From NCBI RefSeq assembly GCF_016101585.1, contig NZ_JACFQG010000001.1, forward strand, positions 124,001 to 188,000: a stretch of DNA of 64,000 bases, written 5' to 3'. This DNA is from Bifidobacterium polysaccharolyticum (GTDB taxonomy: Bacteria; Actinomycetota; Actinomycetes; Actinomycetales; Bifidobacteriaceae). Under the pieces are notes generated by a model that saw only the letters and a list, made by a program, of their open reading frames with translations, made no database searches and was not told the DNA's origin. Below are positions 1-64,000 of the stretch, one piece after another (positions within the stretch are counted from its first letter, which is position 1; each line of letters begins with the position of its first letter). A program made the translations under genes and the position numbers.

Positions 1-1739
1 GCAGCACCGTCCTTACCGCCGTGACGGTAAGGATCGGCTACTAGTTCCTGCGCCTTAGGAGTAAGTATGGTGGCGCAAACGGATGGCAAGATGTCTTTGA
101 GCATGCGTCGTAACCAAACATAGAAATAGTCAGACAAGTCAGCATAACCTATATTGTCGTAATATGGCGGATCAGTGGACACTACAACGTTATTATAATT
201 ACGTGTGGCGGCATCATCCTGATGAGCCTCGCATGACGGCTTAGCGGGAACAGTCTCTACAGCCTCAGCCACCCAGTTGACCTGTCCTAGGAAATTACCA
301 GACCGTGACGAGAAAGGATTCGCCTCTGCGAAGTCCCATGTCATTGAGATTGCTTGACGAGCGAATACATTACGCATCTGTTCGCCAGTATTGTTCCAAG
401 TGCAAATGCTGGAGCTATAGTCTGCTTGACGGCTGACCGCGAGCGATAGGTAAAGCGACAACGTATCTGCATAGGCTGTTGCACCGTCACCGCCCCCGTC
501 TAATGGTTCACCTTCAGGCATGCCGGATGCCAAGGCATCGGCCAACACCAGGTTGCGAATCTCACTGACCGTGTCCGCCAAATTCATCAACACTGTCAAC
601 TGACGGTTTGTGAATAAATCAGACCATGCTTTAAAACCATAAGCTTGAACGCGAAAACCTAGAGCATGCTCCGGTAACAGTTCCAGTGGTTTATCAACAG
701 GCTCACCAACGGCTGCAGCCCTGATTTGGCTACTTGTCGGAGAAAAGTATATGCGTCCATCTTCACTATCCCCGACAATCGCAACTAGACTCGAACCTAT
801 ACGACCTGCTTTGCCTTGTTGACGAATATACTTCAGATCAATTGGCGTTCCGTCGACAATCGAGATAGCACCTTTTCGACTTACTGTGCCTTCGTCATCT
901 CCTCTGGGCCCATTAGCATTGTGCTGCACATCATAATGGATGGAACCATCCTTCTGGATTGAAGGTTTGATCCAAGCTTCTCTGCCCTTCTTCTTGGACA
1001 GCCACCAAGATCGCACCAATGGCACCCGTACAGGGTTAGCCGGGTTGGGATTGATGACAGTGCGTGCCCAAATCAACGCAATGACGGTATGGTCTTCACC
1101 ATTTTTGTCTTTGATCTTCGGATATAAGTGACCCACTTTCTCGAAGGCCCTGTCGTGCAGGAGCTTCCCATAGTATCGAATATCATCAGCAAGGCCACCG
1201 GACTTGTCGCTAGTAGCTACTGCAGCTGGGTGCACCGCTGGCTTATTACAGAAGCGAGATGGAAACTCGATCAATGCCTTGTTGATGATGACTGCCAAAG
1301 GGTTCAGGTCAGAAGCATGCGCCTCCGCGCCTAGCCGCTGAGCTTCCAACGGAATTGCGCCACCGCCTGCAAACGGATCGAGCACAACGGGCATAACCCC
1401 ATTGTTGGAATCAAGAATTGCTTTGCGGGCTTCATCATAGAGGCTTTTGTCACGGATGTTTTCCCATCGCGCAAGTCTAACCATCAGATTATGTAGACGT
1501 GTACGCTCCCGGCCCTGGGCCTCCTCGGTAGGAAAACGGTCTGAATGAGCAGATGGGTCATCGACCAGTTGGGCGAACAGGATGGAGCGTGTGGTGGCTA
1601 ATGGACGGCGAGCCCAGTACAAATGCAGAGTCGAAGGCAGTCCATGTCGCAAAGACTTTTCACGGGAGGACTCTTCGTTGATTTTCTTGAGGGGTATACC
1701 TGTTTCAATGAGCTTCTTTCTGCGCTCAGTGTCCGCCAT
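1..1739 (-). CDS. DUF1156-type adenine-specific DNA methyltransferase (3' end cut by window edge)
   Basis: About 579 N-terminal residues are visible; the C-terminus lies beyond position 1. Seen: an N-terminal block with HLYWARRPLATTRSILFAQL (about residues 39-58), typical of DUF1156 proteins (COG1743); an S-adenosylmethionine-binding motif DPFAGGGAIPLEAQRLG at residue 121; and the amino-methyltransferase catalytic motif TDPPYYDN at residue 523. The order motif I then DPPY, far apart, fits a large N6-adenine methylase. The ATG at 1739 is preceded by AAGGAG with 7-nt spacing. The gene lies 74 bp downstream of the SNF2/DUF3883 helicase on the same strand and is probably co-transcribed with it. 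Known: DUF1156 methylases occur with SNF2 helicases and DUF499 ATPases in BREX type 3-like and related defence islands (pglXI). Inferred role: self/non-self marking of host DNA. The subtype cannot be fixed without the genes left of the window. Confidence 0.85.
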   Translation of the reverse strand, partial: MADTERRKKLIETGIPLKKINEESSREKSLRHGLPSTLHLYWARRPLATTRSILFAQLVDDPSAHSDRFPTEEAQGRERTRLHNLMVRLARWENIRDKSLYDEARKAILDSNNGVMPVVLDPFAGGGAIPLEAQRLGAEAHASDLNPLAVIINKALIEFPSRFCNKPAVHPAAVATSDKSGGLADDIRYYGKLLHDRAFEKVGHLYPKIKDKNGEDHTVIALIWARTVINPNPANPVRVPLVRSWWLSKKKGREAWIKPSIQKDGSIHYDVQHNANGPRGDDEGTVSRKGAISIVDGTPIDLKYIRQQGKAGRIGSSLVAIVGDSEDGRIYFSPTSSQIRAAAVGEPVDKPLELLPEHALGFRVQAYGFKAWSDLFTNRQLTVLMNLADTVSEIRNLVLADALASGMPEGEPLDGGGDGATAYADTLSLYLSLAVSRQADYSSSICTWNNTGEQMRNVFARQAISMTWDFAEANPFSSRSGNFLGQVNWVAEAVETVPAKPSCEAHQDDAATRNYNNVVVSTDPPYYDNIGYADLSDYFYVWLRRMLKDILPSVCATILTPKAQELVADPYRHGGKDGA

Positions 1740-1813
1740 GATTCTTACTCCTTGCAGTGTTTTACCTTCATGCAATATCTGTTGCATCTACCTATTGCAC
1801 CAATTACATTTTT

Positions 1814-4800
1814 TCAGCATGGCGTGACGCCTCGCTCCCAGTATGATTGCAAACTCTCGTTGAATGATCTAGTGGTATCAGCTGGCGCAATCAAGTCGAA
1901 CGCATGCTCCACATAGCGTAGCCTGTCATGTTCTGCTCCTCGTGGGCTGACCTTGACCAAAGCTAATCGGTGGCGATCTCCTTGCGATTGTGCAAAGGCC
2001 ACTTCATTGGCAGTCACTGTGAATGTGTCAACATCTGGCAGGTCTATCCGGCCTTTGACTTCAATGAAGTACGTATATCCCAGCTTATCGGTGGATTTGA
2101 TGTCGAAGCCCTTGTTGTTGTGAGGCATCTCTTCAGGAGTGCGGCCGAGCTTACGCTCGGCATTCATCGTCATGGTGATAGCTCTGCAGTCCACATCCTC
2201 GGTGTTCTTAGCAAACAGTCTGGAAGCATTGACCTTATCAATTGGAGCGACCAGTCTTTCGGGCACGATCAATGCAATGCCACGCATAGTTGGTGACTTT
2301 GCGCGTAGACGTGTGTCACCAGTGAGCTCGTGTTCACGTTTTTTGAGACGTTGCTCGTATTCCTCAGCGCGCTTGCGGGCGATATCAGAGTTCATGTTTT
2401 TCCCGCGCTTCTCACCATTGCGTTCCTTCTCGGAGAGCTTATTGTGCAACTTCCACCAGAACTCGCTTTCCGCGTGTAACCGGTTGTGTATCTGAACGAG
2501 CAGATGCTCGTTCTCTGCGTCCTGACGGGCCTGTAATTCCTTTATGCGTGGTTTGGTACCGTTTGTGTATACATACTGGCGCATCTCACCAATGTAATCA
2601 CGTCCCTGTGAATCCTTGTTCATCAGCTTGGTAATCTCGGCCTTCTCATCGTCATGCGGCCTGTCATAGTCTAGATAAGGTGGTGCTGGCGAGAACCGAA
2701 CTTCCCCCTGCTTAGGCAACTGCAGGTAGTCGAAATGCTTTGAGACGACCTTGCCCTCGGGATTTGTAATCGTCTGCTCGGCGGCAACCATCACCACAGG
2801 TTCATCAGGTTGACTGTCTGTACGGTCCACGAATACGGTGCCATGCACCAATGCGGCACCATAGCGTTTGATGATCAACTGGCTTACGGCATCCAGCAGC
2901 GGTGTGCCCGGTGCCACAAGTACCGCATCCGGACCGTCGTCTATATGCGTGAGTGATGGCTCGAAGGTTATGCGTTCATATGCGTCGGCTATCGTCTGGT
3001 GCCGATTAATGGTTTCGCCCATATGGCGCACGTCCTGGGGCACATGTGTAATCTCCCAACGGTTCGTCTCGCGTAAATGTATGGTGCCGCCAAGTTTCCT
3101 AAATGCAGGGACAAAGAACGCTGAAATGTAGCCCGGTTGGAGCTTTCGTTCGCGGGTTTTCTCCATAAGACGGCGCACTTCCTCGACGTTCACGGTAGAA
3201 TACCTATCCGGATGCGCGGAGCGTTCATTGATTAGATCGTTAAGTCCTTTGTTAACGCTGCTATCGATAACCTCGTTCAATCTCGCTTGTACCTTGGGGT
3301 TGTCGCCATGTTTGATGGCATCAAGCATAAGATCTTTCAACGACTTGCCATCGAAAGCTTTGCCGTCGCCAAGCACGTTGAACAAACGACCATCATAGGC
3401 CTTACCGATTGTCTCAATCTTCTCTAATAATTTGCCGTATACCTCGCCCTCGCGCGTATTCTTTGCCACGAGGTTCCATAGGGAGCAGGACCTTTTCTGG
3501 CCGATGCGGTGAATACGACCGAACCGCTGCTCTATACGGTTGGGGTTCCAAGGCAGATCGTAGTTGACCATTAAATCAGCTCTTTGAAGGTTTAAGCCTT
3601 CGCCGGCAGCGTCGGTGGCCACGAGGATACGCACGCTGGGGTCGTTCATGAATCTTTCCTGCACAGCCTTGCGTTCGTCATGGTTCATGCCGCCATGGAT
3701 TGTTACTACTGACTCGGGTTTGCCCAGCAGTGTCCTGATTTGACTGCTCAAGTAGTTGAGAGTGTCCCTGTGTTCGGTGAACACGATGAGCTTATGCGGC
3801 TGTTCGGATGTACCAGCGTTGAGCACGTTGTTGTTCAGGATGTCGCTCAGCTGAGTCCATTTAGTATCCGTGCCCGAATGCCTGACCTCGCGAGCTTGCG
3901 CGACGAGACTATCAAGCTGGCTGATTTCGGAGCGTAGCTCTTCCACTGTCTGGGCTGCGGTTGCTGAGTCCATAACCTCGTCGAGTGTAAGTTCGAGCTG
4001 TCCCTGACCATCCTCTCCAGTTTCCACCCACATGTCGTCGTATTCATCCGAATCATCAGGAGCATCAGCAGCAGGCTCAAGAATATTCTCTATATTGTAT
4101 GGATTCTTCTCGATGCTCTGCAGCAGGTCATTCAAGCGATCGCGGCGTCGTCTCAACGACTGATAGATTGCCTCGGGACTGGATGCCAAACGGCGTTGAA
4201 GGATCGTCAATGCGAAGCCGATGCTGCTGCCGCGCCGTCCGTCTACCTGCCGAATACGCTGTGCGGCATTCATGCCTCCCCGTACGTAGTCTGTCACGGC
4301 CTTGTACAGCCGACTCTCGCCTTCTGATAGCGCGTATTCAACTGTCTCAGCCTTGCGTTCAGGAAACAGCGGCTTTCCTTCGAAGGTTAGCAGTTCTTCT
4401 TTAACCATCCGACGCATAAGACCTTTGGTGTCGGTAATGTACCGCTTCTTCTTGGACCATTGGCCGGCGAACCTGTCCTTGTCGAGCAGGGACATGAATA
4501 GTTGGAAGTCCTCTTCTTTGCCTGAATGTGGTGTCGCCGTCATTAACAACAAGTTTTCTGATGTAGATGCTAATGTTTCGCCGAGCTTGAAGCGTTTGGT
4601 CAGGTCGATGTCACCGTAGTTGTTCTTATAGTGTGCGCTCATGCGATGGGCTTCGTCCACGATGGCGATGTCCCATTTCACCTCGCTGAGCATACGCTGG
4701 AAGTCATCGTTACGGGCCACCTGATCCATACGCACAATTAGTCGGTTCTGGTCACGAAACGGATTACCCGAAGGGGCCTGATCTTGCATAAACGGTTGGA

Positions 4801-5353
4801 ACACATCGAAATGAAGGTTGAACTTCTCCGTAAGCTCGTCCCGCCATTGGTCGGCTAATCCACCAGGGCAGACAATGATAATTCGCACAGCGGCAGAGCG
4901 CAGTAGCATCTCCTTGATGTACAGGCCGGCCATGATGGTTTTGCCGGCACCCGGATCATCGGCCAACAGAAACCGCAAGGGCACCTTCGGCAGCATGTCC
5001 TCGTATACGGCACGGATCTGGTGAGGCAGCGGGTCGATACTTGAAGAGTACACGGCAGACATCGGATCATACAGAGCAGCACAGTTGATACGTAGAGCCT
5101 CTGCCGCCAATCGAAATTCTTCAGGGTCAGCATCCAGTTTTGGTTTCTGTCCTGGCTGAACTATGCGAAGTTCTTTGAAAGCAGCATCGTCGATGATTTC
5201 CTGACTTACCTTACCATCTGCGGTCTCGTAGTACAGATTGATGACATCGCCGATCGGCTCAGTAGAGACGACTTTAACCAACTGATTTGGTATCACGCCG
5301 GAAAGGGTCAGCCCCTGTCGGAGATCAACGGACGAAAGTGATTCCTGTTCCAC
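1814..5353 (-). CDS. SNF2-family helicase with C-terminal DUF3883 domain, defence-associated
   Basis: A protein of about 1,179 residues. Domains in order: an N-terminal SNF2-type region, Walker A in DDPGAGKTIMAGLY (about residue 135), the DEAH box in IVDEAHRMSAHYKN, a helicase C domain with VATDAAGEGLNLQRAD and NPNRIEQRFGRIHRIGQ, a charged coiled stretch, and a C-terminal DUF3883/NERD-like domain (GFDIKST ... YFIEVKGR), which carries the spaced D and ExK residues of PD-(D/E)xK nuclease-like folds. A longer frame starts at GTG 5365, but the purine-rich AAGAAGG lies directly against that codon; GTG 5353 has the proper 9-11 nt spacing and was chosen. Known: such helicases (brxHII/drmD-like, COG0553) accompany DNA methylases in anti-phage islands. 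Inferred: ATP-dependent DNA translocase and effector partner of the DUF1156 methylase just downstream. Confidence 0.85.
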   Translation of the reverse strand: MEQESLSSVDLRQGLTLSGVIPNQLVKVVSTEPIGDVINLYYETADGKVSQEIIDDAAFKELRIVQPGQKPKLDADPEEFRLAAEALRINCAALYDPMSAVYSSSIDPLPHQIRAVYEDMLPKVPLRFLLADDPGAGKTIMAGLYIKEMLLRSAAVRIIIVCPGGLADQWRDELTEKFNLHFDVFQPFMQDQAPSGNPFRDQNRLIVRMDQVARNDDFQRMLSEVKWDIAIVDEAHRMSAHYKNNYGDIDLTKRFKLGETLASTSENLLLMTATPHSGKEEDFQLFMSLLDKDRFAGQWSKKKRYITDTKGLMRRMVKEELLTFEGKPLFPERKAETVEYALSEGESRLYKAVTDYVRGGMNAAQRIRQVDGRRGSSIGFALTILQRRLASSPEAIYQSLRRRRDRLNDLLQSIEKNPYNIENILEPAADAPDDSDEYDDMWVETGEDGQGQLELTLDEVMDSATAAQTVEELRSEISQLDSLVAQAREVRHSGTDTKWTQLSDILNNNVLNAGTSEQPHKLIVFTEHRDTLNYLSSQIRTLLGKPESVVTIHGGMNHDERKAVQERFMNDPSVRILVATDAAGEGLNLQRADLMVNYDLPWNPNRIEQRFGRIHRIGQKRSCSLWNLVAKNTREGEVYGKLLEKIETIGKAYDGRLFNVLGDGKAFDGKSLKDLMLDAIKHGDNPKVQARLNEVIDSSVNKGLNDLINERSAHPDRYSTVNVEEVRRLMEKTRERKLQPGYISAFFVPAFRKLGGTIHLRETNRWEITHVPQDVRHMGETINRHQTIADAYERITFEPSLTHIDDGPDAVLVAPGTPLLDAVSQLIIKRYGAALVHGTVFVDRTDSQPDEPVVMVAAEQTITNPEGKVVSKHFDYLQLPKQGEVRFSPAPPYLDYDRPHDDEKAEITKLMNKDSQGRDYIGEMRQYVYTNGTKPRIKELQARQDAENEHLLVQIHNRLHAESEFWWKLHNKLSEKERNGEKRGKNMNSDIARKRAEEYEQRLKKREHELTGDTRLRAKSPTMRGIALIVPERLVAPIDKVNASRLFAKNTEDVDCRAITMTMNAERKLGRTPEEMPHNNKGFDIKSTDKLGYTYFIEVKGRIDLPDVDTFTVTANEVAFAQSQGDRHRLALVKVSPRGAEHDRLRYVEHAFDLIAPADTTRSFNESLQSYWERGVTPC

Positions 5354-5873
5354 TATTCTGCCCACCTTCTTGCTTCTATTTGATTCAAGTTTACGCTGAC
5401 GGTTTCATCGGTCTGTCGAGCGTTGAAGCAGATTGGCTCATGACAAAAAGAAAACTCGACCGTTGCGCGATGATGAAATTGGGTAGGTGTGGGAAGGTAA
5501 GTAATACGTTGTCAGGGCCGAAAAGCGCATTGGTGAAGACGAATATCTGCCGCTGAATTTGTCGGATGGCAAGAAGTGTGCTGTGCTTGTCCGCAAACCA
5601 TAGATATGCGGCTGATGGCTTACCATGAACGGGTGCAAGCGCAGCTTAAATTCCATCATTGATTGCTTTTATGAGCCTATTGTTCACCGCGACCTCTGGT
5701 CTGCGTGACAGACCCAACACACGTTCGATATTGACTGGAAAACTGGTCAATGACCAACATGAGTGGGAATAGGGTGATTAACTATCTGTCCTGAGAAAAC
5801 AGCAGCAATCCAGTATGATGTTCATGCATGGCACCGTTACCTTTGCAAAGCTGTGACAGATCATCGCTATTCT
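5354..5873. other. Intergenic stretch with a short coding-like relic
   Basis: About 500 bp between the orphan membrane-protein gene and the helicase. No complete gene is supported. On the plus strand an open stretch from 5505 to the stop at 5603 has no start codon, yet reads like a protein C-terminus (ending GEDEYLPLNLSDGKKCAVLV and four more residues). It may be the tail of a decayed gene of unknown identity. The remainder should hold the promoter of the helicase-methylase operon, but no convincing -35/-10 pair was recognised. Confidence 0.3.
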
Positions 5874-6725
5874 TTAATCTTTATCTTTATGAGATGAAGA
5901 CTCCAGCTTGGCTTTGAAAGGCTCCAAACTAAGCGCCATTCGTAGGGCATCGCCGCTCAGAGGCACAAAGTCGCCATCCTTAGATACGTTTCCCAGCATT
6001 GCGGACCAAGTATCGAAGCCTTCTTGTTTCTTAAGCAGCGGAATATTACGCTCCAAGGCTGTGTTGATCAAGTTTGTCACGTTCTGTGTCGTCAATTTCT
6101 CCACGGTTTGACGCAGATCCATTTTCCGCTTCTCGTCAAAAGGAGAATCTTGAATGTTGGCCGCAGAAAGTTCACGAATATCTCTGGCGAGGTCCATTGC
6201 CTTGTACATGATGATGAGAAGACGATTCTGGGCTTCCTCGCTGTCCATGTTCGATTGGCATTCTTCGATTGCTCCATCTGCTTCTTTGGAGAATGCCTCT
6301 GTTTCCTCTGAATTCGCTGTTATCAACGCTATCGGCTGGGAATTTTCGGAGTTGTTCTCCTCCTGATGAGTTATCTTGCTCCACACTTTATCTGCAGTGT
6401 GTATGACAGAATCCCGCCACCAGTGGACAATGGTCTTGTCCCACCATCCCTTGAACTTTTCATTATTTGCCAAGTAGACTGCGGTTCCTGCTACTAGGGC
6501 AACCGCGATTGCTGCAGCAGAAATCGCGGTTGCTGGCGAACTCTTGTCATCATCGTTGTTCCCAGTATCATCGGAAACAGGCTCCCAGCGCGCCTGTCCT
6601 CGCAAGTGGTTGTCTTCATCGAAGATTGCTCCCAGATACTGGCTCGGATTATCATGAGGACTGGCCAAATGCATAGCTTCCATGCCTTCGGGCATACTTA
6701 AACGAAATAATGATCCGTCATCCAT
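5874..6725 (-). CDS. Hypothetical protein with one membrane segment
   Basis: 283 residues; not recognised as a named family. Residues 1-65 are acidic and polar. A transmembrane segment follows at about residues 66-88 (SPATAISAAAIAVALVAGTA and onward), then a Trp/Lys-rich patch (FKGWWDKTIVHWWRDSVIH) and a long charged helical domain of about 160 residues. There is no signal peptide and no catalytic motif is visible. The ATG at 6725 has AGGAG at 6-nt spacing, so translation looks genuine. It lies upstream of, and on the same strand as, the helicase-methylase pair, separated by about 500 bp, so it may belong to the defence module (for example a membrane-anchored effector or sensor), or it may be an unrelated cargo gene. 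The function is unknown. Confidence 0.7.
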   Translation of the reverse strand: MDDGSLFRLSMPEGMEAMHLASPHDNPSQYLGAIFDEDNHLRGQARWEPVSDDTGNNDDDKSSPATAISAAAIAVALVAGTAVYLANNEKFKGWWDKTIVHWWRDSVIHTADKVWSKITHQEENNSENSQPIALITANSEETEAFSKEADGAIEECQSNMDSEEAQNRLLIIMYKAMDLARDIRELSAANIQDSPFDEKRKMDLRQTVEKLTTQNVTNLINTALERNIPLLKKQEGFDTWSAMLGNVSKDGDFVPLSGDALRMALSLEPFKAKLESSSHKDKD

Positions 6726-6971
6726 AGAGGCTCCTTGATCTGTTCGCTGCGCGCTTGGAATATAGGTATTACTATACTCGCCGACTTTTGTTCTGGTGAA
6801 GGCTTAGCTTGATCGCGCGAGTGACATTGATGGAAAATGTGCCGAATAGTGCGACGACAAAGGGTATTAGCGGATTAAGTTAATCTGTGAACCATGGTAT
6901 TTGTTGACCTAAGCTGAAATCAGAGAGTGAAAAGAAACCTTACGCCCCAGATGGAGGTAGGGTTTTCGCAG

Positions 6972-7045
6972 TCGGGCTAGCCGGATTTGAACCGGCGACA
7001 TCCTGCACCCAAAGCAGGCGCGCTACCAAGCTGCGCTATAGCCCG
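6972..7045 (-). tRNA. tRNA-Pro(UGG)
   Basis: A 74-nt cloverleaf. The acceptor arms CGGGCTA (5') and TAGCCCG (3') pair fully, followed by discriminator A. The D arm GCGCAGCTTGGTAGCGC and the T arm GCCGGTTCAAATCCGGC are complete. The anticodon loop CTTTGGG gives anticodon UGG (proline). No CCA is encoded. tRNA genes are frequent integration sites, and this one sits right at the border of the left-edge defence module, but no repeated 3' fragment was seen inside the window. Confidence 0.96.
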
Positions 7046-7160
7046 GCGCCCATCAGTATCACCGTATGGGCACAATGTATCAATATAGCACAGGGTCGGG
7101 TCCCCACTGGACCTCTAGGGGTGAGCAGGGAGCAGAAACAGCTCTGCGCCTGCGGTTACC

Positions 7161-8519
7161 ATGGTGACCATGACAGTGGAAGAGACATGGGCGGCGCCGC
7201 AGGCGGATGGCCCCTTGGATGCAACGGTGACCATACCGGGGAGCAAGTCCCTTTCGAACAGGTATCTGATTCTGGCGGCCCTGGGAAGTCGCCCTGTCAG
7301 GTTGACTGGTCTACTCAGGTCACGTGATACGGACCTGATGATTCAGGCTCTGGAGGCCCTTGGCGTGAGCTGTCGGGTTGACCCGAACAGTCCCACAGAA
7401 GTGACAGTTGTTCCACCGGCAGGCGGACGTTTCCGTGGCGGCGCCCGGGTAGAATGCGGACTGGCTGGAACCGTTATGCGTTTCGTGCCGGGTCTGGCCA
7501 TGCTGGCTGATGGTCCCACACACTTCGACGGGGACCAGCAGGCCTATCGGCGACCTATGAGGCCCCTGTTGGACGGCCTGACCCAGTTGGGAGCCAAGAT
7601 AGATTACCTGGGCCAGGAAGGTTTCCTGCCCTTTGTGCTCACACCGCCGGACCGCCTGGTAGGCAGGGAGGTGACCATAGACTCCTCGGCATCCTCGCAG
7701 TTCATTTCCGGCCTCCTGCTCCTGGCTGCTAGGGCTGATGGCACTATGACCATCGTTCACTCTGGTCAGCATCTTCCCAGCCTTCCACACATCGCCATGA
7801 CTGTTGAGGATTTGCGTCAGGCCGGAGTTCAGGTCCAGGCCAATCCCGACCGTTGCAGGTGGAGCGTTGAAGGCAGGGGATTTGCTGGGACGCAGCTGCC
7901 TGATCAGGTCCAGGTGGAGCCCGACCTGTCAAATGCGGCCCCCTTCCTGGGAGCGGCTCTGATAGGTGGCGGGCAAGTCAGCGTGCCCAACTGGCCAGAT
8001 CGGACCACACAGCCAGGCGGCTTGCTGCCCAAGTATTTGGAGACCATGGGCGCGAAGGTAGACATGGTTCCCGACGGGCAGGGTAGCGCCACCTGCAGGG
8101 TGACCGGCGGGGAAGCCATACACGGACTCGGCGACTTCGATCTGTCTCCCGCGGGGGAGATTGTGCCCTCTATTGCAGCCATCCTGGTTTTTGCCGACAG
8201 ACCCAGTCGCCTGCACGGCATCGGCCACCTGCGTGGTCATGAGACCAACCGGCTGAAGGCGCTGGCCACGGAAATCACCAGAATAGGAGGTCAAGCCCGC
8301 GAACTGGATGATGGCCTGGCAATTGAGCCTGTGCCGACTCAGCGTATGCACGGGGCCGTCATGGAGACCTATGCCGACCATCGCATGGCTACTTTCGCCG
8401 CCATGATTGGTCTTAAGATACCTGGCATCCGGGTGCGCAACATCGGTACCACGGCCAAGACCATGCCTGACTTCCCGGGTATGTGGAAGCGAATGCTAGC
8501 GGGCGAGGGTCAAGGCTAA
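7161..8519 (+). CDS. aroA: 5-enolpyruvylshikimate-3-phosphate synthase
   Basis: 452 residues. The enzyme transfers enolpyruvate from PEP to shikimate-3-phosphate, the sixth step of the chorismate pathway. The substrate-binding signature PGSKSLSNRYLILAALG is at about residue 25; LAGTVMRFVPGLAM and the C-terminal ADHRMATFAAMIGLK (catalytic Asp/Arg region) complete the two-domain fold. Length is normal. Starts at 7161 and 7170 are both possible; neither has a clear Shine-Dalgarno, so the N-terminus is uncertain by a few residues. It is followed after 32 bp by the inositol-phosphatase-family gene on the same strand. The other chorismate genes aroC, aroKB and aroQ lie at 48.8-52.1 kb. Confidence 0.95.
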   Translation: MVTMTVEETWAAPQADGPLDATVTIPGSKSLSNRYLILAALGSRPVRLTGLLRSRDTDLMIQALEALGVSCRVDPNSPTEVTVVPPAGGRFRGGARVECGLAGTVMRFVPGLAMLADGPTHFDGDQQAYRRPMRPLLDGLTQLGAKIDYLGQEGFLPFVLTPPDRLVGREVTIDSSASSQFISGLLLLAARADGTMTIVHSGQHLPSLPHIAMTVEDLRQAGVQVQANPDRCRWSVEGRGFAGTQLPDQVQVEPDLSNAAPFLGAALIGGGQVSVPNWPDRTTQPGGLLPKYLETMGAKVDMVPDGQGSATCRVTGGEAIHGLGDFDLSPAGEIVPSIAAILVFADRPSRLHGIGHLRGHETNRLKALATEITRIGGQARELDDGLAIEPVPTQRMHGAVMETYADHRMATFAAMIGLKIPGIRVRNIGTTAKTMPDFPGMWKRMLAGEGQG

Positions 8520-8551
8520 ACCAGAGCGATTCAAGCGAAAGGAGCCGTGCT

Positions 8552-9352
8552 ATGAGCATCGAGGATGAAAGGCAGACCTGGCAGGAGGATCTGGATCTGG
8601 CCATCGCCATGGCCGATCAGGCAGATCAGGTCACCGTGGGCTACTTCAAGTCGCCAGATCTTAAGGTGGAACGCAAGGAGGACAATACCCCAGTCACCCA
8701 GGCCGACAAAGAGGCGGAGGCGGTGATTCGTCGCGTTTTGGCCCGAGCAAGGCCCAACGATACCATCTATGCTGAGGAGTTGGGAAAGCAGGAGTCCAAC
8801 GGCAGGCGGTGGATCATCGATCCGATTGACGGGACCAAGAACTATGTGCGCGGGGTCCCTGTCTGGGCGACCCTGATCGGCTTGGAGGTAGACCACCAGA
8901 TGGTGGTCGGCGCGGTATCGGCCCCCATGCTGGGCACCCGCTGGTATGCTGCGCAGGGTCAGGGAGCCTGCATGGCGCGCCAGGGCGAAGCCCCCAAGGC
9001 CATCCACGTATCAAGAGTGGACCGGATGGAGGACGCCTCCATGTCCCTGTCGTCGCTGACCGGTTGGAAGGCCATAGGCCGCCGGGAGCGGCTTCTCGAC
9101 CTGACTGACCGGATCTGGCGTCTGCGCGGATTCGGCGACTTCTGGCAGTACATGCTCCTGGCCCAGGGTGCCATCGATCTGGCGGCCGAACCTGAGCTGG
9201 ACCTCTACGACATGGGTGCCCTGGTCCCCATCGTGACCGAGGCAGGCGGGAGCTTTACCGACCTGGCAGGCAACCCGGGTCCATGGGGTGGCAGTGGTCT
9301 AGCCAGCAACGGTCTTCTGCACAAGGAGGCATTGGCGGCTTTGGGGGACTGA
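8552..9352 (+). CDS. hisN: Inositol-monophosphatase family phosphatase, probable histidinol-phosphatase
   Basis: 266 residues. Mg-dependent phosphatase of the FIG/IMPase superfamily. Seen: the metal-binding motif WIIDPIDGTKNYVRGVPVWA (about residue 92), the upstream acidic EELGKQ element, and the second motif LYDMGALVPIVTEAGG. The FIG signature with NYVRG and the tandem with aroA match actinobacterial HisN-type histidinol-phosphate phosphatases; inositol or other sugar-phosphate substrates cannot be excluded. The ATG at 8552 was chosen over an upstream in-frame codon at 8483 because AAAGGAG precedes it at 7 nt and the longer form would overlap aroA. Transcription ends in the strong hairpin at 9367-9416. 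Confidence 0.85.
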   Translation: MSIEDERQTWQEDLDLAIAMADQADQVTVGYFKSPDLKVERKEDNTPVTQADKEAEAVIRRVLARARPNDTIYAEELGKQESNGRRWIIDPIDGTKNYVRGVPVWATLIGLEVDHQMVVGAVSAPMLGTRWYAAQGQGACMARQGEAPKAIHVSRVDRMEDASMSLSSLTGWKAIGRRERLLDLTDRIWRLRGFGDFWQYMLLAQGAIDLAAEPELDLYDMGALVPIVTEAGGSFTDLAGNPGPWGGSGLASNGLLHKEALAALGD

Positions 9353-9366
9353 GCTATACGACATAT

Positions 9367-9416
9367 AGAAAGAGGCCGGCGACCACAGCAATGCATGTGG
9401 TCGCCGGCCTCTTTCT
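9367..9416. terminator. Bidirectional terminator between hisN and ackA
   Basis: A perfect 20-bp inverted repeat (arms 9367-9386 and 9397-9416) with a 10-nt loop, in the convergent gap after hisN and ackA. The arms end in A-rich/T-rich tails, so the hairpin can serve both strands. Confidence 0.9.
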
Positions 9417-9509
9417 GCTCTTAGGACCAGGTTCCTAGAACCAAACCTTGAACTCAATCATCCCTCATTCAATCATCAATCAGATTGAGGGGACAGATCA
9501 GGTTAACGG

Positions 9510-10736
9510 TCAGGCCTGGAACTTGTTGCCGTAGGCATCGCCCTGGCTGGCGACGACCTCGGCCTGGCGGGCGATGGAGAGCTCCTCGTTGGTGGGGATG
9601 ACGCAGACGGAGACCGTGCTGTCAGGAGCGGAGATGATCCGGGCCTCCTTGGACCGCTGGTCGTTCTTCTCCTGGTCCAGCTTCACGCCGAAGGGCGCCA
9701 GCTGCTCGATGACCCGACGGCGCACGATCTCGTCGTTTTCGCCCACGCCGGCCGTGAAGGTAATGGCATCCAGGCCGCCCATCTGGGCCGTGTAGTTGCC
9801 GATGTAGCCGACAATGCGGTGAACGTAGATGTCCAGGGCCAGCTTGGCATCCTCGTCGCCCTCGGCGATCAGCTTGTGAACCTCGCGCATGTCGCCATGG
9901 CCGGTCAGGCCGGTCATCCCGGAACGCTTGTTGAAGAGGGTGTCCAGCTCATCCACGCTCATGTGGGCGTTGCGGATCAGGTGGAAGACAACGGCAGGGT
10001 CAATGTCGCCGGTGCGGCCGCCCATGACCAGGCCCTCCAGTGGGGTCAGACCCATGGAGGTCTCGACGGGATGCCCGGAGACCTGCGCTGAAGCGGAAGC
10101 ACCGTTGCCGATGTGTAGGACGATCTGCCGCAGACCTTCTGCAGGCTTGCCCAGCAGACCGGGAACCAGCTGGCCCACATACTGGTGGCTGGTGCCGTGG
10201 GCGCCGTAACGACGGATGTGGTACTGCTTGGCAATGTCCTTGTTGAGAGCGTAGGTGGAGGCCTTCTTGGGCAGCTCGAAGAAGAAGGAGGAGTCGAAGA
10301 CGAAGACCTGCGGGGTCTGGGGCATCAGCCGGCTCATGACTTCGGCGCCCTCTGCCTCTGGTCCGTTGTGCAGAGGGGCCAGCACAGCCAGATCCTTAAC
10401 CTGGCTCAGGGTCTTCTTAGTCAGGAGTGCAGGCTTGGGGAAGATGGCTCCACCTTGGACGACACGGTGGCCAACGGCGATGATGCCGGCCTTGTCCAAA
10501 TCAGGACCGTACTCCTTGAAGAAACCCAGGACACGCTTGAGCCCGACCTCATGATCGTGGATGGGCTCCTCAAGCTCGTGCTTTTCGCCGTTGACCTCGT
10601 GCTTGTAATGGCCGTCGGTGGGCTCGCCGATCTTCTCGACCAGACCCGAGGCCAGGCTCTGGCTGGTCTCCAGATCGACCAGCTGGTACTTGATCGAGCT
10701 TGAACCCGAATTGATGACTAGGACGGTTTTCGCCAT
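9510..10736 (-). CDS. ackA: Acetate kinase
   Basis: 408 residues. Converts acetyl phosphate and ADP to acetate and ATP, the ATP-yielding last step of the bifid shunt. The N-terminal ASKHA-fold signature VLVINSGSSSIKYQL, the PROSITE-type central block GAHGTSHQYVG, and MGLTPLEGLVMGGRTGDIDP are all present; length matches the family. The ATG at 10736 was chosen because AGGAGGA lies just upstream; the in-frame extension to 10781 adds 15 unconserved residues. It is downstream of pta on the same strand, separated by a large hairpin at 10846-10895. Confidence 0.97.
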   Translation of the reverse strand: MAKTVLVINSGSSSIKYQLVDLETSQSLASGLVEKIGEPTDGHYKHEVNGEKHELEEPIHDHEVGLKRVLGFFKEYGPDLDKAGIIAVGHRVVQGGAIFPKPALLTKKTLSQVKDLAVLAPLHNGPEAEGAEVMSRLMPQTPQVFVFDSSFFFELPKKASTYALNKDIAKQYHIRRYGAHGTSHQYVGQLVPGLLGKPAEGLRQIVLHIGNGASASAQVSGHPVETSMGLTPLEGLVMGGRTGDIDPAVVFHLIRNAHMSVDELDTLFNKRSGMTGLTGHGDMREVHKLIAEGDEDAKLALDIYVHRIVGYIGNYTAQMGGLDAITFTAGVGENDEIVRRRVIEQLAPFGVKLDQEKNDQRSKEARIISAPDSTVSVCVIPTNEELSIARQAEVVASQGDAYGNKFQA

Positions 10737-10845
10737 TGGGGCATCCTCCTGATGTGCTTGTATAGAGCCTGCGCTCCTCAATCAGTCTTCAAGATTACTC
10801 GTCGGCCCTTACAAGGAGCGGTATATTGCCGGACTGACATGATTT

Positions 10846-10895
10846 TGGGGCTGCTACTGGATCCGTTTTGGAGGTAGGATCCAGTAGCAGCCCCA
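10846..10895 (-). terminator. Hairpin between pta and ackA
   Basis: A perfect 19-bp inverted repeat (10846-10864 with 10877-10895) and a 12-nt loop, just after the pta stop. There is no U-run on the minus strand, so it may act as a partial terminator or as a 3'-end stabiliser between pta and ackA. Confidence 0.75.
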
Positions 10896-10932
10896 GAGGT
10901 TTATAGAGACGTTACAGGGACGGCGATCAGTC

Positions 10933-12615
10933 CTAAGCCTCGACGGCGGTCAGGGCTACGGTGTTGATGATGTCGGCAACCAAGGCGCCGCGTGAAAGGT
11001 CGTTTACCGGCTTATTCAGACCCTGTAGGACCGGTCCGATGGCCAGGGCGCCCGAGGTTCGCTGAACGGCCTTGTAGCCGATGTTGCCTGCGCTCAGGCT
11101 GGGGAAGACGAAGACGTTGACCTTTCCGGCAACCGGATCACCCTTGGCCTTGGTGGCTGCCACAGTGGGGGACCAGGCCGCGTCGAACTGGATGGGGCCC
11201 ACGATGGGCAGGTCCGGTGCCTTCTCCTTGGCCAGGCGGGTAGCCTCTTCAACCAGGTCCACATCCGGGCCCTTGCCTGATCCCAGGGTGGAGTAGGAGA
11301 GCATGCCCACGCGCGGGTCCACGCCGAAGGAGCGAGCGGTTTGGGCCGACTGGATGGCGATGTCGGCCAGCTGCTCGGACGATGGGTTGAGGTTGATGGC
11401 ACAGTCCGCGAAGACCGCCACATGGTCGGGGAAGCACATGAGGAAGGCTCCAGAAACCAGCGAGGCGCCCGGCTTGGTCTTGATCACCTGCAGAGCGGGA
11501 CGGACCGTGTTGGCAGTGGAATTAATCGAGCCTGACACCAGGCCGTCGGCCTTGCCCAGCACGACCAGCATGGTGCCGAAATAAGAGGGATCGGCCAGCT
11601 GCTTGCGCGCCTGCTCCGAAGTCATGCCTTTCTTGGCACGCAGCTGGCAGAGGCGATCGACCATGGGCGCCATCACCTGCTCGTCGTTCATGGGCTGGAA
11701 TGAGGCCTTGTCCAGGTGGTTGAGGCCAAGCTCCTTGCCGCGCGCCAGAATGGAATCCTCGTCGCCCACGATGATCAGGTCGACGATGTTGCGGGCCAGC
11801 AGGTAGTCGGCCGCCTTGATGATGCGGTCCTCGCCTCCTTCCGGCAGGACGATGGTCTTCCTGTTGGCCTTGGCCTTGGCCAACAGATCGTTCTGGAAGG
11901 CTACAGGCGTGGTGGCCTTGGGGCTGGCGGCGTCGGCGGCCTTCACCACCTGGTCGACATCCACCTCCTGCTGGAATGTCTGGCTGGTGGCCTGGCGGGC
12001 CTGATCGGCGGACGGATCCGTGTCGAAGTCCATCTTGGAGACGGTCCAGGTCGGCAGGTCGTACTCCTGGAAGGCCTGGGTAAGAGGCGCCTTCTGCTCT
12101 GGCTGGCATCCGGTGATGAAGACTCCGGCAAGCACGGCTCCTTGGGCCTCGATGGTCCTGCGGCAGGCAGCCACGGTCTTCATGACCTGGCCGGGTTCCC
12201 TGCCGATGGTGCAGACGGCCAGCATGACCGGAGACCTCAGGTCGGCGGCGATTTGTGCATTGAGAGCAAACAGGCCGGGGTCGAAGAGTTTCGAGGCATC
12301 GCTGCCCACGATCAGGACACGCTCGGGATGGGTGGCTTCCACCAGCCCGTCATAGGCATTGAGGACATCGGCACGGGTCTGCATGGGATCCTCAGTGGCG
12401 TGCCCAGGGCACTTGCCACGGCAGATCTCCGGATCTGTATCGGGGAAAGAGCTGGCTGCAACCAGTTCCGGGGTCAACGGGTGCTTCCTGCAGGCGATTG
12501 GCCTGAATACGGCCGTTTTGGCTTTGGCGCTCAGGGCCTTGGTCAGGCCGTAGGCCACGACATTGCGGCCGTTGGCGGCTTCTGGGCTGATGATGGTGAT
12601 GCTTGCAAGACTCAC
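10933..12615 (-). CDS. pta: Phosphate acetyltransferase
   Basis: 560 residues. Interconverts acetyl phosphate and acetyl-CoA. The N-terminal third is a BioD-like P-loop-related domain (ITIISPEAANGRNVVAYGLT), followed by a linker. The C-terminal PTA/PTB catalytic domain (from about residue 270) contains KTIVLPEGGEDRIIKAADYL, LVSGSINSTANTVRPALQ and FPSLSAGNIGYKAVQRTSGA. The GTG at 12615 is preceded by AGGAGA at 7 nt; the longer frame to 12711 lacks a site. The gene lies between xfp, which supplies its substrate, and ackA, all on the minus strand. Confidence 0.96.
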   Translation of the reverse strand: MSLASITIISPEAANGRNVVAYGLTKALSAKAKTAVFRPIACRKHPLTPELVAASSFPDTDPEICRGKCPGHATEDPMQTRADVLNAYDGLVEATHPERVLIVGSDASKLFDPGLFALNAQIAADLRSPVMLAVCTIGREPGQVMKTVAACRRTIEAQGAVLAGVFITGCQPEQKAPLTQAFQEYDLPTWTVSKMDFDTDPSADQARQATSQTFQQEVDVDQVVKAADAASPKATTPVAFQNDLLAKAKANRKTIVLPEGGEDRIIKAADYLLARNIVDLIIVGDEDSILARGKELGLNHLDKASFQPMNDEQVMAPMVDRLCQLRAKKGMTSEQARKQLADPSYFGTMLVVLGKADGLVSGSINSTANTVRPALQVIKTKPGASLVSGAFLMCFPDHVAVFADCAINLNPSSEQLADIAIQSAQTARSFGVDPRVGMLSYSTLGSGKGPDVDLVEEATRLAKEKAPDLPIVGPIQFDAAWSPTVAATKAKGDPVAGKVNVFVFPSLSAGNIGYKAVQRTSGALAIGPVLQGLNKPVNDLSRGALVADIINTVALTAVEA

Positions 12616-12685
12616 TGTGTCTTCTCCTGTCCGGACGTGGTTGCCTTGATGACTGCTTTGTTCACAACCTTGTCCAGTATACAGA

Positions 12686-12722
12686 AACCGCCCGCCATGC
12701 GGGCTGCGCATGACGGGCGGTT
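12686..12722 (-). terminator. xfp terminator
   Basis: Outer arms 12686-12694 and 12714-12722 (9 bp, AACCGCCCG type) enclose a second 6-bp stem CATGCG/CGCATG. The hairpin lies 20 bp after the xfp stop. No long U-tract is present. Confidence 0.8.
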
Positions 12723-12741
12723 CCAGGGTCGGATCAGCGTA

Positions 12742-15216
12742 TCACTCGTTGTCTCCGGCGGTCGCGGCGGTGGCGGAGATGGTCTCCTGGCCGGCGCGGT
12801 TGGCATCGGGCCAGACCCAATCGGTGTAATCGGGGTGGTCGTAGCCCTTGTCCACGGCGAACTGGAAGGCCTCGTCGCGGAACTTGGTCCACTTGTCGAT
12901 CTGGTCGGCGTACTTGCCGGCGTCCACCAGCTTCAGGGCGGAGGCGGCCAGGCACCAACGATCCATGTTGTTGACGCGCACCATGTCGAAGGGCGTGGTG
13001 GTGGAGCCCTGCTCCTCGTAGCCGTGCACGGAGAAGTTGTCGTGGTTGGGACGTCCGTGGATCAGGCGGTAGATGGAGCCGGGGTAGGCGTGGAAGGCGA
13101 ACAAGACCGGCTTGTCCTTGCTGAAGAGCTCGGTGAACTCCTCGTCGGACAGGGCCTGATCATTCTCTTCGGCGTCCTGGATTTTCAGCAGATCAACCAC
13201 GTTGACGAACTGGACCTTCACGCCCAGCTTCTGCAGCATGTCGTCGGCAGCCAGGGCCTCTTGGGTGGGGATGTCACCTGCAGTGGCGATGACCACATCA
13301 GCATCCTCGGCATCCTTGGCGTTGGAGGCCCAATCCCAGCGGGCGGCCCCCTTCTCCAGCTCGGCGGCGGCCTCGTCCACGCTCTGGTAGGTGGCGGCGG
13401 GCTGCTTGCCGGCGAAGATGGCGTTGATGCAGTTGGTCGACTTGTAGCAACGTTCGCCCACGTTTAGCAGCATGTTGGCATCGGCGGGGAAGTAGATGTT
13501 GACCACGTGATCGTTGTTGAAGTTCTTGTTCAGCAGGATGTCGACGAAGCCGGGATCCTGGTGGGAGAACCCGTTGTGGTCCTGACGCCAGACGTGCGAG
13601 GTGACCAGGAGGTTCAGTCCGGCGATGGGCTTGCGCCACGGAATCTCGCGGACGGTGGCCTCCAGCCACTTGGCGTGCTGGTTGATCATGGAGTCGATGA
13701 CGTGCACGAAGGACTCGTAGGAGCTCCAGATGCCGTGGCGTCCGGTCAGCAGATAGCCCTCCAGGAAGCCTTCCATCTGGTGCTCGGAGAGCTGCTCGAT
13801 GACCTGGCCGGTATGAGCCATATGCTCGTCGGTCAGCTCCGACAGGTAGTCGGCATCCCACTGCTTGTTGGTCACCTCATAGGCGGCTGCCAGACGGTTG
13901 GAAGCCGTCTCGTCAGGCCCGAAAATGCGGAAGTCGGTGGGGTTCTTGGCCAGTACGTCGCGAGTGTAGTATCCCAGGACGCGGGTGGCCTCGGTGGCGC
14001 CCCAACCATGGCCGTGCTTCTTGATGTCGATCTCGTAATCGTGGATGTCAGGCAGCTCCAGCGGTTTGAGCAGCCGGCCACCGTTGGCGTTGGGGTTCTC
14101 GCCGATGCGCAGGTCGCCCTTGGGCATGAAGCTGGTGACCTCGGGACGCAGGGTGCCCTTCTCGTCGAAGAGCTCCTCGGGCTTGTAGGAGGCCAGCCAG
14201 TTCTTGAGGATCTGGAAGTGGGCCTCGGTGTCGCGGGCGGAGGTCAGCGGCACCTGGTGGGCCCGCCAGGATCCCTCGGTCTTCTTGCCGTCGATGAACT
14301 TGGGGCAGGTCCAGCCCTTGGGGGTGCGGAAGATGATCATGGGGTAGAAGGGACGCGTCATGTCGTCGGTTTCGGCCCGGGCCTTGATGTCGCAGATCTT
14401 GTCGAAGACAGTCTCCAGCATGTCTGCGAAGCGACGGTGGATGGACAGATGGTCCTCATCATCGAACCCTGCGACGAACTCGAAGGGCTCGTAGCCCATG
14501 CCATGGAAGTACTCATGCAGCTCCTCGTCGGAGATGCGCGAAAGGATGGTCGGGTTGGCAATCTTGTAACCGTTCAGGTGCAGGATGGGCAGGACGATGC
14601 CGTCGGTGCGGGGGTTGACCAGCTTGTTGGACTGCCAGCCGGTGGCCAGAGGGCCGGTCTCGGCTTCGCCGTCGCCCACGATGCAGGGCACGAAGAGGCT
14701 GGGGTTGTTCATAATGGCGCCGTAGGCGTGGGAGAGGGCGTAACCCAGTTCCCCGCCCTCGTGAATGGACCCGGGGGTCTCAGGCGCGAAGTGGGAGGGG
14801 ATGCCTCCCGGGTAGGAGAACTGGCGGAAGAACTTCTGCAGGCCAGCCTCATCGTTGGTGATCTTGGGGTAGTACTCGCTGTAGGTGCCATCCAGGTAGG
14901 ACTGCGAGGTACCGGCGGGGCCGCCATGGCCGGGGCCCATGATGATCACGGTGTTCTGCTGATGGTCGGCGATCAGACGGTTGATATGACCCAGCAGGAA
15001 GTTCAAGCCGGGGGTGGTGCCCCAGTGGCCGACCAGACGATGCTTGACATCCTCCCGAGTGAAGGGCTCCTTCATCAGGGGGTTGCTGCGAAGATAAATC
15101 TGTCCGATGGAAAGATAGTTGGCCGCCCGCCAATACTTGTCGACGGCCTCGAGGGTCTCCTCGGCGATTGGGGTCTCCAGCTTCGCCCAAGGGGTGCCGA
15201 TAACAGGATTCGTCAT
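12742..15216 (-). CDS. xfp: Xylulose-5-phosphate/fructose-6-phosphate phosphoketolase
   Basis: 824 residues, the standard length for bifidobacterial Xfp. A thiamine-diphosphate and Mg-dependent enzyme that splits xylulose-5-P or fructose-6-P with phosphate, giving acetyl-P plus glyceraldehyde-3-P or erythrose-4-P; it is the key enzyme of the bifid shunt. Seen: [40 protein letters not shown], the ThDP-binding [18 protein letters not shown], and the C-terminal [20 protein letters not shown]. The ATG at 15216 has AGGAG at 6 nt. A small palindrome (15227-15238) lies just upstream of the ribosome binding site. Transcribed divergently from guaA; the products feed pta and ackA. Confidence 0.98.
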
Positions 15217-15552
15217 GTGTACTCCTGCACTTTAGTGCGATTGTTTATTTACTTCGGTTACGGGCTTGTGCAGTGTCATTTCAGGCATCTGCCGGGTCCG
15301 TACCCAATGCCTACATGGTACGTGAACGAGCAGACTTTTCTGAACGTTTTCTTGCAGTGTGTGTTCGCTCTTGTGAGAAAATGCGATGGAATTGTCTGCT
15401 TGCAGGCATGTATTTCCTCTGGGGGTGCGACCAGGCCGCAATGACGGTAGCATTGTCGAAAACTGCAACCATACTGGACTTGTCCGCGGGCGTTGAATCG
15501 TCGCTCTCGGGCATCCATGGCAGACACAGCATACATATATATAAGGAGTCTT
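15217..15552. promoter_or_regulatory. Divergent control region xfp / guaA
   Basis: 336 bp without a credible gene between two divergently transcribed starts, so it must contain both promoters. A 12-bp palindrome (arms GCACT and AGTGC, 15227-15238) lies just upstream of the xfp ribosome binding site and would form a small hairpin in the leader. An A/T stretch with TATATA is found at about 15535, close to the guaA ribosome binding site. No unambiguous -35/-10 pair was identified for either gene. Confidence 0.5.
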
Positions 15553-17115
15553 ATGGCACAGGGTCCCGTCCTGGTGGTCGATTTCGGTGCGCAGTACGCC
15601 CAGCTGATCGCTCGTCGAGTCAGGGAGGCGGGGGTCTACTCTGAGCTGGTGCCTCATTCGATGAGCCTGGACCAGATGCTGGCCAAGGATCCCAAGGCGG
15701 TCATCCTTTCCGGCGGCCCAGCCTCCGTCTACGTGGACGGGGCGCCGACTATCGACAAGAGGGTTTTCGAGGCGGGGGTGCCTGTGCTGGGCATCTGCTA
15801 CGGCTTCCAGGTCATGGCCCATGAGCTGGGTGGCGAGGTGGACAAGGCAGCCCTGGGGGAGTACGGCAAGACCGAGGCCTTCATCGACAGCGCCAAGGGA
15901 ATACTGCAGGATTCGCCCGCGCAGCAGGATGTATGGATGAGCCATGGCGTCGCCGTCAATCGAGCGCCCGATGGCTTTGAGGTTTTGGCGCATACCGAGG
16001 GTGCCCCGGTGGCGGCCATGCAGGATCCATCCCGGGGGCTGTACGGGGTCCAGTGGCATCCCGAGGTGACCAACACCCCTCTGGGGCAGGACCTGATCGA
16101 CCGCTTCCTGCACCAGTGCGCCGGACTGCCGTCGGATTGGAACGCCTCAGGCATCATCGAACAACAGGTGGAGAAGATCCGTCGCACGGTGGGTGACGAC
16201 CAGGTCATCTGCGGCCTGTCGGGCGGCGTCGATTCAGCCGTAGCAGCTGCCTTGGTCCACAGGGCCGTCGGCGACCAGCTGACCTGCGTCTTCGTGGATC
16301 ATGGCCTGCTGCGTAAGGGGGAGGCCGAACAGGTCAAGCATGATTTTGTGGCCGCCACGGGCATCAAGCTGATCGCCGTGGATGCCTCGCAGGACTTCCT
16401 GACCGCTCTCAAGGGCGTTTCCGAGCCTGAGCGCAAGCGCAAGATCATCGGGGAGAAGTTCATCCGCACTTTTGAAAAAGCCCAGCGGCAGGTGATCGAG
16501 GAGGCCGGCAAGACCGGCAAGGAAGTCAAGTTCCTGGTGCAGGGCACGCTCTACCCAGACGTGGTCGAGTCTGGTGGTGGAGACGGAGCGGCCAATATCA
16601 AGTCCCACCACAATGTGGGTGGTCTGCCCAAGGATGTCAAGTTCAAGCTCATCGAGCCCCTGCGCACCCTCTTCAAGGATGAAGTCCGGGCCATCGGCAC
16701 CGAACTGGGCCTGCCTGACCAGATCGTCTGGCGTCAGCCCTTCCCGGGTCCTGGTCTGGGCATCCGCATCATTGGCGAAATCACCCGTGAACGCTTGGAG
16801 ACTCTGCGTGAGGCTGATGCCATCGCCCGCGAGGAGCTGTCACGAGCCGGACTGGATCGGCAGATCTGGCAGTGCCCGGTGGTGCTGCTGGCCAATGTGC
16901 ATTCAGTAGGTGTGCAGGGCGACGAGCGTACCTATGGTTCGCCGATCGTGCTGCGTCCTGTTTCCTCTGAGGACGCCATGACCGCCGACTGGACACGTCT
17001 GCCCTATGACGTGCTGGCCACTATTTCCACACGCATTACCAACGAGTGCCCGGGCATCAACCGCGTGGTCCTGGATTGCACCTCGAAGCCTCCGGCAACC
17101 ATCGAGTGGGAGTGA
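15553..17115 (+). CDS. guaA: GMP synthase (glutamine-hydrolysing)
   Basis: 520 residues. Converts XMP, glutamine and ATP to GMP. The class I glutamine amidotransferase domain (about residues 1-195) has the catalytic Cys in GICYGFQVM and the His/Glu element VQWHPEV. The ATP-pyrophosphatase PP-loop [15 protein letters not shown] (about residue 222) and the C-terminal dimerisation domain ([19 protein letters not shown]) follow. The ATG at 15553 has AAGGAG at 6 nt; longer in-frame starts lack one. A decayed partial copy of this gene exists at 25186-25427. Confidence 0.97.
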
Positions 17116-17119
17116 GTAT

Positions 17120-17184
17120 CTGGGTCGACAAGCCATACGGCAATGTGTCAAAGACAGTATTGTTCAGATGACTTGTCGGCCCAG
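17120..17184 (+). terminator. Long imperfect hairpin after guaA
   Basis: 13-bp arms (17120-17132 and 17172-17184, one G-U pair) close a region holding a second stem (CAATGTGTC with GACAGTATTG). It starts 4 bp after the guaA stop and is followed by TTATTT. Probable terminator of guaA. Confidence 0.65.
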
Positions 17185-17229
17185 TTATTTGGTGCTTGGG
17201 CTATAAATGTCAATGGTCGATAAAAGAAC

Positions 17230-17607
17230 TCAGATGCTGCAATTCGTCCTTTGTTGCTCGCTGATGGCCGCGTTGATCCGGTTGACCAACTCATGGGGAT
17301 GTTCCACCCCAAGCACCAGTCGGTCATAGCGTTCGCCCTTGAGTTGGATGACGATGGGACTTTCCGGTCTGGTGACATTCCAGAATGTTATCTCCCCATG
17401 CTCGGTGAATGTACCGGCCCATTTACCGGGAACATGAAGGCCAAGTGCACGCCAGCCTTTGGCATCATCAAGAATGCCCGGATCCTCGCTCGCACCTAGA
17501 ACATGCTCGATTGGCATCACTAATTTTCGCTTGAACGACCACATTTTATCTAAACCCTGTGGTTCAATCTCCAGTGTTCGCCCGACAATTGCCACCTTGT
17601 TGTTCAT
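17230..17607 (-). CDS. Conserved hypothetical protein, PH-like fold suspected
   Basis: 125 residues, soluble. Features such as LDKMWSFKRKLVMPIEHVLG, LHVPGKWAGTFTEHGE and ITFWNVTRPESPIVIQL form alternating short beta strands with a final helix, resembling small actinobacterial proteins with a bacterial PH-like fold; this is an inference from the pattern. Its ATG overlaps the TGA of the TetR gene upstream (ATGA at 17604-17607), so the two are translationally coupled and it is probably the gene controlled with, or by, that regulator. The biochemical role is unknown. Confidence 0.75.
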   Translation of the reverse strand: MNNKVAIVGRTLEIEPQGLDKMWSFKRKLVMPIEHVLGASEDPGILDDAKGWRALGLHVPGKWAGTFTEHGEITFWNVTRPESPIVIQLKGERYDRLVLGVEHPHELVNRINAAISEQQRTNCSI

Positions 17608-18029
17608 GACTTGCTTCTTTCATTATCAGACTGCAACTGAACATGTGCACGTTGCAGCAGCCTTTCGCCAAGGAGCGTGGCGACATTAACGGTGACGGCG
17701 TTGGTATCGCCTGATTCCGAGCAGGACAGCTTCACGAGGTAATCCCTGACCAGCCCACGAACCTCCAAATCATGATCTGACAGCTCCATGAGTGCCACCA
17801 ATACCAGATTGAGCACTTTTGAATCGCGCGACTCCGAATCTGTTGCATCATGCAGCGCAGCTACGAACATGCCACGCTTGCTGCCGAACGCACCGTAGAG
17901 ACTACCTCGGAGCAGACCCGTGGCCTTGACGAGAGCATCGATCGACGTGCCCTCATAGCCATGCTCCAAGAAAACCTCGCGGGCACGGGCAAGCACCTCA
18001 TCATCATCGAAGCTTCTCTTGCGACCCAT
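17604..18029 (-). CDS. TetR-family transcriptional regulator
   Basis: 141 residues. The N-terminal helix-turn-helix domain is clear: KRSFDDDEVLARAREVFLEH, then YEGTSIDALVKATGLLRGSL and YGAFGSKRGMFVAAL. The C-terminal ligand domain is short (about 85 residues), smaller than the usual 120-150, so ligand binding may be reduced. The ATG at 18029 begins MGRKRSF; a longer frame to 18065 would run through the putative operator at 18050-18065 and was not used. Coupled to the downstream PH-like gene by ATGA. Probably autoregulated. Confidence 0.8.
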   Translation of the reverse strand: MGRKRSFDDDEVLARAREVFLEHGYEGTSIDALVKATGLLRGSLYGAFGSKRGMFVAALHDATDSESRDSKVLNLVLVALMELSDHDLEVRGLVRDYLVKLSCSESGDTNAVTVNVATLLGERLLQRAHVQLQSDNERSKS

Positions 18030-18049
18030 GCTCGCCAAGATAGCATTAT

Positions 18050-18065
18050 TTGACCAAACAGTCAA
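18050..18065. promoter_or_regulatory. Candidate operator of the TetR/PH-like pair
   Basis: Inverted repeat TTGAC-N6-GTCAA, 20 bp upstream of the TetR start, flanked by ATTATT and AATAAT that extend the dyad imperfectly. Its position suits autorepression. Confidence 0.5.
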
Positions 18066-18078
18066 GAATAATAGACGT

Positions 18079-19074
18079 TCATTTGATGGGTGCCTTGAGC
18101 GAGCGTTTATATTCCTGCAGCCATTCCTTAGTCACTGGTTCGATTCGTGTTCTGCCCTTACCGTCCGGATTGGCCATGAGTATGCGTATCTGCTGGCCTT
18201 TCTTGGCTGTGCAGAAGGTGAATTCCACGTTGGTGGCGACCCCCCAATCCCCTCTCTTGTTGAGGGCGATCAGAGAGATCTCGCCGGCCTTGCCGTAGCG
18301 GTTCCTCAGGAGGTCGTCGAATTCGTAGACTGCAGAATCGCAGGCTTCCTGCGGGGTCAATCCGCTTCCCATCAGGGCGACGATACGATAGGAGAGGCAT
18401 CCTTTCATGATGTCTTCTCCCAGCCCGGTGGCGGCAGCTCCTCCGATAGTGCTGTCCACGTAGAAGCCCGAGCCGGGCAGGGGTGAATCGCCCACTCTGC
18501 CCGGCTCCTTCATAAAGAGACCCGATGTCGATGTGCCAACAGCCATCGATCCCTGCATATCCAAGGAGATGGCCCCGACCGTATCGTGCCCTCGATAGGG
18601 GCTGGCAGACTCCGGTGTTGTGGTCTTGGCAGCCTCCAGCTCCCAACGTCTTCTGGCTCTGTCCGTCAGCATATTGCGCATTTCGAATCCGCTGACCTGG
18701 GCGTAGCGAGTCGCTCCCTGTCCAACCAGAAAGCTGCTGGTATGGCGTCGACTCAGTTGCCTTGCCACGGATATGGGGTGGAGTACATGCTGGATGCCGG
18801 CCACTGCGCCCAAGGCCATGCTGTTCCCGTCCATGAAAGCAGCATCCATCTCCATCTCGCCTTCCCGGTTCGGCAAGGCGCCATAACCGACGGAGGTGTA
18901 ATCCGGGTTGGCCTCAACTTCTTGAATCAGCCTCTCGACAGCATCGCCCGACTGGCCGCCCTCTTCAAGACCGGAACTGGCCTTGACCATACCTTCATAG
19001 GCCATCCGCCAGGTAGCAATAGATGCCCAAGTGGACTGATCGTGACTGGCTTTCTGCGGGGATGAATCACACAT
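18079..19074 (-). CDS. Ntn-hydrolase asparaginase / glycosylasparaginase family
   Basis: 331 residues. Family of N4-(beta-N-acetylglucosaminyl)-L-asparaginases and isoaspartyl peptidases, which self-cleave before a nucleophilic Thr. Seen: the cleavage/nucleophile region GHDTVGAISLDMQGSMAVGT, with Thr in HDTVG, and the substrate-binding GRVGDSPLPGSGFYVDSTIG followed by GGAAATGLGEDIMKGCLSYR. No signal peptide is visible, so it should be cytoplasmic, acting on Asn-linked sugar remnants or isoaspartyl dipeptides. The ATG at 19074 has AAAGGAA upstream; the longer frame to 19242 is not supported. It sits near a GH29 fucosidase, which hints at glycan or glycopeptide use, but the two genes are divergent. 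Confidence 0.88.
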   Translation of the reverse strand: MCDSSPQKASHDQSTWASIATWRMAYEGMVKASSGLEEGGQSGDAVERLIQEVEANPDYTSVGYGALPNREGEMEMDAAFMDGNSMALGAVAGIQHVLHPISVARQLSRRHTSSFLVGQGATRYAQVSGFEMRNMLTDRARRRWELEAAKTTTPESASPYRGHDTVGAISLDMQGSMAVGTSTSGLFMKEPGRVGDSPLPGSGFYVDSTIGGAAATGLGEDIMKGCLSYRIVALMGSGLTPQEACDSAVYEFDDLLRNRYGKAGEISLIALNKRGDWGVATNVEFTFCTAKKGQQIRILMANPDGKGRTRIEPVTKEWLQEYKRSLKAPIK

Positions 19075-19926
19075 TTGCTTGTTCCTTTCTGTCGGTATGG
19101 TTGTTTGGCTCTTCCTGACCGGAACACGAATGCAGTTAGTGTGCCGGTCCTCAGCCGATCGTCGAATGACCAAGCTGATGGACCGTGCTCTTGAGGGCAA
19201 ACTGTCAGTAGCGGGCTTGCCTTGCTCGCATGCAGACAGCAATGATGTCCTCTATCCTATTCTTGTCTGTTAATGACAGTTACTAAAGATACTTCTTGTT
19301 TTGTAGAATGTCATGTTTGTGCTCTTAATCGTTTGTCAGATATCAGTTTTGCATACATGCCATTAAGTCGCTTTAAAGACCGGATACTAATAATATGCTC
19401 GTTAATCGCCCTATGGCAGATCTTGATAATTCATAGTGGCATGAAGTCTCTGGCATGTATGATTCTGAATTGGGTATATACTGTTAACAAAATAGTACCT
19501 ATCGAAGTATTCATGACCAAGATGGTTCATGGAATCCGGTTGTTTTGCAGTATATGAGTGAAGCAATCGCTCTCCATCACGAATGGGGAACGTGCTGACA
19601 GTTCCGAGGAAGGAACCTTCATGGGGTCAAAAGAGGTACAGTGAACAGCAGTCCACCGATTTTGATGCTAGGCACCTTATCTACGTCATTTGAAGGCTTT
19701 GCAGCCAATACCACCGGGATCCTCAGCTCCCTGGTTGCTCGTTACTTCTTTCCAGGTTTCGGTCAGGGTACTTGGCAGGAAAGATCCAGGTTTCATGATC
19801 ATGTGTACAGGAGTCCGCTATGTGCGTATGGCTCTTTATGATACTTTCGTTGTCAAGAAGGGCAAGCTGACCATCTGAGGTCCGGTTCAAACAATTCGTG
19901 TTAATCAGCAGAAACAGAGGTAAGTA
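19075..19926. other. AT-rich intergenic region with decayed coding sequence
   Basis: About 850 bp between divergent asparaginase and fucosidase genes. The middle (about 19270-19560) is clearly richer in A/T than its neighbours and carries only weak open frames. The right part (about 19590-19880) looks like a gene remnant, described separately. No transposase or terminal repeat was recognised. Confidence 0.5.
19590..19878 (+). pseudogene. Possible gene remnant upstream of the fucosidase
   Basis: Two overlapping frames of coding-like composition. One begins at GTG 19641; the other is open up to a stop at 19878 and ends in GFMIMCTGVRYVRMALYDTF plus a short tail, which looks like a genuine protein C-terminus rather than random sequence. 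A frameshift between them would explain the pattern. The family was not recognised. The remnant ends 48 bp before the GH29 start and may be the remains of an upstream operon partner. Confidence 0.35.
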
Positions 19927-20955
19927 ATGAGCGATACCGTGGAATGGTTCAAGCAAGCCAAGTATGGAATGATGATTCACTGGGGTCTCTATTCGCTCCT
20001 GGGAGGGGAGTACCAGGGAAAGTCGTCAAGCAACTACGCGGAGTGGATCCAATCCAAGCTCCAGATTCCCAACAAGGAGTACGAACGCCTGACCCAGGCC
20101 TTCAATCCCATCTACTTCGATGCCGATGCCATAGTCGATCTTGCAAAGCGTTGCGGCATGCAGTATCTGGTCGTCACAGCAAAGCACCACGACGGCTTCG
20201 CCATGTACCGATCCCTGGTAGATGCTTACAACGTCTATGACGCGACACCATTTCACCGGGATGTAATTGGCGAGTTGTCCCTGGCCTGCCGCAAGGCTGG
20301 CCTGCGATTTGGCCTTTACTATTCTCAAGATTTGGATTGGCATGAACCGGATGGCGGCGGATACCTCTCAAATGACATCGAGACGGCGGGCACCACCTGG
20401 GACAACAGCTGGGACTTTGTGGGGGAGAAGAACTACGACCGTGCGTTCAAGCACAAGATCATGCCGCAGATCGAAGAGATCATGAGCAACTACGGGGAAA
20501 TATCGGTCGCCTGGTTCGACATGCCCATGACTCTCAGCGACGAGCAGAGCCAGACCATCTACGATACGGTCAAGCGCCTGCAGCCCGACTGCCTGATTAA
20601 TTCCAGACTGGGCAACGGTCGCTACGACTATGTTTCGTTGGGAGACAACGAGATTCCTGAGGATTCGGATGCCAGCGCCAAGGCCTCCTCGGAGGAAGAT
20701 GTCGATTACAATTCCGTCGAAGGATTCAAACCCTCAAAGCTCGGCCTTTATGAGACCGCCGGAACCATCAACGATTCCTGGGGATTCTCCTACCATGACC
20801 AGAACTGGAAGAGCCCGAAGACCATTCACGATTACAAGGCCCATCTGAACAAGTACGGCATCAACTACCTGCTCAATGTTGGTCTGGATGGACTGGGACG
20901 AGTCCCCATGGCGGCAGAGCAGGCGCTCCTAGGAGCTCAAGCTCTAGAGGTTTGA
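19927..20955 (+). CDS. GH29 alpha-L-fucosidase
   Basis: 342 residues. Retaining glycosidase that releases alpha-linked L-fucose. Typical GH29 elements: KYGMMIHWGLYSLLGGEYQG near the N-terminus, the paired-His motif VVTAKHHDGFAMY (about residue 83), LRFGLYYSQDLDW, and the nucleophile region VAWFDMPM with Asp about 198. The protein consists of the TIM-barrel catalytic domain only; the C-terminal beta-sandwich present in many GH29 enzymes is missing. No signal peptide, so it should act intracellularly on imported fucosylated oligosaccharides. The start ATG follows AACAGAGGTAAGT. A hairpin with a T6 tail ends the transcript. No transporter is adjacent. Confidence 0.92.
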   Translation: MSDTVEWFKQAKYGMMIHWGLYSLLGGEYQGKSSSNYAEWIQSKLQIPNKEYERLTQAFNPIYFDADAIVDLAKRCGMQYLVVTAKHHDGFAMYRSLVDAYNVYDATPFHRDVIGELSLACRKAGLRFGLYYSQDLDWHEPDGGGYLSNDIETAGTTWDNSWDFVGEKNYDRAFKHKIMPQIEEIMSNYGEISVAWFDMPMTLSDEQSQTIYDTVKRLQPDCLINSRLGNGRYDYVSLGDNEIPEDSDASAKASSEEDVDYNSVEGFKPSKLGLYETAGTINDSWGFSYHDQNWKSPKTIHDYKAHLNKYGINYLLNVGLDGLGRVPMAAEQALLGAQALEV

Positions 20956-21174
20956 GGAGTCGGAATTCTGCCAATTGGCGAGGGACTCTGTGGTAAGGAT
21001 GCTGATCCTGTCCTACGGAATCCCTTGCTGACTGTCTGCTTCATTTTGCATAGCTTGGCGGCTTTCAAAAGCGAGCTTTTCGTATTCAGCAGCAGTGAAT
21101 CTAAGAAGCTGTGGACCGGTTCATCTGAATGAACATGCCCTAAATGCCTTTATTCCTTTGAAACTCGACGGTGG

Positions 21175-21197
21175 GGTATCGTTTGATACCTTTTTTA
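21175..21197 (+). terminator. Rho-independent terminator after the fucosidase
   Basis: GGTATC-GTTT-GATACC hairpin directly followed by TTTTTTATT. Confidence 0.8.
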
Positions 21198-21201
21198 TTG
21201 T

Positions 21202-22026
21202 CTACAAGTCCTTAGCATGGACCATCAGATAGTCCCATGCACGGGTGGGGAGCAGGGCATGAAGGGCGACCAGAGGCTTGGCGCCGAAGCCCAGAAGGTA
21301 ACGTGGACGGGGATGGCGTACTGTCGAGGCACGTACGATGGTCTTGGCGATGGTTGATGGTTGGGTCAAATGCCTGCTGGAGTACAGTTTGCGCAACCCG
21401 GCGGCAGCTTGGGATCCTGACTTTTGATAGGCATTCTTGCGTGTGACTGTCTGGAGATGTTCGGCGGCTATCGCGCCCCAGTTGGTGGCGATGGCCCCCG
21501 GCTCGATTAGGACCACGTCGATGCCGAAGGGACGCACTTCCATGCGCAAAGCATCACTGAAGGCTTCAAGAGCGTATTTGGTGGCATGGTACCAGGCACC
21601 CATATAGGTGACCATCCGGCCAGCCATGGATGATGTGTTCACGATCCGGCCGTGTCTGGCTCGGCGCATGGCGGGCAGTACCAGCTGGGTTAAGCGGGCA
21701 AGGCCGAAGAGGTTGACCTCAAATTGTCGTCGCACCTCTTCGATGGAGACCTGTTCGACCGGACCATAGGAGCCATATCCGGCATTGTTGACCAGCAGGT
21801 CGACGCGTTTTTCCTTCTGCAGAATTCGTGCGACAGCCTTCTCAATGGATGCAGAATCAGTCAGGTCCATCTGCACAGCCGTCACCCCCTTGTCGCCAAG
21901 CGGCTCCAGCCGTTGAACGCGTCGTCCTGCTGCATACACTCGGTATCCATGCTCTGCGAGCATTCGAGCGGTTTCATACCCAATGCCGCTGGTGGCCCCT
22001 GTGACCAGTGCAACTCGAATGGTCAT
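21202..22026 (-). CDS. Short-chain dehydrogenase/reductase
   Basis: 274 residues, classical SDR. Cofactor motif TGATSGIG at residue 9; NNAG at about 80; catalytic Ser in NTSSMAG (about 133); and YHATK (Tyr146, Lys150). The sequence VYAAGRRVQRL after beta-2, with Arg residues, favours NADP(H). Close in layout to the oxidoreductases often annotated as YqjQ/DltE-like, but the substrate is unknown. The ATG at 22026 follows AGGGGTGAGGAA; a longer frame to 22056 is unlikely. Monocistronic, convergent with the fucosidase. Confidence 0.88.
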   Translation of the reverse strand: MTIRVALVTGATSGIGYETARMLAEHGYRVYAAGRRVQRLEPLGDKGVTAVQMDLTDSASIEKAVARILQKEKRVDLLVNNAGYGSYGPVEQVSIEEVRRQFEVNLFGLARLTQLVLPAMRRARHGRIVNTSSMAGRMVTYMGAWYHATKYALEAFSDALRMEVRPFGIDVVLIEPGAIATNWGAIAAEHLQTVTRKNAYQKSGSQAAAGLRKLYSSRHLTQPSTIAKTIVRASTVRHPRPRYLLGFGAKPLVALHALLPTRAWDYLMVHAKDL

Positions 22027-22544
22027 TTCCTCACCCCTTTTGGCCGGCACAACCAAGAATTCTGTCTCTTGCCTGTCTTTGAGGCAAAGTATATGACAGA
22101 GATCTCAATGCAGGGACGCAACAGTCGGATAAGGCGAATCTCGCGTCCGAGTTTGGTAGTGCGACACAACTTTGACAAGACTTTTACCCGAATTCGTTCT
22201 TGCCGAGCATAGCTTACAGACCGTAGTGAAGAGATAGGACCCAGGATGCAAACGACCAATGCTTCGGTACGGGATGAGCTTGTATGGGAAGGGGTATCTG
22301 AATGTGTTGATTACGGATTCGCAGGCTGCGGCTTGCGAGAGACTCCCAAGGGAGCCTTAAGATAAATCTCTGAAATTTCGAGATTAGTCTGGTCTGTCTT
22401 GTCATAGGCACGTTTATTTTGGATGCTTATCGCGTCCGCAAAATGCAAGCGTCTGGTCAAATAATGGTCGCGTTTATAAGATTGCTGGAACTTCGCTGTA
22501 CGCTTACTCTAATGCTGATTGTAGATTCCGCAGGAGGTTTCAGC
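22027..22544. other. Intergenic region upstream of the leader ORF
   Basis: About 520 bp between the divergent SDR and the aminotransferase leader. Both promoters must lie here; the aminotransferase promoter candidate is listed separately. No other gene is supported; a 39-codon frame at 22246 was seen but has no family support. Confidence 0.5.
22482..22510 (+). promoter_or_regulatory. Candidate sigma-70-type promoter of the aminotransferase operon
   Basis: TTGCTG (-35, 22482-22487) and TACTCT (-10, 22505-22510) with a 17-bp spacer. Transcription would start about 20 bp before the Shine-Dalgarno of the leader ORF. Confidence 0.45.
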
Positions 22545-22592
22545 ATGCAGGGCACACGATTTACCTATTGGTGGCACGGATTCGATCTGTGA
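22545..22592 (+). CDS. Aromatic-rich leader peptide (15 codons)
   Basis: A perfect AGGAGG lies 7 nt before ATG 22545, opening a 15-codon frame MQGTRFTYWWHGFDL that ends at TGA 22590-22592. It contains Phe, Tyr, tandem Trp (codons 9-10), His and Phe. It is 149 nt upstream of an aminotransferase of the aromatic type. Known: tandem-Trp leader peptides regulate trp genes in other actinobacteria by attenuation (Streptomyces and Corynebacterium trpL). Inference: ribosome stalling at the aromatic codons senses charged tRNA-Trp/Tyr/Phe and controls the downstream aminotransferase-dehydrogenase operon. Confidence 0.6.
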   Translation: MQGTRFTYWWHGFDL

Positions 22593-22693
22593 CGCCCGGT
22601 GCCTTGTAGGAACGGTTGCACGGATCGGAACCCACCGGCCCTGCAGTCGTCGACAGCATTTCCCGTGCATCGTCACCGCATAGTCGGTAGGGC
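22573..22693 (+). promoter_or_regulatory. Candidate attenuator with mutually exclusive stems
   Basis: Three possible pairings follow the Trp codons. GGCAC (22573-22577, overlapping the second Trp codon) pairs with GTGCC (22599-22603). CCGGTG (22596-22601) pairs with CACCGG (22633-22638). GCCCT (22638-22642) pairs with AGGGC (22689-22693). The first two share bases and exclude each other, the layout expected for attenuation. A final stem with a U-run was not found, so control could be translational or rho-dependent. Confidence 0.4.
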
Positions 22694-22741
22694 AGTACCA
22701 GCGACAATGGTTGTAGTAACCGCATGGGAAAGGACAAGCCA

Positions 22742-23911
22742 ATGACATTGGCGGATCATATGAATGCCAGGGTCAAAGCTCTGGCGCCGAGCGACATACT
22801 CGAATTCAACAAGGAGATCGCCGGAATAGACGGCATCGTGAAGCTGACCCTGGGGGAGCCTGACTTCTTCACCCCCGAGCATGTCAAGCAGGCGGGCATC
22901 GAGGCCATTCAAAACAATTACAGTCATTACACCGAGAGCCGCGGTATGCCCAGTCTGCGTAAGGCAGCTGCCGACTATCTTCAGGCCAAGTACGGGCTGG
23001 ACTACGACCCTGACAGCCAGATTGTGATTACGGCCGGTGCCACCGGGGGCATCTTCTCGGGCCTTACCGCCATGATCAACCCGGGTGATACGGTCATTCT
23101 GCCCACGCCCATCTTCCCGCTTTACATCCCCATCGCCCAGCTGAGCGGCGCCAAAACCGTCTTCGTGGATACCTCCGAGGACGGCTTCATTCTCAAGCCG
23201 GACAAACTGGAGGCCGCCGTCGAAAACAGCGAGGGTCCGGTCAAAGCCCTGGTGCTCAACTATCCCACCAACCCCACCGGCGTGACCTATGCCCGTGAGG
23301 ATCTGGAGGCTCTGGCCCAGGTGGCGCGCAAGCACGGCTTCTTCGTGCTCAGCGATGAAATCTACGCCGAGCTGACCTACCAGGGTACTCACGTGTCCAT
23401 GGGCACTATCCTGCCCGAGCAGACAGTCGTTCTTGGCGGGGTTTCCAAGTCCCATGCCATGACTGGATGGCGTGTCGGCATCGCAGCTGGCCCCGCCGAC
23501 GTTATTGATCAGATCAGCAAGGTTAACGAGTTCACTATTACCTCGGTGACCACCAACGCCCAGTATGCGGCCCAGGAGGCTCTGACCAAGGGTATGAATG
23601 ACACGGACCCGATGCGCGAAGCATATCGCAAGCGGCGGGACTATCTGGTCAAGGCCCTGCCCGAGGTCGGTCTGGATGTCATTGATCCCAAGGGCGCCTT
23701 CTATATCTTCGCCCGGCTGCCCGAGGGCATGCGCGACAGCTGGAGCTTCGTCTATGACCTGGCTCGCAAGGCCAAGGTGGCGGTAATCCCCGGGGCAAGC
23801 TTTGGGCCCGGGGGTGAGGGCTACGTCCGCATCTCCTACGCGGCTTCCATGGAGGACCTGCACACCGCCGTGGAGCGGATCGGCGACTATATGCGTCAGA
23901 ATCGCGGATGA
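22742..23911 (+). CDS. PLP-dependent aminotransferase, aromatic/PatA-AraT type
   Basis: 389 residues, fold type I, class I/II. Seen: LTLGEPDFFTPEHV near the N-terminus, YTESRGMPSLRKAAADYL, the cofactor-contacting NYPTNPTGVTY, DEIYAELTY, the Schiff-base Lys in GGVSKSHAMTGWRVG, and the carboxylate-binding Arg in YVRISYA. This set matches aromatic/branched aminotransferases of lactic acid bacteria (AraT, PatA), where substrate choice is hard to predict. ATG 22742 has AAAGGA at 7 nt and was preferred to ATG 22724. The D-2-hydroxyacid dehydrogenase follows 68 bp downstream, and an aromatic leader ORF precedes it; both point to aromatic amino acids as substrates. Confidence 0.88.
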   Translation: MTLADHMNARVKALAPSDILEFNKEIAGIDGIVKLTLGEPDFFTPEHVKQAGIEAIQNNYSHYTESRGMPSLRKAAADYLQAKYGLDYDPDSQIVITAGATGGIFSGLTAMINPGDTVILPTPIFPLYIPIAQLSGAKTVFVDTSEDGFILKPDKLEAAVENSEGPVKALVLNYPTNPTGVTYAREDLEALAQVARKHGFFVLSDEIYAELTYQGTHVSMGTILPEQTVVLGGVSKSHAMTGWRVGIAAGPADVIDQISKVNEFTITSVTTNAQYAAQEALTKGMNDTDPMREAYRKRRDYLVKALPEVGLDVIDPKGAFYIFARLPEGMRDSWSFVYDLARKAKVAVIPGASFGPGGEGYVRISYAASMEDLHTAVERIGDYMRQNRG

Positions 23912-23979
23912 CTCATCTGGCGATTCATCCGACAGCCGGCAAAAATCATCAATGAAGACAGTTACCAAGGACAGGAAAA

Positions 23980-24972
23980 ATGACCAGCATTCTTATGTAT
24001 TCAGTACGTCCCGACGAGCAGGAGGCCATTCAGGCCTGGGCGCAAGCCAATGACATTCAAGTGGATACCACTGACCACGATCTGGGGATGAACACTGTTG
24101 ACATGATCAAGGGATACGACGGAATCGTCATCCAGCAGCACGCGGCCCTGCCCGAGCCTGAGCTCTACCAGCGGCTCAAGGAGTATGGTCTCAAGCAACT
24201 GACCCTGCGAATCACCGGGTATGACATCGTCAACCTGCAGGCCGCTCGGGAGAACGGGTTGGTCGTCACCAACGTACCTGCCTACTCGCCCCGGTCGGTC
24301 TCCGAACTGGTTCTGGCCCAGGTCATGCGTCTGGTTCGGCATCTGGGGGAGGCCAGCGCTCGCGAGGCCAAGGATGACTATACCTGGGATGGACTTCAGG
24401 CCCATGAGATCCACAACCTGACCGTGGGGATCATCGGAGCAGGCAAAATCGGATCGGCCGTGGCCAGAATCTTCAGGGCCCTGGGCTCCACCGTCATCGC
24501 CAACGATCCGGTCCACCGCCCCGAGCTGGCAGACACCCTGGATTACGTCGATCTGCCCACGCTTTTGAAGCGGGCCGACATCGTCACCGTTCATACGCCG
24601 CTGGACGATACCACCCATCATCTGATCAATGCCCAGGCACTGGATGCCATGAAGCCCTCGGCCTTCCTGATCAACGCCGCCCGCGGCCCCATTGTGGACA
24701 CCCCGGCCCTGATTGAGGCCCTGCAGACCAAGTCCATCGCTGGTGCCGCCATCGACACCATCGAGGGTGAGGCGGGCATCTTCGAAAAGGATCTGAGCGG
24801 GACCAAGGTCGACAACCAGGCCCTGGAGACCCTCAAGGCCATGCCCAATGTAGAGGTCTCACCACACATCGGCTTCTACACCGATGCTGCCGTGACCGCC
24901 ATGGTAAATATCTCCCTGAATGATGTGAAGACCATTCTGGAGGGCGGCACCAGCGAGCATCAGGTGGACTGA
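23980..24972 (+). CDS. D-2-hydroxyacid dehydrogenase (D-LDH / hydroxyisocaproate dehydrogenase type)
   Basis: 330 residues, NAD-dependent. Rossmann motif GIIGAGKIGSA at about 150, and the catalytic triad in the positions known from lactobacillar D-LDH: Arg235 (NAARGPIVD), Glu264 (DTIEGE) and His296 (SPHIGFYTDAA). Reduces a 2-oxo acid to the D-2-hydroxy acid. Because the preceding gene is an aromatic-type aminotransferase, the likely substrates are phenyl-, 4-hydroxyphenyl- or indole-pyruvate rather than pyruvate, giving D-aryl-lactates; this is inference. The start follows AAGGACAGGAAAA. No strong terminator was seen behind it; an old xpt/guaA relic begins 57 bp later. Confidence 0.9.
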   Translation: MTSILMYSVRPDEQEAIQAWAQANDIQVDTTDHDLGMNTVDMIKGYDGIVIQQHAALPEPELYQRLKEYGLKQLTLRITGYDIVNLQAARENGLVVTNVPAYSPRSVSELVLAQVMRLVRHLGEASAREAKDDYTWDGLQAHEIHNLTVGIIGAGKIGSAVARIFRALGSTVIANDPVHRPELADTLDYVDLPTLLKRADIVTVHTPLDDTTHHLINAQALDAMKPSAFLINAARGPIVDTPALIEALQTKSIAGAAIDTIEGEAGIFEKDLSGTKVDNQALETLKAMPNVEVSPHIGFYTDAAVTAMVNISLNDVKTILEGGTSEHQVD

Positions 24973-25029
24973 TCCATTTTATTGCAGCGACCCGAACCGG
25001 GGCAGACCGACTCAGGCAGGATTCTGAGC

Positions 25030-25186
25030 AAAGGTGTTGATGTCCTGGTCCGGGTACATGCTTTACACGATGGCCAAGGACTTGAGGTTGTAGCCCTCTT
25101 TGCGCAGGGTGCGGCCGCCCTCCTGGAATCCGCTCTCCACGGCGATGTCGATGCTATCAATGAGGACCTTGGTATCGTGGCAGATG
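25030..25186 (-). pseudogene. xpt: Relic of xpt 3' part
   Basis: Aligns over its whole length, without large gaps, to the 3' part of the intact xpt gene at 28952-29112 (same strand), with long identical runs such as the stretch around 25081-25110. It corresponds to roughly the C-terminal 50 residues of xanthine phosphoribosyltransferase. The stop codon region and the N-terminal three quarters are missing. It ends abruptly at about 25186, where guaA-like sequence starts on the other strand. Confidence 0.85.
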
Positions 25187-25427
25187 ATGAGGTACGGGTC
25201 ATCGGCATCAAGCTGGGCTTGCCTGACGAGATTGTCTAGTGTTAGCCTTTCCCCTTCCTGGCTTGGGCATTCGCGTTATTGGCGACATTGCTAAGAAGCG
25301 ACAGTATCTTCTGAGAGAGGCCGATGCCATCGCTCTTGAGAAAATGACCGAGGCCGGTATGGAGGGCATCTAGCAGTCCTTCTGCCCGATGTCCATTCCG
25401 TTGGTGTACAGCGTTGATGAGTACGCG
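25186..25427 (+). pseudogene. guaA: Relic of guaA internal part
   Basis: Aligns to intact guaA at about 16678-16925 (residues 376-458). The opening reads DEVRVIGIKLGLPDEIV, versus [17 protein letters not shown] in GuaA, and the next codon TGG (Trp) has become TAG. Further on, matches include the ADAIA region and the VHSVGV region, with several small indels. It lacks both the amidotransferase and the PP-loop parts, so it is non-functional. Joined head-to-head to the xpt relic. Confidence 0.85.
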
Positions 25428-26593
25428 CCAAAGTTTCAGCTATCGTTCTGCGCTTTATCTAATCAGAGGATGCCACAACAACCGATTGCTCCATGTTTCC
25501 CTGACGATATGCTATCAGCCGCCTCCAAAAAGAAAGCACTCTCTGCTCTAGCATCAACAGTTTGGTTCGAATGTCACCTACAAACCGCTGACAACCATTG
25601 AACGGGAATGATACGATACCACTCTTACATGTAATTCAACATTTGTACATAATACAGTGTCAGATTCCCACATATATTTAAGCGGGCGACAGCAGGTTGT
25701 AGGACCGTCGGATATTAGATGATTCTTCTATTGAGTAGGAGAAGAGACTCATTCTCCTCTGGGGTTAAGGGTTCTCTGCAATTCTCGGTTTAAACAACAA
25801 AGTATGTGTAGTGGCTAAGAACAGTTTCTTGCGGTTTTAAGTAGCTAAAGATGATATTGCACTGCTATACAGAGAAGCTGTCATCATCAAGACTGCCGAA
25901 GTTTTTCTGTAGTGGTTTGTAACCATAGTGATCGTGAGTTTACGGTTTTGCGGCAGGCGTCAATTCGATATTTGTTGATCGTTGTAATCTATGAGTATTT
26001 TTATCAAAGTATGGGGGAACGAACAGATTGATTTTAATACTGCAATAACTTTACCTATTCCGCATATTACTGCAATCTTGGTTTTTTTAGTGGTATCTGC
26101 TGATTTAGCGTCGAATCTGACTTTGAGCACTAGAATACCTGCTCTTGAAGTCATCTTATTATCTACAAGCTTGAATCTTGAATAATGAATGCTAGTATAA
26201 CACTGTTTTATATCCACATATCGAAGCGAACGTTTGTGAAGAAAACATGCCTTAGATTTTAGAGTAACAGTAGATTCTTATACAAATATATGTGAGCACA
26301 TCCCCCGTTATCTGTCTTAAGGCTCCATCCTGCTTTATGTGGGGTCAATTCGAGTCATCGCAAGTATGGCGACTATCGGTAGCTTTGTCTAGGCTCAATT
26401 CTGTAATTGTGGTTCAGTCTCGAATTTTTGTCTAAATGTGCTGTTTCCGAGTTTGAGTTTGCAAGTTGAGCTTTGCTCCTTTGCATTAGTAGTATCCGTT
26501 CACGCAGTACCGATGGTCACATTGTTGATATATATATTGATATATTTTTGGATTTGTTTGGTCAATTATGCTTAAATAGTTGTAAATACAAAC

Positions 26594-28324
26594 ATGGAAG
26601 TAAGGGAAATGACTAGAAAACTAAATATGACACAGGCTACGATCCGTAACTTTGTCGAAAGTGAACGTTTTCGAATTGATAAGAATATGGGTGCTGATGA
26701 AGCTTTTGAAAGAGTCGTAGCTCAGCAAGTTTTGACTCAGTATCTTCTCGATGATGACGAAGTAACAAGAGGTATGACCGATGGTGGGCTCGATGGCGGT
26801 TACGACGGAATATTTATATTCGTTAACGATACTCTTATGAATGGCGAAGATCCCAAATCTATTTCACTAGATAGCAAAAGCCAAATTGATATTCACCTTA
26901 TACAATCAAAAAATCAAACTCATTTTTCAGAAGCCATTGTTCAAAACTGGAAAGTTTCTTTTCCGAATCTTGTCGAGACAGACCAGCCGGATAAAGACAG
27001 GTACAATCAGGCAGTAATTGATCTCTTTGAACTCATAAGAATTATTTTAGAGCAAACCATAAAAAAGCGACTTCAGGTATCGATTCATTTCTGGGCGGTT
27101 TCTTTAGCTGTGAGAGTTCACCCAAATCTCTTGAAGCAGGCAGAAGAACTAAAGGAGCTTGTAGAATCCATCATCCCTTCCAAGAACACGTCTGTTCATG
27201 TGGATTTTGTAACGGCAAAGAACTTGTTTGAGCTGATTGAGGAAGCTCCCGATGAAACGGTTAGTTTAAAAGGTACAAAGGAACCTCTATGTCCTGATGA
27301 GTCAAGTGCGATATTGACTGTCTTGCTTGGAGATTATTTTTCATTCATCACAGATGAAAAACAGAATCTTAAGAAGTCACTTTTTGAAGCGAATATTCGT
27401 GACTATCAAGGAAAAGTACATGTCAATAAAGCAATTCATGAAACACTCGAGAATAAGTCTGATATTGACTTCTGGTGGCTTAACAACGGAATCACAATTG
27501 TCGCTGATAAAGTGACACGAGATATGGGGAACTCAATTTCCTTGACTAATCCCAGAATTGTAAATGGGCTTCAGACATCCAATGAGATTGCTCAGTATTG
27601 TAAATCGGAAAAGAGCCTAGATGACAACAGAACAGTTCTTATTAAGTGCATCGCTTCCAGTGACCATGCGACCAGGGCTAAAATAATACAGGCAACAAAT
27701 AACCAAACATCGATTCCTCCTGCATTCCTTCATTCGCTTGAGACGATACACTTACAAATAGAAAGATACTTTAGTGATCGACATCTTCAGTATGATCGCC
27801 GGAAGAGCACCGGAAAAAACAACGGCTGGCCTGCAAAGGACATTATTTCTATCTCATTTTTGGGGCAATGTCTTATTTCAACGCTTCTTGGGCAGCCTGA
27901 TTATGCGCGTGCTAGACCAGCACAAATACTTGGTGACGCAAAGAAGTACGCGAGGATTTTTAATGAGCACGTGCCATTGGAAGCCTATTATAGACTAGCG
28001 CGAACAAGCGCTAATATAAAGCAGCTAATTAAAGGTTGCGGGCTGACACGAGGGGAACAAAACGACCTACTATTTCATACGATATATCTTTACTGTGCAA
28101 AGGATGCAGGTTCTTTGAAATTAGATTCGGAAGACCTTGTAAACTTGCATCAGCCTAAAGAGAAAGAATTTAAAGAAGTTGTCAATTTGGCAAAATCAGT
28201 TTATTTGGAAAACGGCGGAAATGCTCAAACTGCTAAAAATGCTTCATTTGTCGTGAAGCTTCAGGAAAGAGCAGCTGATGAGTGGGGACTTAGACAGCAG
28301 GCAGATAACAGGAAGCAAGGTTAA
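26594..28324 (+). CDS. AIPR-family abortive-infection phage-resistance protein
   Basis: 576 residues. The AIPR hallmark is in the middle: FWWLNNGITIVADKV followed by NPRIVNGLQTSNEIAQY (about residues 295-335), preceded by NIRDYQGKVHVNKAIHETL. The N-terminal part carries MTDGGLDGGYDGIFIF and IHLIQSKNQ, a pattern like the D ... QxK catalytic centre of restriction-type PD-(D/E)xK nucleases. Known: AIPR (PF10592) proteins act in phage exclusion. The gene is strikingly AT-rich compared with all neighbours, indicating horizontal gain. ATG 26594 has no good Shine-Dalgarno; ATG 26609 after GTAAGGGAA is an alternative. No methylase or antitoxin partner is adjacent, so it appears to act alone. Confidence 0.85.
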   Translation: MEVREMTRKLNMTQATIRNFVESERFRIDKNMGADEAFERVVAQQVLTQYLLDDDEVTRGMTDGGLDGGYDGIFIFVNDTLMNGEDPKSISLDSKSQIDIHLIQSKNQTHFSEAIVQNWKVSFPNLVETDQPDKDRYNQAVIDLFELIRIILEQTIKKRLQVSIHFWAVSLAVRVHPNLLKQAEELKELVESIIPSKNTSVHVDFVTAKNLFELIEEAPDETVSLKGTKEPLCPDESSAILTVLLGDYFSFITDEKQNLKKSLFEANIRDYQGKVHVNKAIHETLENKSDIDFWWLNNGITIVADKVTRDMGNSISLTNPRIVNGLQTSNEIAQYCKSEKSLDDNRTVLIKCIASSDHATRAKIIQATNNQTSIPPAFLHSLETIHLQIERYFSDRHLQYDRRKSTGKNNGWPAKDIISISFLGQCLISTLLGQPDYARARPAQILGDAKKYARIFNEHVPLEAYYRLARTSANIKQLIKGCGLTRGEQNDLLFHTIYLYCAKDAGSLKLDSEDLVNLHQPKEKEFKEVVNLAKSVYLENGGNAQTAKNASFVVKLQERAADEWGLRQQADNRKQG

Positions 28325-28862
28325 AATTTCAAAAAACTTAGGTTATCGGCATATTAAGGATGGACATTAACTGTGATCTGATTGGCTTGGTCTGCATGAA
28401 AACGCATAACAGGTGCGAATCAGCTTCGAAGCTAAGTGGCTTAAGGGTTTAATTTCGCTGTATCTCTGAATTAACGTGATTTTACTTGATAGACCCGCAC
28501 TGAGTTAGCTGAGTTATATAGAGTTGATTCGAGTATCTCTTCTTTTACTCGAGCTAAGGGCGAATAGAATTGTTCCGATATCTTTGTGTAAGAGATGCTT
28601 GATGAGTCTATTTATGTCTCGAGATTTACTCGGTGTTTACACCGTTAAAGGGCAGACGGTATTTCCGAGAAAACCGGAGCCAAGAAGACTATTATCCAAA
28701 TATGCTAAAGGACTCCCAAATCCGAACAGGCACTATATTTGCACTATGTATGGAGTCAAACGTCGCTTTGGACGTGTATGAGAGGATTGTACTGCCAAAT
28801 TGATGTGAGCAATTACACTGGAATACCGTCGTGAGGCAAGTGAACTGACCAGAAAAAGCGTT
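28325..28862. other. AT-rich tail of the AIPR island
   Basis: About 540 bp without a supported gene. Composition stays AT-rich up to about 28790 and then changes towards the xpt terminator. An 85-codon frame at 28524 has no ribosome binding site and no recognisable features. No inverted repeats or integrase remains were seen. Confidence 0.5.
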
Positions 28863-28892
28863 AAAAAAGTCAGGTTGAACAATCCACCTGAC
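28863..28892 (-). terminator. xpt terminator
   Basis: On the minus strand GTCAGGT ... ACCTGAC (28869-28892) is followed by a run of six T (28868-28863), directly behind the xpt stop. Confidence 0.9.
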
Positions 28893-28906
28893 GCGAGTTG
28901 TTGCTT

Positions 28907-29524
28907 CTAATTGGCTCTGGCGGAAGGAGCGTTTGAATTCTCATTGGACGCAAAGGTGATGGTGCCCTGGTCCGGGTCCATGCTTTCCACGATGGCTAGG
29001 GACTTGAGGTTGTAGCCCTCTTTGCGCAGGGTACGGCCGCCCTCCTGGAATCCCTTCTCCACGGCGATGCCGATACCCTCAATGACAACCTTGGCGTCAT
29101 GACAGATGTCGATCAGACCATGCAAGGCGTTGCCCTTGGCAAGGAAGTCGTCAAGGATCAGTACATGCTCGCCTTCCTTGAGGAAGCGCTTGGCCACGAT
29201 GACGGGGTACTCACGCTGCTTGGTGAAGGAGTAGATGCGGGCCGTGTACTGGTCGCCGTCAAGGTTGATGGACTGGGTCTTCTTGGCGAAGACCACCGGC
29301 ACGTCCCCGAAGTGGCGGGCGGCCAGGCAGGCGATGCCGATTCCGGATGCCTCGATGGTCAGAATCTTGTCGATCTGGTGTCCAGCGAACAGGCGGGCCC
29401 ATTCAGCGCCCATGTGGTCGAAGAGCCGCACGTCGCACTGATGGTTGAGGAAGGCGTCCACCTTGAGTACATTGCCAGGCTTGACCGTGCCCTGGCGGCG
29501 GATTCGCTCCTCAAGTTCCTGCAT
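28907..29524 (-). CDS. xpt: Xanthine phosphoribosyltransferase
   Basis: 205 residues. Salvages xanthine (and guanine less well) with PRPP to XMP, which GuaA then aminates to GMP. The PRPP-binding loop [17 protein letters not shown] is at about residue 122; the N-terminal [13 protein letters not shown] and [15 protein letters not shown] match the Xpt subgroup. The ATG at 29524 has AAGGAC upstream. A guanine riboswitch was looked for in the leader and not recognised; a GGGACC/GGTCCC hairpin lies at 29551-29568. It forms the right border of the AIPR island; a relic of its 3' part forms the left border. Confidence 0.93.
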
Positions 29525-29771
29525 GTCATCGTCCTTGTCGTCATGAAAGCGGGACCCCTATGGTCCCGACGGATAAACACCAAGATAACCCGGTTCTGGG
29601 ACTGTGGTCTGGCTGCCCTGATCCGTCAGGTTTCACCGCCAGCGGATTGGAGTGTCTTCCTGGCGTGTCAGCCCGTCAATCCGCGGATTTAAGGCCCTGA
29701 CTGTTACAGTGAAAATTGACCGCAATGGTCACGCATCGTCACGGTGCGTTCAAGGACCTAAGGAGGACCAT

Positions 29772-30065
29772 ATGGGGATTCTGGATGATGCAAAGGATGC
29801 CATGAAGTCTGCCGGCGAGAAGATTTCCGATGTCGCTGGCGATGTCAAGGACACCGTTATGGACAAGGCATCCGATGCCAAGGACGCCGTTGCCGATAAG
29901 ATGGGCGACGCCAAGGACGCTGCCCAGGACAAGATGGGCGACGCCAAGGACGCCGCCTCCGACAAGATGGACCAGGCCAAGGCCGATGCCAAGGTCGGCA
30001 AGGCCAAGGCTGAGCAGGGCGCCACCGAGGCTGTCAACAACGCCAAGGACCAAGTGCGCAACTGA
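29772..30065 (+). CDS. LEA-like / 11-mer repeat stress protein
   Basis: 97 residues, nearly all Ala, Asp, Lys, with Gly and Met. After MGILDDAKDAMKSAGEKISD, copies of the unit DKMGDAKDAA(Q/S) follow in near-perfect DNA repeats (about 29870-29985), predicting a long amphipathic helix like group 3 LEA or CsbD-like proteins. The ATG at 29772 has AAGGAGGA, one of the best ribosome binding sites in the window, so high expression is likely; upstream in-frame codons at 29652 are outside it. A short inverted repeat TGACC-N5-GGTCA (29717-29731) lies upstream. Probable role (inference): protection from desiccation, osmotic or acid stress. A good terminator follows. Confidence 0.8.
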   Translation: MGILDDAKDAMKSAGEKISDVAGDVKDTVMDKASDAKDAVADKMGDAKDAAQDKMGDAKDAASDKMDQAKADAKVGKAKAEQGATEAVNNAKDQVRN

Positions 30066-30095
30066 CTGGGTCATCTCGACTTCCCCCGACTAAAT

Positions 30096-30134
30096 CCCGT
30101 TCGCTTTCCCTATCTAAGGCGGACGGGGTCTTTT
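30096..30134 (+). terminator. Terminator of the LEA-like gene
   Basis: 9-bp stem CCCGTTCGC/GCGGACGGG (one G-U) with a 14-nt loop, followed by GTCTTTTA. Confidence 0.75.
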
Positions 30135-30271
30135 ATGTCTGCTGACATCTCTGCTGGCTAACCCTTGAGCCAAGATCCGATGACACCGCTTTGTGGTAGA
30201 AATGGTTGTTTGCCGGGTGTGCGCCATCCGGCCTGTGACGGTGACGGAGACCAGATGGCAAGAGGTGGCTT

Positions 30272-32806
30272 GTGAACGAGGAACCGGACTTGATCCAGCG
30301 CAGTGCCAAGGAGCTGCTCAAGGGGCTCAACGATCGGCAGGCCGAGGCAGTACAATACCAGGGGCAGGCCCTGCTGATCGGTGCAGGTGCAGGCTCGGGC
30401 AAGACCAGGGTGCTGACCCGCAGAATCGCCTGGATCCTCAGTCAGTTTGGCGCCTGGCCCAGTCAGGTTCTGGCCATCACCTTCACCAACAAGGCGGCCT
30501 CCGAGATGCGCGAACGTCTGCGCAGGTTGATTGGGCCTGTGGCCGACCGCATGTGGGTGTCTACCTTCCATTCAGCCTGCGTGCGTATTCTGAGGCGAGA
30601 TGGCAAGGAGATCGGCTTGCGGTCGGGCTTCACCATCTATGACACAGCCGATTCCGAGCGCCTGATCAAGCTGATCGGCAAGGATCTCAACATTGATCTG
30701 AAGCGCTACACCCCCAGAAACATTCTGAGCCACATATCCGACTACAAGAACAACCTGCAGGATTGGCGCACGCAGCTGCATGAGTACGCCCCCGACTACC
30801 GTCCCGGGCAGCGCGGCCAGCAGATCACCGCCCGCTTCGGCAACGAGGAGGAGCTCTACTCCGTAATCTACGCCGAGTATGAGCATCGGCTGGCTCAGGC
30901 CAATGCTGTCGACTTCGACGATCTGATCGTACGTACGGTCCAGTTGCTCCAACAATCCCCAATGGTGGCGCAGTACTACCATCATCGTTTCCGCTACGTG
31001 CTGGTGGACGAGTACCAGGACACCAACCATGCCCAGTATGTACTCATGCGCGAGCTGGCCGGCGCCGATGCTGACAAGCAGGATCCCGCCTGGATTACCG
31101 TGGTGGGCGATTCGGATCAGTCCATCTATGCCTTCCGAGGGGCTGACATCAGCAACATCAGGGACTTTGAAAAGGACTTCCCCGGAGCCCGGACCATCCT
31201 CCTGGAGCAGAACTACCGTTCCACCCAGACCATTCTGGATGCGGCCAATGCCATCATCGTCAAGAACGAGGGCCGCAAGCCCAAGAAACTCTGGACTGCC
31301 CTGGGCAAGGGGGAGCCCATCGTGGGCTATGCAGCCGACAACGCCCAGCAGGAGGCCGCCTGGATTGCCACCGAGATCGCCCGGTTGCGCAGCGAGGAGG
31401 GCATTCCCTACTCCGACATGGCCATCATGTACCGGGCCAACGCCCAGTCCCGCGCCCTGGAAGAGGGATTGATCAATGCCGGCCTGCCTTATCAGCTGGT
31501 GGGTGGGACCCGCTTCTATGAGCGCAAGGAGATCAAGGACGCACTGGCCTATCTGCACGCCATCGCCAATCCCCAGGACGACGTGAACATGCGGCGGATA
31601 CTCAACGTGCCCAAGCGGGGCCTGGCCGCACGTGCCGAGGCAGCGGCGACCTCCTATGCGGATTTGCATCAGGTCTCCTTCTGGGAGGGGGTGCAACATA
31701 TAGAGGAGGTGCCCGGGGCTTCCACGCTGATGGTCAAGCGGATGAAGGCCTTCAGGGATCTGATCACCTCCCTGACAGGCTTTGCTGCAGAGCATGATAC
31801 CAAGCCGTCTCAGATCGTCGAGAAGGTTCTGGAGGAGTCCGGCATGCTGGATGAGCTTCGCAAGTCGGTTGACCCGCAGGATGCCTCCCGGCTTGAGAAC
31901 CTTGGCCAGTTGCAGTCCGTGGCCGCCGAGTTTGAACAGAAGACTCCTGACGCTACCTTGGCAGGTTTCCTGGAGACCACAGCACTGGTGGCTGACTCGG
32001 ACCAGCTGCCAGGCCTGGGCGACGACTCAGGCAAGGTGACGCTGATGACCCTGCACACGGCTAAGGGCCTGGAGTATCCTGTGGTCTTCCTGACCGGTAT
32101 GGAGCAGGGAACCTTCCCGCACTCCCGCTGTCTGGAAGATGCCGATGAGATGCAGGAAGAGCGTCGGCTGGCCTATGTGGGCGTGACTCGTGCCAAGCGG
32201 CGTCTCTACCTGACCCGGGCGGCCGTCCGCTCTCAGTGGGGGCAGGTCAATGAGATGCTACCCAGCCAGTTCCTGGACGACATCCCTGACGAGTTAATCG
32301 ACTGGAAGCGTCGACAGGCAGGAAACGAGCGGATGCGCGCAGGTTGGGACCTGGGTGATGACGAGGACGAATTCGGTGGTTTCGAGGATGAAAGCGATGG
32401 CCGAGCGTTCGGTCATCGCTCATTCGGTGGGTTTGGCTCCGGATCCGGGTTTGGCTCTTCCCGCAGTGGGTATGGGCGCTCGCGAACCTCCTCACAGCGT
32501 TCGTTTAGATCATCAGGGTATGGCTCTCGCGGCTCCTCCTCAAGAAATGGAAGGGTCACGACCAGACGCAGCACAACAAGCTCATCGTCAACCTCACACG
32601 CTGGCAGGGCCTCAGCCCAACCAAAATCGAATGGCCTGTCCATTCAAGACTTTTCCTTGGGTGACAGGGTGGCCCACGACCAGTATGGCCTGGGCAAGGT
32701 TGTCGACATTCAGGACAAGGGTCACAACTCGGTTCTGACAGTGGACTTCGGCTCCGAGGGGACCAAGAGGCTGATGCTGCGCTTGGCGCCGATCGAAAAG
32801 CTCTGA
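30272..32806 (+). CDS. pcrA: UvrD/PcrA-type DNA helicase
   Basis: 844 residues, superfamily 1A 3'-5' helicase. Q motif LNDRQAEAVQY, Walker A GAGAGSGKTRVLTRRI, motif Ia ITFTNKAASEMRERL, Walker B VLVDEYQDTNHAQY, motif III GDSDQSIYAFRGAD, motif IV LEQNYRS, motif V LMTLHTAKGLEYPVVFLTG and motif VI YVGVTRAKRRLYLT are all present. The start is GTG after AGAGGTGG. The C-terminus has a disordered stretch rich in Gly, Ser, Arg and Phe (about residues 700-785) and then a Tudor-like RNA-polymerase-binding domain (LGDRVAHDQYGLGKVVDI) known from PcrA. Roles: excision repair, fork restart and transcription-coupled repair. Confidence 0.95.
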   Translation: MNEEPDLIQRSAKELLKGLNDRQAEAVQYQGQALLIGAGAGSGKTRVLTRRIAWILSQFGAWPSQVLAITFTNKAASEMRERLRRLIGPVADRMWVSTFHSACVRILRRDGKEIGLRSGFTIYDTADSERLIKLIGKDLNIDLKRYTPRNILSHISDYKNNLQDWRTQLHEYAPDYRPGQRGQQITARFGNEEELYSVIYAEYEHRLAQANAVDFDDLIVRTVQLLQQSPMVAQYYHHRFRYVLVDEYQDTNHAQYVLMRELAGADADKQDPAWITVVGDSDQSIYAFRGADISNIRDFEKDFPGARTILLEQNYRSTQTILDAANAIIVKNEGRKPKKLWTALGKGEPIVGYAADNAQQEAAWIATEIARLRSEEGIPYSDMAIMYRANAQSRALEEGLINAGLPYQLVGGTRFYERKEIKDALAYLHAIANPQDDVNMRRILNVPKRGLAARAEAAATSYADLHQVSFWEGVQHIEEVPGASTLMVKRMKAFRDLITSLTGFAAEHDTKPSQIVEKVLEESGMLDELRKSVDPQDASRLENLGQLQSVAAEFEQKTPDATLAGFLETTALVADSDQLPGLGDDSGKVTLMTLHTAKGLEYPVVFLTGMEQGTFPHSRCLEDADEMQEERRLAYVGVTRAKRRLYLTRAAVRSQWGQVNEMLPSQFLDDIPDELIDWKRRQAGNERMRAGWDLGDDEDEFGGFEDESDGRAFGHRSFGGFGSGSGFGSSRSGYGRSRTSSQRSFRSSGYGSRGSSSRNGRVTTRRSTTSSSSTSHAGRASAQPKSNGLSIQDFSLGDRVAHDQYGLGKVVDIQDKGHNSVLTVDFGSEGTKRLMLRLAPIEKL

Positions 32807-32833
32807 ACGATCGAGACTCCAAAAGCTGTATGC

Positions 32834-33487
32834 TCACGACTCTTGCATGGACAGCCATTCCACGGCGAGTTGGGTGCGGTTGGCCAGGTTGGTCTTGGCC
32901 AGGATGGCTGAGATGTGATTGCGGACGGTGCCCTCACTGAGATAGAGCCGCCTGGCGATGGCCTGGTTATCGAGGCCGTCGGCCACCAGAGCGACGATTT
33001 CCTGTTCGCGGTCGGTCAGTGTTTGGAAGCGCCGGGTAACAGGTTCTGCTGGGTCTTTTCGTGTCTGCTCCTCCTGCTTGCCAAGTGAGAGATTAGCCAC
33101 TGCTTCAGCGCCAAGAACCGTCTGCCCAGCCATCACAGCTTGCAGGGCCGGCACCACAGAAGCCACGTTCTGCTTGATTACATAGCCCTTGGCACCCAAG
33201 GCCAAGGCACGGGAAATATACTCCTTGTCGGCAAAGGTGGTCAGAAAGAGTACACGGGCAGTCGAATCCATGGCGATGATGCGCTCCGCCGCCTCCAGGC
33301 CGTCCATACCAGGCATCTGCACGTCAAGCAGCAGTACGTCAGGCCTGCCACCAGCGGCCTGGTAACAATCCAGGGTTGACTGGCCGTCACTGGCGGTCCA
33401 GAGCACGTCTGCAGTGCCGGTTGCGGTCAGAATCGTTGACAGGGACGAGCAGACGATCGGATCGTCATCAGCGATAGCGACTTTCAT
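32834..33487 (-). CDS. NarL/LuxR-type response regulator
   Basis: 217 residues. Receiver domain with acidic pocket ADDDP (Asp7-9), phospho-acceptor Asp55 (VLLLDVQMPGMDG) and Lys105-type lysine in GAKGYVIKQ. C-terminal LuxR helix-turn-helix: LTDREQEIVALVADGLDNQA then LYLSEGTVRNHISAI. The start ATG overlaps the kinase stop (ATGA, 33484-33487), so the pair is translationally coupled. Probably binds the two inverted repeats in front of the divergent ABC exporter. Confidence 0.93.
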   Translation of the reverse strand: MKVAIADDDPIVCSSLSTILTATGTADVLWTASDGQSTLDCYQAAGGRPDVLLLDVQMPGMDGLEAAERIIAMDSTARVLFLTTFADKEYISRALALGAKGYVIKQNVASVVPALQAVMAGQTVLGAEAVANLSLGKQEEQTRKDPAEPVTRRFQTLTDREQEIVALVADGLDNQAIARRLYLSEGTVRNHISAILAKTNLANRTQLAVEWLSMQES

Positions 33488-34746
33488 GCCATAACCTTCT
33501 TATTCTCTACATGCTCAGTTGCACTCTGGTTGAACCAGGGTTCCTTGGGCAAGGATACGAAAACCTTCCATCCTTTTCGGTTGGGTCCACTGTTGGCTGT
33601 GCCGCCCAGGGCTCTGGCCCTGGCCTCTATATCGGCCAACCCCATGCCGCGCTGGAGATCTGGTTTCTTAAGACGCGAGCTGTAAGGCTGCGATTGCTGG
33701 ATCGCGCCGTCATCCTGCACCACCATCTGCCAGAAGGCTGGGAGGTCGCGCAGAATTACTTGCGCTGACTTGGCTGAAGAATGGCGGACCGTATTGGTAA
33801 GGGCCTCACGAACAATGCTGGCCAGGCAACGGCACACTGGTGCAGGCGCTGTCTTAATGCCGTTGTTTAGATCGACCTGTAGCTGCCCCATAGAAGCCTC
33901 GGAGCTGGCATCCTCCATCTGGGATGCGAAGTCGGTGCCCTCATCCTCCAAGTCATGCACCGAACGACGAATTGTGGTCATGGCTTCGTCTAAAGTCTTT
34001 CCGACACTATCAAAGACTTGCTCGGTACTCTGATCGCCCTTGCTCTGAGCAACCACCCGGCCAGCCTGGGTCTGCATGATGGCTCGAGTGAGTAGGTGGC
34101 CCACATTGTCATGAATATCTCGCGCGATCCGGGTCCGCTCGGATAAGTGCGCCATCCGTGTTGCTTGGGACCTCTCCTCGTCCAGGTCGCTGATGCGGCC
34201 ATGCAGTTGGCGGATCCTGTAGCGTTCGATGTCTTCAATCTGCCATACACGACCCTTGGCTACGGCCAAGTGCGCGCACGTCAGTCCGCCGCCTTGCGCC
34301 AGTGCTGAGGTCAATAAAGTCAGCAGGGCATAGCGTTGGGGGAGGCCTCTGAACTGTATGAGGTCGGCCATGCCAGGTATCAGCCAAAAGAATGTCGGCA
34401 GCAAGGCTAAGAGCAGCCTGGGCCAGACCAGTCCAGAGTCCTTGGTCTGGGGGACCTTCATACCGACTGACCCGGTAGCCGGGACCATGCTTCCGAGTCC
34501 GACCCCCGCCTCAAAAGCCAGCGCTGGCAAGAAGAAAAGCCAGTCTGGTATAAACGTTGCCAAAAGCGACACCAGAGCGCCACCCCACGTGGAACCCGGC
34601 GCTGGCAACAGCCATTCGCTCAGGGCTCCTGTGGCTACTGAGGCCAAGAGGCCTGCGATCAGGATTCCTGAAATCTCTGAACCATACCATGATCCGCATA
34701 AGGTCCCCAGACCAAGCAGGACCAGCCAGCCAGCTATCCTGCCCAT
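33484..34746 (-). CDS. Sensor histidine kinase, HisKA_3 (NarX/LiaS-like) family
   Basis: 420 residues. About four to six N-terminal hydrophobic segments (residues 5-155) without a large extracellular domain, which suggests intramembrane sensing. Then a dimerisation/phosphorylation helix with His212 in ERTRIARDIHDNVGHLLT, and a HATPase_c domain with the N-box element IVREALTNTVRHSSA and the G-box GMGLADIEARARAL. Coupled to the response regulator. Divergent from an ABC-2 exporter, the arrangement known from antimicrobial-peptide or cell-envelope stress systems. Confidence 0.92.
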   Translation of the reverse strand: MGRIAGWLVLLGLGTLCGSWYGSEISGILIAGLLASVATGALSEWLLPAPGSTWGGALVSLLATFIPDWLFFLPALAFEAGVGLGSMVPATGSVGMKVPQTKDSGLVWPRLLLALLPTFFWLIPGMADLIQFRGLPQRYALLTLLTSALAQGGGLTCAHLAVAKGRVWQIEDIERYRIRQLHGRISDLDEERSQATRMAHLSERTRIARDIHDNVGHLLTRAIMQTQAGRVVAQSKGDQSTEQVFDSVGKTLDEAMTTIRRSVHDLEDEGTDFASQMEDASSEASMGQLQVDLNNGIKTAPAPVCRCLASIVREALTNTVRHSSAKSAQVILRDLPAFWQMVVQDDGAIQQSQPYSSRLKKPDLQRGMGLADIEARARALGGTANSGPNRKGWKVFVSLPKEPWFNQSATEHVENKKVMA

Positions 34747-34834
34747 GAATGTCTCCTCGCCCAGTTGCCCTATTGTCTCAAATAGTAATTGGCGGGCTAC
34801 CCGTTCCTGAGCCTATCCGAAGGCAGGACTACCC

Positions 34835-34848
34835 ATGACAAATGTCAT
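34835..34848. promoter_or_regulatory. Response-regulator operator candidate 1
   Basis: Perfect inverted repeat ATGAC-AAAT-GTCAT in the divergent gap between the kinase and the ABC ATPase. Its centre is 42 bp (four helical turns) from that of operator 2, which has identical arms. Confidence 0.65.
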
Positions 34849-34876
34849 AGGTCTGATTTGAGCATCCACAACATTG

Positions 34877-34890
34877 ATGACGGCTGTCAT
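34877..34890. promoter_or_regulatory. Response-regulator operator candidate 2
   Basis: ATGAC-GGCT-GTCAT, the same 5-bp arms and 4-bp spacer as operator 1, ending 35 bp before the ABC ATPase start. Typical of dimeric LuxR-type regulators. Confidence 0.65.
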
Positions 34891-34925
34891 GGTGTTGGGC
34901 CAGTTGTAGCTGGGATGATGGAATC

Positions 34926-35882
34926 ATGAACAGTTCACGTGAGCAAGAGCCGGCCTTGAAGGTCAATGCATTGGTGAAGCGCTACGGTGACATGGTGGCC
35001 TTGGACCACTTCGACATGGAAGTCAATCGAGGCGAAGTTTTCGGACTGCTTGGTCCCAATGGTTCAGGCAAGTCAACCGCCATCAACTGCATACTGGCCC
35101 TGCTCAGCTTTGAATCGGGGACGGTTCGGGTATTTGGGCAGGAGATGACCCCGACCTCCTATGACCTCAAAAGTCATATCGGCGTGGTTCCACAGAATGT
35201 GGCTGTTTTCAACGAACTGAACGTGCAGGAGAACATCGACTATTTTTGCTCCCTCTATGTGCCCAAGAAGGCCGACCGCAAGGAGCTGGTTGAGCAGGCT
35301 ATTGACTTCGTGGGGCTGGGTGACTTCCGCAGGTTCCGTCCCGGCAAGCTGTCGGGCGGTCTGTTGCGCAGGCTCAACATCGCCTGTGGCATCGCCCATC
35401 AGCCCGACCTCATCTTCTTTGACGAGCCCACCGTCGCCGTGGATCCCCAGAGCCGCAACGCCATACTGGAAGGTATCGAGCGGCTAAACGCCCAGGGGGC
35501 CACCGTAGTTTACACCAGCCATTACATGGAGGAGGTGGAGCAGATTTGCACGCGCATCATGATCATGGACCACGGCCGACAGATTGCCCTAGGCACTGCT
35601 GAGGAGCTCAAGGGCATGGTCCAGGCCGGCGAGCAGGTCACTGTCGAGACACTGGATTTGAAGGAGTCTACACTGGCCAAGATCCGTGCTCTGCCTCTGG
35701 CCCAGTCCGTCGATTATGACGGCAAGGAATTGGTTATCCACTGCCGGCAGGGCGAGCACAACTTGCAGGATGTGCTGACGGTCCTGGAATCCACCCAGAC
35801 CAGCTACGGCCACCTGACCAGCCGTCCGCCATCCCTGAACGACGTGTTTCTGGAACTGACCGGCAAGGAACTACGCGACTGA
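34926..35882 (+). CDS. ABC exporter ATP-binding subunit
   Basis: 318 residues. Walker A GLLGPNGSGKSTAIN, Q-loop region VVPQNVAVFNELNVQENIDY, signature LSGGLLRRLNIACGI (LSGGL instead of LSGGQ), Walker B LIFFDEPTVAVDP and the switch His in TSHYMEE. The C-terminal 80 residues are the regulatory tail found in DrrA/bacitracin-type ATPases. First gene of a three-gene exporter operon; the two permeases follow. Confidence 0.93.
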   Translation: MNSSREQEPALKVNALVKRYGDMVALDHFDMEVNRGEVFGLLGPNGSGKSTAINCILALLSFESGTVRVFGQEMTPTSYDLKSHIGVVPQNVAVFNELNVQENIDYFCSLYVPKKADRKELVEQAIDFVGLGDFRRFRPGKLSGGLLRRLNIACGIAHQPDLIFFDEPTVAVDPQSRNAILEGIERLNAQGATVVYTSHYMEEVEQICTRIMIMDHGRQIALGTAEELKGMVQAGEQVTVETLDLKESTLAKIRALPLAQSVDYDGKELVIHCRQGEHNLQDVLTVLESTQTSYGHLTSRPPSLNDVFLELTGKELRD

Positions 35883-35923
35883 GCGCGGTCCCTAGGCTCA
35901 ATTGCCGTAAGGAGCACATATCT

Positions 35924-37117
35924 ATGTGGAACTCATTCCTGATCAACGTCAAGACCTCGATACGCAATACCTCCTCCCTCTTCTGGGTACTGGCCTTTCC
36001 AGTCATATTGGCCGCTCTGATGCTGGGCATCATGGGCAACCTTCAGGACGGTTACACTGCCGAGGCGCAACATTTCGCCATTGTCTCTGACGCCAACTGG
36101 AAAGCCAGCCTGGGCGCTGACGAATTGGTTTCATCACTATCGAAGAAACCCAAGGCCGGGTCCGATGACACTCAGCTGCTTATCCCGACGACAGTGGCTT
36201 CCAGAGCCGAAGCAGACACACGTCTGGATAGTCAGAAGGACATCGGCTACCTGTACGCTGGTTCTGACGGACGGGTCAACATGGTCCTGTCCGATCGTGA
36301 AGCCGCCAACATCCAATCCGACTCAACTGCCTCAGAAGGCATAACGGTCTCTATTCTCTCCGCCTCGCTAGTCAGCTTCAATCAGGCTAACTCGGCAAGC
36401 TCAATCTTGGCCTTGCCAAATACTCAAATACTGCTGCATTCCGGCCAACAGACCTACACTAAGCAAATCCGTCTGACCCATATCAATCCTTCGATGACCG
36501 CACCTTACTTCTTTGCCGTGCTCGCTATGGCCTGCCTTATCGGCGCCAGCACCGCAGCAGAGATGATTGCCAGGACTCAGCCCAACCTTTCAGCCCTGGG
36601 AGCCCGACGGGCCAGTTCTCCCAGCTCCAAGTGGCGGCAGGCAGCGGGCGCCTTCCTGGCCTCCTGGCTCTTCTCCGCAGTCAGCCTTCTGGTTGCCTAC
36701 ATCTTCGTCCGCACAGTCTGCGGCGTGCAAACCGGTGGTCGTGACCCGATAGCCCTCGTAGCCATCGCCGTGGGCACCTTTATGGCTACCGCTTTCGGCT
36801 CTATGATGGGAGCGATCCCTAAACTTTCCACCGAAACGAAGATTGGCCTGGTCATAGGCATCGACTGTACGCTGAGTGCCTTTATCGGCCTCTACGGCAG
36901 CCTGGCTATGGACCTTAATAACGCCATCCAGGAGCATGCTCCGATCCTTCACCTGATCAACCCGGTCAAGCAGGTCTCCAACCTCTTCTACGACATCGTC
37001 TATTACGACAGCCTGGAACCCTTTGCCCGCACCTGCGGCATCCTGGCTATCATGGCCGCCGTCTTCCTGGCCATTTGTGGTCTGTTCCTAAGGAAACAAC
37101 GTTATGAATACTTGTAA
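35924..37117 (+). CDS. ABC-2 type permease subunit 1
   Basis: 397 residues. One N-terminal TM helix (SLFWVLAFPVILAALMLGIM), an extracytoplasmic domain of about 170 residues, then five TM helices at the C-terminus: the typical ABC-2 exporter topology. The ATG has AAGGAG at 9 nt. It ends overlapping the second permease by 14 bp. Confidence 0.9.
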   Translation: MWNSFLINVKTSIRNTSSLFWVLAFPVILAALMLGIMGNLQDGYTAEAQHFAIVSDANWKASLGADELVSSLSKKPKAGSDDTQLLIPTTVASRAEADTRLDSQKDIGYLYAGSDGRVNMVLSDREAANIQSDSTASEGITVSILSASLVSFNQANSASSILALPNTQILLHSGQQTYTKQIRLTHINPSMTAPYFFAVLAMACLIGASTAAEMIARTQPNLSALGARRASSPSSKWRQAAGAFLASWLFSAVSLLVAYIFVRTVCGVQTGGRDPIALVAIAVGTFMATAFGSMMGAIPKLSTETKIGLVIGIDCTLSAFIGLYGSLAMDLNNAIQEHAPILHLINPVKQVSNLFYDIVYYDSLEPFARTCGILAIMAAVFLAICGLFLRKQRYEYL

Positions 37118-38441
37118 AACAGCACTGCGCGTCATCTGGGCGCATAAGTTCTACCTCCTCTTGTATCTGGTGGGCATGAGCCTCATCATGATTGTCATCG
37201 GTTCCACGAACATGCAGGCCGCGGTACGTGCCAATGCCTCAAGCTCGGTTGGTCGCTTTGAACCCGCGAAGGCGAAAATAGTCGTTATTAACAGGGACCA
37301 CGGCAACCAGGTTGGTTGTGAGCTGGGCCAAGGTCTGGAGCGGTATCTGGGCAAGTCGGCCCAACTGGTGACAGTCGAAGATAGACCCCAGGCCCTGCAG
37401 GATGCCAACGTATCCGGCAAAAGCGATTTGACCGTCATCATTCCAGCGGGATATGGCCAACGCTTTCTTGATGCGCTTGAAAATACTGCTGCTCAAGCTC
37501 ACAGCGGTAGCAAAGCCCCTGGTTTCCCTAAAGTTGAAACAGCTGCCTCCTATAATTCCAGCCGCGGCAGTTTGGCACAACTGCAGGTGGACAGTTATTT
37601 CGATGCTCTTCGTACTGCTCTGCTGCCAGATCTGGGCCAAAACGGTCCCATGGAGCTGCATTCGTCTGCTGCGATCAAGGATGCGGCTGCCTATGCAGTA
37701 TCGCACTATGCCAGCAACCAGCCACATGTGGGCATCCATACCAGCCCAAAGGATGATGACCATGGCGCCCTCTTGGAAGGTTTCGCCACCACCGTCGGCC
37801 TGGCTGCCTTTCCCTTGATGACAGCGCTGACGGTCTGTGTTGCGACGCTTTTCGGAGCCTTCAGCTCTCCGGACCGACATCGACGCCTGCTTGCCTCTCC
37901 AATGCGTTCAAGCAGCCTGAACGGACAGGAGCTCACGGCAGCCCTCATCCTGGCAGGCTTCTCCTGGATATATTACGTGGCACTCGTCGCCTTCAGCATG
38001 GCGACGTCAGGGGTGTCTTTGGCTTCGCTTGGCTGGGGGAGGGTGCTGCTGAGCTTTTTCGTCATGCTGATATTTGCTGTGTCGGCGGCCTCCTTTGGAT
38101 TCATGCTTGCTCAGTTCAATCCTTCCTCTTCTCTCATAAACTCGGTAGGGGTCATCTTCGGCTTGGTGGTTATGTTCACCTCCGGGTCAAGTTCGGGAGG
38201 CCCCCTGCCTCCGGTCATGCAGACCATCGGCAAATTGACTCCTGGCTGGTGGTACAACACCGCTGTCCAATCAATCATGGATTCACGTGCAGCAGGTCTG
38301 ACATCTTGGGGTCTTCCGCTGATCGTGGTTGCCCTGTTCGCTCTGGCCTATGCCTGTGTCGGTCTCATGGTCTCACGCCTCACCCGCACCCGCGCCACCC
38401 TGGTCGCTCCTGTCAGTTCCGACCCCAGTATGATCGGGTAG
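37104..38441 (+). CDS. ABC-2 type permease subunit 2
   Basis: 445 residues. The same layout as subunit 1: N-terminal TM helix (KFYLLLYLVGMSLIMIVIG), an external domain of about 190 residues, and five C-terminal TM helices. AAGGAA lies at 8 nt inside the end of the preceding gene, so the two are coupled and probably form a heterodimer. The substrate is unknown; context suggests a toxic peptide, drug or lipid. Confidence 0.9.
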   Translation: MNTCKTALRVIWAHKFYLLLYLVGMSLIMIVIGSTNMQAAVRANASSSVGRFEPAKAKIVVINRDHGNQVGCELGQGLERYLGKSAQLVTVEDRPQALQDANVSGKSDLTVIIPAGYGQRFLDALENTAAQAHSGSKAPGFPKVETAASYNSSRGSLAQLQVDSYFDALRTALLPDLGQNGPMELHSSAAIKDAAAYAVSHYASNQPHVGIHTSPKDDDHGALLEGFATTVGLAAFPLMTALTVCVATLFGAFSSPDRHRRLLASPMRSSSLNGQELTAALILAGFSWIYYVALVAFSMATSGVSLASLGWGRVLLSFFVMLIFAVSAASFGFMLAQFNPSSSLINSVGVIFGLVVMFTSGSSSGGPLPPVMQTIGKLTPGWWYNTAVQSIMDSRAAGLTSWGLPLIVVALFALAYACVGLMVSRLTRTRATLVAPVSSDPSMIG

Positions 38442-38584
38442 TTTTCCTGCATTCATATCATCTTTCTGTCAACAGTTTTGCTTATGATAATCTACCAAAT
38501 ATTAAATTATTTTAGATAATAGAGTCGGCAGAGGTTTTCGATAGCGCCTAAGCCAGATGCAGCATAACTGAAGAAGTAAACGAT

Positions 38585-39157
38585 ATGAACATACTCGTTA
38601 TTCAAGGATCACCCTATGAAGGTAGTTTCAGCCGTACCAACGCCCAGGCTTATGCACAAGCTGCCCGGCGTAAAGGCCACACGGTCGAAATGATCGACCT
38701 CAGCCAGGAAGACTTCGACCCGGTGCTTCGCTACGGCTATGTCAAGCACATGGAAGACGAATCAGCACCTAAGCGTTATCAAAGCATGGTCGCCCGAGCC
38801 GATCATCTGGTCTTTGTCTTCCCCATTTGGTGGGCAGGTGAACCGGCCATCCTCAAGGGCTGGTTAGATAGGGTACTCACGCCACAATTTGCATACCGGT
38901 ATGAAAGCAGCCTTAAATCGGAGGGGCTGCTCAGAGGCAAGACGGCGCAAATTATCAGCAGCAGCCATGGGCCGGCCTTCGTCTCCAAGATGTATGGCTC
39001 AACCGTGACCCGATGGAAGTACTCCATCCTGAAATTCTGCGGTATCAAATTCACCGGGGCCAGCATTCTGGGCCGCATAGACTCGAAGGTTGATACACCT
39101 GAACGCCGCGAAGCCTTCACTCAGAAGATTTGCAAGACAGTACCCTCAACAAAGTAA
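38585..39157 (+). CDS. NAD(P)H dehydrogenase (quinone) / flavodoxin-like oxidoreductase
   Basis: 190 residues, flavodoxin-like fold. The FMN/FAD-binding start MNILVIQGSPYEGSFSRTNA, DHLVFVFPIWWAGEPAILKG (the PxWWxxxPA element) and LTPQFAYRYE match the NQO/MdaB/YwrO-type family, which reduces quinones or azo and nitro compounds by two electrons. The gene stands alone behind an AT-rich gap; a TAAGGC/GCCTTA stem including its stop codon follows and may end the transcript. Confidence 0.85.
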   Translation: MNILVIQGSPYEGSFSRTNAQAYAQAARRKGHTVEMIDLSQEDFDPVLRYGYVKHMEDESAPKRYQSMVARADHLVFVFPIWWAGEPAILKGWLDRVLTPQFAYRYESSLKSEGLLRGKTAQIISSSHGPAFVSKMYGSTVTRWKYSILKFCGIKFTGASILGRIDSKVDTPERREAFTQKICKTVPSTK

Positions 39158-39273
39158 GGCCTGTCAGCCTTATTGAGATGCTTATGTGTCTACGTCGCTA
39201 AGTAATGGACCTTTGGTCGTCAATGTCGAAAAGCGCCGGCGCGGCATTCAAAAAAGGGCATATGCCATGCCAT

Positions 39274-40551
39274 TTATTCGTCCGGATTCATGGCAAGCCT
39301 GGCAATCACACATGTCAGCAGTGTCACCGTGACCACCCCAGCGATGATCAGGGTCATGGGGCAGTGGTCGATCAGCGGGCCGAAGGCGGCCTGCCCCAGT
39401 GGAATCGCGCACATGCATAGGCTGTTGGTCAGTCCTATCACCTTGCCTATCAGCCCTACAGGGGTATGAATCTGCTCATAGGAAAGGGATGTGATGTTGA
39501 CCGTCTGCACCACTCCCGCAGCCAGAGCCATGCACCCGGTGACCAGGGCGAAGAGGACATGAGTAGGCAAATGCAGAAGCAGCCCTGCGGCAATGGGCAG
39601 GAGGACCAGGGCGCTGCCCGAAAGCAGCATGGGTATCCGTTGCAGATAGAACCAGGTTGGGCGGATGGACACCAAGATGGCTCCAAGCAGGCTCCCGCAG
39701 GCCAGTATTCCTTCGGCCAGCCCCTGCATGGCATTGTTCAGACCCAGCGTACGAGTGACCATATATGGTAGTGCCACGTTGACGTAGGAGGCAAAGATCA
39801 AGTTGGCCGCCAGACTGAGTCCTATGACCACTTTGAGGTTGCCATGCCTGACCAGAAATTGTGCAGCAGCTTTGGTGTCCGCGACCAGATGGCTCACCAG
39901 TGCTCTCGGACCTTGGGAGGTGCCCTGTGCTGGTTCAGGAATCCTGACGGCAATTCTGATCCAGACGGCAGAAAGAAGACAGACCAAGGCGGCAACCCCG
40001 ACTACTTGCATGATTCCGAAGAAGCCCATGACCATGCCGGCCAATACTGGTCCGATCATTCCTACGAGGGAGATCGCCTGGGAAACCATGGCTGATGCGC
40101 GGGTTAGGTCTTTTCTGTCTACCAGGCAGTGGAGGGCTGCTTGCACCGTTGGGCTGTAACAGGCCCTATAGGCATTGACCAGCATCATGCAGGCCACGGT
40201 CAAAAAAACCGGGTCGATCTTGCGGCTGATCAGGATGTACAAGAGTGCTGTCAATGCCGACAGAACGTCCAGGACTGCCATGGTGGACTGCTTGTGCAAC
40301 CGGTCGGCCAGAGCTCCGCCCAGGGGGGTCAGGAGAATGGATGGAAGGACTGCCAGAGCAGATGCCATGCTATAAAGTGATGCCGATCCTGAGATGTTGA
40401 GCAGGTGAAGCGGGAGGGCGAAGACCAAGCATGTTTGCCCTAGATTGGAGAGGATCTCAGTCGTCAGAAGAGCAATGAATGGCAGTGTCAGCAGTCCCTT
40501 GCCCTTGGAGTGGTCCATGTTTGAGGTTTGGTCGCTAGCGGGCGGGTTCAT
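39274..40551 (-). CDS. MFS efflux transporter
   Basis: 425 residues, about 12 TM segments. The MFS loop 2-3 motif is seen in TPLGGALADRLHKQ. The two halves are separated by a loop at about residue 205-225. The ATG overlaps the TGA of the TetR gene (40548-40551), so regulator and pump are co-translated. This coupling suggests drug or metabolite efflux induced by its substrate. Confidence 0.9.
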   Translation of the reverse strand: MNPPASDQTSNMDHSKGKGLLTLPFIALLTTEILSNLGQTCLVFALPLHLLNISGSASLYSMASALAVLPSILLTPLGGALADRLHKQSTMAVLDVLSALTALLYILISRKIDPVFLTVACMMLVNAYRACYSPTVQAALHCLVDRKDLTRASAMVSQAISLVGMIGPVLAGMVMGFFGIMQVVGVAALVCLLSAVWIRIAVRIPEPAQGTSQGPRALVSHLVADTKAAAQFLVRHGNLKVVIGLSLAANLIFASYVNVALPYMVTRTLGLNNAMQGLAEGILACGSLLGAILVSIRPTWFYLQRIPMLLSGSALVLLPIAAGLLLHLPTHVLFALVTGCMALAAGVVQTVNITSLSYEQIHTPVGLIGKVIGLTNSLCMCAIPLGQAAFGPLIDHCPMTLIIAGVVTVTLLTCVIARLAMNPDE

Positions 40552-41234
40552 ATACCGCCTTCGCTTTCAGTCTTTTCCTTGTTGTTGCCTTTGGTGTCGG
40601 TACCGAAGGATGCCAGCGAGTCGGAGAATCCCTGGTCTTGCAGGGGGATACCCAAGCTTTGCATGATCGTGAAGAAACAGGCGGCTCTGGTGCGTAGTTC
40701 AGCCTGCGTACCACGGCGAAAGAAAGGCAGCAGCCACATGTTGGCCAGCAAGCGGAGAATCTCCGCGGCTTGTTTGACGTGGTCCACGTGCAGTGAGCCG
40801 TCCTGATTGCCTTGTTTCAAGAGATCGACAAAGTCGTCCCGCTCGTCCACCATGGCGGTGAATTCCATGCCGATCATCTTGGGATTAGCCTTTGGATTGA
40901 ATTTGCGGAACATCAGCTCCGCGGCCTCCAGTCTCTTTTGCGCTCGCCCGGGGGAGAAGAGCGACTGCAGCTGCTCCAATGCCGTGCCTTGTTCCGTCCG
41001 GGGTCGGGTCTTGTCGGTTGTCTCGCTCATGGTCCTCATCAACCTATCGGCCACGGCATCAAAGAGGTCTTCCTTGGACTGGAAGTGATGGTAGACGGCT
41101 CCCTTGCTCAAGCCTCCGGTCGCATCGATGATGTCCTGCATGCTGGTTTTGTCGTAGCCCCGGCTGGTGAAGAGCCCGGTTGCGGCTTTGATGATTCGTT
41201 CCTGCGTCAGCTCAGGGTGTGCGTTGCGGGCCAT
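40548..41234 (-). CDS. TetR-family repressor of the MFS pump
   Basis: 228 residues. HTH domain: LTQERIIKAATGLFTSRGYD, KTSMQDIIDATGGLSKGAVY and HHFQSKEDLFDAV, followed by a C-terminal ligand domain of about 170 residues. Coupled to the MFS gene by ATGA. A 23-bp dyad 75 bp upstream of its start is the likely operator. Confidence 0.92.
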   Translation of the reverse strand: MARNAHPELTQERIIKAATGLFTSRGYDKTSMQDIIDATGGLSKGAVYHHFQSKEDLFDAVADRLMRTMSETTDKTRPRTEQGTALEQLQSLFSPGRAQKRLEAAELMFRKFNPKANPKMIGMEFTAMVDERDDFVDLLKQGNQDGSLHVDHVKQAAEILRLLANMWLLPFFRRGTQAELRTRAACFFTIMQSLGIPLQDQGFSDSLASFGTDTKGNNKEKTESEGGI

Positions 41235-41551
41235 GGTCGTTTTCCTTTCAGGTCGATGATGATGAGCCGTCGTCGATTGGATGGTGAGGCTGCCATTCCT
41301 GCGTCAATTTCATACCGACCGTTGGTATGAATATATCACAACACTCTCCTCTGGCAGGTCAGGCACATGTGGTTTAATAAACACTTGGTTTGCGCATTTG
41401 TGCGTGAATCTATCTGGAGTCTCAGCCCATCAATGGGTCGGCGGCCGCAAGGTCGTTCGTGCTTGGCACGGTGAAGCATTGGAGAGGCCTGACTCGACGG
41501 TTCCGGCCGTCTTCGTTCAGATAACGACAGAAGCAAGTAAGGATTGCATCA
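41235..41551. other. Divergent region TetR/MFS - rpsD
   Basis: 317 bp. Contains the TetR operator candidate (41309-41331) and the rpsD promoter and leader. No gene is supported. GCGCA/TGCGT (about 41395-41408) could form a small hairpin in the rpsD leader; S4 autoregulation through the leader is known in other bacteria but no conserved structure was recognised. Confidence 0.5.
41309..41331. promoter_or_regulatory. TetR operator candidate
   Basis: An 11-bp arm TTCATACCGAC, one central base, and GTTGGTATGAA: a 23-bp dyad with a single mismatch. The core ATACC...GGTAT type is common for TetR repressors. Placed for autorepression of the TetR-MFS operon. Confidence 0.75.
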
Positions 41552-42178
41552 ATGACTAACATTCAGCGTGCACGTCGGCAGGTCCGCCTGTCCCGTGCTC
41601 TGGGCATTGCCCTGACGCCCAAGGCCCAGCGCCTGTTCGAGAAGCGCCCCTATGGCCCCGGCGAGCACGGCCGCAGCCGTCGTCGCACCGAGTCCGATTA
41701 CGCCGTTCGTCTGCGGGAGAAGCAGAGGCTGCGCGCCCAGTACGGCGTCTCTGAGAAGCAACTGCGTGCCGCCTATGAGCGGGGCACCCACGAGTCCGGC
41801 CAGACCGGTGCCGCAATGCTTCGCGAGCTGGAGTGCCGCCTGGATAACCTGGTCCTGCGCGCCGGCATCGCCCGCACCACCGCTCAGGCCCGTCAGTACG
41901 TGGTTCACCGCCACATCCTGGTCGACGGCAACATCGTGGACCGGCCCTCCTACAGGGTCAAGCCCGGCCAGACCATCCAGGTCAAGCCCAAGAGCCAGAC
42001 CATGGTGCCCTTCCAGATCGCAGCAGAAGGCGTCCACCGGGATGTGCTGCCAGCAGTCCCCGGCTACCTGGACGTGGACCTGGCCTCCCTGAAGGCCAGT
42101 CTGGTCCGCAAGCCCGAGCCGGAGGAGATTCCGGTTCAGATTAACATCCAGTACGTGGTCGAGTTCTACGCTCGCTGA
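41552..42178 (+). CDS. rpsD: 30S ribosomal protein S4
   Basis: 208 residues. Primary 16S rRNA-binding protein, needed for 30S assembly and decoding fidelity. The S4 RNA-binding motif (LECRLDNLVLRAGIARTTAQ, ARQYVVHRHILVDG) and the N-terminal KAQRLFEKRPYGPGEHG are clear. The N-terminal zinc-binding cysteines of the C+ form are absent, so this is the zinc-free type. Followed by a strong terminator. Confidence 0.97.
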   Translation: MTNIQRARRQVRLSRALGIALTPKAQRLFEKRPYGPGEHGRSRRRTESDYAVRLREKQRLRAQYGVSEKQLRAAYERGTHESGQTGAAMLRELECRLDNLVLRAGIARTTAQARQYVVHRHILVDGNIVDRPSYRVKPGQTIQVKPKSQTMVPFQIAAEGVHRDVLPAVPGYLDVDLASLKASLVRKPEPEEIPVQINIQYVVEFYAR

Positions 42179-42193
42179 CCGCCAGCAACTTTG

Positions 42194-42219
42194 GGGCCCC
42201 GGTTTGTCCGGGGCCCTTT
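42194..42219 (+). terminator. rpsD terminator
   Basis: Perfect 9-bp stem GGGCCCCGG/CCGGGGCCC with loop TTTGT, followed by TTT. Confidence 0.88.
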
Positions 42220-42270
42220 GCATACCAAAATCTGCCGCTTCTGCCGAAGCATGGGTGGGATAATAGAGGC

Positions 42271-42939
42271 ATGTTGCTCCATCTGTATGCTGTCCGCCAT
42301 GGACAGACCTATTTCAATCGCTACAACCGTCTCCAGGGATGGTCCAACTCGCCGCTGACTTCATCGGGGCTGCAGGATGCCGACCGTGCAGGCCACAAAT
42401 TGAGCCAGGTGAGCTTTGCGGCCGCCTACTGCTCGGACACCACACGCGCCCAAGAGACAGTCCACAGGATCCTGGACAAGAACCAGTCGGAGAAGAAGCC
42501 TGAGCCGGTCAGTGACAGCCACTTCCGTGAGCAGTTCTACGGCTATTTCGAGGGACAGGACATGGCCATGGCCTGGTGGGCTGCAGGCGCGCCTCATGGG
42601 GCTGGCACCTATCAGCAGATCGTGGACCGTTTCGGCCTGGCAGCCACCAGGGACTTCCTCAAGGAGGCAGATCCCTTTGGCGATGCCGAGTCCGACAACG
42701 AGTATTGGACGCGGATTGCCGGCGGATTCGCCCTGATTGCCTCCGGCCAGCACCTGAAGAATGACGACCGCGTCCTACTGATCTCGCACGGCAACACACT
42801 GCTTAGTTTGGTCAACCGCTTCGGCGGGGGCAGATATGACACCAGCAGCCGCCCAAGCAATGGAAGCGTCACCATATTCGACTTCGATACGGATGCCCCT
42901 TTTGAGCGGGCCCTGCAGGTACGGTCCTTCAATCGCTGA
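42271..42939 (+). CDS. Histidine-phosphatase family protein (phosphoglycerate mutase-like)
   Basis: 222 residues. Catalytic RHG motif LYAVRHGQTYFNRYNRLQGW with the phospho-His, YCSDTTRAQET, and the second catalytic His in VLLISHGNTLLSL. Length and acidic insertions differ from GpmA, so it is more likely a cofactor-independent acid phosphatase of broad specificity than a glycolytic mutase. Monocistronic between rpsD and the DUF948 pair. Confidence 0.85.
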   Translation: MLLHLYAVRHGQTYFNRYNRLQGWSNSPLTSSGLQDADRAGHKLSQVSFAAAYCSDTTRAQETVHRILDKNQSEKKPEPVSDSHFREQFYGYFEGQDMAMAWWAAGAPHGAGTYQQIVDRFGLAATRDFLKEADPFGDAESDNEYWTRIAGGFALIASGQHLKNDDRVLLISHGNTLLSLVNRFGGGRYDTSSRPSNGSVTIFDFDTDAPFERALQVRSFNR

Positions 42940-43031
42940 ACCGGCTTCAACAGGCCGGTCATGTCCTGGACTGATAGACGGCGCGTGCTAGCGTTGTCCC
43001 CAGTATCGTACCAATGGAAGAGAGGTAGCAG

Positions 43032-43463
43032 ATGGACGTAGGACAGATTGCCGGCCTGATAGCGGCTATTGCCTTCGCTATCCTGGCGGGGTTTCTGATC
43101 TATCCCCTGATTCGTCTGGGGAAGCTCTTCGATCAGCTGGCGCAGACCATCAAGCAGACGGGCGATCATGTGGTGCCCACCCTGGACGAGTCCACCAGCA
43201 CGGTCACTCAACTCAACCAGACTCTGACTGACGTCAATCGCATCTCCGCAGCGGCCTCAACCACTGCAGGCAACGTCGGTGCTCTAACCGATCTGTACGG
43301 ATCAATGCTGGGCAAGCCGGTCATCAAAGTAGCAGCCTTCCTATATGCCTTGCGCAAGACGATTTCGTCATTCCTTTCAGGAGGCCGTGACAACGCTGGA
43401 GTCCAGTCCTCAACAGCCAAAAAGGCCAATGACGGCCAAGGGAACGAGGGGAGGACCCGCTGA
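43032..43463 (+). CDS. DUF948-containing membrane protein
   Basis: 143 residues. N-terminal TM helix (IAGLIAAIAFAILAGFLIYP), then an amphipathic coiled region (LDESTSTVTQLNQTLTDVNR) and a second hydrophobic patch (KVAAFLYALRKTISSF). Matches DUF948, found in many Gram-positives near alaS. The ATG has AGAGAGG at 6 nt. Its stop overlaps the next gene by one base. The function is unknown. Confidence 0.8.
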   Translation: MDVGQIAGLIAAIAFAILAGFLIYPLIRLGKLFDQLAQTIKQTGDHVVPTLDESTSTVTQLNQTLTDVNRISAAASTTAGNVGALTDLYGSMLGKPVIKVAAFLYALRKTISSFLSGGRDNAGVQSSTAKKANDGQGNEGRTR

Positions 43464-43702
43464 TGTTCAAACGGATCTTCTGGCTGGGGTTGGGCGTGAC
43501 AACAGGCGTGGTCCTGGTGACCAAGGCTGAGGCCTATGTGAGGGCCAATACCCCCAAGCGTGCCCGGGAATTCGTTCTGGGCGAGGACCAGGACCAGGTG
43601 GCCTCTCGGACCTTGTCCGGACTGGTGCGCCAATTCACCCAGACAATGCATCAGCGGCAGGACGAGCTGGACCGCCGCTATCTGGACCGTTTCCAGGGCT
43701 GA
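43463..43702 (+). CDS. Small conserved hypothetical membrane-associated protein
   Basis: 79 residues. An N-terminal hydrophobic helix (FWLGLGVTTGVVLVTKA) and a charged C-terminus rich in Gln/Arg. ATG overlaps the TGA of the DUF948 gene (TGATG) and has GGGGAGGA upstream, so the two are coupled and likely act together. This small gene between a DUF948 gene and alaS is a recurring actinobacterial arrangement. The function is unknown. Confidence 0.75.
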   Translation: MFKRIFWLGLGVTTGVVLVTKAEAYVRANTPKRAREFVLGEDQDQVASRTLSGLVRQFTQTMHQRQDELDRRYLDRFQG

Positions 43703-43716
43703 GCCTGGGGCGGACA

Positions 43717-43739
43717 GACCAGGACAGATGCACCTGGTC
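43717..43739 (+). terminator. Weak hairpin before alaS
   Basis: GACCAGG ... CCTGGTC 7-bp stem 15 bp after the DUF948-operon stop. A second stem GTCCGG/CCGGAC lies at 43768-43802 in the alaS leader. The U-tract is absent. Confidence 0.5.
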
Positions 43740-43868
43740 GGTGTAAAATCACCATATTCAGCTATGAGTCCGGAGTGCGGGCGACCTGCTCGTGCCCCGG
43801 ACAACCGAGTCATTTGGACAACCCGCAAGCCCGTCGGCGTTCACCGGGTCTGAAGGAGCAGAAGCAGC

Positions 43869-46550
43869 ATGCGCACATCGGAAATCGCCAAGCGTTTCCT
43901 CGATTATTTCCAGGGCAAGGATCATCTGGTGGTCCCATCCGCATCCCTGATCTCGCCCAATCCCACCACGCTCTTCACCATCGCCGGCATGGTCCCCTTC
44001 ATCCCCTACCTGTTGGGGGAACAGACCCCGCCCAAGAGCCGGATGGCCAGCAACCAGAAGTGCGTGCGCACTCTGGACATCGACGAGGTGGGTAAGACCA
44101 CCCGTCACGGCACCTTCTTCCAGATGCTGGGCAACTTCTCCTTTGGGGACTACTTCAAGGAGGAGGCCATCCACTACGCCTGGGACCTGCTGACCAAGCC
44201 CCAGGACCAGGGCGGCTACGGCTTCGACCCCGATACGATCTGGGTGACCACCTACACCGACGATGACGAGGCTCGCTCCCTATGGAAAAACGAGGGCTTC
44301 GACCCCGAGCACATGGAAATTTTGGGCATGGAGGACAACTTCTGGACCACCGGCGGCCCCGGCCCTGGCGGCCCTTGCTCTGAAATCTATGTGGACCGTG
44401 GGCCTGCTTATGGCAAGGAGGGCGGCCCCTCGGCCGATGAGAACCGGTACATCGAAATATGGGATCTGGTCTTCGAGAACTACGAGGTGGACAACGTCCG
44501 CTCCAAGACCGACCTGCACATCGTGGGCGAGCTGGAGCACAAGAACATCGACACCGGCGCCGGATTGGAGCGCCTGGCCTACCTGCTTCAGGGCAAGCAG
44601 AACATCTACGAGACCGACGAGGTCTATCCCGTCATCCAGGCGGCCGAAGGTCTGTCCGCTCGGCACTACGGCGATGACGCCCAGGATGACGTGCGCTTCC
44701 GTGTGGTGGCTGACCATGTTCGCTCGGCTTTGATGATCATGAGCGACGGCGTCCGTCCCAGCAACGTCGGCCGTGGCTATGTGCTGCGTCGTCTGCTGCG
44801 CCGGACCATCCGCTCCATGAAGATGCTGGGCGTGGACCAGGAGGTTCTGCCCCAGCTCTTCCCGGTCTCCAAGGAGGCCATGGCTCCCAGCTACCCAGAG
44901 CTCAACGACACCTTCTCCGAGGTGGCCGAATCGGCCTATGGCGAGGAGCTGGCCTTCCGCCGGACCCTGGACAAGGGGACCACCATTTTGGATACGGCCG
45001 TCAACAAGGCCAAGAGCGGGAAGGGCGACCCCGAGGTTTCGGGCAAGGATGCCTTTACCCTGCATGACACTTACGGCTTCCCCATCGAGCTGACCCTGGA
45101 GATGGCTGCCGAGCAGGGTGTCAAGGTGGACCAGGACGAGTTCCGAAAGCTCATGAATGAGCAGAAGTCCAGGGCCCGCGCCGATGCCATGAAGAAGCGG
45201 CACAACGTCGATCTGAGTGTCTACGACGATATGCGCAAGAGTCTGGACGAGCCTCAGGTCTTCCTGGGCTACACCGACTTCTCCAGCCGCTCGACCGTCC
45301 TGGGCATCATCCAGGAGGGCAAGGGGGCGGTTCCGGCTGTCAAGGCACCTGCTCAGGTTGAGGTTATTCTGGACCGCTCGCCCTTCTACGCCGAGGCCGG
45401 CGGCCAGCTGGCCGACCAGGGTGAGATATTGACCGACGATGGAGCCGTCCTGGAGGTGGACGACGTGCAAAAGCCCATCAAAGGGCTGACCATCCACCGC
45501 TGCCGGCTGACTGAAGGAACGCTGATCCTGCAGGCCAAGGTCACGGCCACCATCGACCGGAACCGGCGCGGCGCCATCGCCCGCTCGCACACCGCCACGC
45601 ACATGGTCCATAAGGCTCTGCGAGAGGAACTGGGTCCCCAGGCCACGCAGCGCGGTTCCGAGGATGCACCCAACAGGCTGCGTTTCGACTTCCAATGGTC
45701 GCAAGCTCCCAGCCGCCAGGCCATGGATGCGGTGGAATCCCGTGTCAACGACCGCCTGCGGGACAACCTGGCCGTGACCGCGCAGGAGATGAAGTATGAC
45801 GATGCCATCGCCCTGGGCGCCATGCATCTGTTCGGGGAGAAGTACGGCGACGTGGTCCGTGTGGTCTCCATTGGCGAGGACGGCTGGAGCCGTGAGCTCT
45901 GCGGGGGAACCCATGTGGATCACGTGGGCAAGATCGGTGCGGTCTCCATCATGTCCGAAGCCTCGGTGGGTACCGGTGTTCGTCGTGTGGATGCCGTGGT
46001 GGGCCAGGGCGCTTACGAGTACAACGCCCGTGAGCACGCCCTGGTCTCTCAGCTTTCCGACAAGCTCAACGCCCGCCCTGACGAGCTTGAGTCAAGGATT
46101 TCGGCCCTGCTGGCCAAGCTCAAGGAGTCCGACCGCCGACTGGCGGCCACCTATGAGCAGCAGATGGCCCAGGCTGTGCCCGAACTGGCCAACCAGGCCT
46201 TGCATGCCCCGGGCGAGGTCAAGGTTGCATCCCGGAACATGGGACATTTCGGCTCGGTCGATGCTCTGCGCAAGACGGTGACCGACCTGCGGGCCCGCAT
46301 GGGCGAGGAGTACCCGGTTGTGGTCGCACTGGCCGGTGTAAGCGAGGATGGCAAGCCCGTCATCTTCGTAGCCACCAACCAGGCGGCCCGTGACCGCGGT
46401 CTCAGGGCCGGCGATTTGGTCAGGACGGCTTCCAAGGTCCTGGGAGGCGGCGGTGGGGGCAAGCCTGACTTTGCCCAGGGTGGCGGCCAGGATGCCTCGG
46501 CCATCGATCGGGCCTTGAAAGCCCTGAGTGATCAGGTCCAAGAAGGCTGA
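43869..46550 (+). CDS. alaS: Alanyl-tRNA synthetase
   Basis: 893 residues, class II. Aminoacylation domain with motif 1/2 region ([36 protein letters not shown]) and motif 3 in [16 protein letters not shown]; editing domain with zinc site HTATHMVHK and CGGTHVDH; C-terminal oligomerisation (C-Ala) domain. Full length. The ATG is preceded by AAGGAG at 10 nt. First gene of an alaS-ruvX-mltG operon. Confidence 0.97.
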
Positions 46551-46557
46551 GCTTCCC

Positions 46558-47040
46558 GTGGGATCACAGACAGCCGTGTGGCTGGGGGTGGATCTTGGTG
46601 AGGCCAGGGTGGGTCTGGCCCTGTCGGACCCGGAGCTGACCCTGGCCTTTCCCGCTGGCAACATCAAGGTTCAGGGCGACTACTTCCAAGCCCTGGACCA
46701 GGTGGAAGACCTGATTATGGACAAGTGTGTTTCCAAGGTTGTAGTCGGACACCCCTTGCTTCTGAGCGGCCAGGCTGGTCGCAGCGCAAAAAAGGCGGCC
46801 CGTTGGGTGCGTGCATTGACTGGACGCCTGCAGGAGGCCGCCCAGGATGCCGACATTGCCCCTGAGCAGCTGCCCAGTGTAGTATTGCGAGACGAACGAC
46901 TGACGACCGTCAGCGCCCATCGTCAGCTATATGATGCCCGCGTGGACGGGCGAAGACATCGTCCCGTGGTCGATCAGCAGTCCGCTGTTGTGCTGTTGCA
47001 GTCGGCCCTGGACGACCAACGTGCCGACAAGGAGTGCTAA
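46558..47040 (+). CDS. ruvX: RuvX/YqgF-type Holliday-junction resolvase-like nuclease
   Basis: 160 residues. RNase H-like fold: GVDLGEARVGLALSD with the first catalytic Asp, VVVGHPLLLSGQ, and VLRDERLTTVSA with the second acidic pair. Known as YqgF; takes part in rRNA 5'-end maturation or recombination. GTG 46558 after AGAAGG was chosen; the longer frame from 46528 would overlap alaS. Its stop directly touches the mltG start. Confidence 0.9.
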   Translation: MGSQTAVWLGVDLGEARVGLALSDPELTLAFPAGNIKVQGDYFQALDQVEDLIMDKCVSKVVVGHPLLLSGQAGRSAKKAARWVRALTGRLQEAAQDADIAPEQLPSVVLRDERLTTVSAHRQLYDARVDGRRHRPVVDQQSAVVLLQSALDDQRADKEC

Positions 47041-48237
47041 TTGGCCGACGACATGCAGGAATTCTTCCAGAACAAAGTTCAGTGGGTTACCGATGGGCAG
47101 GCCCCGGTTTCCGCCATGCCGCCGCGTCCTCCTCATTCGCGCCGTGAAATGCGCCGTCGGCGCGAAAGGCGCAAGCATCGCAAGCAGATCATGATCGTTA
47201 TCATCGCCCTGGCTGTTGTGCTGGCCACCTCATGCGTAGTGATTCTGGTAGGCGGGCTGCGTCATGGCGCCCCTAGGATCGTAGCCACCAAGGAGGTCGC
47301 CCCTGACTATCCAGGTCCCGGCGGACAGCCGCTGGAGTTTACTGTCGAGAGCGGTCAGGGTGCTGATCAGGTGGGTGCCAATTTGGTCAAGGCCGGGGTG
47401 GTCAAGTCCACGGCAGCCTTCCTGCACGCCATCACCAGTACCCAGTCCGAATCCAGGCTTCTGCCCGGCGTTTTCGATCTGCGTTTGCGGATGAAGGCCT
47501 CGGATGTGGTTGCCATTCTGACTGACAGCAGCAAGGCTGGAGGCTTCCTGCAGGTGCGGGCCGGCGAACGGGTCCGCGACGTGGTCGCCCGGGCCGCCCA
47601 GCTTTCCGGTGTTCCGCAGAGCGAATTCGACACCCTGATTCAAGCCAAGGGCGAGGGCATCCTGCCCCAGGAGGCACAGGGCAACTTCGAGGGGTGGCTG
47701 CAACCTGGCGAGTACGACGTGCGCAAAGCCGGGTCGGCCAAGGCCATTTTGAGCAATCTGGTGTCCAAGCGAATCGAGCACCTGGACCAGTTGGGCGTGC
47801 CCGGTGGTCAGGATCGGCAGACCATACTCAATACGGCCTCCATCACCGAGGCCGAGGTCAACAAGTCGGAATACTACAGCAAGGTGGCCCGGGTCATAGA
47901 AAACCGATTGGCCAAGGGGATGCCCTTGGGCATGGACAGCACCGTGGCATACTCCAACAATGTCTCCGCCTTGAAGCTGACCGATGCCATGTTGAAGAAC
48001 GCCGATGACCCCTACAACACCAGGGTCCATCCGGGTCTGCCTCCAGGCCCCATCGGCAGCCCTGGGGATGAGGCCATCCAAGCAGTCATGCACCCTGAGT
48101 CGGGCGACTGGCTCTATTTCGTCACTGTGAACATGGATACAGGAGAGACCAGGTTCAGCGACAACCAGGATCAGTTCAACCGGGATGTCAAGGAGTACAA
48201 GGCCTGGGAGTCCCAGCACAACCAGCAGGGCGAGTAG
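47041..48237 (+). CDS. mltG: Endolytic murein transglycosylase
   Basis: 398 residues. Membrane enzyme (YceG fold) that cuts nascent glycan strands and sets their length. Basic cytoplasmic N-terminus (about 40 residues), TM helix at about 43-65 (IMIVIIALAVVLATSCVVIL), LysM-like domain, and a catalytic region with SITEAEVNKSEYYSKVARVI (Glu) and GMPLGMDSTVAY. The TTG start at 47041 has AAGGAG at 6 nt and is better supported than ATG 47053. Last gene of the alaS operon. Confidence 0.93.
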   Translation: MADDMQEFFQNKVQWVTDGQAPVSAMPPRPPHSRREMRRRRERRKHRKQIMIVIIALAVVLATSCVVILVGGLRHGAPRIVATKEVAPDYPGPGGQPLEFTVESGQGADQVGANLVKAGVVKSTAAFLHAITSTQSESRLLPGVFDLRLRMKASDVVAILTDSSKAGGFLQVRAGERVRDVVARAAQLSGVPQSEFDTLIQAKGEGILPQEAQGNFEGWLQPGEYDVRKAGSAKAILSNLVSKRIEHLDQLGVPGGQDRQTILNTASITEAEVNKSEYYSKVARVIENRLAKGMPLGMDSTVAYSNNVSALKLTDAMLKNADDPYNTRVHPGLPPGPIGSPGDEAIQAVMHPESGDWLYFVTVNMDTGETRFSDNQDQFNRDVKEYKAWESQHNQQGE

Positions 48238-48289
48238 CGCTTTTTCCCTGGATTTCAAGGTCTCAATTGTCAACTAGATGCATACGGCA

Positions 48290-48763
48290 TTAGAAGGCAT
48301 TGATTATTAAGGCCGTTACCGCTGCGGCGAGGATGATCGGGACATAGGCCAGCGAGAGTGGGGTGTTTGTTCTGTCTGATCTGCGGCGGCGTGCCAACCA
48401 GACCAAAGCCAGCGCGACCAGTCCCAGCAGCCCCATCATCAACCACCAAACCAGGATGGTTGTCCATCCCAGAACTGACAGGCTCAGGGCGACCAGACCC
48501 GTGGCGGTCACGTCGCCCAGTCCCAGGGCGCCGGGTCGGACCAGGGCCAGCAAAAACTGAAGGCCTGCAGAGGTCAGAGTCAATAGCAGGCACTGCGCGA
48601 GCAGCATCGGCCGACCTTGGATCAGCGCAAATGCCAGCAGGATCACGGTCTGCAACACCATTCCCAAGAGCACCAGAAGACGTGGGACTCGCCGGGAGCG
48701 GATGTCGATCAGGGCCAGGAGGAGGGCGGTCAGCAGTCCAGGTGCTGGGATGAGGTAGACCAT
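48290..48763 (-). CDS. Prepilin peptidase (A24 family), minimal form
   Basis: 157 residues with about five TM segments. The two catalytic aspartates of the A24 family are in [14 protein letters not shown] and [12 protein letters not shown] (GxGD motif). The N-terminal methylase domain of PilD is absent, as in CpaA/TadV-type enzymes. Would cleave pseudopilins of Tad or type IV pili, but no pilus gene is in the window. Convergent with mltG. Confidence 0.82.
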
Positions 48764-48825
48764 CTTCTAAGATAATCATACGTAGCCCTAACCTGGCAAA
48801 CGATGAACGAACGAGGAGCTTGAAT

Positions 48826-50019
48826 ATGTTGCGCTGGCAGACGGCAGGGGAATCCCATGGAGAGGCCCTAGTGGCCATGTTGGAGGGTCTGCCCGCCGGG
48901 GTTGCCGTGTCCACCAAGGATATTGAATCAGCCCTGGCTCGCCGCCGGTTGGGCTATGGTCGCGGGGCCAGGATGGGCTTTGAGCAGGACCGGGTGCGAC
49001 TGTTGACCGGTGTCAGGCATGGACGGACGCTCGGTTCGCCAGTGGCCATCGAGATCGGTAACACTGAGTGGCCCAAGTGGGAGCAGGTGATGAGTGTGGA
49101 CGAGCTGCCTGCCGATCAGGAGCCTCCGGCCACCGGTCGTAATGCACCACTGACCAGGCCCAGACCCGGCCACGCCGATCTGACCGGTATGCGCAAGTAT
49201 GGGTTTACAGATGCGCGTCCGGTACTTGAGCGTTCCTCGGCCAGGGAGACTGCCTCCCGGGTTGCTCTGGGATCGGTGGCTGCCGACTTCCTGCAGCAAG
49301 CCTTGGGCATACGAACTGTCTCCCATGTCATCTCTATAGCCGGTGTCGGCTTGGAGGGTCATGAAGTCACGCCCGGCCCTGAGGACGCACCCGCCTTGGA
49401 TGCCTCGCCGGTCAGGACTCTGGACAAGGACGCTGAGAAGCGGATGATGGCCAGAATCGATCAGATCAAGAAGGACGGCGACACCGCTGGTGGGGTCTTC
49501 GAGGTCATCGCTTATGGCGTGCCTGCGGGCTTGGGCACTTATGTGGAGGACGACCGGCGTTTGGATGCGGCCCTGGCCAGCGCCTTCATGGGCATTCAAG
49601 CCATCAAGGGCGTGGAGATCGGCGACGGATTCAGCGAGGCTGATCGTCCAGGATCGCAGGCCCATGACGAAATGGAGCCCGGTCCTGACGGCACCATTCG
49701 CAGGCTCAGCAACCATGCAGGCGGTCTGGAGGGTGGCACGTCCAACGGCCAGCCCATTAGGGTGAGGGCCGCCATGAAGCCCATCTCCTCGGTGCCGCGG
49801 GCTCTGCGTACGGTGGATGTGGCCACCGGACTGCCTGCCCAGGCCATCCATCAGCGTTCCGATGTGACCGCCGTGCCTGCCGCTGCAGTGATCGGCGAAG
49901 CTATGATGAACCTGACCCTGGCGCGATTCGCTTTGGAGAAGTTCGGCGGCGACTCGCTCGAAGAGGTTCGGCGCAATGCCCAGGCCTACCTTCAGTCCTG
50001 GCCCGAGCATCTGCGGTGA
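48826..50019 (+). CDS. aroC: Chorismate synthase
   Basis: 397 residues. Makes chorismate from EPSP with reduced FMN. Signatures: [61 protein letters not shown] and [20 protein letters not shown]. The ATG at 48826 has GAGGAG at 7 nt (TTG 48820 was rejected). First gene of the aroC-aroKB-aroQ-uvrA-like operon. Confidence 0.97.
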
Positions 50020-50032
50020 GGGGCGGTCTTGC

Positions 50033-51664
50033 ATGATTGAAAGCAACAGCATGCCCAAGGCCGTCGTCATCGGCATGCCCGGTGCGGGCAAGACCCGTCT
50101 GGGCAGGGAGACAGCCACCCTGATCAAAGCGCCCTTCCGGGACACGGACCAGTGCATTGAGGAAGAGGCAGGCCAATCGGTCAGTGAGATCTTCGACGCT
50201 CAGGGCGAGCAGGCTTTCCGAGACATGGAGACCGGGGTGATACTGGACCTGCTGAAGGACTTTTCCGGTGGAATCCTGTCCTTGGGAGGAGGTGCTCCAA
50301 TGAGCACCGAGGTCTTTCAGGCGCTGCAGGAATATCGGCGGGCAGGCGGAGCTGTGGTCTACCTGCAGATCGACCCGGAGGAGGGGGTCAGTCGGGCGGT
50401 TCGGTCGGATCATCGCCCCCTTCTTCGCGGTGCCGCATCGGAGCGCTGGATGGCCCTCTATCGTGAGCGCCGCAGCGTCTACCAGGAGCTGGCCACCATC
50501 ACCCTCAAATCCAGGAACACCACCCCCCGGGCCCTGGCCCGTCGTCTGGCCGATGCCTTGACTGAGCGGGTGGTTCACGTAAGCGGTCCCGACCCCTACG
50601 ATGTCAGGATCGGTGCAGGAGTGACCGGGCGGTTGCATGAGATGCTTGGAGACCAGGCCATGCGCGTGGCCCTGATTCACACCCAGCCCGTCCAGCGCCA
50701 TTCCGACCATGCCAGGGCCCTCCTCCGTCAGGCCGGGTATCAGGTCGTGGATCTGACCATTCCCGATGCGGAGGCCGGCAAGACCATTCAGGTCAGCCAG
50801 GGTATCTGGGAGCGCCTGGCCACCGAGGGCTTCACCCGTTCCGACGCGGTTGTAGGACTAGGTGGGGGAGCGGCTACAGACCAAGCTGGGTTCATCGCCG
50901 CCACCTGGATGCGAGGTATCCGTTATGTGAACTGTCCGACCTCTCTGCTGGCCATGGTCGATGCCTCTACCGGAGGCAAAACCGGCATCAACCTGGAGCA
51001 GGGCAAGAATCTGGTCGGCAGCTTCTATACCCCTGCCGGTGTCCTGGCTGATCTGCGAACCCTGCGGACCCTGCCCAATGAGATTTTTGTAGAGGGCCTG
51101 GGCGAGGTGGCCAAGTCTGGTTTCATCATGGACGGCGGCATTCTGAGTGAACTTGAGGAGCGGGCCGACTCCCTTCGTTCCTTCGATGGGCAGGAGTCCG
51201 ACCAGTCGTTGGGCACGGTGGTCCAGGATCTGATTGAACGCACCGTAGAGGTCAAGGCCCGGCATGTCTCAGTGGACCTCAAGGAATCCGGCTTGCGGGA
51301 GTTCCTCAACTATGGTCACACCCTGGGCCACGCCATCGAGAAGATCGAACACTTCACCTGGCGGCATGGTCAGGCCGTGTCCGTGGGCATGGTCTTCGCA
51401 GCCGAGTTGGCCAGGATCACCGGCCACCTGGATCAGGATGCGGTCGACTACCACCGGCGGCTTCTTTCCTCCCTAGGCTTGCGAACCTGGTGGAATGGGG
51501 GAGACTTCGACCAGGTACTGGCGCTCATGCATAGGGACAAAAAGGCCCGCGGCAACAAGTTGCGGTTTATCATTCTTGATGGTTTGGGCGAACCCACCCA
51601 CCTGGACGACCCGCCGGTTTCGGCGCTCAAGGAGGCCTTCCAGGCCATACGCAAGGAGGAATGA
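50033..51664 (+). CDS. aroKB: Bifunctional shikimate kinase / 3-dehydroquinate synthase
   Basis: 543 residues, a natural fusion. Residues 1-175: shikimate kinase with Walker [28 protein letters not shown], and the lid Arg in RPLLRG. Residues 185-543: DHQ synthase with [40 protein letters not shown] and metal ligands in [13 protein letters not shown]. The ATG at 50033 follows GAGGGG; an upstream start at 49976 lies inside aroC. The fusion is widespread in bifidobacteria. It catalyses steps 2 and 5 of the chorismate pathway. Confidence 0.95.
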
Positions 51665-51667
51665 CAG

Positions 51668-52138
51668 ATGGCGGATGCCGACAAGGGCAGGCAGACGGTT
51701 CTGGTGGTCAACGGACCCAACCTGGGTCGGCTGGGAGTGCGCGACCCTGATGTTTACGGTCGTCAGGATCTGGCTACTCTGACCCGTGACTGCGAAGACT
51801 GGGGTCAGCAACTGGGTCTGGATGTCCAGGTGCTGCAATCGGACGACGAAGGCCAGGTCATTCGCTGGATGCATCAGGCCGTGGACCAGGGCAGCGCAGT
51901 GGTGCTCAACCCGGCGGCTTTCACCCACTACAGCTACGGGCTTGCCGATGCCGCCGTTCAGGTCACCCAAGCAGGGTTGCCGCTGATGGAGGTTCATATT
52001 TCCAATCCTTCGTCCAGGGAGGCCTTCCGCCGACGCAGCGTCATCTCACCGGTGGCCACCGGCACCATCACCGGCATGGGCTTCTATGGCTACCGGCTTG
52101 CCCTGGAAGCTGTGGCCCATCTGTTGGAGAGCGCATGA
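51668..52138 (+). CDS. aroQ: 3-dehydroquinate dehydratase, type II
   Basis: 156 residues. Trans-dehydration of dehydroquinate (step 3). Type II signature VVNGPNLGRLGVRDPDVYG with active-site Asn and Arg, the catalytic His region VVLNPAAFTHYSY, and EVHISNPSSREAFRRRS. The typical catalytic Tyr near the N-terminal loop is preserved (VYG). AAGGAGG precedes the start. Its stop overlaps the next gene by 4 bases (ATGA). Confidence 0.95.
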   Translation: MADADKGRQTVLVVNGPNLGRLGVRDPDVYGRQDLATLTRDCEDWGQQLGLDVQVLQSDDEGQVIRWMHQAVDQGSAVVLNPAAFTHYSYGLADAAVQVTQAGLPLMEVHISNPSSREAFRRRSVISPVATGTITGMGFYGYRLALEAVAHLLESA

Positions 52139-54678
52139 GTGAGAGTGGAGAGACCGGCAAGAAACTCTCCGCACCGCCCAAGGCCATCCTTGTCCGCGGC
52201 GCCAGGGTCCACAACCTGCACAATCTGGATGTCGACATTCCTTTGAATCACTTGGTGGGCATTGCCGGGGTCTCGGGCTCCGGCAAGTCCTCCCTGGCTC
52301 TGGGGGTCCTCTACGCCGAGGGGTCCCGGCGTTATTTGGAATCCTTATCCACCTACACCAGGAGGCGGATGACCCAGGCCCAGCGCCCCCAGGTGGACTC
52401 GGTGCGCTTTCTGCCGCCGGCTTTAGCTCTGCGTCAACGGCCGGGCGTGGGAGGCATGCGCTCCACTTTCGGCACCGCCACCGAGCTACTCAACGTACTT
52501 CGGCTGATGTTCTCACGGCTGGCCAGCCATGTCTGCCCCAATGACCATCGCCAGGAGCCCACCCTGGCTGTGGCAGCCGAGATACCCATCGCCTGCCCTA
52601 CTTGCGGTGCTAAAGTGGAGCCTCCCAGCGCTGAGGAGCTGGCTTTCAACTCTCTGGGAGCCTGCCCTACCTGCCAGGGGACCGGGACCGTGCGCGAGGT
52701 GGACGATGCCACCCTGGTTCCCGATGACAGTCTGACTATCGACCAGGGTGCCGTGGTGCCTTGGCGAACCTTCGGTTTCAACGTCCAGCCAGACATCGTC
52801 CGCGAGTTCGGAGTCCGCACCGACGTACCTTGGCGGGACCTGACCGATCGGGAGCGGAAGATCGTTTTCGAAGGGCCGGCTGAGAAGAAGCACATCACCA
52901 TCACTTCGGTCAAGGGGGTTCACGAGCTGGACTTCACTTTCCGCAACGCACGCTTGACCGTGACCGAGGAGCTCAAGAGGGCTAATGATGACAAGCGACT
53001 GGCCAAGGTGGCCAAGTTTCTGACTGAGCGGACCTGCCCGGACTGCAAGGGTACCCGGCTCAACCAGCGAGCGCGTCTGCCTGAGATCAATGGGGACAAT
53101 CTGGCCGCGGTTACCTCCTGGCCTCTGGACAAGGTGCTGGGCTGGGGACGAAAGTTGCCGCCCACGCTGCCTGAACCCATGCAGCCCATGGCTTCGGCCC
53201 TATGCAAGACCCTGGACGAGATGGGCAGGCGGTTGATTCAGTTGGGACTGAGCTACCTGACCTTGGACCGCTCCAGCACATCCCTGTCCACAGGTGAGAG
53301 GCAGCGGGCCCAGCTAGCCAGGGCGGTGCGTAATGAGACCACAGGCGTGCTCTATGTGCTGGACGAGCCCTCGACCGGTCTGCATCCTGCCAACCTGGAG
53401 GGGCTTATAGGGGTCATGCGCGACCTGTTGGCTGATGGCAATTCGGTGGTTTTCGTCGACCACGATGTCAAGGTACTAGAATCGGCCGATTATCTGATCG
53501 AAATGGGTCCCGGGGCAGGGGAGCGCGGCGGCAGGATCCTGGCCCAGGGAGCTCCTGAACGGATCGCTGCAGACCCGGGCTCGCGCATCGCAGGTTTTCT
53601 GGATGGACGCGAGCCGGTTCTGGTAAGGGACCGTCACCCTATGCCTGCAGAGGATGGATGGATTCGTATGCAGTCAGGACTCATTCACACGGTCCGCCCT
53701 CTGGATCTGGCCATTCCTCGTGGGTGCATGACGGCTGTTACCGGCGTATCCGGCTCAGGCAAGACCACCATGATCCTGGAGTCCTTGGTCCCGGCCCTGC
53801 AGGCTTGCATCCAGGGCGACCCCATGCCCAAACATGTGCACAGTCTGGACCCAGCCGGCATCGACAGGGTTCGTCTGGTGGATTCCTCGCCCATAGGCAT
53901 CAACGTGCGCTCCACGGTGGCCACCTACTCAGGGCTCATGGACCGGTTGCGCCGCCTCTTCGCGGCCACTGACCAGGCGAAAAAGGACAAGCTGGGCATC
54001 TCAGCATTCTCATACAACACAGGATCACTGCGCTGTCCCCAGTGCGACGGAACCGGCCAGATCAGCCTGGACGTGCAGTTCCTGCCCGACATCCCCATCA
54101 CCTGCCCCAGCTGTCAGGGTCGTCGATACCGTCCGGAGGCCGAGCATTACCGTCTGTCCACACCGGCACACTCCAAGCCGCTGAGCCTGCCCGATCTGCT
54201 GGCCATGGAGGTGGGCCGGGTCCTGGAGGTCTTTGCGCAGGGCCGCGAGTACACGGCCATTCGCCGAGGCTTGCAGACCTTGAAAGACCTGGGCCTTGAC
54301 TACTTGACCCTGGGAGAGGACACTCCCTCCCTGTCTGGCGGAGAGGCCCAGCGGCTGAAGCTGTCCAACGAATTGGGCCGCAGGCAGAATGGTTCCATGT
54401 TCGTCCTGGACGAGCCCACCACAGGTCTGCATCCCTTGGATGTGCGCGTCCTGATTGGAGTGCTGGAGCGTCTGGTCAGCAAGGGGGCCACGGTGGTCTT
54501 CATCGAGCACGATCTGGATATGATCGCCAACGCCGACCATGTGGTCGATATGGGTCCGGGCGGCGGCGATCGTGGCGGAAGAATCGTAGCTCAGGGCGAC
54601 CCTGAATCTGTGGCCCGCAACCCTGATTCAGTGACCGGTCGCTACCTGGCTGACCACCTGCATCTGAGTCGTCCCTGA
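52135..54678 (+). CDS. UvrA-like ABC ATPase lacking the UvrB-binding insert
   Basis: 847 residues. Two ABC modules with Walker A GVSGSGKSSLA and GVSGSGKTTMI, signature motifs LSTGERQRAQLAR and LSGGEAQRLKLS, and Walker B YVLDEPSTGLHP and FVLDEPTTGLHP. Zinc modules CPTCxxx...CPTC (about residues 157-185) and CPQC...CPSC (about 640-665). Between the first Walker A and the zinc module, the roughly 120-residue UvrB-binding domain of UvrA1 is missing. This marks a UvrA2/DrrC-type paralogue, known for antibiotic or DNA-adduct resistance rather than UvrABC repair. It is translationally coupled to aroQ, an unusual neighbour. Confidence 0.88.
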   Translation: MSESGETGKKLSAPPKAILVRGARVHNLHNLDVDIPLNHLVGIAGVSGSGKSSLALGVLYAEGSRRYLESLSTYTRRRMTQAQRPQVDSVRFLPPALALRQRPGVGGMRSTFGTATELLNVLRLMFSRLASHVCPNDHRQEPTLAVAAEIPIACPTCGAKVEPPSAEELAFNSLGACPTCQGTGTVREVDDATLVPDDSLTIDQGAVVPWRTFGFNVQPDIVREFGVRTDVPWRDLTDRERKIVFEGPAEKKHITITSVKGVHELDFTFRNARLTVTEELKRANDDKRLAKVAKFLTERTCPDCKGTRLNQRARLPEINGDNLAAVTSWPLDKVLGWGRKLPPTLPEPMQPMASALCKTLDEMGRRLIQLGLSYLTLDRSSTSLSTGERQRAQLARAVRNETTGVLYVLDEPSTGLHPANLEGLIGVMRDLLADGNSVVFVDHDVKVLESADYLIEMGPGAGERGGRILAQGAPERIAADPGSRIAGFLDGREPVLVRDRHPMPAEDGWIRMQSGLIHTVRPLDLAIPRGCMTAVTGVSGSGKTTMILESLVPALQACIQGDPMPKHVHSLDPAGIDRVRLVDSSPIGINVRSTVATYSGLMDRLRRLFAATDQAKKDKLGISAFSYNTGSLRCPQCDGTGQISLDVQFLPDIPITCPSCQGRRYRPEAEHYRLSTPAHSKPLSLPDLLAMEVGRVLEVFAQGREYTAIRRGLQTLKDLGLDYLTLGEDTPSLSGGEAQRLKLSNELGRRQNGSMFVLDEPTTGLHPLDVRVLIGVLERLVSKGATVVFIEHDLDMIANADHVVDMGPGGGDRGGRIVAQGDPESVARNPDSVTGRYLADHLHLSRP

Positions 54679-54743
54679 AACCTTCCGTTCTCCTCGAGTG
54701 TTGGCCGGTTTCTGGTCGCTCCTGCCTGATAGGCTGAAGTTCC

Positions 54744-56408
<1,665 letters not shown>

Positions 56409-56439
56409 GGTCAATCCGTTTTCAAAAACGTTGACTATG

Positions 56440-56473
56440 ATCGCCCGTTTCCCTCTTATGGGAAGCGGGCGAT
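56440..56473 (+). terminator. pyrG terminator
   Basis: 14-bp stem ATCGCCCGTTTCCC / GGGAAGCGGGCGAT (one wobble) with loop TCTTAT. No long U-run. Confidence 0.75.
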
Positions 56474-56623
56474 TGTCCGTATCGGTACTGTTGTCAAGAG
56501 GAAGGGCCGGATTCCTTAGAGAGCGTAAGCCGGGGTCTGGCGGTTCACTATGGTCCCGGTTATCCTGTAATGGTGTGAACGGCCGCATATGGCGGCCGTG
56601 CGTGTGTTAGGAGGTCTCAGCTC

Positions 56624-58123
56624 GTGGACAGCACCTCGCAGCGGACAGACACATCGCGGGATGTGGAAATGAGCCAGTACGTGGCCGACCGCTCCCGCGT
56701 CAACGAAGAAAAAATCAAAAAAGACGACCAGATCATCTCCGAGTTCGGCGACTATACCTATGGCTGGCACGACTCCGATGATGCCGGGCGCAATGCCCAC
56801 AAGGGCATTGACGAGGACGTGGTCCGGGCCATCTCGGCCGACAAGGGCGAGCCTGATTGGATGCTGCAGATGCGTCTCAAGGGCTATCGGGCCTTCATGG
56901 AAAAGCCCATGCCCAAGTGGGGCGTGGATTTAAGCGGGTTCGATGCCGACGACTTCAAGTACTATGTCAAGCCTTTAAAGGAGCAGGCCAAGGACTGGAA
57001 GGACCTGCCCGACGACATCCGTACCACCTATGACCGGCTGGGCATCCCCGAGGCCGAGAAGAAGCGGCTGGTCTCCGGTGTTGCCGCCCAGTACGAGTCT
57101 GAGGTCATCTACAACTCCATTCGCGACGACTTGCGCAAACAAGGGGTCATCTTCCTGGATACGGACACGGCCTTGAAAGAGTACCCGGACCTCTTCCGCA
57201 AGTACTTCGCCACGGTCATCCCCCCGGACGACAACAAGTTCGCCGCACTGAACACGGCGGCCTGGTCGGGCGGATCCTTCGTCTACGTGCCCAAGGGCGT
57301 CCATGTGGACATCCCCCTGCAGGCCTACTTCCGTATCAACACACCCAACATGGGCCAGTTCGAGCGCACGCTGATCATTGCCGACGAGGGTTCCTACGTC
57401 CATTACGTGGAGGGCTGCACAGCACCCATTTACTCCACTGACTCTTTGCACGCGGCCAACGTGGAGATTGTGGTCGAACCTCATGCACGTGTGCGCTACA
57501 CCACGGTCCAGAACTGGTCCAACAACGTTTACAACCTGGTCACTCAGCGTGCCTATGTGCGCGAGGGCGGCACCATGGAGTGGGTGGACGGCAACATCGG
57601 GTCCAAGGCGACCATGAAATATCCGGCCTGCATCCTGGCCGAGCCCTACGCCAAGGCCGAGACCCTCTCCCTGGGCTTCGCCGGCAAGGGGCAGTACCAG
57701 GACACGGGCGCCAAGATGATTCACCTGGCACCCCATACCTCATCCACCATCGTCTCCAAGTCCATCTCCCGCAACGGGGGAAGGGCCGCTTACCGAGGCC
57801 TGGTCAAGATCATCAAAGGCGCCGAGAAGTCCTCTTCTTCGGTGGTCTGCGACGCCTTGCTGGTGGACGACTACTCTCGTTCGGATACCTACCCGCACGT
57901 GGATGTTCGCGAGGACGACGTTTCCATGGCTCATGAGGCCACCGTCTCCAAGGTCTCCGAGGACCAGCTCTTCTATCTGATGAGCCGCGGCCTGGAGGAG
58001 AAGGAGGCCATGGGCATGATCGTGCGGGGGTTCGTGGAGCCCATTTCCCGGCAGCTGCCCATGGAGTACGCGTTGGAGCTTAACCGCTTGGTCGAATTGC
58101 AGATGGAGGGTTCGGTAGGCTGA
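56624..58123 (+). CDS. sufB: Fe-S cluster assembly scaffold SufB
   Basis: 499 residues. Scaffold subunit of SufBC2D. Recognised by [55 protein letters not shown], and the beta-helix end [20 protein letters not shown] with [10 protein letters not shown] (conserved Cys). The GTG start has AGGAGG at 9 nt. First gene of the SUF operon; its TGA overlaps the ATG of sufD. Confidence 0.96.
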
Positions 58124-59349
58124 TGTCACAAAACAGCGAAATAACCATTCCGCATGCGGATCCCAAGGATCCCTATGCTTTCCCGGCCACCATGCCGTCC
58201 AGTGCCGACAAGGAGCCACGTTCCTTCAACCCTGATGACTTTCTCATGCCTACCCGCAAGCAGGATGATTGGCGGTTCACCCCCATCGACCGGATGGAGG
58301 AGTTCTTCACTGTCTTCAAGCCCAGCGGTCTGACCAAGGTCTCAGTCACCATGATCGACGGGTCCGAACCGCCCGCGGATCAGGTCAGCTTCAGCCAAAT
58401 TCCTATGGATCAGGCTCCCTGCGGCACCGTCCTCAAGCCCAGCGACCGAGCGGCAGCCGTGGAGTGGGCGAGCGGTAAGCAGGCGACTGTGGTCAACCTC
58501 AAGGGCACGCTGGATCAGCCTGTGCTGGTCCGTGTCAACGGTGGCGGCCCCGAACTCGATGCTTTCCACTTGGTGATCAAGGCCGAAGCGGGCACCAAGG
58601 CCGATCTGGTGGTCGAGCACCAGGGCCAGGCACGTCTGGCTGAGGGGGTTGAAATCGACATCGGTGACAATTCGCAGATGTCGACCACCTTCATTCAGGA
58701 GTGGGACAAGGGCAGCAAGCATGTAGGCAACCACCGCATTCATCTGGGCGCCGAGGCCTCCCTGCGCCACTCTGTGGTCAGTCTGGGCGGCGATGTCGTG
58801 CGGCTGCGCATGGACCAGGACTTCGGCGGCGAGCAGGGCGACCTGAACATGCTGGGCATCTACTTCGTCGATCCCGGCCAGCACATGGAGCACCGGACCA
58901 TGGTGGTGCACAACCATCCCAATTGCAAGTCCCGTGTGGTCTACAAGGGTGCCTTGGACGGAATCGGCGCGCACACCACCTGGGTGGGCAACGCGCTCAT
59001 TCAGCCGACTGCGCCTGGAACCGACTCATACGAGCTCAACCGGAACCTGGTTCTGACCCCTGGGGCCATCGCCGATTCCGAGCCCAACCTGGAGATCGAG
59101 AACGGCGACATCATCGGGGCAGGCCATGCGAGTTCGGTCGGACGCTTCGACGACGAGGAGCTCTTCTACTTGCAGTCCCGCGGCATTCCCGAGCAGGAAG
59201 CCCGCAAGCTGGTGGTTCGAGGCTTCTTCGGTGAACTGGTGGAGGAGATTGACGTCCCCAGCGTCTCCGGGCACCTGATGGGGGTCATCGACCGCAGGCT
59301 GGCGGCCGGCGAGGATCAAGAGATGCAGCACGTTTTGGAGGAGAACTGA
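58123..59349 (+). CDS. sufD: Fe-S cluster assembly protein SufD
   Basis: 408 residues. Partner of SufB, needed for iron entry. SufB/D-family beta-helix with MEHRTMVVHNHPNCKSRVVY, YELNRNLVLTPGAIADSEPN and GRFDDEELFYLQSRGIPEQE. One-base overlap with sufB (TGATG); sufC follows after 1 bp. Confidence 0.95.
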   Translation: MSQNSEITIPHADPKDPYAFPATMPSSADKEPRSFNPDDFLMPTRKQDDWRFTPIDRMEEFFTVFKPSGLTKVSVTMIDGSEPPADQVSFSQIPMDQAPCGTVLKPSDRAAAVEWASGKQATVVNLKGTLDQPVLVRVNGGGPELDAFHLVIKAEAGTKADLVVEHQGQARLAEGVEIDIGDNSQMSTTFIQEWDKGSKHVGNHRIHLGAEASLRHSVVSLGGDVVRLRMDQDFGGEQGDLNMLGIYFVDPGQHMEHRTMVVHNHPNCKSRVVYKGALDGIGAHTTWVGNALIQPTAPGTDSYELNRNLVLTPGAIADSEPNLEIENGDIIGAGHASSVGRFDDEELFYLQSRGIPEQEARKLVVRGFFGELVEEIDVPSVSGHLMGVIDRRLAAGEDQEMQHVLEEN

Positions 59350-59350
59350 C

Positions 59351-60130
59351 ATGTCCACATTGGAAATCAAGGATCTGCACGTCTCGGTGGAGACCAAGGA
59401 GGGTCGCAAGCAGATCCTCAAGGGGGCCACGCTGACCGTCCACTCCGGTGAGACCCACGCCATCATGGGGCCCAACGGGTCGGGCAAGTCCACCCTGGCC
59501 TACACCCTGGCCGGGCATCCCAAGTACGAGGTGGATTCAGGCCAGGCCCTGCTGGATGGGCAAGATCTGCTCAAGATGACCCCAGACGAGCGAGCCAAGG
59601 CCGGGCTCTTCTTGGCCATGCAGTACCCGGTCGAGGTGCCCGGTGTATCCATGACCAACTTCCTGCGTACCGCCAAGACCGAGGTCGACGGCAAGGCCCC
59701 GGCCATCCGTCAGTGGACCAAGGATCTGAATGAAGCCATGAAGCGGCTACGCATGGATCCCAAGTTTGCCCAGCGCTCGGTCAACGAGGGCTTCTCAGGC
59801 GGCGAGAAGAAGCGTGCCGAGGTCCTGCAGCTGGAGCTGCTCAAGCCTAAGTTCGCCATCCTGGACGAAACCGACTCCGGTCTGGACGTGGATGCCCTGC
59901 GCATCGTCTCCGAAGGGGTCAACAGGGCCAAGGAGAATACCGGCATGGGTGTGCTCATGGTTACCCACTACACCAGGATTCTCAAGTACATCAAGCCTGA
60001 CATCGTCCACGTTTTCGCAGATGGCCGCTTTGTGAAGACCGGTGGCCCTGAGCTGGCCGACACCCTGGAGGAGACCGGGTACGACCAGTACCTGCCCGAG
60101 GGCGCCGACTCTGAATCAGCCCTGGCCTGA
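59351..60130 (+). CDS. sufC: Fe-S cluster assembly ATPase SufC
   Basis: 259 residues. Walker A IMGPNGSGKSTLAYTLAGHP, Q-loop AMQYPVEVPGVSMTNFL, signature FSGGEKKRAEVLQ, and Walker B FAILDETDSGLDVDALR, the SufC-specific variant. Drives conformational change of SufB-D. Confidence 0.97.
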   Translation: MSTLEIKDLHVSVETKEGRKQILKGATLTVHSGETHAIMGPNGSGKSTLAYTLAGHPKYEVDSGQALLDGQDLLKMTPDERAKAGLFLAMQYPVEVPGVSMTNFLRTAKTEVDGKAPAIRQWTKDLNEAMKRLRMDPKFAQRSVNEGFSGGEKKRAEVLQLELLKPKFAILDETDSGLDVDALRIVSEGVNRAKENTGMGVLMVTHYTRILKYIKPDIVHVFADGRFVKTGGPELADTLEETGYDQYLPEGADSESALA

Positions 60131-60151
60131 GGATAAGAGAAGAGGTCCGCA

Positions 60152-61426
60152 ATGGTCATTGATGACAGCATTCGACAGCAGTTTCCGATTCTGGACCAGC
60201 AGGTGCATGGCCACCCTCTGGTCTATCTGGATTCGGCTGCCACTGCCCAGAAACCCCTGGCGGTCATCGATGCCGTTCGGGACTTCTACCTGAAGGACAA
60301 TGCCGGGGTGCACAGGGGCGCCCACGAACTGGCCGCCCGCAGCACCATGGCTTTCGAGCACGCGCGCTCACGTGTGGCTGCCCTGGTCGGCGCAGAAGGC
60401 CAGGAGGGCAGCGAGGAGATTGTCGTCACCGCCGGGGCCACGGCTGCTCTGAACCTGCTCGCCACCGCCTTCGGCAACGCCAGTCTGGGTCGCGGAGGCA
60501 AGGCGGCGCGTCGATTTGCGCTGAAGCCCGGGGATGAAGTCGTGGTCAGCAAGGCCGAGCACCACTCGGTCCTGCTGCCCTTCCAGGAGCTCTGCTATCG
60601 GACCGGAGCAGTCCTCAAGTACTTTGATCTGGACCCTGAAGGCCGTGTTCTGGCCGATACCGCCGACCAGGTCATTACCGAGCGAACCAAGGTGGTCGCC
60701 GTCACCCACGTCAGCAATGTGACTGGTGCCATCACTGACATAAAGCCCATCGTCCGCCGTGCCCATCAGGTGGGTGCCCTGGTGGTGCTTGACGTTTGCC
60801 AGTCGGTGCCTCATCTGCCTGTGGATCTGCACGCCATGGATGTGGACTTCGCTGCCTGGAGCGCCCACAAGATGTATGGCCCGACCGGTGTGGGCTTCCT
60901 CTATGGCCGTAGGGAACTCCTGGAGGCCCTGCCTCCGGCATCATTCGGCGGTTCCATGGTGGAGTTGGCCTATCTGGATCGTCCTGCCAGCTATATGGAT
61001 CCCCCGGCTCGGTTCGAGGCCGGTACACAGCCGGTGGCACAGATGATCGGGGCCGGAGTAGCCGCCGATTGGCTGATGGATTTGGGCATGGATAAGGTGG
61101 CCGAACATGAGAAGGCCATCACCGCCGGTCTGTTGAGGCTGGGGGAGTTGGACGGAGTGCGCATCCTAGGTCCGACCACACCAGAGGACCGGATCGGCAC
61201 GGTCGCTTTCGACGTTCAGGGAGTCCATCCCCACGACGTAGGCCAGTATGTGGATTCGCGTGGTATTGCCATCCGCGTAGGGCACCACTGCGCTCAGCCG
61301 GTGCATCGTCACTTTGGCCTGATGGCCTCCAACCGGGCCTCTACCGGCGTCTACAATACTGTGGCCGACACGGATGCCCTGCTGGATGCCGTCTCCGGCG
61401 TTCGCGGCTTCTTCAAAGTAGGCTGA
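60152..61426 (+). CDS. sufS: Cysteine desulfurase SufS
   Basis: 424 residues, PLP-dependent, group II. PLP Lys in AAWSAHKMYGPTGVGFLYG, active Cys in IAIRVGHHCAQPVHRHFG, His in EHHSVLLPF. The PLP-contacting DAAQS/DGAQS element reads DVCQSVPHLPVD here, a small variation. An insert (about residues 87-115) is longer than in E. coli SufS. Gives persulfide sulfur to SufU. Confidence 0.95.
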   Translation: MVIDDSIRQQFPILDQQVHGHPLVYLDSAATAQKPLAVIDAVRDFYLKDNAGVHRGAHELAARSTMAFEHARSRVAALVGAEGQEGSEEIVVTAGATAALNLLATAFGNASLGRGGKAARRFALKPGDEVVVSKAEHHSVLLPFQELCYRTGAVLKYFDLDPEGRVLADTADQVITERTKVVAVTHVSNVTGAITDIKPIVRRAHQVGALVVLDVCQSVPHLPVDLHAMDVDFAAWSAHKMYGPTGVGFLYGRRELLEALPPASFGGSMVELAYLDRPASYMDPPARFEAGTQPVAQMIGAGVAADWLMDLGMDKVAEHEKAITAGLLRLGELDGVRILGPTTPEDRIGTVAFDVQGVHPHDVGQYVDSRGIAIRVGHHCAQPVHRHFGLMASNRASTGVYNTVADTDALLDAVSGVRGFFKVG

Positions 61427-61486
61427 GGGTCTTCACCGGCGGCACATTGACGGTTTTAGCAAAGACTTACTGGTAGGTTTAAGGAC

Positions 61487-62074
61487 ATGGCGGATTTCGG
61501 GATGGATGACGAAGAACTGGAGCAGATGTACCAGGAGGTGATTCTGGACGCAGCCCGTGATCCTCACGGGCGCGTAGGGGATCAGGCTGATGGGGGAGAA
61601 GACTCCGATGGCGACGGCGTGACCATCCGGGTGGAGCACGAGGCCTGCCTGGCTGCCGAGTCCCATCAGTTCAACCCCACCTGCGGGGACCAGGCCACCA
61701 TCCATGTGGAAGTGGCGCCTGGCGAGCAGGGCGGCCCCGACCTCATCCAGCGAATCGTCTGGCAGGGTTCGGGTTGTTCCATCAGCCAGGCCAGTCTGTC
61801 CATCATGGTGGATCTGGTCCAGGGGCAGACTGTTGATCATGCCATGGACCTGGCTGCTGACTTCCGCAGGCTCATGGAATCTCGCGGAGCCGGACTTGAG
61901 GATGAGCAGGCCCAGGACGCTCTTGGCGATGCCATGGTCTTCCAGGGTGTGTCCAAGTACCCCATGCGAATCAAGTGCGCTCTACTGGGCTGGGAAGGCA
62001 TGAAGGCCTCGGTAGCCCAAGCCCTGTCAGCTGGACGTGAGGGCAGCGAAGGTGAGAAGGAGGAGCAGGTATGA
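61487..62074 (+). CDS. sufU: Sulfur-transfer protein SufU
   Basis: 195 residues. Zinc-bound sulfur acceptor for SufS in Gram-positives. Conserved cysteines in FNPTCGDQ, WQGSGCSISQAS and MRIKCALLGWEGM; the Asp of CGD is the fourth zinc ligand. It carries a charged acidic insertion near residues 25-45. The stop overlaps the next ATG by 4 bases (ATGA). Confidence 0.94.
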   Translation: MADFGMDDEELEQMYQEVILDAARDPHGRVGDQADGGEDSDGDGVTIRVEHEACLAAESHQFNPTCGDQATIHVEVAPGEQGGPDLIQRIVWQGSGCSISQASLSIMVDLVQGQTVDHAMDLAADFRRLMESRGAGLEDEQAQDALGDAMVFQGVSKYPMRIKCALLGWEGMKASVAQALSAGREGSEGEKEEQV

Positions 62075-62793
62075 GCGGCAATACGAATCTGGTTCCCGAG
62101 CCACAGGACTCCATTCTGGCCTCGGTTGGCAGAGCCATCAGTGATCCTGGCACGGCGCAGGCGCTGGCCAGCAATCCCTTGGGCGCGGAGACAGTCCTGA
62201 AATCGGCCGAGGGCACTTCCATGCGTAAGGTCGATGGCCGGGAGGATAAGAAGTCCGATTCGGCCAAGTCTGACGATAAGCCTGTTGACACAGCTACCCC
62301 TGAAGCTTCCACTGAAGGTGCGTCGGCTGGACAGGGTTCGAATGTAGAATCCGCGGAAAGTGTGTCAGCCACCAATGGTGAGAAGCCTGCGGATCAGAAT
62401 GCCGCTGATGCCGAGGCTGCTGCTGAGGAGGCCATCCCTCTGAAGGCAGTTGACGACATCGGCCGGGCCACTGCAGAGGATGTCAGGGAGGCCCTGCACC
62501 AGGTCATCGATCCCGAGTTGGGTATTGATGTGGTCGATCTGGGCTTGGTCTATGGCATTGAAATCGACGAACTGGGACGGGCCATCATCACCATGACCCT
62601 GACCACGCCGGCCTGCCCGTTGACTGACCTGATCGAGGATCAGTGTGCCAGCGTCCTGGCGGGCCTGGTCGAGGAGTTCCGCATCGATTGGACCTGGTCG
62701 CCACGTTGGACCCTGGACATGATCACCCCTGAGGGTCGTGAACAATTGGCCGCCATCGGCTTCAACTTCGAGAACATGCCCACCTATCAGTGA
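62071..62793 (+). CDS. DUF59/MIP18 family Fe-S maturation protein (SufT-like) with a long N-terminal extension
   Basis: 240 residues. The C-terminal domain (about 130-225) is DUF59: VREALHQVIDPELGIDVVDL, GLVYGIEID, TLTTPACPLTDLIEDQ with the conserved Cys, and TWSPRWTLDMITPEGREQL. The first 125 residues are low-complexity (Ala, Ser, Glu, Asp, Lys), absent from typical SufT proteins of about 100 residues. Coupled to sufU by ATGA; likely helps deliver Fe-S clusters. Confidence 0.9.
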   Translation: MSGNTNLVPEPQDSILASVGRAISDPGTAQALASNPLGAETVLKSAEGTSMRKVDGREDKKSDSAKSDDKPVDTATPEASTEGASAGQGSNVESAESVSATNGEKPADQNAADAEAAAEEAIPLKAVDDIGRATAEDVREALHQVIDPELGIDVVDLGLVYGIEIDELGRAIITMTLTTPACPLTDLIEDQCASVLAGLVEEFRIDWTWSPRWTLDMITPEGREQLAAIGFNFENMPTYQ

Positions 62794-62894
62794 GACCATC
62801 CGCCCGGTAGATGGTTTCGGGTCCTCCCATGTGAATATACTGATGATTCCGGTCCGCCGTGACCGGCACGGCGCACGAGAGAAAGCACAGTGAA

Positions 62895-64000
62895 ATGGCA
62901 TTGTCCATGGGCTGGAAACTGCACGGCGACGGGAAAACATTAGCTCCGGGCGAAGTGGTGGAACCCGATGAGCGACTCACATGGCCACGTACGGCTGGCA
63001 TCGGTGCGCAGCATGTCATTGCCATGTTCGGCTCCACTTTCCTGGTTCCCATTCTGACTGGATTCGACCCCTCCACCACCCTCTTCTTCACGGCCATGTC
63101 CACGGCCCTCTTCCTGCTGATCAACCGCAACCGTCTGCCCTCCTACCTGGGCAGCTCCTTCGGCTTCATCGCCCCGGTCCTGGCAGTGACCACCGCCCAC
63201 AAGGGTCTGGCTGTGGCCTCCTTCGGGATCATGGTCACCGGCGCCCTGCTCTTCCTGATTGGTCTGATCGTCCACTTCGCAGGTTCGCGATGGATCGATA
63301 TGATTATGCCCCCGGTGGTCAACGGTGCCATCGTCGCCATCATCGGCTTCAACCTGGCCCCCTCGGCCTGGAAGAACTTCAAGTCGGCCCCGCTGACCGC
63401 CCTGATCACCCTGGTGGCTGTTATGCTGATAGCCGTCCTCTTCAAGGGCCTGATCGGCCGTCTCAACATCCTTTTGGGCGTCATTGTCGGCTACATCTTC
63501 GCAGTCACCCAGGGCCAGGTGGACTTCGCTGCTGTGGAAAAGGCTGCCTGGTTCGGTCTACCTCACTTCCACACTCCTCAGGCCGACCCATCTGTCTTGG
63601 CCATGTTCATCCCCGTGGTGCTGGTCCTGGTGGCCGAGAACATCGGTCACGTCAAGTCGGTGGCCCTGATGACCGGCCGAGATTATGACGATCAGATCGG
63701 AACCGCCCTGATGGCCGACGGACTGGGCACTACGCTTGCCGGGCTGGGTGGAGGCTCGGGCACCACTACTTACGCAGAGAACATCGGCGTCATGGCCGCC
63801 ACCAAGGTCTACTCCACGGCCGCCTACTGGTGTGCCGCCATCTTTGCCTTCCTGCTCTCCCTGTGCCCCAAGTTCGGGGCCATTATCAACACCATTCCCA
63901 CCGGCGTTCTGGGCGGGGTCACCACCATGCTCTATGGCATGATCGGCATGCTGGGCATCCGTATCTGGGTGGAGAACAAGGTGGACTTCGGCAAGTCCGT
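62895..64000 (+). CDS. uraA: Uracil permease (NCS2 family), 3' end beyond window
   Basis: 368 residues visible. NCS2/UraA-type uracil:proton symporter with multiple TM helices. Key residues: AENIGHVKSVALMTGRDYDD (catalytic Glu) and GGSGTTTYAENIGVMAATKV, the uracil-permease hallmark with the second Glu. ATG 62895 has AGAGAAAG upstream. A weak stem (ACCATC/GATGGT, 62795-62815) lies between it and the SUF operon. Confidence 0.9.
   Translation, partial: MALSMGWKLHGDGKTLAPGEVVEPDERLTWPRTAGIGAQHVIAMFGSTFLVPILTGFDPSTTLFFTAMSTALFLLINRNRLPSYLGSSFGFIAPVLAVTTAHKGLAVASFGIMVTGALLFLIGLIVHFAGSRWIDMIMPPVVNGAIVAIIGFNLAPSAWKNFKSAPLTALITLVAVMLIAVLFKGLIGRLNILLGVIVGYIFAVTQGQVDFAAVEKAAWFGLPHFHTPQADPSVLAMFIPVVLVLVAENIGHVKSVALMTGRDYDDQIGTALMADGLGTTLAGLGGGSGTTTYAENIGVMAATKVYSTAAYWCAAIFAFLLSLCPKFGAIINTIPTGVLGGVTTMLYGMIGMLGIRIWVENKVDFGKS

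Follow-up and report, generated by a model that had tools for sequence, protein, structure and literature searches.

The window, by which we mean the whole 64,000-nt stretch of Bifidobacterium polysaccharolyticum DNA analysed here, carries a short aromatic leader frame in front of an operon for an AraT-type aminotransferase and a D-2-hydroxyacid dehydrogenase. This leader is probably a ribosome-mediated attenuator that senses the charging of Trp and Tyr tRNAs (in relatives also of Phe tRNA), turns the operon on in starvation, derives from Lactobacillaceae and acts on translation in the window. Uncharged aromatic tRNAs would stall the ribosome on the aromatic codons and helix 1:2 would form; this helix would prevent a downstream block, which is a terminator in the relatives and presumably Shine-Dalgarno sequestration in the window lineage, and AraT and the dehydrogenase would be made. 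When aromatics are sufficient, the ribosome would reach the stop codon and cover segment 1, and helix 2:3 and the block would form. The module probably arrived from Lactobacillaceae with the operon, after which the window lineage would have lost the terminator and become translational. For the operon, the most likely role is to acquire aromatic amino acids by transamination of arylpyruvates, possibly fed by D-aryl-lactates.

Leader, operon and predicted switch in the window

The features of the element are as follows.

22532..22537, + strand: leader Shine-Dalgarno AGGAGG, read from the sequence, 7 nt before the ATG at 22545
22545..22592, + strand: leader ORF MQGTRFTYWWHGFDL, 15 codons, stop TGA at 22590-22592; from sequence, conservation and relatives
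22581..22591, + strand: segment 1, TTCGATCTGTG, overlapping the leader stop codon; partner 22619-22629
22612..22629, + strand: segment 2, with the alternatives 22619-22629 with segment 1 or 22612-22620 with 22642-22650 of segment 3
22631..22650, + strand: segment 3; 22631-22639:22683-22692 (one bulge) when 1:2 forms, otherwise 22642-22650 with segment 2; predicted folds
22659..22668, + strand: anti-Shine-Dalgarno arm, TTTCCCGTGC; partner 22722-22731; predicted folds
22683..22692, + strand: GTCGGTAGGG, open-state partner of 22631-22639; predicted fold
22722..22734, + strand: GCATGGGAAAGGA, the sequestered arm (22722-22731) with the AraT Shine-Dalgarno AAAGGA (22729-22734); sequence and predicted folds
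22742..23911, + strand: AraT-type pyridoxal-phosphate aminotransferase (PF00155), ATG at 22742
23980..24972, + strand: D-2-hydroxyacid dehydrogenase (PF02826, PF00389); best PDB match, and closest solved relative, 4xkj

Much of this layout had been described in an earlier note made from the letters of the DNA: the perfect AGGAGG 7 nt before a 15-codon aromatic frame, the overlapping exclusive stems, the aminotransferase and dehydrogenase genes downstream and a target outside the usual trp genes are all present. The whole element extends to the AraT start at 22742, beyond the 22693 end of the stretch originally marked. The best NCBIfam match of AraT is PRK07309, below the cut-off of that model, and its best PDB matches by sequence are 4my5 and the aromatic aminotransferase 1dju; the nearest named records, from Bifidobacterium mizhiense and Bifidobacterium sp. 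7101, are 97% identical. The predicted stems 22581-22591:22619-22629 and 22612-22620:22642-22650 overlap and exclude each other, and the first overlaps the leader end, as in the trpL type. The intrinsic terminator that this type has between leader and first gene is absent from the window, and the earlier note had likewise found no clear U-rich one; on the + strand of 22300-25300, a consensus scan detects no terminator and no sigma-70-type promoter. Rfam scans at the gathering threshold give no T-box match in the window and 12 related loci, and the sole Rfam match in the window is a tRNA located elsewhere. A T-box or other known RNA family was rejected for the leader on these negative scans.

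Conservation was measured in 13 genomes of the window clade (its own and 12 others, out of 59 searched; region identity 94–100%), which were oriented and then aligned. The leader ORF is variable at 1 of 48 sites, by a synonymous change, and its Shine-Dalgarno and spacer at 0 of 13 positions. From the leader end to the AraT ATG, 16 of 149 positions vary, and 22724-22741 is invariant; the comparison rates are 104 of 183 for AraT 4-fold sites and 129 of 139 far upstream. The leader is nearly invariant, and leader-to-ATG variability is about five times below that of the 4-fold sites. These rates indicate strong constraint on the element, the non-coding part included, and from the conservation we infer that the leader is translated. 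The closing helix 22659-22668:22722-22731 is paired in 13/13 genomes, one of which (L017) has A-U instead of G-U and has also lost one pair of the open-state helix 22631-22639:22683-22692. This Shine-Dalgarno helix shows no covariation in the window clade, which is too uniform to show any.

The RNA downstream of a ribosome placed by its A-site codon was folded, and the cost of opening is given in kcal/mol. With Trp9 in the A site, 22581-22591:22619-22629 is predicted to form together with 22631-22639:22683-22692 (one bulge); in the fold as printed, the first base of the former helix is covered. Opening the region from Shine-Dalgarno to ATG is predicted to cost 4.6 kcal/mol at Trp9 and 3.8 kcal/mol at Trp10. 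With the stop codon in the A site, 22612-22620:22642-22650 and 22659-22668:22722-22731 are predicted to form, the cost is 8.7 kcal/mol and the Shine-Dalgarno is closed. The predicted cost is intermediate without a ribosome (5.8 kcal/mol), and a stall at Phe6 (7.9 kcal/mol) would not open the Shine-Dalgarno. For the Shine-Dalgarno core alone the values are 3.4 at Trp9, 6.4 at Trp10 and 8.8 at the stop, so that the effect at Trp10 is smaller. The cost stays low while the ribosome edge lies between about -10 and +3, counted from the stop codon, a like trend is seen in 6 near-identical relatives with the same measure, and the cost difference of the window is reached by 3 of 300 dinucleotide shuffles of the non-coding part. 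The position of the leader ribosome is predicted, then, to change accessibility of the downstream Shine-Dalgarno, a Trp stall opening it and the stop codon closing it. We read the window lineage as a translational version in which the logic is kept (starved = on) and mainly Trp and Tyr are sensed. The mode of action had been left open in the earlier note; relatives carry intrinsic terminators, and sequestration of the Shine-Dalgarno is the most likely mode in the window lineage. Pairing by eye had suggested a Shine-Dalgarno helix of inverted logic (starved = off); this was rejected, as folding downstream of the ribosome gives the opposite result.

Related leaders, their stems and their terminators

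AraT matches at E up to 1e-120 are found in 19 of 189 genomes of the family, all in the genus of the window. Two diverged genomes with AraT followed by the dehydrogenase, G006 (AraT 67% identical) and G023 (71%), have leaders ending RFSYWWRRLDL and RFSYWWRRLIL, and G017 (65%, no dehydrogenase adjoining) has the leader RFSYWQSRRDL. All three show a GC-rich hairpin followed by T-rich sequence before AraT. G002 (AraT 76% identical) keeps the dehydrogenase; its frame, MLQDWRFRYRLH, is well placed, but the WW pair is lost. No terminator with a U run is seen before its AraT, and its frame gives no comparable switch on folding. G007 and G021 carry AraT without dehydrogenase and without leader. Conservation of the YWW codons in related Bifidobacterium had been suggested as a check, and loss of aromatic codons where the operon is kept as a sign against the idea. 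The codons are kept in the 13 window-clade genomes, G006 and G023, and such a loss is found once, in G002.

AraT has relatives in Lactobacillaceae and Sporolactobacillus; at E up to 1e-136 they number 134 among 397 genomes of Lactobacillaceae, and 60 further stretches were taken in for leader comparison. In front of the same operon, Lactobacillaceae have leaders like QLNSCRYYFWFF, and the overlapping stems recur there. Other examples are QLNSCRYYFWFFQI in Lentilactobacillus, TSFYFWYFR in Lactiplantibacillus, NNFYYYFGFFR in Sporolactobacillus and LNSFYYFWFFHECL in Liquorilactobacillus. Leaders were counted with identical AraT proteins merged, within 900 nt upstream and with at least 4 aromatics in the last 14 residues. 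Among the resulting 189 loci with different AraT, 86 have both leader and dehydrogenase, 7 the dehydrogenase only, 12 the leader only and 84 neither; an aromatic leader thus precedes AraT in 86/93 loci with the dehydrogenase versus 12/96 without it, in a set of related, not independent, loci for which the Fisher value is not usable as a probability. The same search on the opposite strand finds a leader in 2 of the 93 dehydrogenase-bearing loci. This count replaces a looser table (94/9/9/91), which held duplicates and had a 480-nt upstream limit. Some of the 12 leader-only rows look like chance frames (L057, L107, L109), and one locus counted as dehydrogenase without leader (L060) has a leader under the looser rule, with too few aromatics. 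Streptococcus, Enterococcus and paralogous AraT loci without dehydrogenase have no leader, save a few chance-looking frames. The last 14 residues of 69 distinct leaders are 23% Phe, 14% Tyr and 7% Trp. A conserved arrest peptide at a fixed position was rejected, as the aromatic cluster differs between genera.

Many relatives share a chain of pairings. At the leader stop lies segment 1 (TGATCTGTG), whose partner is segment 2 (CACAGATCA). Segment 2 can instead bind segment 3 (CCGCACAG:CTGTGCGG), and segment 3 in turn can bind segment 4 (ATTGACTG:CAGTCAAT), which forms the 5' arm of the terminator; segment 5 completes the terminator 4:5, with which the 3:4 pairing competes. Covariation was measured in a 35-row alignment chosen from 103 leader loci (L158 was dropped, its leader stop being lost). 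Helix 2:3 is paired in 98.6% of cells, has double changes in 4 of 8 pairs (25 cells) and is destroyed by sliding the partners; shuffles are equally high in 0, 1, 0, 5 and 0 of 500 on five measures, which ignore relatedness. The core of helix 1:2 is paired in 96.7% of cells with a double change in 1 of 8 pairs (2 cells), and 5–80 of 500 shuffles are equally high, so that its covariation is small. Liquorilactobacillus, outside the 35-row set, makes helix 1:2 of different letters (GTGTTTGTA:TGCAAACAC). The stem covariation sought in the earlier note is therefore found in part, helix 2:3 being compensated in the relatives, while helix 1:2 is nearly invariant and the window clade too uniform. The GATCTGT end (Asp-Leu-stop) common to several Bifidobacterium leaders is RNA segment 1, and its sharing is therefore explained as conservation of RNA, not of peptide.

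Outside the window clade (L015-L027, L045, L046), 88 leader loci were examined, and 85 of them, G006, G017 and G023 included, have a terminator-like hairpin; L049, L149 and L153 have none. Folded at equilibrium, whole leaders form the terminator almost wherever the ribosome is placed; this result is uninformative on direction, and any switch in these loci must therefore be kinetic. With transcripts that end at the terminator loop, aromatic-codon stalls block the 5' arm of the terminator more than a ribosome at the stop does in 37 of the 85 terminator loci (duplicate genomes included), and the reverse holds in 4; the measure differs by at most 0.1 in the other 44, among them most Lactiplantibacillus-type loci and G023. 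Classical logic, with read-through on starvation, is favoured, not proven, for the terminator loci by this model. Four Lactobacillaceae loci (L140, L141, L147 and L178) have, by eye, long inverted-repeat-rich insertions between attenuator and AraT.

Origin, further targets and physiology

The AraT tree was computed from 130 of 203 rows; the 73 left out are near-duplicates, thinned Streptococcus rows, ten distant Bifidobacterium paralogs (L035-L044) and short proteins. In this tree the seven close proteins from Bifidobacterium group together (SH-aLRT 97), with a Lactobacillaceae group, L169-L171 (G263, G345, G460; SH-aLRT 99), as their sister. Both lie inside a Lactobacillaceae clade, with SH-aLRT 97 at the 52-row fork and only 86 at the intervening fork. 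The L169-L171 leaders end FYFWFFRRDL, sharing the RRDL end with the G017 leader, and at the nucleotide level their alignment with the elements of G006, G017 and G023 extends through the terminator. Horizontal transfer of operon and attenuator from Lactobacillaceae to Bifidobacterium is the simplest reading of the tree, and with the shared leaders and stems the attenuator therefore appears to have crossed phyla together with the operon. A covariance model built from 35 sequences, four of them from Bifidobacterium, matches upstream of AraT at E below 1e-3 in 17 of 27 genomes of the genus. In Lactobacillaceae it matches 102 of 397 genomes (E up to 0.01), many at training loci and the weak end partly by chance. 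Among 296 genomes from the class of the window, searched with strict filters, the own genome alone matches at E up to 0.001. The comparison drawn in the earlier note with trp leaders of Streptomyces and Corynebacterium is not borne out by this distribution, the relatives being in Lactobacillaceae.

We inspected 20 further matches of the covariance model. L262, L268 and L269 are again AraT-dehydrogenase loci, and L276, L277 and L281 look like chance. A PTS_EIIC_2 membrane protein with an aromatic leader is Pfam-checked in L263 and L273, the latter in the order leader, dehydrogenase, membrane protein. L264-L267 have an N-terminal sequence like this protein (the aromatic leader in L264 and L265 being read by eye), L275 has a membrane protein that resembles the set, and L051, L059 and L066 have a like protein, by N-terminal sequence, behind AraT or the dehydrogenase. 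This membrane protein is a candidate importer of aromatic compounds. L278-L280, whose AraT groups with Secundilactobacillus, have a leader such as NRQLNRFSYYWSM before genes for a shikimate dehydrogenase, a DAHP synthase and an aroB-like protein (the families were checked in L278; the aroB-like frame is partial and weakly matched). In L270 the leader MIAAMTTQLNISNPEFWFFSEW precedes a weak, below-cut-off prephenate dehydratase match. The shikimate genes and PTS_EIIC_2 proteins under related elements suggest a response to aromatic shortage, not aryl-lactate formation driven by plenty.

Two observations stand beside these. L274 (Lactobacillaceae G583, contig 8, 28400-30970) has the leader MMQNINVNIISSSSRSTTAFV, with four consecutive Ser codons by eye, before serC and a serA-like gene; the RNA scaffold has apparently been retargeted to serine there. 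L271 and L272 have in common a frame with the end SWQVWYIS (about 60-330, oriented locus). Behind it come a protein for which L271 gives no Pfam match and one whose matches to M20-type peptidases stay below the cut-off; this frame may be another leader or chance.

The operon dehydrogenase of S. inulinus (L065) is identical in sequence to 4xkj, the enzyme DLDH744. As described in the accessible part of its report, DLDH744 makes D-phenyllactate as sole product from phenylpyruvate and also has glutamate dehydrogenase activity (PMC4580590). Among 20 chosen genomes with operon or leader, 10 have prephenate dehydratase and 16 chorismate synthase. Neither is found in G023, G460, G258 and G244 (completeness is known for G023 only, 99%), and in these four a part of the operon in de novo Phe synthesis is therefore not expected. 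The own genome has both enzymes, so the operon may there also carry out the last transamination of biosynthesis. The role that we prefer, unproven as it is, is salvage of aromatic amino acids from arylpyruvates or D-aryl-lactates. The earlier note had called the target catabolic or transaminating; the transaminating part stands, and a simply catabolic role is at odds with the shikimate-pathway genes behind related elements. Its proposal that aromatic supply sets aryl-lactate formation is likewise disfavoured, as pairing geometry and folding favour expression on shortage.

Aryl-lactates (phenyllactate, hydroxyphenyllactate and indolelactate) of bifidobacteria and lactobacilli act on competitors and host receptors. 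A switch on aromatic tRNA charging would predict when their genes are on, namely in shortage, and this logic suggests that the native job of the operon is acquisition of aromatic amino acids. A broader reading, which we offer tentatively and at somewhat less than even chance, is that this unnamed leader-attenuator family controls an aromatic-starvation regulon of Lactobacillaceae (AraT/dehydrogenase salvage, possible import by PTS_EIIC_2, shikimate genes), and that the attenuator moved with the operon to Bifidobacterium and changed there from terminating to translation-blocking with the logic kept. If so, phenyllactate and indolelactate formation would be a side effect of salvage run backwards. 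The element would also be a traceable natural case in which an attenuator crossed phyla and its output seemingly went from transcription to translation with the sensor kept, an evolution testable in growable strains.

Alternatives and known systems

Whether the window leader still senses anything is the point of one rival reading, a decayed remnant or plain translated uORF that lost sensing along with the terminator. The missing terminator, the degenerate, switchless leader of sister genome G002 and a window switch for which folding is the one line of evidence are compatible with it. We consider it unlikely, as the leader is nearly invariant in 13 genomes, variability up to the ATG is far below that of 4-fold sites, and the predicted switching is larger than in 297 of 300 shuffles. 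Quite improbable in our view is an inducible nascent-peptide arrest of TnaC type, with free aromatics stalling the ribosome and the operon on in plenty (catabolic, aryl-lactate formation). Here the aromatics vary freely across the 69 distinct leaders of dehydrogenase-bearing loci (RYYFWFF, SFYFWYF, NFYYYFGFF, YYYFYFF), 7 of which have no Trp; the common GATCTGT end coincides with RNA segment 1, folding predicts that the Shine-Dalgarno is closed, not opened, once the ribosome is at the stop, and shikimate-pathway genes lie behind related elements. The whole peptide is invariant in the window clade, as arrest would require, but invariance there cannot discriminate. A transaminase with a lactate dehydrogenase is the route from Phe to phenyllactate described for lactic acid bacteria in the part of PMC9618312 available, and the production of D-phenyllactate by the homologous S. 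inulinus enzyme (PMC4580590, in part) fits as well. Finally, the window leader might act on transcription, with Rho-dependent termination once it is translated to the stop. The predicted Shine-Dalgarno helix would already supply a block, and we consider this mode very improbable, even though the window has no intrinsic terminator and the accessible text of PMC1262725 weakly suggests such a mode for terminator-less Cys leaders of Mycobacterium.

The ribosome-mediated attenuator that we prefer belongs to a known mechanism class; its target, taxonomic spread, inter-phylum transfer and change of mode appear new within the literature searched. Ribosome-mediated transcription attenuators of trpL/pheL type are known from Enterobacteria. 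Shared with them are the short leader ORF, a cluster of codons for the amino acid that is sensed, exclusive stems in a chain and the terminator (here in the relatives of the window). Unlike them, the present family targets AraT and a D-2-hydroxyacid dehydrogenase, has mixed Phe/Tyr/Trp codons and occurs in Lactobacillaceae and Bifidobacterium, and the window lineage is without terminator. Attenuators of ermC type act on translation by Shine-Dalgarno sequestration with a drug as signal; ribosome position on the leader is likewise predicted here to open or close the binding site of the next gene, but the predicted signal is aminoacyl-tRNA supply and the element derives from a terminator type. 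TnaC, the leader of E. coli tryptophanase, also contains a Trp codon, and the gene behind it likewise acts on aromatic amino acids, whereas the present family has no conserved arrest motif and the predicted response is opposite.

The statements that follow refer to the accessible parts of the papers cited. Trp operons of Corynebacterium and Streptomyces carry ribosome-mediated attenuators (PMC1262725). Seliverstov et al. 2005 describe trp, cys, ilv and leu elements in Actinobacteria and no conserved structures before phenylalanine and tyrosine operons (PMC1262725); their trp attenuators precede trp biosynthesis or trpS genes, unlike the window element with AraT and the D-2-hydroxyacid dehydrogenase. 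The His leader before hisS paralogs in bacilli, reported by Naville and Gautheret 2010 (PMC2965389), is by its description likewise a regular Firmicutes leader-peptide attenuator, with a different amino acid and different targets. The T-box survey PMC2494555 mentions no such leader in the part available. No report of an aromatic leader before such aryl-lactate genes was found in the literature searched, a scope with most subscription papers outside it.

The surroundings of the operon may be noted. Downstream, at window 26594-28324, lies a gene with an AIPR domain (PF10592), a domain often linked to phage defence. Upstream of the leader, at window 19927-20955, is an alpha-L-fucosidase-like frame, named by eye, and a homologous-looking frame likewise lies upstream of the leader in G006 (L014).
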